Part shown: one piece after another, positions 1 through 25,540 of the stretch
Numbering within the stretch: the first letter of the stretch is position 1
How the letters are laid out: each line of letters opens with the position of its first letter
IMG/VR virus record: IMGVR_UViG_3300028394_000287
Span: 1-25,540 of that record
Length of the DNA stretch: 25,540 nucleotides
Strand: one strand, 5' to 3'
Source of the DNA: a virus
Program-made: the position numbers and the translations under genes
The notes under the pieces: generated by a model
Told to the model about the DNA's origin: nothing
The model's input: the letters and a program-made list of their open reading frames with translations, nothing else
Database searches by the model: none

Positions 1-126
1 AGCTATCTCATCCATAATATATGTCTGAGTACCTAATAACCTATCCATCTTCCTGAGACCATGTTCCTTAGTCTCTATTTTAAGTTCACTACAGAACTTA
101 TAGAACTGAGCCAGATTAAATGACAT
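1..126 (-). CDS. Terminase large subunit, N-terminal fragment (runs off left edge)
   Basis: The complement reads an open frame from an ATG at 126 to the window edge: 42 codons with no stop, beginning MSFNLAQFYKFCSELKIETK and ending in LLGTQTYIMDEIA. In-frame upstream codons reach a TGA about 50 bases back, so the ATG at 126 is the first possible start; only a weak AAGAAA precedes it. The FY-F-x-IETKE...L-GTQ-Y-MDEIA pattern matches, from memory, the N-terminus of phage large terminases just before the ATPase Walker region, which would lie outside the window. Terminase is the ATP-driven motor and nuclease that packages DNA through the portal. It is divergent from the early genes and has the same polarity as the late genes far to the right. 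The fragment is short, so the call rests on family resemblance only. Confidence 0.6.
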   Translation of the reverse strand, partial: MSFNLAQFYKFCSELKIETKEHGLRKMDRLLGTQTYIMDEIA

Positions 127-261
127 GAAATTTTCTTGGGGGGGAGAAGCGTTGGGTGCACGCACACACGGGGGTCAAGACCCACCTGCCTGGACGTGCG
201 GATCTGCGCAGGATAGCACGGTCTGATCGGTGCACCCCATCCCATGCCAGCGTCAAGGTGC

Positions 262-321
262 GAGCAGTGAGCAGGGTTTGAGCAGGATGCGAGCGTAGAG
301 CAGGGAAGCAGAGCAGAGCAG
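262..321. repeat. Clustered GAGCAG direct repeats
   Basis: Six GAGCAG hexamers begin at about 262, 269, 280, 298, 311 and 316 with irregular spacing, several followed by G. On the terminase strand they read CTGCTC. The cluster sits in the gene-free region upstream of the terminase start. Such clusters can be protein-binding arrays, for example for a packaging or replication initiator, but spacing is not constant and simple-sequence drift is possible. Confidence 0.4.
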
Positions 322-524
322 GAGCCCAAAAGGGGACCGGGACCATTGACGGGAAAGAAGTGGCATCCTCCGTGCCAATACCCCAGTTGAGTGTCGGACA
401 GTACAGGTACAACATACACCCCCTATATATACTATAGGTACAGGATGTACAGGTAGAGTACTGTATACCTATACACCCAGGGTAAACACCTATAAAAAAA
501 AAGAAAAAAAAGAACACAGACAAC

Positions 525-578
525 ATAATCTGTGAGATTATCTGTCTACCGGATCACAACGATCTGGATTAACAGATA
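525..578 (+). promoter_or_regulatory. Overlapping hairpins in the leader of the 75-aa gene
   Basis: ATAATC (525-530) can pair with GATTAT (536-541) around TGTGA. Alternatively TATCTGT (539-545) pairs with ACAGATA (572-578), enclosing CCGGATC (549-555) and GATCTGG (561-567, one G-T wobble). The two folds share bases 539-541 and are mutually exclusive. The second ends just before the ribosome-binding site (GAGGG, 579-583). Structure is seen in the sequence; a role as operator or RNA switch is inference. Confidence 0.4.
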
Positions 579-587
579 GAGGGAATC

Positions 588-815
588 ATGTATCAAGTAA
601 CAGCAATCTTCCAAGACTCAGAGATCGGATACGGAGAGGGAGAGGGTATCGAGTACGCTACTGAGGAGTGTATGCAGAGCATTCCGGAGATCTTCAGTCT
701 GGGTGCATCACCGGACGAGATCGAGCTGGTGATTCTGCATCCTAACGGTAAGTTATCGAAGTTTGGCCTGCAAGATCATCTTGAGATCATGGAAACACTC
801 AAGTACATCGGTTGA
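588..815 (+). CDS. Hypothetical 75-aa acidic early protein
   Basis: I do not recognise this protein. It starts at an ATG preceded by AGAGGG at good spacing and encodes 75 residues, acidic and probably soluble, with no membrane segment or cysteine motif beyond one Cys. GEGEGIEYATEECMQ occupies about residues 16-30, and a hydrophobic EIELVILHPNGKL segment follows at about 44-56, suggesting a small alpha/beta fold. It is the first gene of the rightward early block, downstream of the divergent control region, where host-takeover proteins are common. That context is the only hint of role. An 83-base gap with two dyads separates it from the next gene. Confidence 0.65.
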   Translation: MYQVTAIFQDSEIGYGEGEGIEYATEECMQSIPEIFSLGASPDEIELVILHPNGKLSKFGLQDHLEIMETLKYIG

Positions 816-826
816 TAGTTTCAGAT

Positions 827-867
827 ACTACCGATTGACAACAGTCGGTAGTGTCGGACACTGTCCG
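827..867. promoter_or_regulatory. Two tandem dyads, with a TTGACA in one loop, upstream of the GP88 gene
   Basis: ACTACCGA (827-834) and TCGGTAGT (845-852) form a perfect 8-bp inverted repeat whose loop carries TTGACA (835-840). It is followed at once by CGGACA-C-TGTCCG (855-867), a perfect 6-bp dyad. Neither has a T-run, which argues against an intrinsic terminator. The layout suits an operator over a promoter -35 box, although no good -10 lies 17 bases downstream of the TTGACA. GTGTCGGACA here (851-860) is repeated exactly at 391-400. Confidence 0.5.
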
Positions 868-898
868 GTATCACATCTAATCATATCAAGAGGAAAGC

Positions 899-1576
899 AT
901 GGCCAAACCTAACCTTAAGGTTCTCTCTTCATCCATCCGTATCAGCATCACATCCAAACTTGACGGAATCCGATCGTGGAGTCTACAAGCATTAGAAACT
1001 TGTCCGGGTTCTATCGGTTCTGACGGTCAACTAGTAGCTGCCTGTAGCGGATGCTACGCCACGACAGGTAATTACGTTTTCGACAATGTGAAAGAGCCGA
1101 GACTTCATAATCGTGAAGATTGGAAGCGTAGCGAATGGGTTTCTGACATGGTCGCAAGCTTGAATAAAGATCGGTACTTTCGCTGGTTCGACAGTGGCGA
1201 TATGTACGATCTTAAGCTTGCCAAGAAGATCTTAGCCGTCATGGAATCCACGCCGTGGGTCTCGCATTGGTTGCCAACCCGAATGATGAAGTTTAAGAAG
1301 TTTGGTTCTGTGCTGGCATCGATGCAGGCATTGCCTAACGTCATGGTTAGGTTTTCATCCGACAGTGTGTTTGGTGTGTTTGATTCACGGCATGGGTCCG
1401 TGATCGTGCCCGATCCTGAGTCTGTACCGGCTGGGACCAAACTGTGCGAAGCCTACCAACACGGTGGCAAGTGTAGCGGCTGTCGTGCGTGTTATGACAA
1501 GTCTGTCGAAGTCGTGGCGTACCCGGCCCATGGTCGCAAGATGGATAAAGTCATCCGTATCGCACTAGCAGCATAA
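899..1576 (+). CDS. GP88-family phage protein (cysteine-rich)
   Basis: 225 residues, started by ATG behind AAGAGGA. The composition resembles the mycobacteriophage-type 'gene product 88' family: an N-terminal CPG...C-x2-CYA block (Cys35, Cys49, Cys52), a central DRYFRWFDSGDMYD block (about 91-104), a PTR segment (126-128), and a C-terminal cluster C183...C192-x2-C195-x2-C198. The seven cysteines in two groups suggest metal or iron-sulphur binding, and the central FDSGD block recalls phage Gp37/Gp68-type proteins. The biochemical function of the family is not known to me. It is a stand-alone gene with dyads upstream and a promoter immediately downstream. The family call is from remembered motifs. 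Confidence 0.6.
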   Translation: MAKPNLKVLSSSIRISITSKLDGIRSWSLQALETCPGSIGSDGQLVAACSGCYATTGNYVFDNVKEPRLHNREDWKRSEWVSDMVASLNKDRYFRWFDSGDMYDLKLAKKILAVMESTPWVSHWLPTRMMKFKKFGSVLASMQALPNVMVRFSSDSVFGVFDSRHGSVIVPDPESVPAGTKLCEAYQHGGKCSGCRACYDKSVEVVAYPAHGRKMDKVIRIALAA

Positions 1577-1583
1577 ATAACTG

Positions 1584-1612
1584 TTGACAGAGTGGGTTAT
1601 CTACCTGATAAT
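1584..1612 (+). promoter_or_regulatory. Sigma70-type promoter
   Basis: TTGACA (1584-1589) is followed after exactly 17 bases by GATAAT (1607-1612), a perfect -35 and a 5/6 -10. It lies just after the GP88 stop and 34 bases before the start of the 54-aa gene. The spacer and -10 are embedded in an inverted repeat (1590-1618), so an operator function is possible. Confidence 0.7.
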
Positions 1613-1618
1613 CCACTC
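1590..1618. repeat. 11-bp inverted repeat overlapping the promoter
   Basis: GAGTGGGTTAT (1590-1600) pairs with ATAATCCACTC (1608-1618), with one G-T wobble and the 7-base loop CTACCTG. It covers the spacer and -10 of the promoter at 1584-1612. No T-run follows, so a repressor operator or 5' RNA hairpin is more likely than a terminator. Confidence 0.6.
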
Positions 1619-1645
1619 ACTACCTTATCTTATTGGAGCATTATC

Positions 1646-1810
1646 ATGACCTACTTCACAAACCTTGATCAGGCCAAGTTTATCGCTGAGATTAACAGCG
1701 AGGATGCGTGGCACGACCGTGACGATTGGACCTACAAGGTAGAGAAACGCGGCAAGTATTGGGTGGTAGCTGTGCGTGATGAAGATGGCCACCCCTTGGG
1801 TTACCTGTGA
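1646..1810 (+). CDS. Hypothetical 54-aa protein
   Basis: I do not recognise this protein. The ATG at 1646 is preferred over an upstream start at 1592 because TTGGAG sits at proper spacing before it and the promoter -10 at 1607 lies inside the longer version. The product begins MTYFTNLDQAKFIAEINSED and contains DRDDWTYKVEKRGKYWVVAV, which looks like a small beta-hairpin fold. It is acidic with many Trp and Tyr and has no membrane segment. Its stop overlaps the GTG of the following small gene (GTGA at 1807-1810), so the two are probably co-translated. Confidence 0.65.
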   Translation: MTYFTNLDQAKFIAEINSEDAWHDRDDWTYKVEKRGKYWVVAVRDEDGHPLGYL

Positions 1811-1986
1811 ACCCGACAGTGGATCAGCTTCTGGACCTGCTACTGGATGGAGATCCGGTGGCCTGGGAGATCTCCAGAACCCCCGACGGTCTCAGGATTG
1901 TCGGAGTGATGAAGAACGGCGAGACCCGATTGCTTGCGACGGTCCCCATAGCGACCCCTGAGAGCGATCAGGACCCGTGCAGGTAG
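1807..1986 (+). CDS. Hypothetical 59-aa protein, GTG start, translationally coupled
   Basis: A GTG at 1807 overlaps the preceding stop as GTGA and opens a 59-codon frame ending at TAG 1984-1986. The translation (initiator Met, then NPTVDQLLDLLLDGDPVAWE) has a leucine-rich amphipathic N-terminus, then alternating hydrophobic residues (LRIVGVMKNGETRLLATVPI), typical of a real small protein. The competing frame here, 1776-1961, is rich in Arg, Ser and Gly and does not look like a protein. There is no clear Shine-Dalgarno, so initiation probably depends on ribosomes terminating at the upstream gene. Function unknown. Confidence 0.55.
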   Translation: MNPTVDQLLDLLLDGDPVAWEISRTPDGLRIVGVMKNGETRLLATVPIATPESDQDPCR

Positions 1987-2010
1987 GGTAGCCCAAACCT
2001 AACCTTATTC

Positions 2011-2046
2011 GCCTCACTGAGAGGCTTCTATCGCCCCTTTCGGGGC
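2011..2046 (+). promoter_or_regulatory. Tandem hairpins upstream of the H-NS-like gene
   Basis: GCCTC-actga-GAGGC (2011-2025) and GCCCC-tttc-GGGGC (2033-2046) are two perfect 5-bp stems 7 bases apart. They end shortly before the ribosome-binding site of the H-NS-like gene. There is no T-run after either. They may be attenuators, RNA stability elements or weak terminators for the preceding small genes. Confidence 0.45.
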
Positions 2047-2064
2047 ATCATTGGAGTGTGTGTG

Positions 2065-2355
2065 ATGTACTACGAAGAAATCCAAGCGAAGATTGCCGAC
2101 TTGCAGGCCCAGGCTGCGCGAGTGAAGGCTGAGGAGAAGGCCCAGGCCATAGAAGCAGCCCGTGCAATGATCGACAGCTACGGGATAACGGCTAAGGACC
2201 TAGGCCTGGACAAGGTCAAGGCTAAAAGTGGCCCCAAGACTGGCAACAAGATCGCAGCCAAGTATCGGGACCCAGCTACTGGTGCAACATGGTCCGGACG
2301 GGGTAAAACCCCCAAGTGGATCAATGGTGCTGACAGGGCTGCTTACGCAATCTAA
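2065..2355 (+). CDS. H-NS family nucleoid-associated protein (phage-encoded)
   Basis: 96 residues from the ATG at 2065, chosen because GGAG at 2053-2056 stands 8 bases before it; the in-frame GTG codons further upstream are less well placed. Residues 1-45 are an alanine/glutamate-rich helical, probably coiled-coil oligomerisation segment. Residues 63-86 carry the H-NS C-terminal DNA-binding motif: AAKYRDP, then TWSGRGKTPKWI with the GRG-K loop that inserts into the minor groove of AT-rich DNA. H-NS proteins are usually about 90-135 aa. The short N-terminal part suggests a partial oligomerisation domain. Phage copies may silence early or host genes or antagonise host H-NS by mixed oligomers. 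Hairpins flank it on both sides, consistent with an independent transcription unit. Confidence 0.88.
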   Translation: MYYEEIQAKIADLQAQAARVKAEEKAQAIEAARAMIDSYGITAKDLGLDKVKAKSGPKTGNKIAAKYRDPATGATWSGRGKTPKWINGADRAAYAI

Positions 2356-2362
2356 TCTCACC

Positions 2363-2381
2363 GGGGGATTGTGAGTCCCCC
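2363..2381 (+). terminator. Hairpin after the H-NS-like gene, weak terminator or attenuator
   Basis: GGGGGA (2363-2368) pairs perfectly with TCCCCC (2376-2381) around TTGTGAG, 7 bases after the H-NS stop. The following bases, CATCTATATC, are not a true T-run, so termination would be inefficient. Confidence 0.4.
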
Positions 2382-2400
2382 ATCTATATCTGGAGTAATC

Positions 2401-2553
2401 ATGGGTTTGAATCTTATATTGCAGACTATTTTAGTCGGAACATTCGGTTTTTCCATAGGTGGAGCATTAGTAGGTGATGTATACCTGACGGCTATCGGCC
2501 TGATGACCTGCCTGGGATGCGTGATGATCCTCATGGCGAGAGGTGATGAATGA
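2401..2553 (+). CDS. Small membrane protein, 50 aa
   Basis: The ATG at 2401 follows CTGGAG at good spacing; a start further upstream at 2371 falls inside the hairpin and is rejected. The 50-residue product is almost wholly hydrophobic, with two probable membrane segments (about 2-23 and 29-46) joined by a short GGALVGD turn and a charged tail, ARGDE. No family is recognised. Small early phage membrane proteins can act in superinfection exclusion or host inhibition, but nothing here proves that. Confidence 0.6.
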   Translation: MGLNLILQTILVGTFGFSIGGALVGDVYLTAIGLMTCLGCVMILMARGDE

Positions 2554-2581
2554 AAGGCCAGTGGCCCAACCGGGAGAAACT

Positions 2582-2755
2582 ATGAAGTACAAAGACATTA
2601 AAGATTTTTGGGAGCGGTGTAACGAGCACCCAGACCATCAGAACGGAATGATCTCATATCGAATGATTGAACGTCGACTGCAAGAAGAGATCGAGGAGCT
2701 GCGTCAGTATATCGAAGCCAATCTCAAGGAAAAGACCAATGATAATAAAAGGTAA
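2582..2755 (+). CDS. Hypothetical 57-aa charged helical protein
   Basis: The ATG at 2582 is preceded by GGGAG with a 5-base spacer, preferred over an ATG at 2546 that overlaps the previous gene with poor spacing. The product begins MKYKDIKDFWERCNEHPDHQ; its C-terminal half (ERRLQEEIEELRQYIEANLK) is a strongly charged probable coiled coil. No known family. Its last 17 bases overlap the start of the next gene, so the two are probably expressed together. Confidence 0.6.
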   Translation: MKYKDIKDFWERCNEHPDHQNGMISYRMIERRLQEEIEELRQYIEANLKEKTNDNKR

Positions 2756-2909
2756 ATTTGTCAAGGACTGGGATAAGTCCAAGATCAGTACAGCATATAT
2801 CCCACCCAATAGATTCAGGGTTGTCACCTGGGATATGGGTAGGATTCAGAGTTGGTTGTTAGGTCAGAAACCATTGTCGCGTAATATTATCGAAAGGATT
2901 ATAAAGTGA
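2739..2909 (+). CDS. Hypothetical 56-aa basic protein
   Basis: The ATG at 2739 follows AAGGA and lies inside the 3' end of the preceding gene in another frame. The product begins MIIKGKFVKDWDKSKISTAY and is basic, with aromatic residues in RFRVVTWDMGRIQSWLLGQ. It could be a small nucleic-acid-binding or host-interaction protein; no family is recognised. It ends in a GTGA overlap with the next gene. Confidence 0.55.
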   Translation: MIIKGKFVKDWDKSKISTAYIPPNRFRVVTWDMGRIQSWLLGQKPLSRNIIERIIK

Positions 2910-3220
2910 ATGATCAAGAGTTGATGCAATATTGGAGAGCAGTAAAGCAGCCCAATAAAGAGATAGAGCAGAAAGCTCTAGAGTTTGGCCGTGCCGTGTA
3001 CGAGCAGGCGTACAGGGACGCTAGAGAAGAGATGAGCCATTATTTCTACCCAATTGTGGATAGGCGTCAAGAACTCAAACCTGTCTTGCAGAAAGCATTG
3101 AGTGCTATGGAGAGTGCGTACTACATTCTCAAGATCCAGCCGGTAACCCCCAACCAGGAAGCCGACACCCTGGCTCTTGCTATCCAATCTGTTAACGATG
3201 CACTGGAGAAACTGTCATGA
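2906..3220 (+). CDS. Hypothetical 104-aa helical protein, GTG start
   Basis: The start is GTG at 2906, overlapping the previous stop as GTGA, with AAGGA at 2894-2898 at 7-base spacing. The product (MNDQELMQYWRAVKQPNKEI...) looks all-helical, with heptad-like hydrophobic spacing through about residues 20-104 and no cysteine or membrane motif. Not recognised. It shares an ATGA overlap with the next gene at 3217-3220. Confidence 0.65.
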   Translation: MNDQELMQYWRAVKQPNKEIEQKALEFGRAVYEQAYRDAREEMSHYFYPIVDRRQELKPVLQKALSAMESAYYILKIQPVTPNQEADTLALAIQSVNDALEKLS

Positions 3221-3444
3221 CTGAACGCAAAGAATCACGCAAGAAAGTACTACAGCCCTGTTACTACTTGGGACAGGCTATGTACGTCCCGCACCTACTG
3301 AAGCCAGGACACTGGGTCTCATACGGTGGCAAGCTCAAAACCATGCAAGAGTTAATCTTGCTAAAAGCAAAGGTGTCATATGAGCAGCTCTTCCCCCAGC
3401 CAGCCCCGTATGACTGGATCAGCACAATCAAGGTTGGAGTTTGA
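3217..3444 (+). CDS. Hypothetical 75-aa protein
   Basis: The start ATG overlaps the preceding stop (ATGA). The product begins MTERKESRKKVLQPCYYLGQ, with a basic N-terminus followed by YVPHLLKPGHWVSYGGKLKT, a compact probable beta segment, and a PAPYDWISTIKVGV tail. No family recognised. Context suggests it is one of the co-translated small early proteins. Confidence 0.6.
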   Translation: MTERKESRKKVLQPCYYLGQAMYVPHLLKPGHWVSYGGKLKTMQELILLKAKVSYEQLFPQPAPYDWISTIKVGV

Positions 3445-3445
3445 G

Positions 3446-3721
3446 ATGGCAATCGACAAGACAACACCCAAGTGTTTTGACACTGCCAAGCAGTTCACCG
3501 GCTGGGTCGCAGCAGCTCGTATGTCAAAGCCTATACCTGCACACTCTTACTGCGAAGACTGCACCCCTGACTTTCAGGCCAAGATGATCAGAGAGAATCG
3601 TTGCCAGTACCCCGGTACTCTGTTTCATAAGTCAGAAGGTGGATGGGTAGGACGTAGATCTGTCGTGGAGGTCGCTAAGATCAAGCGCCGAGCCGAGATC
3701 GGTGAGCCAGACCTGATATGA
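3446..3721 (+). CDS. Hypothetical 91-aa protein with a CxxC motif
   Basis: The ATG at 3446 follows GGAG (3436-3439) with a 6-base spacer; a longer frame opening at 3380 overlaps the previous gene and lacks such a site. The product contains CEDCTPDFQAKMIRENRC (about residues 38-55), a C-x2-C plus a downstream Cys that could bind zinc, and then YPGTLFHKSEGGWVGRR. I recall similar short sequences in proteobacterial phages and prophages, without a function. It is the last gene before the intrinsic terminator. Confidence 0.65.
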   Translation: MAIDKTTPKCFDTAKQFTGWVAAARMSKPIPAHSYCEDCTPDFQAKMIRENRCQYPGTLFHKSEGGWVGRRSVVEVAKIKRRAEIGEPDLI

Positions 3722-3765
3722 TCTAGTTTGTTCAGTGTGTTCTCCTCTCGGTCTGTGAGGCCGTT

Positions 3766-3796
3766 AAGCCCAGTCACTTGCACTGGGTTTTTTTTT
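3766..3796 (+). terminator. Rho-independent terminator of the first early operon
   Basis: CCCAGT (3769-3774) pairs with ACTGGG (3782-3787) around CACTTGC and is followed by nine T residues (3788-3796). The stem can extend through the preceding AAG by A-T and G-T pairs. It lies 48 bases after the last gene of the early block. Confidence 0.9.
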
Positions 3797-3835
3797 GTGT
3801 TAGGGTTATCCCTGTTGCCGTAGGAAGCAGCTAAG

Positions 3836-3903
3836 AAGGCTTACTCATGCACCTGCCCCAATATACCGGGGTTCCTACCGGGTGCAGCAGTAAGCCTTTT
3901 TTG
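3836..3903 (+). ncRNA. Multi-stem structured element ending in a T-run
   Basis: A perfect 10-bp outer stem, AAGGCTTACT (3836-3845) with AGTAAGCCTT (3889-3898), encloses TGCACC (3848-3853) with GGTGCA (3881-3886). That in turn encloses CCCC (3856-3859) with GGGG (3868-3871). Six T residues (3897-3902) follow. Three nested stems are more than a simple terminator needs. It may be the 3' end of a small RNA or a second strong terminator. The pairing is seen; function is inference. Confidence 0.5.
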
Positions 3904-4146
3904 TTTTCTGGTAGCCGCACTCCTCGCGAAGAAGTGGGCCTAGATGGGCCGCAGGGAAGGAAACATCGGCCTGGGAGTACCACCCTCAGCGAGCCGCGCA
4001 GCGTTCCAGAGCGACTGCACAAGCACTAGCCCTCCTGGGTGGTCTCAGGTCTAGTGTGAATGAATCTGGCGTCAAGCGAGCACTGGCAGGAACCATCTGT
4101 ATGGATGAGTGACCCTGCGGGTGAGGCGGTAGGGCATACCACCTTG
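3904..4146. other. Gene-free, hairpin-rich GC-rich segment (candidate ncRNA or cis element)
   Basis: No credible protein is encoded here. Stems visible include GGCC...GGCC near 3937-3950, CACTAG (4024-4029) with CTAGTG (4051-4056) enclosing CCTG/CAGG, CCAT-ctgt-ATGG (4093-4104), ACCC-tgc-GGGT (4112-4122), and GGTA with TACC near 4129-4140. The density of local stems and the high GC relative to flanking leaders suggest a structured RNA or an origin-type element. It does not look like tRNA (no TPsiC arm), and I found no hammerhead core. Confidence 0.4.
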
Positions 4147-4148
4147 GA

Positions 4149-4180
4149 TATACTATTGTCTAAATCTTATCTATAGAGGT
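4149..4180 (+). promoter_or_regulatory. Probable promoter -10 and leader for the DNA methyltransferase gene
   Basis: TATACT (4149-4154), one base, TTGTC (4156-4160), then ATCTTATCTATAGAGGT (4164-4180) precede the ATG. The same arrangement recurs at 4749-4783 with TCTAGT, one base, TTGTC and ATCTTATATCTATAGGT, which supports a shared promoter/leader. No good -35 is seen 17 bases upstream here. Confidence 0.45.
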
Positions 4181-4183
4181 CGT

Positions 4184-4729
4184 ATGAGAGTTCTAGTTGC
4201 CTGTGAATACTCCGGTGTAGTGCGAGATGCTTTCACCGCTAAAGGTCACTACGCCATGTCCTGTGATCTTCTGGACACAGAGAAACCGGGACATCACTAC
4301 AAAGGTGATGTGACCAACATCCTCAACGATGGATGGGATCTGATGATCTGTCATCCACCCTGTACTCACCTCGCAGTCTCTGGGGCCAGGTGGTTCAAGG
4401 AGAAGCAGGCAGAACAGAAGGAGGCTCTGGAGTTTGTAGAGCTGCTGCTCAATGCTCCTATCCACAAGATCTGTTTAGAGAACCCTATTTCCATTATCAG
4501 TAGCAGGATCAGAAAGCCTGACCAGATCATCCAACCTTGGCAGTACGGTCACGGTGAGACCAAGGCAACGTGTCTGTGGTTGAAGAACCTACCATTACTC
4601 AAACCTACCAATATCGTAGAGGGTAGAGAGGCACGGGTTCACAAGATGCCTCCTAGCCCCAACCGTTGGAAGGAGAGATCTAGGACCTTCCAAGGCATCG
4701 CTGATGCTATGGCTCAACAGTGGGGTTGA
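4184..4729 (+). CDS. DNA cytosine methyltransferase-like protein
   Basis: 181 residues; ATG after AGAGGT. The N-terminus MRVLVACEYSGVVRDAF fits a SAM-binding motif I (loop after a beta strand), with SCDLLD as the acidic second strand. HPPCTHLAVSG (about 57-67) carries the Pro-Cys motif whose Cys60 would be the C5-cytosine nucleophile, and LENP (98-101) matches the Glu-Asn motif that binds the target cytosine. PWQYGHGETKATCLWLKNLP follows. It is much shorter than typical C5 methyltransferases (over 300 aa) and lacks an obvious target-recognition domain, so it belongs to a compact phage family often annotated as DNA methylase. Likely role: protecting phage DNA from restriction; activity not certain. 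Confidence 0.7.
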   Translation: MRVLVACEYSGVVRDAFTAKGHYAMSCDLLDTEKPGHHYKGDVTNILNDGWDLMICHPPCTHLAVSGARWFKEKQAEQKEALEFVELLLNAPIHKICLENPISIISSRIRKPDQIIQPWQYGHGETKATCLWLKNLPLLKPTNIVEGREARVHKMPPSPNRWKERSRTFQGIADAMAQQWG

Positions 4730-4754
4730 CACTCTTTTTTTTTTCTGTTCTAGT
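4726..4754 (+). promoter_or_regulatory. Candidate promoter upstream of the recombination operon
   Basis: TTGACA (4726-4731) overlaps the methyltransferase stop and is followed after 17 bases, mostly T, by TCTAGT (4749-4754, 4/6 -10). The leader after it (TTGTC, then ATCTTATATCTATAGGT) matches that before 4184. The T-rich spacer could also bend DNA. Confidence 0.55.
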
Positions 4755-4789
4755 GTTGTCTCTCGTATCTTATATCTATAGGTGATCTT

Positions 4790-5002
4790 ATGAAACTCTG
4801 TATCGACTGCAAGCAGTTCATCCCAGCACGGGATGACCCCAAGCATCTTATGGCTAAGTGTGGTGCTGACTACAGCATCAACCCAGTCTCTGGTGACAAG
4901 ACCTTCCGCTACGCTTTTGAGCAGCGTGTCTACTCTACTGGCACTTGTCAGCCTGAGGCTCTCCTCTTCATCCCTAAAAACCTAGAGGTCTGCAATGGAT
5001 GA
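4790..5002 (+). CDS. Small zinc-ribbon-like protein, 70 aa
   Basis: ATG after AGGTGA. The product starts MKLCIDCKQFIPARDD and has C4-x2-C7, then Cys24 and a later TGTCQPEALLF segment with Cys53, giving a plausible four-cysteine zinc site. Many phages carry similar short MKLCxDCK proteins of unknown function just upstream of replication or recombination genes. The end overlaps the start of the exonuclease gene by 8 bases, so co-translation is likely. Confidence 0.65.
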   Translation: MKLCIDCKQFIPARDDPKHLMAKCGADYSINPVSGDKTFRYAFEQRVYSTGTCQPEALLFIPKNLEVCNG

Positions 5003-5885
5003 CTTCGCACCCGAAATCCGAAACTCTGCTTGGTGGTCCGGTGATAGCCGTATGGCTGCTAACGGTAAAGCAGCAGAGGCTATCCTCATCAAACAAGGGA
5101 AACTAGAAAGAGAAGAGATCTCTCATCTAGAGAATGTCCGGATGGGTCACGTCATGCAGCCGGTGATCGGCAGGCTGGCACAAGACAGACTCCAGATCGA
5201 ACTCAAAGATGCTGACTACGCTATGACTCATCCTAAAGAGACATGGCTACGTTCGCACTTCGACTTCATCTCTGCTGATGGGACTGCCCTGGTGGAAGCC
5301 AAGAACTATGGTTCACACCAGAGCAAGAAGTTCGATGAAGATGCTGGGATCATGCCTGATGCTGATCGTATCCAGTGCATCCATGAAGCTACTGTGCACG
5401 GTGTCAGCACGGTTTATCTGGCAGTCCTGCTGGGTGGACAGGAGCTGAAGGTCATCAAGGTAGATGTCACTCCTGACATGATGTTGGAGCACGTTCAGTG
5501 GTGCGCTAAGTGGTGGGGCTATGTTGCCAGCGACACTCAGCCAGACCCTGAGACTGTCGAGCAATGCAAGATGTCCTGGCCGGTCTCTGAAAGCCTCTAC
5601 GCTCTAGCGAATGCAGATCTAGAAACCTACTGTGGTCAGTTGTCTCTGGCCTCTAAACAGCGCAAGGATCTAGAAGAGTATGAGGAGAAGCTCAAGACCA
5701 GGATCATGTCGTTCATGGGCAGTAGGGACGTTCTAGCCACGATGGACGGTAACGTGTTGGCTACTTGGAAGTCAGCCAAGTCATCACAGAAGTTTGATGT
5801 CAAGGCATTCCAGAATGCTTACCCTCAGATGTACGAACAATTTGTCCGGGAAGCCCCCGGCTCTAGAAGGTTCTTGATTAAATGA
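4995..5885 (+). CDS. YqaJ-type viral recombinase/exonuclease (PD-(D/E)XK)
   Basis: 296 residues; ATG preceded by AGAGG and overlapping the previous gene. The domain is RecE/lambda-exonuclease-like. There is a conserved N-terminal RNSAWWSGDSRMAANG segment (9-24), a motif I region GHVMQP (51-56), the catalytic Asp in SHFDF (Asp90), the EAK signature (Glu101-Lys103), and a conserved Gln in RIQCIHE (Gln127). The enzyme would resect 5' strands of double-stranded DNA to give 3' tails for the annealing protein encoded next but one. In motif I the usual Glu appears as Gln55, which is odd. The C-terminal 90 residues (KQRKDLEEYEEKLKTRI...) are a coiled segment seen in this family. Confidence 0.85.
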   Translation: MDDFAPEIRNSAWWSGDSRMAANGKAAEAILIKQGKLEREEISHLENVRMGHVMQPVIGRLAQDRLQIELKDADYAMTHPKETWLRSHFDFISADGTALVEAKNYGSHQSKKFDEDAGIMPDADRIQCIHEATVHGVSTVYLAVLLGGQELKVIKVDVTPDMMLEHVQWCAKWWGYVASDTQPDPETVEQCKMSWPVSESLYALANADLETYCGQLSLASKQRKDLEEYEEKLKTRIMSFMGSRDVLATMDGNVLATWKSAKSSQKFDVKAFQNAYPQMYEQFVREAPGSRRFLIK

Positions 5886-6067
5886 ATGATGAAGTCAATG
5901 ATGATGATGTGTGGCATCTCTACCGTGCGTTAGCGATGGCCGCATTTATAATCAAGAGGGAGAATCCTTATCATCATCAGAGTAAACAGATGATCAAGGA
6001 CTCTGCCAGTGAATATGCCAATCTTATGTGTGAAGGATTAAATGATGAGCAACCTAATACCCGTTAA
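5882..6067 (+). CDS. Hypothetical 61-aa protein between exonuclease and annealing protein
   Basis: ATGA overlap with the exonuclease stop. The product begins MNDEVNDDDVWHLYRALAMA: an acidic N-terminus, a short hydrophobic helix (WHLYRALAMAAFIIK), then a polar helical tail. Not recognised. Its 3' end overlaps the following gene by about 23 bases. Position within the recombination operon hints at an accessory role, nothing more. Confidence 0.6.
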   Translation: MNDEVNDDDVWHLYRALAMAAFIIKRENPYHHQSKQMIKDSASEYANLMCEGLNDEQPNTR

Positions 6068-6893
6068 TGACATCCAGACAATGGCTCTCGCTGTTGTCAA
6101 GTCTGGCCTATTTGGGATGAAGACAGTAGAACAAGCTACTGCTCTCATGCTGATCGCCCAGGCTGAAGGCTATCACCCCGCGTTAGCAGCGCGTGACTAT
6201 CACATCATCCAAGGTCGACCAACCCTGAAAGCAGAAACCATGATGGCAAGATTTCAGCAGCAGGGCGGCAAGGTCGAGTGGAAGATTTTGACTGATGAAG
6301 AAGTTACTGCCACTTTCTCTCACCCTTCCGGTGGATCTGCAACCATCACCTGGACGTTTGAGCAGGCAAAGAAGGCAGGACTAACTGGCAAGGACAACTG
6401 GAAGAACTATCCTCGTGCGATGCTCCGTGCACGGGTGGTATCGGAAGGTATCAGGACGGTCTTCCCAGGCGTTGTGCTGGGCGTCTACACACCTGAGGAA
6501 GTTCAGGACATACCTACACAACCACAGGTCAAAGACATGGGTTCTGCAGTCTTTGTAGAACCTTCTGCAAACGATTCTGCAGAAGCGCAGAAGCCTGACC
6601 ATCCCTTTTCACTCTTTCTCTCAGATGGAAGTGTCTACAAAGGCTACCCGGATTTCCCCGAGTACATGGAAGGCATTAGGTCTATGGTTGCGAAGATAAC
6701 CAACTCCTCGAAATTCACTGAAGAGGAAAAGAAGCAGAAGATCACCAGTCTGCTTACTGCCAATAGCAAGCAGATAGATTCCCTGCCTGCTCTGTCTAAG
6801 GTTCAGCTCAAGGCTGCTCTTATCGGGGAGGGATCGAACCTCCCAAACGCAATACGGGAACCGTCAGACCAGGAGATATTAGAGGAACTGTGA
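6045..6893 (+). CDS. RecT-like single-strand annealing protein
   Basis: 282 residues from the ATG at 6045; an ATG one codon earlier is also possible, but AAGGA (6033-6037) spaces better with 6045. The first 145 residues carry the pattern of phage RecT-type proteins: SGLFGMKTVEQATALMLIAQ, then YHPALAARDYHIIQGRPTLK, KAETMMARFQQQGG, and a region ending MLRARVVSEGIRTVFPGVV. These proteins coat single-stranded DNA and anneal complementary strands. The C-terminal half (about 165-282) is variable and charged. With the YqaJ-type exonuclease upstream and the SSB-like protein downstream it completes a Red-type recombination set. Confidence 0.78.
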   Translation: MSNLIPVNDIQTMALAVVKSGLFGMKTVEQATALMLIAQAEGYHPALAARDYHIIQGRPTLKAETMMARFQQQGGKVEWKILTDEEVTATFSHPSGGSATITWTFEQAKKAGLTGKDNWKNYPRAMLRARVVSEGIRTVFPGVVLGVYTPEEVQDIPTQPQVKDMGSAVFVEPSANDSAEAQKPDHPFSLFLSDGSVYKGYPDFPEYMEGIRSMVAKITNSSKFTEEEKKQKITSLLTANSKQIDSLPALSKVQLKAALIGEGSNLPNAIREPSDQEILEEL

Positions 6894-6935
6894 GTGGTTT
6901 CCATCGTATAGGTCAAATCAACATTAGAGGTTTTA

Positions 6936-7265
6936 ATGAGCTACGACAAAAAAGAATATCCAGTGACCCCCGGCAAAACAATTCTTTTCTCGAAAGATCC
7001 CTCCCAAAAGAAGAACCCTAATTCTCCAGACTGGGACGGCGATTTAGTTCTCACCAGATCGTATACCGAGGGTCAAACCCTCAAGCTATCTATCTGGAAG
7101 TCTATGGCTAAGAACGGGAAAGAGTACTTCACTGTCAAAGAAAATACATACTTCAAAGACAAGGAGCTGACCGATAATGCTCCCAAGGAAATTCCTGCTC
7201 AGTACAAGCCTTATGGCGGGAGTTTCAAGAAGCCGGTTGATGACGATAGCGACGTGCCTTTTTGA
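6936..7265 (+). CDS. SSB-like protein with an acidic DDDSDVPF C-terminal tail
   Basis: 109 residues; ATG after AGAGG. The central part (DWDGDLVLTRSYTEGQTLKL, then SIWKSMAKNGKEYFTVK) has the strand/turn pattern of a small OB-like fold. The last eight residues, DDDSDVPF, closely resemble the bacterial SSB C-terminal tip (acidic residues ending in Pro-Phe), which docks host repair and replication proteins such as exonuclease I and RecQ. It lacks strong similarity to canonical SSB that I can recognise, so the tail plus genomic context carry the call. It sits between the annealing protein and a small nuclease-like gene. Confidence 0.65.
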   Translation: MSYDKKEYPVTPGKTILFSKDPSQKKNPNSPDWDGDLVLTRSYTEGQTLKLSIWKSMAKNGKEYFTVKENTYFKDKELTDNAPKEIPAQYKPYGGSFKKPVDDDSDVPF

Positions 7266-7573
7266 TGACTCCAACCCAGAGGTCTTTAGAGTACCTGCGT
7301 GAGCAAGGCTATCTCTGCGCCGTAGTTGAGAAGTGGAACCCACACGCTCGGATACGGCAGGATCTCTGGGGATGGTGCGATATCTTGGCTATCCGTAAGA
7401 ATGAGGTTCTGGCAGTTCAGGTCACTGCATCTGGAGTGTCAAACCGTATCAAGAAGATCACTGCATCTGAGACGGTAGGGCCGGTCAGGGAAGCAGGAAT
7501 CAGGATAGAAGTACACGGGTGGCGGAAGAACTCCGCCGGTAAATATGTAATGAGGATTGAGGATATATCGTGA
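7265..7573 (+). CDS. Small PD-(D/E)XK nuclease-like protein
   Basis: 102 residues from the ATG at 7265, which overlaps the previous stop (TGATG); an in-frame TTG one codon upstream is less likely. EKWNPHARIRQDLWGWCDIL (about 22-41) and LAVQVTASGVSNR (49-61) follow the layout of a compact restriction-like fold: Asp33/Asp39, then a strand ending in the second motif. In this protein that motif is Q52-V-T54 rather than E-x-K, a known degeneracy in some relatives but possibly inactivating. Basic residues after it (RIKKITASE) may bind DNA. It could be a resolvase-like or repair nuclease; family-level call only. Confidence 0.55.
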   Translation: MTPTQRSLEYLREQGYLCAVVEKWNPHARIRQDLWGWCDILAIRKNEVLAVQVTASGVSNRIKKITASETVGPVREAGIRIEVHGWRKNSAGKYVMRIEDIS

Positions 7574-8301
7574 CTAGTCTATTTGTAGCCACACCTATGT
7601 ACGGTGGGATGTGCACAGGGTTCTACCTGCAATCAATGCTTGCACTCGTGAGTGTTGCCAAGCAGGCAGAGGTAGAAGTCTCCTGCTCTTTCATGTTCAA
7701 CGAGTCATTGATTCAGAGAGCCAGGAACGGTCTTGCGCATCAGTTCTTGAAGACCAACTGCACTCACCTGATGTTCATTGATGCTGACATCCGGTTCGAT
7801 GCCAACGACATCCTGTCAATGGTTGCAGCAGACAAGGACATCATCTGTGGTCTCTACCCTAAGAAAGAGATCAACTGGCAGCAGGTAGCACTATCAGCCG
7901 CTGCTGGTGTACCCGTGGATCAACTCAAGAACCACACGGGTGCGATGGTGGTTAACCTAGTAGGCCAGGAAGGAGAGGTGATCGTTCCTCAGAACGAGCC
8001 TCTGGAGATCGTCAACGGTGGCACTGGTTTCATGCTCATCAAGCGTGAGGTGTTTGAATCACTCAAGCCTTTTGTAGCCACCTACCACAATGATGTTCTG
8101 GACACGGCAGGAGAGTTCAAGCCGGACCTTATGCACGAGTACTTCCCGGTCATGGTCGAGGACGGGCGATTGCTCTCAGAAGACTTTGCTTTCTGCACAA
8201 TCGCTCGCAGGCAAGGATTCCAAATCTGGGCTGCTCCCTGGGTCCGTCTGGGCCACTACGGGAGCTACCTGTTTGAAGGATCACTTATTCCTGCGCCGTG
8301 A
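7570..8301 (+). CDS. Glycosyltransferase, GT-A-like, GTG start
   Basis: 243 residues starting with GTG at 7570 in a GTGA overlap, with GAGGAT upstream. The N-terminus SLFVATPMYGGMCTGFY and NESLIQRARN (44-53) match nucleotide-sugar binding segments of phage-borne family-2-like transferases. FIDADIRFD (69-77) gives a DAD metal site (Asp71, Asp73). GTGFMLIKREVF (151-162), SEDFAFC (203-209) and a late His229 complete the usual set. Likely role: adding sugar to host surface glycans, virion proteins or DNA; the acceptor is unknown. Its 3' end overlaps a small gene on the other strand by 21 bases, where the early and late arms converge. Confidence 0.78.
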   Translation: MTSLFVATPMYGGMCTGFYLQSMLALVSVAKQAEVEVSCSFMFNESLIQRARNGLAHQFLKTNCTHLMFIDADIRFDANDILSMVAADKDIICGLYPKKEINWQQVALSAAAGVPVDQLKNHTGAMVVNLVGQEGEVIVPQNEPLEIVNGGTGFMLIKREVFESLKPFVATYHNDVLDTAGEFKPDLMHEYFPVMVEDGRLLSEDFAFCTIARRQGFQIWAAPWVRLGHYGSYLFEGSLIPAP

Positions 8302-8430
8302 CTTCTTAGCGGTCTTGGCAGACTTTCGGAAAGCCTCGGCAGTTGGGAATCCCTTCTGCCCAGGCCTCTTCGCAGGAAGACCTAACTTCCTACGTCTGTT
8401 GATGTTGTAGTACAGACCTTTCTTGACCAT
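8281..8430 (-). CDS. Small basic phage protein, 49 aa
   Basis: A complete frame on the complement from ATG (8428-8430) to TGA (8281-8283), with AGGGA at good spacing. The product runs MVKKGLYYNINRRRKLGLPA, then GQKGFPTAEAFRKSAKTAKK and ends SRRRNK. This matches a small, very basic protein (KKGLYxNI...PTAxAFKxSAKTAKK) that I recall from many phages, function unknown, perhaps DNA-associated or virion-packaged. It is the last gene of the leftward block. Its start lies 41 bases inside the upstream methyltransferase gene, and its end overlaps the glycosyltransferase gene on the opposite strand by 21 bases. Confidence 0.75.
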   Translation of the reverse strand: MVKKGLYYNINRRRKLGLPAKRPGQKGFPTAEAFRKSAKTAKKSRRRNK

Positions 8431-9049
8431 CTCGTATCCCTAAAACATCTGGGTTAACGTAGGCCACATCGCCACAGATCAGCCTGTCACCCAGTACAGG
8501 CTCACCCTTCTCTAACAGTACCAGAGAGTTCTGGAACTCTATACGCCTGACCGAGTGGTTAATCTTGGTCTTGCCGTTCACAGCCGCTATAAAGCCTGCG
8601 AAGAACTGGATGGCGTTGCTGCCATACCCTGGCATCCACATGGTGTGGAAGTCCTCCACAACGTAGACGCCACCGTCATTGAGCTTGGGCCACCAGCGAT
8701 TCCAGTTTTCAATGATGTCAGATGCCTGATGCGATCCATCATCAATGATGACATCGAAGGTGTCTTCCAACTCAACTGTCTTGGAGTCACCTATCACCAC
8801 CTCAATACGCTGATCATCAAACTTCAAATCAGCGCACTTGGGATCAACGTCGATCCCGACAATCTTCTCTGCTTTCCAAAAGTACTTAGCCCAGGTCTCT
8901 AGTGACCCGCCGTTCTGTACTCCGATCTCCAGCAAGTTGATCTTGCTGTCCTGTAGATACCATAACTTGTCATCATAGAAACTTAGATATGTTGACCACT
9001 TGTCCGAGACTTTCCCGGTCTTGATACGATGAATAGTTGCTAACGACAT
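8390..9049 (-). CDS. Class I SAM-dependent methyltransferase (macrocin O-methyltransferase-like)
   Basis: 219 residues from the ATG at 9049, which has AGGAG at 9-base spacing; a GTG at 9091 and an ATG at 9055 are alternatives. Motifs from the N-terminus: LLEIGVQNGGS (39-49) for SAM binding, GIDVDP (65-70) with the acidic residue contacting ribose, IGDS (86-89), DVIIDDGSH (99-107) and VVEDFHT (130-136). The IIDDGSH...VxED pattern is typical of demethylmacrocin/macrocin-type sugar O-methyltransferases. Likely substrate: a sugar on a glycan, perhaps one made with the convergent glycosyltransferase. It overlaps both neighbours (10 and 41 bases) in the late block after the lysis genes. Confidence 0.78.
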   Translation of the reverse strand: MSLATIHRIKTGKVSDKWSTYLSFYDDKLWYLQDSKINLLEIGVQNGGSLETWAKYFWKAEKIVGIDVDPKCADLKFDDQRIEVVIGDSKTVELEDTFDVIIDDGSHQASDIIENWNRWWPKLNDGGVYVVEDFHTMWMPGYGSNAIQFFAGFIAAVNGKTKINHSVRRIEFQNSLVLLEKGEPVLGDRLICGDVAYVNPDVLGIRDGQERSVLQHQQT

Positions 9050-9261
9050 CCCCATCTTCTCCTGGCTGCTTTCCCGCGCTCCCCCGTCCACCCTCTTGAA
9101 CGGGCGCAGAAACTCTTGTGGCGCGGTCCTGACTTGGTAGGAGCTTGCAGGTTAGAACCAGCAGCACGAGCCTTGGCTCTACCCTTGGCAGTCAGTCCAG
9201 CACCACGGCTGGCAGGTAGCTTCTCACCCCTGCCAACACTTAAATTAGGGAACTTCTTCAT
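9040..9261 (-). CDS. DUF6321-like phage protein, 73 aa
   Basis: ATG at 9261 overlapping the lysozyme stop (ATGA). The product begins MKKFPNLSVGRGEKLPASRG, continues AGLTAKGRAKARAAGSNLQA, then GPRHKSFCARSRGW and ends ARRRWGCR. The RGEKLPxSxGAGLTxKGRAKxxxxxGSNLxAP...SFCAR pattern matches small basic proteins annotated as DUF6321 in many phages. Function unknown; the charge and late position make a virion or DNA-associated role possible. Confidence 0.75.
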   Translation of the reverse strand: MKKFPNLSVGRGEKLPASRGAGLTAKGRAKARAAGSNLQAPTKSGPRHKSFCARSRGWTGERGKAARRRWGCR

Positions 9262-9704
9262 AGCAGATCAGCCTCCGCTTGCCTGCGTTTCAGTAGGCCG
9301 GGGAGAACCTTGCCTCCACCCTTGCACCACTTTAACAATTCTACCTTGGCTTCTTCCCAATTCTGCTCGTTAATTTTCTTTTTGAGCGTGGAAGTCTGTA
9401 GCTTTCCCACACCCAGGTTGTAAGCAAAGTCTACGATAGCGTTAAGTCTTCTTGTGTCCGTTATTAGGCCAGGACAGTGGCGCAAGGCTCCCAGTAAATA
9501 GGTGTGCCTTAGTTCGTAATCCAATAGCGCCTGCGCCTGTTCTCGCGTCATTGGCTGGTCTTGCAAAGTCACCCGTTTGCCGTTGCTGTACTGGGTCGAC
9601 CCGAAACCAATTGTTGGTATCGAGGCAGGACAAAGGTACGGCGACCCTCGGAAACCTTCGAAACGCTGGCATAGACCTATTGCTATAGAGAGATCAAAGT
9701 CCAC
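9258..9704 (-). CDS. Endolysin: T4-type lysozyme (GH24)
   Basis: 148 residues, GTG start at 9704, overlapping the holin end by 11 bases. The active-site segment RFEGFRGSPYLCPASIPTIG places Glu16, Cys25 and Thr31 at the T4 lysozyme Glu-Asp-Thr spacing (9 and 6). Cys replaces Asp, as known from P1-type lysozymes. ALLDYELR, VDFAYNLGVG and the C-terminal GLLKRRQAEADLL are also family features. It would cleave the MurNAc-GlcNAc bonds of peptidoglycan. No signal peptide or N-terminal anchor is present, so release should depend on the holin encoded just upstream. Confidence 0.92.
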   Translation of the reverse strand: MDFDLSIAIGLCQRFEGFRGSPYLCPASIPTIGFGSTQYSNGKRVTLQDQPMTREQAQALLDYELRHTYLLGALRHCPGLITDTRRLNAIVDFAYNLGVGKLQTSTLKKKINEQNWEEAKVELLKWCKGGGKVLPGLLKRRQAEADLL

Positions 9705-10188
9705 GCTTGGAGAGCGTCCTGTCGAGGAACCAGTAGTTCAACGTGCCTGACACGAGAGCAGAGAAGTCTGCACTCATCATCAGTTTGAAGACCTCTGTTG
9801 GCTCCATCCCGGTACGCCATGAAGAATAGCCCATCCAGAGGTGTACGCAGGACCAAACCAACAAGATCCAGTAAGTGACAACAGGGCGCACACTAGCAGA
9901 CAAGGAAGCAGCAAATCCACCAGCAGCCTTAACCATTTCTGTCTGCTGATTGATAGCGTTGTTAAACGCATCCATAACCCCTGCATCAACTGTAGCCTCG
10001 TGCTGTGCGCCGATCTCGGCCATCTTCTGCTGGCCTCTCTGCGCCTCCAGCTCGCACTGGCGGTTGAACATTTCTAGTTCATGGCCGCGCTCGTTCTTCT
10101 TGTCTAGGAACTTCAGGACCTCTGGCGCCAGACGGAAGATGCCGCCCAGCAAGGAACCAAAGATGCCACCAGACAAGAGTTCAAGCAT
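9694..10188 (-). CDS. Holin, 3TM family
   Basis: 164 residues; ATG in a TAATG overlap with the preceding gene. There are three hydrophobic segments: the glycine-rich N-terminus (about 6-20), PVVTYWILLVWSCVHLWMGY (102-121) and SALVSGTLNYWFLD (143-156). A charged amphipathic stretch (29-70) lies between the first two. The SVRPVVTYW motif at the second segment is typical of the GTA/phage 3TM holin family. It would permeabilise the inner membrane at a set time to release the lysozyme, whose gene overlaps its 3' end. Confidence 0.8.
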   Translation of the reverse strand: MLELLSGGIFGSLLGGIFRLAPEVLKFLDKKNERGHELEMFNRQCELEAQRGQQKMAEIGAQHEATVDAGVMDAFNNAINQQTEMVKAAGGFAASLSASVRPVVTYWILLVWSCVHLWMGYSSWRTGMEPTEVFKLMMSADFSALVSGTLNYWFLDRTLSKRGL

Positions 10189-10538
10189 TACCTACCTTCA
10201 CCTGGAGTGACATACACGTTAGCAGTTCCGGCTTCAGTGATGTAGGTTATGAACACGTTTGCAGAAGAAGAACACTGTGGGCCACTTAAGACAATAGATT
10301 CTGCTGGACGAATAGGAACACCGTAGTTGCCAGACGTAGCGTTGGCTACAGCAGCATTGTTCCCGCTGGTCGCAGAGATCCTAACGTACACCGGCTGACC
10401 AGTAGCAGCAGGTTCATGGTTGACAAACAGATACTGACCGCTAGGGCTGTCAGCATAGATGTTTGCACTCTTGTTGGTTACGTTACCAGTCAGAACAAAC
10501 GTCCTGCCCATAGGGTAGAAAGCGCCATTGATAGACAT
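10188..10538 (-). CDS. Hypothetical beta-rich structural protein, 116 aa
   Basis: ATG in a TAATG overlap; stop in another TAATG overlap with the holin gene. The sequence (MSINGAFYPMGRTFVLTGNV...) is rich in Ser, Thr, Asn, Val and Ala with alternating hydrophobics, as in beta-sandwich virion decoration or tail proteins. A central VRISATSGNNAAVANATSGN stretch is low in charge. No family recognised. The late-operon position supports a structural role. Confidence 0.6.
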   Translation of the reverse strand: MSINGAFYPMGRTFVLTGNVTNKSANIYADSPSGQYLFVNHEPAATGQPVYVRISATSGNNAAVANATSGNYGVPIRPAESIVLSGPQCSSSANVFITYITEAGTANVYVTPGEGR

Positions 10539-10756
10539 TAGTAAATCCTCTTCCCGCCGCCACTAGTGGGGCTTTGCTTGGTGTCGTAGTACCCGTCACC
10601 ACAGAAAGGAATGATGGAACGGAAACCACCCTTGGGCATCTGCCCTGGCTCCCACTTCACCATGTGAGGGCTACCGTCCTGTGGAATTTGGGGACGGAAG
10701 GGACTGGCAACCTGCTGGTTTAGATCATGGTCCCGTTGCTGGGGTCGATTCTTCAT
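10538..10756 (-). CDS. Hypothetical 72-aa proline- and glycine-rich protein
   Basis: ATG at 10756, inside the 3' end of the upstream gene. The product begins MKNRPQQRDHDLNQQVASPF and is rich in Pro, Gln and Gly, with GGFRSIIPFCGDGYYDTKQS near residues 43-62. It is probably largely extended and resembles other small late phage proteins I cannot place. It ends in a TAATG junction with the next gene. Confidence 0.55.
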   Translation of the reverse strand: MKNRPQQRDHDLNQQVASPFRPQIPQDGSPHMVKWEPGQMPKGGFRSIIPFCGDGYYDTKQSPTSGGGKRIY

Positions 10757-10946
10757 TTCGGTGCTCCTTGGCAGTGACTATAAGGTAACAAAAGACAACA
10801 TAGATGCCCAGTGTCGCCACTCGCTCCCACGTTGGTTCCCACATTGTCCAGCATCCTAGACCACACGAGGTCAGCAGGGCCAGAATGGTAATAAGCCTGT
10901 CCGTCACCACGGTCAAGGCTAGTTTGATCAATTGAATGGCTTCCAT
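10725..10946 (-). CDS. Small membrane protein, 73 aa
   Basis: ATG at 10946. Two hydrophobic segments: about 5-30 (LIKLALTVVTDRLITILALL and following) and 43-59 (VATLGIYVVFCYLIVTA), with WTMWEPTWER between them and a charged tail after. It overlaps the next gene by 32 bases. Its place a few genes before the holin makes a lysis accessory role (antiholin or second holin) possible, but no family motif confirms it. Confidence 0.6.
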   Translation of the reverse strand: MEAIQLIKLALTVVTDRLITILALLTSCGLGCWTMWEPTWERVATLGIYVVFCYLIVTAKEHRNEESTPATGP

Positions 10947-10951
10947 ATAGA

Positions 10952-11149
10952 TTACTCATCGTCATCATTCATAAAACCCGTACCCCAGTCAGAACCCTCG
11001 TCTTTCAGGCGCAGGGCTTCCAACTTCAGCGCACGGTCGATAACCTTCATCTTAGCATCAAGACTGGCTTCCGGGTCAGAGATGGTCACGCGCAGCATAT
11101 CTGCGATGGCTTTCTCCAACTCTGTACTGATGCCACGTTTCTTGCTCAT
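10952..11149 (-). CDS. Small helical protein, 65 aa (possible small terminase-type)
   Basis: ATG at 11149 overlapping the upstream stop (ATGA). The product begins MSKKRGISTELEKAIADMLR and continues with DPEASLDAKMKVIDRALKLE, an all-helical stretch, before an acidic C-terminus GFMNDDDE. The short helical design with an acidic tail resembles T7-type small terminase or maturase subunits and similar small proteins found near them. The assignment is weak: the large terminase lies at the other end of the window and no helix-turn-helix is obvious. Confidence 0.6.
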   Translation of the reverse strand: MSKKRGISTELEKAIADMLRVTISDPEASLDAKMKVIDRALKLEALRLKDEGSDWGTGFMNDDDE

Positions 11150-13947
11150 CTTGTAGCTTCTACTAATGCAACACCAGCAGTTTCACCACCACGTTCAATG
11201 GCTGGAACTCCATAACCCAAGATTGCATTTCTAATCAATCTGTCAGTAAAAGTAGTTCTAGTTGCCTGATCTATGGGCATAATAAACACTTCTTCAAGTT
11301 TGCTGATCAATTTGTTTGCATCAGCCTGAGACATAAGATTGCTTGACACAAGGTTGTCTGCCATCAACTTCATGTCTGCAATGGCTCCCTTGAGGCTCTG
11401 ATTGGCCCTATCTGCGATAACTTGACCAACAGCACTAGCAAGTTTCTCTTTCCCGCCAGGAGTGCCAGAGATGATAGGGGCGATCGTTGACCATTCGTCA
11501 CGAGTACCACGCAACAAGAAGTCAGCCACACGCTTGGGTTCAACAGTCTTCCCAAGGATTAGATCTGCTTTTTGCTGTGCTTCTTTTGTGATTGCACCGG
11601 CTTGTTCAGTCAATGGCTTTGCGCGTTGACCTGCCTCTGTTTCACGAGCGGCTTGTGCCGCAGCAGCTTCTCTTTCAAGAGTTGAGGCTTGCTTACTGAC
11701 ATCTCCAGCACTGGCAGCAATATCAGCTTCAGCTCGACTCATCACACGCTCTGCTGCTCGCTCACCACGCTCTTCAATCTTGGGAGGAAGGTCTACGGCC
11801 TGTCGTTCTAACTTGGCAGCAGCAGTCTCTGCTTTACGGGTTACACCACCGGCTTCTCTTTCTGCCTTTCTTTCCAAGGTTATTGCCTTCCTTCCTTCCT
11901 CGGTAGGCAAATTGCGAATTTGAGTACGCAAGGCTCCTGCAAGGTTTTCTCGCCTCTTGACAACACTTTCAGCAATGCCTGCTTGCCGTGCAAGATTGTT
12001 GAGTTCTTGTTCAAGCGCAGGAAACTTACCTATCCAGTCAGAAATGTTCCTGTCTTGAATTACAGACGAGATTTCTTTAGCACTTCCACCTTTAATCCGG
12101 TTGGCAATGAACGATCTTGCCAACTGCTCTGCTGCTTTCGGACCAGCAATTTTTGTGAGCTGGTCTACGCTGCCTGCGCTGTAGAACGCTTTGTCTGCCA
12201 GAGCAAATTCATCCGTAGCATATTTACCAAAGTCTGTTTCAGACTTGCCAAGTATCGCTTGACCAAGTTTGCTTTTAAAGTCATTCAATGGTTTTGAGTC
12301 GGCCTTGTATTGCTCAAGATATTTTTCAAACCCAGGACCGAATTCTTTTTGTATTTTCTCAATATATGTTGCAAGATCTCCAGCACGTTGCTGGCCTATG
12401 GCATCGTACCCTTCTGCTGGAAGTCCAAATGCACGGTCACGCAACTGGCGTCTCATGTTCTCTAGTGCCTGGAAACTCAAAGGAGTGTAGGTAAAGATTT
12501 CGTTACCAGCCTCATCTTTGCTTCTCTTGGCAACCCCTCTCCTTATAACATCCCTAATTGAAGTTAGACCCTTTAATTCATCAGGACCAACATTCAACAA
12601 TCCGGTTTCTGAATCTTTAATTATATTGCTGATTCCAGAAATCGCCTCGCCATATGCTTGTGTTTGTTGGTATCTAGCTCCGCTCCTTTCTTTTGCAGCA
12701 GCCGCTTCAAATGCTGCTGTCTTGAGTGTCTGTACGTTATCTTCTCTAATGCCTTTCAATCTGGTGAATTCATCATCGAAGAATTGACGGATAGAACCAC
12801 CCAATTCAGATGACCTGCGCTTTTCACCTAACTCACCAGTTTTTTGCTCAACCGCTGCAATTCTTTTTTGCATTTTCGGGCCAAGTCTGTCTCTGACGCC
12901 TTCCGTTTTAGTGACGCGACGCTGGGCCTCGTTGATAATATTATTGGCTTCCTGATCTGCTGTAGCCAAGATAGAGTTGGCTTCTTGCTCTGCTCTTGAG
13001 CGCAGTTCTGGTGCTTGGGTAGCGGCCTTGTCTCGCACTGCCTGGGCTAATTTCTTAGCCTGATCTCGCAGTTTGTTAGCTTCTGTCTCTGCACCAGCCC
13101 TCATCTTGTCAGCCGAAGCATTGAGTTGGCTTTGAAGCCTGCTAATCCTAGATGCTGTTTCTGCCGATGCTGGTCCAGCCTGGGACTGCGCCTGTGCAAT
13201 CAGATCGTTTGCTTGTCGCTCTAGGTCTGCTGATTGTGTTTCTGCCTGACGCAAGATGTTGTCTGCGCCCTGACGGAACATGGCAAATACATCCTTGGCT
13301 GGCTGGAAAGATTCAGCACCACCACGAATTGCATTCAACTTATCATTGATAAACTGTTGTTGCTGTGCAGTAAGATTAAGTTCTTTGATGCCTTTGTCTT
13401 CTGCTATTTGACCAATTGTCCTTAACCCAGTTCCAACTGGCAACCCAGTCATTCTGTTTAATAACGTAGACAACCCATAACCACCAGCCTTGGTTAGCAA
13501 CCTTGCCGGTTCTGCAATGATAGACGGACCAGCCATGCCGCCAACAAACCTTGCGGCTTCCTCTACTGGATAACTGTATCCCGCTGCTTCTGCTGCTTGA
13601 CCGGCAGTTTCTCCTACTGCTCCACCGAACGCACCAGCGGCTCCCGTCCCTAATCTGCCTCTAATACCACGAGCGGCTTGCCCCGCCCTAAACAAAGGTG
13701 GCCCAGCAGGAGCGGTGGCAGGAAAAGCAGAAGCAGCAGCACCTAATCCAGTAAGAAGTTCTGGAGCAACAAGACCTGCAAGACCCCCTACACCCGCTTC
13801 AGTTGCAACCCTTCGTCCACGTTCAAACAACCCAGGTTCTTTTTTCGTGGACTTAGGAGAAGGTGGTCCGGAGGCAATTTCATCGTAAACATTAGCAGAA
13901 GAACTGGTTTCTTTCCCTTCTGCAATATCATCATAAATGTTTGCCAT
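11146..13947 (-). CDS. Large coiled-coil internal virion/ejection-type protein, 933 aa
   Basis: ATG in a TAATG overlap. The N-terminus carries a duplicated motif, NIYDDIAEG (3-11) and NVYDEIASG (19-27). An Ala/Gly-rich hydrophobic region follows (about 50-150), then long Ala/Gln/Glu/Arg coiled coils (about 220-400 and 690-780) joined by a more globular middle part (about 420-660). The length, coiled coils and membrane-compatible Ala/Gly stretch fit podovirus internal (ejection) proteins, which leave the capsid with the DNA and bridge the cell envelope. No enzymatic motif such as a transglycosylase is visible. The next two genes downstream of the tail block appear to be partners. Confidence 0.6.
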   Translation of the reverse strand: MANIYDDIAEGKETSSSANVYDEIASGPPSPKSTKKEPGLFERGRRVATEAGVGGLAGLVAPELLTGLGAAASAFPATAPAGPPLFRAGQAARGIRGRLGTGAAGAFGGAVGETAGQAAEAAGYSYPVEEAARFVGGMAGPSIIAEPARLLTKAGGYGLSTLLNRMTGLPVGTGLRTIGQIAEDKGIKELNLTAQQQQFINDKLNAIRGGAESFQPAKDVFAMFRQGADNILRQAETQSADLERQANDLIAQAQSQAGPASAETASRISRLQSQLNASADKMRAGAETEANKLRDQAKKLAQAVRDKAATQAPELRSRAEQEANSILATADQEANNIINEAQRRVTKTEGVRDRLGPKMQKRIAAVEQKTGELGEKRRSSELGGSIRQFFDDEFTRLKGIREDNVQTLKTAAFEAAAAKERSGARYQQTQAYGEAISGISNIIKDSETGLLNVGPDELKGLTSIRDVIRRGVAKRSKDEAGNEIFTYTPLSFQALENMRRQLRDRAFGLPAEGYDAIGQQRAGDLATYIEKIQKEFGPGFEKYLEQYKADSKPLNDFKSKLGQAILGKSETDFGKYATDEFALADKAFYSAGSVDQLTKIAGPKAAEQLARSFIANRIKGGSAKEISSVIQDRNISDWIGKFPALEQELNNLARQAGIAESVVKRRENLAGALRTQIRNLPTEEGRKAITLERKAEREAGGVTRKAETAAAKLERQAVDLPPKIEERGERAAERVMSRAEADIAASAGDVSKQASTLEREAAAAQAARETEAGQRAKPLTEQAGAITKEAQQKADLILGKTVEPKRVADFLLRGTRDEWSTIAPIISGTPGGKEKLASAVGQVIADRANQSLKGAIADMKLMADNLVSSNLMSQADANKLISKLEEVFIMPIDQATRTTFTDRLIRNAILGYGVPAIERGGETAGVALVEATR

Positions 13948-16199
13948 TACAGTTCTCGTCCGTTTCTTTCTTTGTAAGACGATTCTATTGATTTAACTCT
14001 TTTTTGTTTTTCTTCTGGACTGAGTTGTGAGTTTTGTATTTTCAATATTGCTGATTGAGCCTGAGATCTTTCTTCAGCTTCAGAACCACCTGGGGTTGCC
14101 CCGGCTTGATCCATTCTTTCGGCAAGGCGATCAGGAGTAGCGCCAGAGTATTTCTTTACTGTTTCCGGATATGCTCTGCCAAGAACTTTTGTTTCCGTGT
14201 CAATTAAGTCTTGCCATAGTTTTAGCTTTATAACAACAGTTTCTGGCTTGTCGGTTACTAATGGCAGAACACCTTTCTGCCTTGCAAACTCAGCCGCCGT
14301 TACGGTTGCTCCGGACTGTAATTTAAGCTGTTGATTTGTCAAAGAGTTCATTTGAGCAATAAATCTTAACTCTTCCGGGCTAGTAAATTGCTGAACAATG
14401 TCGTATGGTATTCTTCCCTCAATAAATCCAAACGACTTTAATTTTCCTTTTTTAGCCAAGTCTTCTGCTGATGAGATGGTAGACCTCATGTTTTCAGCAA
14501 TGATGGCGTTTTGTTTGATATCTTTTTCTATCCCAGCAGGGGCTTTCTCCCCTTGTCCTGCTTTTGCTGCCGCCGCAGGACTTAAAAGTGGAGGCGCTCC
14601 CGGAGATACATTTGCCGGTGGCAATGTACGGGCATCCGGGAGTTGAACCAACTGACCATCTTGCACTCCTGTTCTTGGAGCAGGAGTTCTTGGTTCTGGA
14701 CGCTGGATTCCGGGTTTTGGAACAAAACCTTTTTCTGTTGGTACAAGAGTTATGTTTCCTAATTCGTCAGCCATAACAATGTTGTCGCCTTGCATACCCA
14801 CAGGCGTCAATTTCTTTTGTCTTTGTTCAAGTTCTCTTTGGCGTTGTTCCGCTGCAATTCTTTTTTCCGATTCCCTGCTCGCAGCATCAATTTTACGCAT
14901 TAATATTTGCGTTTCTTTACTATCAAGTTGTCCGGTTAACTGAGAGATTTTAGAACTAAGCAAGTTTGTCGCTTGATTGATATTTTTTAATTGCCCATCA
15001 ACAAGGGCAATAGTTGATTCAAGACCACGTTTGTTGGTGTTCTCTTGCAAAAACTGGGCTTCGTTTGCAGCAAGAGTTTCTCTAACTTTTTGATCTGCCG
15101 CCTGTTTGTTCAACACCGCTTCGCGTCTTGCATCTTCAAGACCGTCTTTAATGGCAGACAACTTGGTTTGCAACAATTTGACGTTAGTGTCAAACGCAGT
15201 TTTACGTTCTTTGTCGTATTGCTCTCTACCTTTCCCAAACCCTTCTGCCATGCCGTTCATGGCTGACAATGCTGCTTTAGCGTTGTTCTTGCTATTGCCG
15301 CCCAGCAACATTCCAGTTGCACCTATGGCAGCAAACAACACTCCCAACATAGGAGCGGTAACTTCGGTAGGAGCAAAGACTTGATACTCAGCAATTTCTT
15401 TGTTGATGCGCTGTTTTTCTTTGTATTGAGGACTGTTTATCTCGTCATCAAAAATTTTCTTGATGTTGTCGTAATTTGCTCTTGACTCTTCTACTCTTTG
15501 TTTGGCTCCAAACTCTTCTTTTTGTCTGTCGTAAGCCAGTTTTTGGGCAGTAAGATTTGCAAGATCAGTTGTAAGATTGGCCTGCCTAGTTGACAATCCT
15601 GCTTCTTGAATTTGCAAGTTTGCAAGCCTTGATCTTCCAGCCGAAAGCCTCCCTTCCATTGTGCCAACATCATCTTCACCAAACTTGGGTGCGGCAGGAT
15701 TTTCTTTATTGGGACTACCCATTAAAGAAGTAAGCCCTAACGGACTCAGAGGGTTGTTTATCCGATCAAGCGTCGTTGACATAGCCGATCCTTTGTTGCT
15801 TGGTGCTTTTTGATCACTCTTTTTTTTTAAATAAATGTTTGCGTCTTCTTGTGTTTTTAATCCCAAAGCATCAGGGTTTACACCCGTGTCCCGCATAAAG
15901 TATTCTTTCCACGCCGTAGGGTGTTCTGCCGATTTGAGCATTTCCCCTGTAGGCAGGGAGGAAGGCCAGTGAAAACGATTGTTGTCATACGGATCGCGCT
16001 CGGGTTGCACCCCAGCTTTCCACGCAGCCCTGTAATCATAGTCTTTAGTGTCTAAATCAGGCTCTTCATTGTACTCAGCCTTGAACTCTTTAAACCAATC
16101 TGTGCCGCGAATCCAATTTTGAAACGCCGATTCATCGTTTGGCGTTTTGTTATTGGATATTTCCTCACCTGATAGTTCTCTAGAGAGGGCGGTTGCCAT
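13947..16199 (-). CDS. Large internal virion-type protein, 750 aa
   Basis: The ATG at 16199 is chosen over a TTG two codons upstream that overlaps the previous stop. The N-terminal part contains DYDYRAAWKAG (53-63) and NNRFHWPSSLPTGE...AEHPTAWKEYFM (about 73-102), a block I recall from N-termini of many phage virion proteins, with DYR, H-P and HPT landmarks. A long coiled coil spans about 185-280, then the hydrophobic segment APMLGVLFAAIGATGMLLGG (about 282-301), then more coiled coil to about 480. Pro-rich linkers near 500-560 and a helical C-terminus follow. The combination of coiled coil and membrane segment fits an ejection protein. Confidence 0.6.
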   Translation of the reverse strand: MATALSRELSGEEISNNKTPNDESAFQNWIRGTDWFKEFKAEYNEEPDLDTKDYDYRAAWKAGVQPERDPYDNNRFHWPSSLPTGEMLKSAEHPTAWKEYFMRDTGVNPDALGLKTQEDANIYLKKKSDQKAPSNKGSAMSTTLDRINNPLSPLGLTSLMGSPNKENPAAPKFGEDDVGTMEGRLSAGRSRLANLQIQEAGLSTRQANLTTDLANLTAQKLAYDRQKEEFGAKQRVEESRANYDNIKKIFDDEINSPQYKEKQRINKEIAEYQVFAPTEVTAPMLGVLFAAIGATGMLLGGNSKNNAKAALSAMNGMAEGFGKGREQYDKERKTAFDTNVKLLQTKLSAIKDGLEDARREAVLNKQAADQKVRETLAANEAQFLQENTNKRGLESTIALVDGQLKNINQATNLLSSKISQLTGQLDSKETQILMRKIDAASRESEKRIAAEQRQRELEQRQKKLTPVGMQGDNIVMADELGNITLVPTEKGFVPKPGIQRPEPRTPAPRTGVQDGQLVQLPDARTLPPANVSPGAPPLLSPAAAAKAGQGEKAPAGIEKDIKQNAIIAENMRSTISSAEDLAKKGKLKSFGFIEGRIPYDIVQQFTSPEELRFIAQMNSLTNQQLKLQSGATVTAAEFARQKGVLPLVTDKPETVVIKLKLWQDLIDTETKVLGRAYPETVKKYSGATPDRLAERMDQAGATPGGSEAEERSQAQSAILKIQNSQLSPEEKQKRVKSIESSYKERNGREL

Positions 16200-16201
16200 G
16201 A

Positions 16202-17200
16202 TCAACTTCTAACAGGTTGGGTAGACTGGATGATTGTAGGTGTTGCCAATCGAGTCAAGTTACCAAAGTATTGCCCGTACATGGCAGAGATCTCTGCATC
16301 AGCACGAATGCCTTCTTTGATAGCAGCAGCCGTGTACTGATCGCCAATACCAGACAACTTTAACCCAAAGTCTTGCTGTGCTGCTAACAGACGGTTACGC
16401 AGATCTTCCTCTGCTCTCTGCTGCTGGGCAATACCTACGCCACCACGGGCAACACCAGCCTGAGCGGCACGAGCGCGTTGTGCCTCTAGAGCCTGCTGGT
16501 TAACCGGGGTCAACTCACCACGAGCGGCAGCAGCCTGCTCTGCCAAACCACGCTGTTGATAAGGCGCACCGATATCACGGATTTGTTGTGCTGCTTGCTG
16601 TGAACCCTGACGAGCCTTGCGAGCTGTCAGTGCAGTCTGTAGACCACCTAGTGCACCTAGTCCTAGACGAGTTTTGTCACCACCTTGCAGGGATTCCAAG
16701 AAACTCTTCTCTGCTGGTTGCGGAGACGTAGGAGTTTCTGTTGTAGTTGGAAACGCAGAACCCGCACCATAAAAACCTTTTGCAAGACCGGCAGCGTCAG
16801 GGATTGGGACAGGTGCTGTTTGCCTGAACCCAGCCATGTTTTGCGGAATATCAGGAAGATCAAGTTGAGAAACAGGCCCAGCATATGCACTAGATACAAA
16901 CTCAGGAACAGATTCATACCCTGTGGTTTCTGGAATGTAAGCCGCACCTTCAAACAACCCTGCTGGCACGTTTTCGTAACCAGTTTGAGAAATAGGATTC
17001 CCGTAATCATCATCGTAGAACTCTGGCAATCCTGTTTCTGGATTGATATCTCCTGCCCCACCTTGCTCACGCAGAAGTGCAGCCTCACGGGGGGTGATGT
17101 GCGCCAGGATTGTATCTCCGTTCCTGCCCTTATCTTGCAACAGACGGGCAATTTTGCGGAGATCTCCACCCATACGGGTCATCTTGCGTAGTTCACTCAT
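16202..17200 (-). CDS. Virion protein with an LAHITPxEAxLL motif, 332 aa
   Basis: ATG at 17200, directly abutting the upstream stop. Residues 28-64 contain DTILAHITPREAALLREQGG then DINPETGLPEFYDD, a motif common in phage structural proteins preceding ejection genes. A low-complexity, Pro/Gly/Tyr-rich stretch with repeated TGYE(N/S)VP units (near 74-100) follows. The second half (about 180-330) is Ala/Gln/Arg-rich and helical (GLAEQAAAARGELTPVNQQA...). It is probably a third internal or tail-associated virion protein; exact function unknown. Confidence 0.6.
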   Translation of the reverse strand: MSELRKMTRMGGDLRKIARLLQDKGRNGDTILAHITPREAALLREQGGAGDINPETGLPEFYDDDYGNPISQTGYENVPAGLFEGAAYIPETTGYESVPEFVSSAYAGPVSQLDLPDIPQNMAGFRQTAPVPIPDAAGLAKGFYGAGSAFPTTTETPTSPQPAEKSFLESLQGGDKTRLGLGALGGLQTALTARKARQGSQQAAQQIRDIGAPYQQRGLAEQAAAARGELTPVNQQALEAQRARAAQAGVARGGVGIAQQQRAEEDLRNRLLAAQQDFGLKLSGIGDQYTAAAIKEGIRADAEISAMYGQYFGNLTRLATPTIIQSTQPVRS

Positions 17201-18898
17201 TTACAACCCCAGAGCGTCTTTGAGACGCAGTGATTTCTCATTCCAGACATTTTGCCTTTCTTTCCCAGACTCTTCACCTTCTATAGCACCTGCTGGCCGG
17301 TAAGCAGCTAGGGCGTCTGCCAGTAATCTAGCAGGGCTTGCCCCTGTGATTATAGGTTGTCTCCCAGGTCTTTTAGGAGGAGGAACACTTGTGACAGTTG
17401 GATATAACTTCTTGGTTTCTTTTTTAGGTGGTTCTTCTTTTTTAGGCTCTTCTGCTTTTACTTCTGGTGCAGGAGGCGGGGGAAAAGCAGGCGGAGGCTC
17501 CATAGTCTTAGCAACAATGTCGGTAATTGTTGGAGCAACTTCTTCCTCACGCTTTGCAGTCACAGTAACAGGAGGCAACTCAGTAGTGCCAGGAGGTATA
17601 TCTGTAACTGTTGGAGCTATTTCCTCGTCGCGTCTACCAGTAACTGTTACTGGAGGCAACTCATAAGTGGGTTCTCTGATTCCAGTGACTGTTACTTGCG
17701 GTAATTCAGTTACGGTTGGAGCAACCTCTTCTTCTCTTTTGCCGGTAATGGTCACCGGATCTAACTCGTATTCACGTTTCCCAGTAATGGTGACTGGATC
17801 TAATTGATACGTTGGCTCCGGTTGACCTGTAACCGTGACAGGAGGCAATTCAGTCACCGTAGGAGCGACTTCTTCCTCTCGCTTGCCAATGATTGTCACG
17901 GGATCAAGTTGAGCAGTTGGAACCGGCAATCCACGAGTAGTGTCTGGACGTATCTCAGGAACATCAGTAACAGTGGGAGCAACTTGCTCTTCTGGCTTGG
18001 CAGTGACCGTTACGGGTGGCAATGTCGTTGCAGGTTGTTGGGCAGCAACCTGCTTCATCACATCTACGTCAGTCACCGTAGGTGAAATGGTTGGAGCAGT
18101 AACAGTAACAGGAGGAAGCGTAGCGGCAGGAGTAGGAGTAGGTTCTTGATCTGTGAGATTTAGGGAAATACTGGCTGGGGCAGGCTCTTCTGCTGCTGGA
18201 GGAGCAATAGGCTGTCCTTCAACAATCGGGGCTTTCCTGTCTCCAGGTTTATTAAATGCGCCAATCTCAGCAACAGCAGCGTTGATCAACGTCCGGTCTG
18301 ACACTTCTCCGGTCTTGATCAAGTCACGAACAATTGTTCCAGCAGCAGGTCCAAGAACACCCTGTACACCAGCTCCAGCACCTGCTGCGATAGCGTTTGT
18401 CAGGACTTGATCGACTCCACCACCTTGTATCGCAGAACCAACAAATGATCCCGTGGCCGCGCCTGCAACTCCGCCGCCCATGCCCACGTTAATACCAGAT
18501 GCAAACCCAGCAGTAGCCGCGCTCTTGAGTACGTCTTCAACGCTACCGCCCTGTGCAGCAGTAGATCCAGCAGATAGCGCAGCAGCGCCAACACCGGCCT
18601 CTACAGCAGCGGTAGCGGTCGTAACACCAAGTCCTTCAAGGATTGATGCGCCAATCATTTCTCCTAAACCGGGAACTGCAAGCGTAGCTACAGATAAAAT
18701 TATTGATGTGACTTGATTAAATGTGTTGAACCCTGGTGGCGGAGCGGCTTGCTGAACTCTAAGAATGTCAGGAGTTTGGGCAACAGTTACAACACCACCA
18801 GTCCCAGGTTCCTGATACCTGTTGGATTCCTCCATCTCATACTCGTAGCTTCCCGGCGAGTATGGATTGTAGAAGTTGCCATCTGCATCGTAAGCCAT
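17201..18898 (-). CDS. Repeat-rich virion protein with nine PVTVT motifs, 565 aa
   Basis: ATG at 18898. Domains: a Tyr/Asn-rich N-terminus (1-30); an Ala/Gly-rich hydrophobic region (62-200) with segments such as TSIILSVATLAVPGLGEMIG, likely membrane-active; a repeat region (261-460) with nine copies of L(P/D)PVT(V/I)(T/I)(A/G) alternating with EEEVAPTVTE-type units; a Pro/Lys-rich stretch (465-515); and a basic-acidic helical C-terminus. It sits beside the other internal-type proteins in the late operon, so a virion or ejection role is likely. The repeat unit resembles the N-terminal TonB-box style VTVTA-x-R seen in outer-membrane receptors; that likeness is an observation, not proof of function. 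Confidence 0.6.
   Translation of the reverse strand: MAYDADGNFYNPYSPGSYEYEMEESNRYQEPGTGGVVTVAQTPDILRVQQAAPPPGFNTFNQVTSIILSVATLAVPGLGEMIGASILEGLGVTTATAAVEAGVGAAALSAGSTAAQGGSVEDVLKSAATAGFASGINVGMGGGVAGAATGSFVGSAIQGGGVDQVLTNAIAAGAGAGVQGVLGPAAGTIVRDLIKTGEVSDRTLINAAVAEIGAFNKPGDRKAPIVEGQPIAPPAAEEPAPASISLNLTDQEPTPTPAATLPPVTVTAPTISPTVTDVDVMKQVAAQQPATTLPPVTVTAKPEEQVAPTVTDVPEIRPDTTRGLPVPTAQLDPVTIIGKREEEVAPTVTELPPVTVTGQPEPTYQLDPVTITGKREYELDPVTITGKREEEVAPTVTELPQVTVTGIREPTYELPPVTVTGRRDEEIAPTVTDIPPGTTELPPVTVTAKREEEVAPTITDIVAKTMEPPPAFPPPPAPEVKAEEPKKEEPPKKETKKLYPTVTSVPPPKRPGRQPIITGASPARLLADALAAYRPAGAIEGEESGKERQNVWNEKSLRLKDALGL
17519..18118 (-). repeat. Tandem coding repeats, PVTVT(A/G)xRE / EEEVAPTVTE
   Basis: Within the 565-aa gene, about 200 residues consist of two alternating short motifs. 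Nine LxPVTVT-type copies start near residues 261, 293, 331, 351, 366, 379, 399, 414 and 441. About six APTVT(E/D)-type copies fall between them. Some DNA copies are close (GTAATGGT(C/G)AC(C/T)GGATCTAA near 17751 and 17785), implying recent duplication. Confidence 0.75.
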
Positions 18899-19149
18899 TA
18901 CTGACCTCCTGCAAGAGCGCCCATAGTCGCAAGCGCGGCCAAGGTCATGTAGTTAACTTGCTCTGGTAACTCTTTCTCTGTGAGGATCTGTGCGCCCAAC
19001 AACTGTTCACGCAGGAGCGCATACAGGCTCTGGTCCTGTATTGCTTCTTGTGCCATCTGCCCTACAGACGCCATAGTCCTAGCGTCTAACCCATACTGCT
19101 GCATGAACTGCTGGGTTGCGGCCTGTGCTTGTTCCAGTTGTGGGTCCAT
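18898..19149 (-). CDS. Hypothetical late protein, 83 aa
   Basis: The ATG at 19149 is in a TAATG overlap and begins MDPQLEQAQAATQQFMQQYG; a TTG at 19206 would extend into the upstream gene and is rejected. The protein is helical and Gln/Ala-rich, with a modestly hydrophobic C-terminus (NYMTLAALATMGALAGGQ) that could touch a membrane. No family recognised. It is wedged between a tail-region gene and the 565-aa repeat protein, probably a minor virion or assembly protein. Confidence 0.6.
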   Translation of the reverse strand: MDPQLEQAQAATQQFMQQYGLDARTMASVGQMAQEAIQDQSLYALLREQLLGAQILTEKELPEQVNYMTLAALATMGALAGGQ

Positions 19150-19487
19150 TACAGTCCTAATACTTTGACAATCTGTTGATGGATGCTCAAATGTACTCCT
19201 ATCCAATCATAGAAGTCATCTTCAACATTCCAATCTGCGTTGATCAACTGAAAAGGATTGTCCAGGTTCAGTTGACTTGCCAGTCTTTCATGCTCTTGGT
19301 TGTGAACAAACAACCAGTCATCTAAGTTATCAGGGTCTGCGTCTATCAAGGGGTATTGAGGTATCAGAATGCCCTTGTCTGCCAACTGTTCGTAGAACAA
19401 CTTGTGCTGCACACCGTTCTCAAACAGCATTGTTCCTAACCCGTCTACGTCTCCAAACTCCACATACGATAAATTATCCATATCCAT
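19149..19487 (-). CDS. Conserved-looking late phage protein, 112 aa
   Basis: ATG at 19487 (a second ATG two codons on is equally possible; no strong ribosome site). The sequence has an acidic N-terminal half (MDMDNLSYVEFGDVDGLGTM...) and a C-terminal region with FVHNQEHERLASQL (60-73), NADWNVEDDFYDWIGVHL and HQQIVKVLGL, giving regularly spaced His and Trp residues. I recall the HNQEH...DW...DWIxxHxxxHxxI pattern from small proteins in tail regions of aquatic phages, with no known function. Confidence 0.65.
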   Translation of the reverse strand: MDMDNLSYVEFGDVDGLGTMLFENGVQHKLFYEQLADKGILIPQYPLIDADPDNLDDWLFVHNQEHERLASQLNLDNPFQLINADWNVEDDFYDWIGVHLSIHQQIVKVLGL

Positions 19488-19493
19488 ATCGTG

Positions 19494-19802
19494 TCATTTC
19501 TTCAATCGTTCTTCCAAAATGACAATGCGTTCACGATTGACATGGATAAGATCTCTGTTTGCTTGGATCTCTTTCTCAAGATCTTGACGTAACTTCTCTC
19601 TTGCTAGTTCAGCGCCAGAGTTGACTGCCTGTTTGTTGTCGCTAGTGACTACAAGAGATATCTTGGCATTTAACACGGTTACGTCATGCGTGAGTTTATC
19701 TAACGCAGACATCAGGTACACGACACACGTGAAAAGAATAGGAAGCACTGCAAATGCAGTTTTCTCAATAAATTGAGATTTTGCTTCCAGTTTTTCAGTC
19801 AT
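19494..19802 (-). CDS. DUF7201-like membrane/coiled-coil protein, 102 aa
   Basis: ATG at 19802 in an ATGA overlap with the gene before it. One membrane segment (about 17-34, FAVLPILFTCVVYLMSAL), then VLNAKISLVVTSDNKQAVNS, then a charged coiled coil (GAELAREKLRQDLEKEIQAN...). The ISLVVTxDNKQAxNxGAELAREKLRQDLEKEI stretch resembles a family I remember as DUF7201 from many phages. A single N-terminal membrane segment with a periplasmic coiled coil is also how inner-membrane spanins look, so a lysis role is an alternative. Confidence 0.65.
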   Translation of the reverse strand: MTEKLEAKSQFIEKTAFAVLPILFTCVVYLMSALDKLTHDVTVLNAKISLVVTSDNKQAVNSGAELAREKLRQDLEKEIQANRDLIHVNRERIVILEERLKK

Positions 19803-19996
19803 AGTCCTAACAACTTCTTAACAAAGTCTGCTGCAACACCTGGACCAAACAACACCGCTATCATCACTGCGTAGAGAAGGTACTCGATCTTGGTCATCCT
19901 CTTATCACCTGCGGATAACGAATCAGAAATTTTCCCGTATCTCTCGGAGCAAATTGCCTCGTGCACGGCTAGTTTGGTCTCCACATTTTCAGACAT
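19799..19996 (-). CDS. Small holin/XhlA-like membrane protein, 65 aa
   Basis: ATG at 19996, 8 bases inside the upstream gene. A short amphipathic N-terminus with VHEAICSERYGKI (11-23), then DKRMTKIEYLLYAVMIAVLF and a membrane segment over about 37-58, ending DFVKKLLGL. The E-ICxERY...KRMTKIEYLxY pattern is common in small phage membrane proteins sometimes annotated as haemolysin XhlA-like. The function could be lysis-related or virion-associated; it is co-translated with the DUF7201-like protein. Confidence 0.65.
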   Translation of the reverse strand: MSENVETKLAVHEAICSERYGKISDSLSAGDKRMTKIEYLLYAVMIAVLFGPGVAADFVKKLLGL

Positions 19997-20324
19997 TTAC
20001 CACCCATGACGTAGTGGCCTCGTCCCAGTTGTACAACTTACCGTCAGTAGGCATTGGCGTTGGAGCACCCCACAAACAAGTGTCCTCGTTCAAAACCCAA
20101 GACGGAAACGGTTGTGGCGGGATAAAAGCATCACGTGTTGCGTCGTATTTGTAACCGATGCCAGCGTAGTTTTTGCGAAACCCGTCTATTCGTGAACGCT
20201 TGCAGACTTGACCACGGAATTCACCGTACCATTGTTCCCAGTCGGTGTTTTCAGAACCTTGGTCTTTGCCGCCAATGACTTCGGTTACAACATTGTTTTC
20301 ATCAAGAAAAGCGTAGTAATCCAT
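19989..20324 (-). CDS. Tail/virion-associated protein, 111 aa
   Basis: ATG at 20324. The product begins MDYYAFLDENNVVTEVIGGK and contains GFRKNYAGIGYKYDATRDAF, then IPPQPFPSWVLNEDTCLWGA and PTDGKLYNWDEATTSWV. This FRKNYAGIGYxYDxxRDAFIPPxPxPSWxLxxxTCxWxAP pattern is widespread in marine and freshwater phages next to tail-fibre genes. It is probably a small structural or fibre-assembly protein; the molecular role is not known to me. Confidence 0.75.
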   Translation of the reverse strand: MDYYAFLDENNVVTEVIGGKDQGSENTDWEQWYGEFRGQVCKRSRIDGFRKNYAGIGYKYDATRDAFIPPQPFPSWVLNEDTCLWGAPTPMPTDGKLYNWDEATTSWVVNV

Positions 20325-20329
20325 AATAT

Positions 20330-21136
20330 TTAAAAGGTAATAGTGCCAGTACCGGATGTAAACCGATACACGCGGTAGCCGGAACGAGTTGGTTCGTTGT
20401 ATACCAATCCACCGCTAATTGTGGCGACCGAATAAATGTCTGGGTAAGCAATGATTACAACACCCGATCCTCCTGTACCAGAAGGATTATTACCGCCAGC
20501 GCCACCGCCTAAATTCTCTCCTCCCCCAGAATTAAATGCTCCGCCGCCGCCTGTACCACCCGTTCCACCGTTATAGCCACCACCGCCGCCAGCATAGGTT
20601 ACAGATGAGCCAGTAATTGATGATGCGCTTCCGTTGCCACCATTTGTACCAGAACCAGCCGCACCAGCGCCTCCGCCGCCTCCGGAACTTGGTGAAGAAC
20701 TATCGGCTCCGTTATTGCCTTGACTGGGGCTTGTTGAAGGTGTGTTTCCTGCGCCTCCTGTACCCGTACCTCCTGATAAAGCTGAACCACCTCCACCAGA
20801 ACCACCAGAAAGTCCGTTTTGCGCGTCGCCGCCGCCGCCGCCGCCGCCGCCACCATTAGAAGTTATTGTGGAAAATACTGAATTTGATCCAGATGTTCCG
20901 TTGTTTTGACCAGCAACAACAGGTGAACTAGCCCCGCCTGCACCTACAGTAACTGTATATGAAGTTCCAGCAACAACGGAAAAACTTGCGTTAGTTCTAA
21001 AACCGCCTGCACCACCGCCTGCACCAGCAAAGTAACCACCACCGCCGCCGCCAGCAACAACCAAGTATTCAACCGTAGGTGGTGCAGCAGCAGAAGCCTT
21101 TTTACCCCCCAACACAGCAAGCATAATTCCGCTCAT
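20330..21136 (-). CDS. Glycine-rich fibre/adhesin-like protein, 268 aa
   Basis: The ATG at 21136 lies in a TAATG overlap; a longer version starting at 21166 would run back into the upstream gene. After EYLVVAGGGGGG (about 23-34) the sequence is dominated by Gly runs separated by short Ser/Ala/Asn/Thr pieces, with TSYTVTVGAGG and SVFSTITSNGG as repeated beta elements. The C-terminus, GSGVVIIAYPDIYS..., and YRVYRFTSGTGTITF are typical of phage glycine-rich receptor-binding domains. Such proteins can form polyglycine-II bundles at fibre tips. The run of CCG triplets at 20826-20851 encodes one Gly tract and may vary in length. Confidence 0.75.
   Translation of the reverse strand: MSGIMLAVLGGKKASAAAPPTVEYLVVAGGGGGGYFAGAGGGAGGFRTNASFSVVAGTSYTVTVGAGGASSPVVAGQNNGTSGSNSVFSTITSNGGGGGGGGGDAQNGLSGGSGGGGSALSGGTGTGGAGNTPSTSPSQGNNGADSSSPSSGGGGGAGAAGSGTNGGNGSASSITGSSVTYAGGGGGYNGGTGGTGGGGAFNSGGGENLGGGAGGNNPSGTGGSGVVIIAYPDIYSVATISGGLVYNEPTRSGYRVYRFTSGTGTITF
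20826..20851. repeat. CCG/GCC triplet repeat encoding polyglycine
   Basis: About eight tandem GCC triplets (GGC on the coding strand) lie inside the glycine-rich fibre gene. In-frame slippage would change Gly number without breaking the gene. Confidence 0.8.
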
Positions 21137-21567
21137 TACGCGCTCGCATTTCCGGTGAGTACACAACCAGTAGATGAGAAGAACAACACAGTTGCTACTC
21201 CTCTAGTCGAGAGGTTTGCAGTACCCAAGTTAGTGTTGGTTCCAGCTACATAAGCACTGGTAGTAGACAACGTGATAGCAATGTTGCCAGTCGTGTTGTT
21301 GTAGATTGAAACCAAATCACCTTCTGCAAAGGTAGAGTTTGGAACAACAATAGAACCGCTGGTTCCCACTTGAACGTACTTTCCAACGTCAGCAGTAGTC
21401 AACGTATAACTTGCGGTCTTAGTTCCAACAGGAGGAGCGTTGAGATAACCAAGCGTTACAGCGTCTGTGACCGGCAAAGTCTGGGTAATCGTGGTGCTGA
21501 TGTTGGCAGACTGTAGCGTCTGTATGCCAGTATTGGCCGCATTGCCTTGAATTTTAATAGTACTCAT
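21136..21567 (-). CDS. Fibre-associated beta-rich protein, 143 aa
   Basis: ATG at 21567 with AAGGAA upstream, 9 bases after the tail-fibre stop. The product begins MSTIKIQGNAANTGIQTLQS and continues with TITQTLPVTDAVTLGYLNAP, then a Thr/Ser/Val-rich beta region (SYTLTTADVGKYVQVGTSGS, GDLVSIYNNTTGNIAITLS). The TLTTADVGKYVQV and DLVSIYNNTTGNI phrases are typical of small phage fibre or collar proteins. It probably trimerises or decorates the fibre together with its neighbours. Confidence 0.7.
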   Translation of the reverse strand: MSTIKIQGNAANTGIQTLQSANISTTITQTLPVTDAVTLGYLNAPPVGTKTASYTLTTADVGKYVQVGTSGSIVVPNSTFAEGDLVSIYNNTTGNIAITLSTTSAYVAGTNTNLGTANLSTRGVATVLFFSSTGCVLTGNASA

Positions 21568-21576
21568 ATTGATTCC

Positions 21577-23556
21577 TTATGGAGAAACAAGCCATACTTG
21601 GCCCGTGCCGACAGTTACTGCGTATCCGGTTGCCACTGATACGGGACCAACGCTAAACCCGTTAGATCCAGATGTGATGGTGTAATTAGAACTGATAGTC
21701 TGATAAGACTCAAGAATAGGGCTGGCAGTCGCAGCCGTACCCCAAGAAAGAGTACCAGTGCCATCAGTCTTGAGAAACTGGTTAGAGCTACCGTCTGAAA
21801 CCGGCAAAGTCCACGTTACGTTGGCAGCAACAATAGCGTTGGCACGGAATCCAACATAACGAGTAGACGTAAGATTAGCAAACCTAAGTGTGTTTGCAGA
21901 TCCTATGGTGACGTTAGCACCATCAGTCGTGAGATTGGCTGCACCGGCAAAAGATCCAGCATTGTTGTACTGGAATTGCGTAGTAGACCCACCAGGAGAG
22001 CCTCCACTGACAGCAGCGTTGCTAGTCCACACCCCGCCAATACTTGTGAGTACGTTTCCAGCGGTTCCTGGTGCGACTACGGAAACAGCCGAGGTTCCGT
22101 TACCCAGAAGTACGTTCCCAGACGGGATTGTTGCTAGTCCAGTGCCTCCACCTACAGGCGTGAGTGTCCCGTAGACAGGAGCGGCAGAAACACCGCTAGA
22201 GATGAATGGTTGACCAGCCGTGCCGTAAGAAACCGTAGCCGTTGGCCCGATTCCCCACTCACCAGATGTCCCGATAACAAACCGTCCTGCTCCGCCGTTA
22301 AAAAACGTCAGAGGAAGATAGGTTCCAGTACCGTTAACCCCAGAAACCAACTGAACATCTGTTGATCCGTTAGTGGCAATTAGGATCTTGCTTGCGTTGG
22401 TAGGGTCAGAGTTGTTAGCCGCTTGCCAAGACGCTGCTGTGGACGATCCGCTTGGCAGAGCATAAATCCCAGTTGAACTATTGGTTGAACTGGTTACAAA
22501 GTTTGTGCGGTTAGATACCGTTGCATTGGTAAAGTCACCAACAAACTTCTGGCCTGTCGTTGTGAACGTCAGATTACCAGTAGAGACGTTGATGGACGCT
22601 GCGTTGAGCGTTGTACCGTTGAACGTCAGATTGGCAGTACCACCGAATGCACCTGCATTGTTGTACTGGACAGTTGTAAACCCGCCACCTGGTGTTCCAC
22701 TGCCTGCAACTACTGCATTAGATGTCCATACTCCACCGATACTGGTCAAGACATTGCCTGCCGTGCCGGGAGCAAGAAAACTTATATCAGGGGTTGTGCT
22801 ACCGGTGGAAAAAACTGGAGCAGTAGCAGTAACAGCAGTGACTGCGTTGGAAACAGCCCCTGTAGCAGTCAGAACACCAGTTGTAGTAGAAAAAGAAAGA
22901 CCGTTTCCTACCGCTACGTTGCCAAGTTGCCCCGTAGAGTTGGCCCACGCCATTCCCAAGAAGGTGGCAGAAAGCGTGATAGCCGCATTGCTCGTTGAGT
23001 TGGCAACCGTTCCAGAGAATCCGTTAGCAGAGATGACGCTGACGTTGGTTACCGTTCCTGTACCACCACCGCTTGCTACTGCTGCGTTACTAACCCAGAT
23101 TCCACCAATGCTGGTAAGCACGTTACCGGCGTTGCCTGGGGCCACAGATGCAATCGGACTAGTTCCGTTACCCAACAATACGTTGTTGACAGGCAGAGTG
23201 ACTCGTCCAGTGCCACCGTTTGGTACGGTCAGGGCATTTAGAAGAGAAAGATTGCCTACGTTGGCAGTCGCAATGTTGCCGGTAGTGATGAACGCGCTAG
23301 TGGCGTTGAGAGTCGTAATGTTGGCAAGCGTAGCCGTGAGATTGCTCACGTTGATGCTTGTCACATTGACGTTTGTGACATTGCTCGTGCCACTTGTTAT
23401 GGTGACGTTGGCGAGCGTGAGGTTGTTGAGCGTGGTGACCGTGTTGCCGAGCTGGACAGACGTATTGCCGATGGTGATCGGCGTGTTGAAGTTGCTGTCC
23501 AGTTTAGAGAGAGCAATGTTCCCGCTTAGATTGGCAAAAGCAAATGGGACGGTCAT
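21577..23556 (-). CDS. Tail fibre protein with repeated GTG/GNVLTSIGG modules, 659 aa
   Basis: ATG at 23556 in a TGATG overlap with the upstream gene. The N-terminal 110 residues are Asn/Thr/Val-rich short strands (NVTxxN type) suggesting a beta-helical shaft. Three copies of an (A)PG(N/T)AGNVLTSIGG(I/V)W module follow, two of them preceded by GGTG...(N/G)NVLLGNGTS, with two copies of YNNAG(A/S)F(G/A)G(T/A)ANLT between. These phrases are common in fibres of aquatic phages. The C-terminal region (SYQTISSNYTITSGSNGFSV, then VATGYAVTVGTGQVWLVSP) is a probable trimerisation tip. Role: host-receptor attachment. Confidence 0.8.
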   Translation of the reverse strand: MTVPFAFANLSGNIALSKLDSNFNTPITIGNTSVQLGNTVTTLNNLTLANVTITSGTSNVTNVNVTSINVSNLTATLANITTLNATSAFITTGNIATANVGNLSLLNALTVPNGGTGRVTLPVNNVLLGNGTSPIASVAPGNAGNVLTSIGGIWVSNAAVASGGGTGTVTNVSVISANGFSGTVANSTSNAAITLSATFLGMAWANSTGQLGNVAVGNGLSFSTTTGVLTATGAVSNAVTAVTATAPVFSTGSTTPDISFLAPGTAGNVLTSIGGVWTSNAVVAGSGTPGGGFTTVQYNNAGAFGGTANLTFNGTTLNAASINVSTGNLTFTTTGQKFVGDFTNATVSNRTNFVTSSTNSSTGIYALPSGSSTAASWQAANNSDPTNASKILIATNGSTDVQLVSGVNGTGTYLPLTFFNGGAGRFVIGTSGEWGIGPTATVSYGTAGQPFISSGVSAAPVYGTLTPVGGGTGLATIPSGNVLLGNGTSAVSVVAPGTAGNVLTSIGGVWTSNAAVSGGSPGGSTTQFQYNNAGSFAGAANLTTDGANVTIGSANTLRFANLTSTRYVGFRANAIVAANVTWTLPVSDGSSNQFLKTDGTGTLSWGTAATASPILESYQTISSNYTITSGSNGFSVGPVSVATGYAVTVGTGQVWLVSP

Positions 23557-25540
23557 CAGAACCTCGCTCTCAATTCATGTTCAAACTCAAATGTGTTCAC
23601 TGTATATCCAGCACTGTTACTGTTGATGGTCAGACCAAGGTACTTCCCGTACTGCTGGGCATCTGATTTGTACAGAGCGTAGCCATAAGCAGTCTCCCAC
23701 CCAACAGTTTGCAAGCTGTTGTTTTGCCAAGTGACCGGCTGGTAGTAATTATTCAGCCAAGTGACCGTATTGTCTACTGTATAAGCACCAGTTGCTCCGG
23801 TCCCCTGTTCATTGTCCACACTAACGAAGAGCGTCGACGATGCTTGCAACTGAGCTTCAATACCAAACTTGAGTGCCTGCTTGGTCCGTATGGGATCACC
23901 CATAGGCATCAGGGCAGTCTGGATCGTAGTGGCTACGTTAGCCGTGGAATTAGCATAGAGACGGAAGAGGCTTGAGCCTGCGGTCCCATAGAGGCGAATG
24001 ACCCCCGCTGTAGGGACGGAAGTGATGTAGTCCAACGCTCCTTGGGAGGTTAAAAACCACTTCTTCTCGAAGAACACGGCTTGGACCTTTCTCGCTCCAA
24101 TTACCTGGTCGTTGTAGGTGAAGGAGAATGCCGCGCATAGTATGTTGTTCAGTAAGACCTGACCACCGCTGATGGGTTTGTCAAAGTCTATGAGTTGGAA
24201 TATCCCGTCAAGAGGGTCTGACAACTTGCTGGTGGTAGATCCGACTAGGGAATAGACCCCATAGTCGTTCATGAACAGCACAGCTCTAAAAAACGGGTAT
24301 ATGGCGTAGATACGCTTGGTTCCTACGCTGGCAGAGACGTTGGTATTCGTGAATAAAGTCTGACCGTTGGTGTCAACACGAACGTCAGAGAAGACGTTGA
24401 TGCTTGTCTCACCAAAGATGTACAAAAAATTATTGGCTGAGAGCAGCGCACGGATGTTGCCGTGCAGCGTAGAGTCTGTGATCGTGATTGACCCAGCAGA
24501 TACGCTGGTGAAATCACTATACGAGTCTGCCGCTGAGTAGTAGACAGTACGCCCAGCCGCCACCCAGGTTCTACCGGAAAACGTAGCGGTAGAAACCAAC
24601 TGTTCTGTGTTCACAACTGCCGTGACATTGGCAGCAGTGCTAAATCCGCCACCGGAAAGACTCACGCTTGCGTTGGTGTACCCGGATCCGGGGTTGGTCA
24701 TGACGATCTGAGAGACCGTGTTACCCAAAACAATGGCTGTAGCAGTAGCAGGCGTTACGTTAGAACCGCCAATAGCTACCGTTGGTGCTGACGTATAGCC
24801 AGATCCACCGTTGTTGAGAAGGATGCTGACCGTGCCAGTCCTGAACGTAACGATCTGGGCTATTGCATTGGCGCCAGACCCTCCACCACCCGAAAAAGTT
24901 ATGGTGGGAGATGACGTATATCCACTACCTGCGTTTACTAGGCTGACGCTGCTTACGCCACCAGTTGAAATGACTGCGTTAGCCGTGGCGCCACCACTAG
25001 AAAAGGTAACAGCAGGAACAGAAGTGTATCCAGACCCCGCTTCTACAACTCCGATAGAAACAACTGCTCCAGCACTAATGCTTGCGACTGCCGTGGCCTG
25101 GGTTCCACCCGTGATATTGGGTGCTCCGATAGTCACATCAGGTACAGCCGTGTATCCAGTGCCACCAGAAGTCACAAAAACTGACCTGATGCCACCAGAT
25201 CCGGTAACGATCGTCGCAGTGGCTACTGCTTGCACCCCGTTAGCATCATTAGGTGAACTGATCACCACGTTTGGCGCAGATGTGTAGCCAGAGCCAGGAT
25301 TGGATACTGCTATCAGGCCAACAGACCCAATAGAAACTACGTTAGCACCGTTCCAACTGGACAATCCGTTGTCTGGGTCGGCAATAATCAGTCTTTCGTT
25401 TTTCCATTGGGCAGCACTGACGTTTGCGCTGCTGAACGTGCCTGCAACTGCTACGTTGCTGGTCACATTGCTAGTCAGATTAAACGCTTGCGCTCTACCG
25501 TCCACCTCAAAACTGACTATGTAGTCAGAAACATTGATGT
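23556..25540 (-). CDS. P22 gp10-like tail stabilisation protein with a repeat insertion (5' end beyond right edge)
   Basis: The frame is open to the right edge: upstream of a GTG at 25505 the in-frame codons read INVSDYIVSFE without a stop, so the true start is outside. The visible protein has an initial beta segment, then six GSGYTSxPxVxxS-type repeats at about 40-residue intervals. A propeller-like body follows, with GRTWVAAGRTVYYSAADSYS, FLYIFGETSINVFS, RAVLFMNDYGVYSLVGS, KKWFLTSQGALDYI and a C-terminal LGLTINSNSAGYTVNTFEFE. The WVA..xTVYYSAxxxYxDF and YxFGExS phrases resemble phage DNA-stabilisation/tail hub proteins. Probable role: closing the portal and joining it to the fibres. Confidence 0.65.
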   Translation of the reverse strand, partial: INVSDYIVSFEVDGRAQAFNLTSNVTSNVAVAGTFSSANVSAAQWKNERLIIADPDNGLSSWNGANVVSIGSVGLIAVSNPGSGYTSAPNVVISSPNDANGVQAVATATIVTGSGGIRSVFVTSGGTGYTAVPDVTIGAPNITGGTQATAVASISAGAVVSIGVVEAGSGYTSVPAVTFSSGGATANAVISTGGVSSVSLVNAGSGYTSSPTITFSGGGGSGANAIAQIVTFRTGTVSILLNNGGSGYTSAPTVAIGGSNVTPATATAIVLGNTVSQIVMTNPGSGYTNASVSLSGGGFSTAANVTAVVNTEQLVSTATFSGRTWVAAGRTVYYSAADSYSDFTSVSAGSITITDSTLHGNIRALLSANNFLYIFGETSINVFSDVRVDTNGQTLFTNTNVSASVGTKRIYAIYPFFRAVLFMNDYGVYSLVGSTTSKLSDPLDGIFQLIDFDKPISGGQVLLNNILCAAFSFTYNDQVIGARKVQAVFFEKKWFLTSQGALDYITSVPTAGVIRLYGTAGSSLFRLYANSTANVATTIQTALMPMGDPIRTKQALKFGIEAQLQASSTLFVSVDNEQGTGATGAYTVDNTVTWLNNYYQPVTWQNNSLQTVGWETAYGYALYKSDAQQYGKYLGLTINSNSAGYTVNTFEFEHELRARF
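24651..25319 (-). repeat. Six GSGYT-type coding repeats, about 40 residues apart
   Basis: Motifs (PGSGYTSAPNVVIS, GGTGYTAVPDVTIG, AGSGYTSVPAVTFS, AGSGYTSSPTITFS, GGSGYTSAPTVAIG, PGSGYTNASVSLSG) recur every 36-44 residues. The linkers are also beta-rich. The block interrupts a propeller-like protein. Confidence 0.8.

Follow-up and report, generated by a model that had tools for sequence, protein, structure and literature searches.

The leader of the Escherichia coli alpha operon (S4) carries a nested pseudoknot at the ribosome start site. In phage HK022, the putL and putR elements act on RNA polymerase as nascent RNA alone (PMC9378689); put spans about 70 nt, folds into two stem-loops and is present in two copies per phage, with putR about 270 nt behind PR (PMC9378689). 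Among other phage RNAs, GOLLD and ROOL are often found near tRNA islands (PMC12286853), and the manA and wcaG motifs precede metabolic genes in cyanophages (PMC2864571).

The viral DNA analysed here (IMG/VR record IMGVR_UViG_3300028394_000287, 25,540 nt, hereafter the window) contains a gene-free segment at 3797-4183 that the original prediction regarded as a candidate structured RNA or cis element. Homologues with compensatory changes confirm this proposal: as established by sequence comparison, positions 3813-4158 of the plus strand encode a single conserved RNA, about 340 nt long, that folds into two domains and contains three pseudoknots, and the existence of a conserved structured RNA in this stretch is practically certain. 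No Rfam family reaches its gathering threshold in the window, nor on the element in 18 homologous loci, and relaxed thresholds gave no plausible match (GOLLD, ROOL, manA, wcaG, riboswitches and ribozymes included). As anticipated, ARAGORN detects no tRNA in the window, and 3797-4183 holds no credible protein: the ORFs tested have no family match, among them a 60-aa ORF overlying the RNA, and no missed protein emerged.

Architecture and covariation of the RNA

In folding energy, the region stands out only mildly (z = -1.85 for 3826-4183 and z = -0.30 for 3904-4145), so that the fold of a single sequence is no proof of a functional RNA; the structure is considered real because its homologues covary, not because of its energy. 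In a MAFFT sequence alignment (A1), which was not fitted to the structure, the 5′ domain (P0, PK0 and PA1-PA3; 26 sequences) shows 94.0% of cells paired versus 71.5% when shuffled, and a covariation score of 0.652 versus 0.217, whereas the corresponding figures for the 3′ domain (hp1, hp2, P3, hp4, hp5, hp6, PK1 and PK2; 48 diverse sequences) are 85.3% versus 66.0% and 0.543 versus 0.192. The compensatory changes that had been proposed as a check at related phage loci are present in 29 of 32 pairs of the 5′ domain and in 32 of 40 pairs of the 3′ domain. Sliding the 3′ domain by 1-3 columns leaves 37-46% of cells paired, and slid controls over both domains 36-48%; the window and one homologue guided the choice of alignment columns, and this biases the fraction of cells paired, not the compensatory counts, toward the unslid version. 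All the stems named in the original prediction occur where it had placed them, but the three pseudoknots (PK0, PK1 and PK2) had been overlooked.

Upstream of the RNA, and outside it, lies the expected intrinsic terminator of the preceding genes (3766-3796, plus strand), a hairpin at 3766-3790 followed by a T-run. A putative sigma70 promoter for the RNA (3778-3806, plus strand) is formed by TTGCAC (3778-3783), a 17-nt spacer and the extended -10 element TGT-TAGGGT (3798-3806), its -35 box overlapping this terminator. The TTGCAC-17-TAGGGT site is absent from the output of a general promoter scan of the window, and the promoter is therefore deduced from homologues: across 47 of them, the sigma70-like score exceeds that of shuffled sequences, which preserved base composition only, by 0.79 ± 0.12 upstream of the RNA, compared with -0.11 ± 0.07 inside it and a somewhat raised +0.41 downstream. 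Transcription of the RNA would probably start at this promoter of its own, in the same direction as the genes behind. Several phages also show a second promoter-like site directly 3′ of the RNA. In relatives a second promoter comes immediately after the RNA, whereas in the window itself a methyltransferase gene has apparently been inserted between the two (4184-4754; second promoter TTGACA at 4726-4731 and TCTAGT at 4749-4754), with a CTTATCTATAG-like sequence on both sides.

The RNA opens with hairpin P0 (GTTGC/GCAGC, 3814-3831, plus strand, as are all the elements below; 90.8% of cells paired, 4 of 5 pairs compensatory), the loop of which holds the 5′ strand of PK0. This pseudoknot joins GTAGGAA (3820-3826) to TTCCTAC (3872-3878), with 97.3% of cells paired and compensatory changes in 6 of 7 pairs, and occurs among homologues in many differing versions, each fully complementary. 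Domain A (3836-3898) is the three-level nested hairpin of the original prediction, which proved exact: PA1 (3836-3845/3889-3898, 10 bp, perfect), PA2 (3848-3853/3881-3886, 6 bp) and PA3 (3856-3859/3868-3871, 4 bp), followed by a terminator-like U-run (TTTTTT, 3897-3902). PA1 and PA2 together show 98.3% of cells paired and compensatory changes in 15 of 16 pairs.

Taken alone, domain A fits the pattern of an intrinsic terminator, a GC-rich hairpin plus U-run (3836-3902), and the whole element could be read as an attenuator-type terminator in ordinary tandem with a structured UTR (domain B) unrelated to it. Such an arrangement is very doubtful, given that both domains co-occur across very diverged phages and that the U-run, common in the family, is not universal. 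The domain A helix stands with no U-run behind it in L160, L139, L194, L213, L149, L178 and L223. Because several clades drop the U-run yet keep the helix, termination at this point is probably not the conserved function.

Domain B starts with hp1 (CGC-ACTCCTC-GCG, 3916-3928; 94.3% of cells paired), whose loop (3921-3924) pairs with 3954-3957 to form PK1 (3921-3957), a helix for which complete two-strand swaps are found (GACT/AGTC in L225, AGAT/ATCT in L205, TGGT/ACCA in L204 and GGG/CCC in L240). Next come hp2 (GGCC-TAGATG-GGCC, 3937-3950; 97.4%, 3 of 4 pairs compensatory) and P3 (3967-3971/3992-3996; 81.6%, 4 of 5) enclosing hp4 (3972-3975/3985-3988; 81.0%, 4 of 4), the latter with a near-invariant ACCC in its loop, then hp5 (3998-4018; 86.5%, 6 of 8). 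Hairpin hp6 (4024-4056; 77.4%, 6 of 6), the CACTAG/CTAGTG stem exactly as first described, exposes in its loop the conserved GGTG of PK2, in which GGTGGT (4038-4043) pairs with ACCACC (4138-4143). PK2 covaries as well, with swaps among homologues such as GGGAGG/CCTCCC and GGTGAT/ATCACC; a direct parse of the helix, which picked the best 6-bp match per sequence, is illustrative only. The small hairpins noticed earlier at 4093-4140 are present, but they fall in the most variable part of the RNA (4060-4137), where neither sequence nor length is well conserved.

The 3′ end is the conserved motif ACCACC-TTGGATATACTATTG-TCTAAA (4138-4164), composed of the PK2 strand, an SD-like G-rich box, a start-codon-like ATG or TTG, and NCT AAA. 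At the RNA level the end reads CACC-CUUGGGGAA-CUAUG/CUAUUG, the run CACC-CUUGGGGAANCUAU being near-invariant and followed by G (ATG type) or UG (TTG type) and by NCUAAA. The letters of the motif look like a ribosome start site and resemble the elemental pause consensus as well. Among 62 distinct 3′ ends, ATG occurs in 38 and TTG in 17 at the same place, with NCT AAA next in matching frame, and the TTG types of the window's clade often have a better SD (GGAGG). Domain B could then be a 5′ UTR that recruits or gates ribosomes, controlling the first start codon in the way of an IRES or a riboswitch, with PK2 placed just upstream of the G-rich box and the genes behind reached by reinitiation; in some phages (L221, L231, L249 and L224) the first gene does begin exactly at the motif. 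Such a translational role is the leading alternative to the reading proposed below but still unlikely: most members have, from this start, an ORF for only a short, unconserved peptide, and the frame changes even between close relatives; the downstream genes are unrelated, and the second promoter of several phages would yield mRNAs devoid of the RNA. In the window, a possible mini-ORF (TTG TCT AAA TCT TAT CTA TAG, 4156-4176), of a length and frame that vary among homologues, stops 7 bases before the methyltransferase start codon.

Distribution and genomic setting

When loci that encode relatives of the neighbouring methyltransferase were compared by profile, four of them matched, one with the RNA at the same place as in the window (L002, 88% identity) and three where the element sits elsewhere in the locus (L019, L036 and L040). 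A pattern built from these four retrieved at least 119 stretches in IMG/VR, and a second one, derived from the 3′ end, retrieved 67, of which 57 lacked the first pattern. By profile search, the RNA is present in 182 loci from the IMG/VR scans, one copy each, which correspond to at least about 175 contigs, as a few were fetched twice; they belong to uncultured phages and offer unrelated gene contexts. A covariance model of domain B only (R1) added a diverged member (L027, E 1e-11) and found exactly one copy in each of the 20 contigs of at least 31 kb. An exclusive partnership with the methyltransferase was discarded, as the RNA lies within 3 kb at only about 6 of 79 related methyltransferase loci and occupies other positions in other phages. 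Among cultured phages and plasmids there is a single record, the metagenome-derived MW202674, in which three opposite-strand hypothetical proteins are annotated over the RNA (L264:5007-5377), probably as annotation errors. In prophages, the core pattern had no match in 84,980 genomes, and the sole match of the 3′-end pattern (L263) was dismissed as chance, since it falls within the coding sequence of a gene and no RNA surrounds it. Two further loci (L208 and L211) retain the 3′ motif, their upstream part being coding or unrecognisable, as if recombination had supplied another front half, and one RNA-bearing contig also harbours a type II hammerhead ribozyme above the Rfam gathering score (L161:4195-4256, minus strand).

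The genes behind the RNA differ in kind (an O-like replication protein, a helicase, an HNH-like protein, a protein of about 2000 aa), and on this ground a gene-specific riboswitch was rejected. In orientation, the first ORF reaching 100 aa is co-directional with the RNA in 36 of 42 cases downstream and in 21 of 40 upstream, by mechanical ORF calls that likely make some of the exceptions spurious. In most near-complete genomes, the RNA heads a lytic operon of about 30 kb, often with a cro-like gene on one side and an O-like gene on the other. In the circular MW202674 and in G012, G014, G015, G018, G020 and G022, it sits where the main unidirectional operon begins or no more than about 2.3 kb away, and adjoins a short divergent operon; G021 and G023 are exceptions, in which it is not at an operon head. 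The leftward operon has no second copy at its head. In the window, about 4 kb of co-directional genes follow the RNA, and then convergent structural genes; a GP88-family protein (PF17338) is encoded at 899-1576.

A free, trans-acting phage RNA, with or without a protein partner, either co-transcribed and processed or of about 90 nt and ended at the U-run of domain A, would agree with the putative promoter, the very high structural conservation and the U-run found in most members. This role is improbable: domain B has no conserved terminator behind it, several clades keep helix A with no U-run, most loci lack an accompanying protein family (those seen are ordinary early genes), and downstream genes are strongly biased toward the direction of the RNA.

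Of 33 members of the cro-like HTH family, 32 are encoded directly upstream of the RNA on its strand, and of 49 members of the O-like replication family, 45 lie downstream; these counts are not independent, as many RNA-bearing genomes are related. This O-like gene, often directly behind the RNA, together with the single copy per genome, would suit a replication primer or origin transcript of the ColE1 RNA II type, in which the fold would hold the 3′ end hybridised to its template near replication genes. There is little chance of such a role, as other phages have unrelated genes behind the RNA and GC skew tracks gene orientation with no independent sign of an origin. To our knowledge, no persistent-hybrid or RNase H site has been described for this RNA.

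A candidate role in cis on RNA polymerase

The single copy, the own promoter, the co-directional but unrelated downstream genes and a place like that of nutR or putR argue for an action in cis on the transcript or the polymerase, and not on one gene. From its genomic position, the RNA probably controls transcription of the main gene block, and among the specific guesses first made, an operon-heading cis element is better supported than a free small RNA or a sponge. The mechanism put forward, tentatively and with somewhat less than even confidence, is that the nascent leader, in the manner of HK022 put yet through an unrelated fold, acts in cis on RNA polymerase; the step from position to antitermination is one that we infer. 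The RNA would fold during its own transcription, first domain A, locked by the loop-loop pseudoknot PK0, and next domain B, PK2 closing when the polymerase stands about 14 nt beyond, on a pause-like sequence (GGGGAACCTAT-G). The completed fold would alter the elongating enzyme, leading to read-through of terminators and pauses in the long operon, and the start-codon-like 3′ end may load a ribosome behind it. Sense-strand intrinsic terminators do occur within the long operon; three genomes share the same strong one (CCACCC...GGGTGG plus T-run), some 15 kb beyond the RNA (G014 11845, G015 33270 and G020 16069).

Several points stand against antitermination: about 70 nt suffice for HK022 put, a fifth of the length seen here; antitermination has no need of the ribosome start site that the 3′ motif also fits; several phages have a second promoter-like site behind the RNA; G021 and G023 depart from the usual position, co-directional genes in the window extend for only about 4 kb behind the RNA, and the leftward operon lacks a copy. 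A bolder proposal is distinctly unlikely, namely that these large nascent phage RNAs form a new class able, by themselves, to reprogramme the host polymerase and also to load the first ribosome at their 3′ end; if true, processive antitermination and translation start would be joined in one element.

Comparison with described systems

No prior description of this RNA was found in a search of the open-access literature. The family appears to be undescribed and absent from Rfam 15, whereas phage leader RNAs as a kind have precedents. The R1 model of domain B found no true match in the HK022 early region (26000-40751; best hit 7.9 bits, E 0.11, on the other strand), and because of this result and the lack of an Rfam match the RNA is filed under neither put nor any other family.

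With GOLLD and ROOL it shares the character of a large multi-pseudoknot phage RNA (PMC12286853), but it matches no Rfam family and the window has no tRNA. Like manA and wcaG (PMC2864571), it is a structured 5′ leader known almost only from metagenomes and phages, although it precedes unrelated lytic genes and matches neither model. In the case of a translational role, the alpha-operon leader would be the model, with no sequence match in the comparison through Rfam. By position, between cro and O on the rightward operon, the RNA resembles the nutR/tR1 region of lambda, where, in contrast to this large fold, nut consists of a short boxA-boxB site dependent on protein N. It also resembles HK022 put, likewise a phage leader RNA at the head of early operons (a setting found here in most near-complete genomes, with exceptions) that acts as nascent RNA on the polymerase, which is only proposed for the RNA described here; put, which suppresses termination through the zinc-binding domain of the polymerase beta′ subunit, has two stem-loops and two copies, as opposed to about 340 nt, three pseudoknots and one copy. 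This large and intricate RNA, kept at one copy per phage, occurs across uncultured phages that have diverged widely. Should its target be the ribosome, it would be an IRES-like element of phages; should it be the polymerase, it would solve the put problem, antitermination by RNA alone, a second time and in an unrelated way; the covariation model makes both ideas directly testable.
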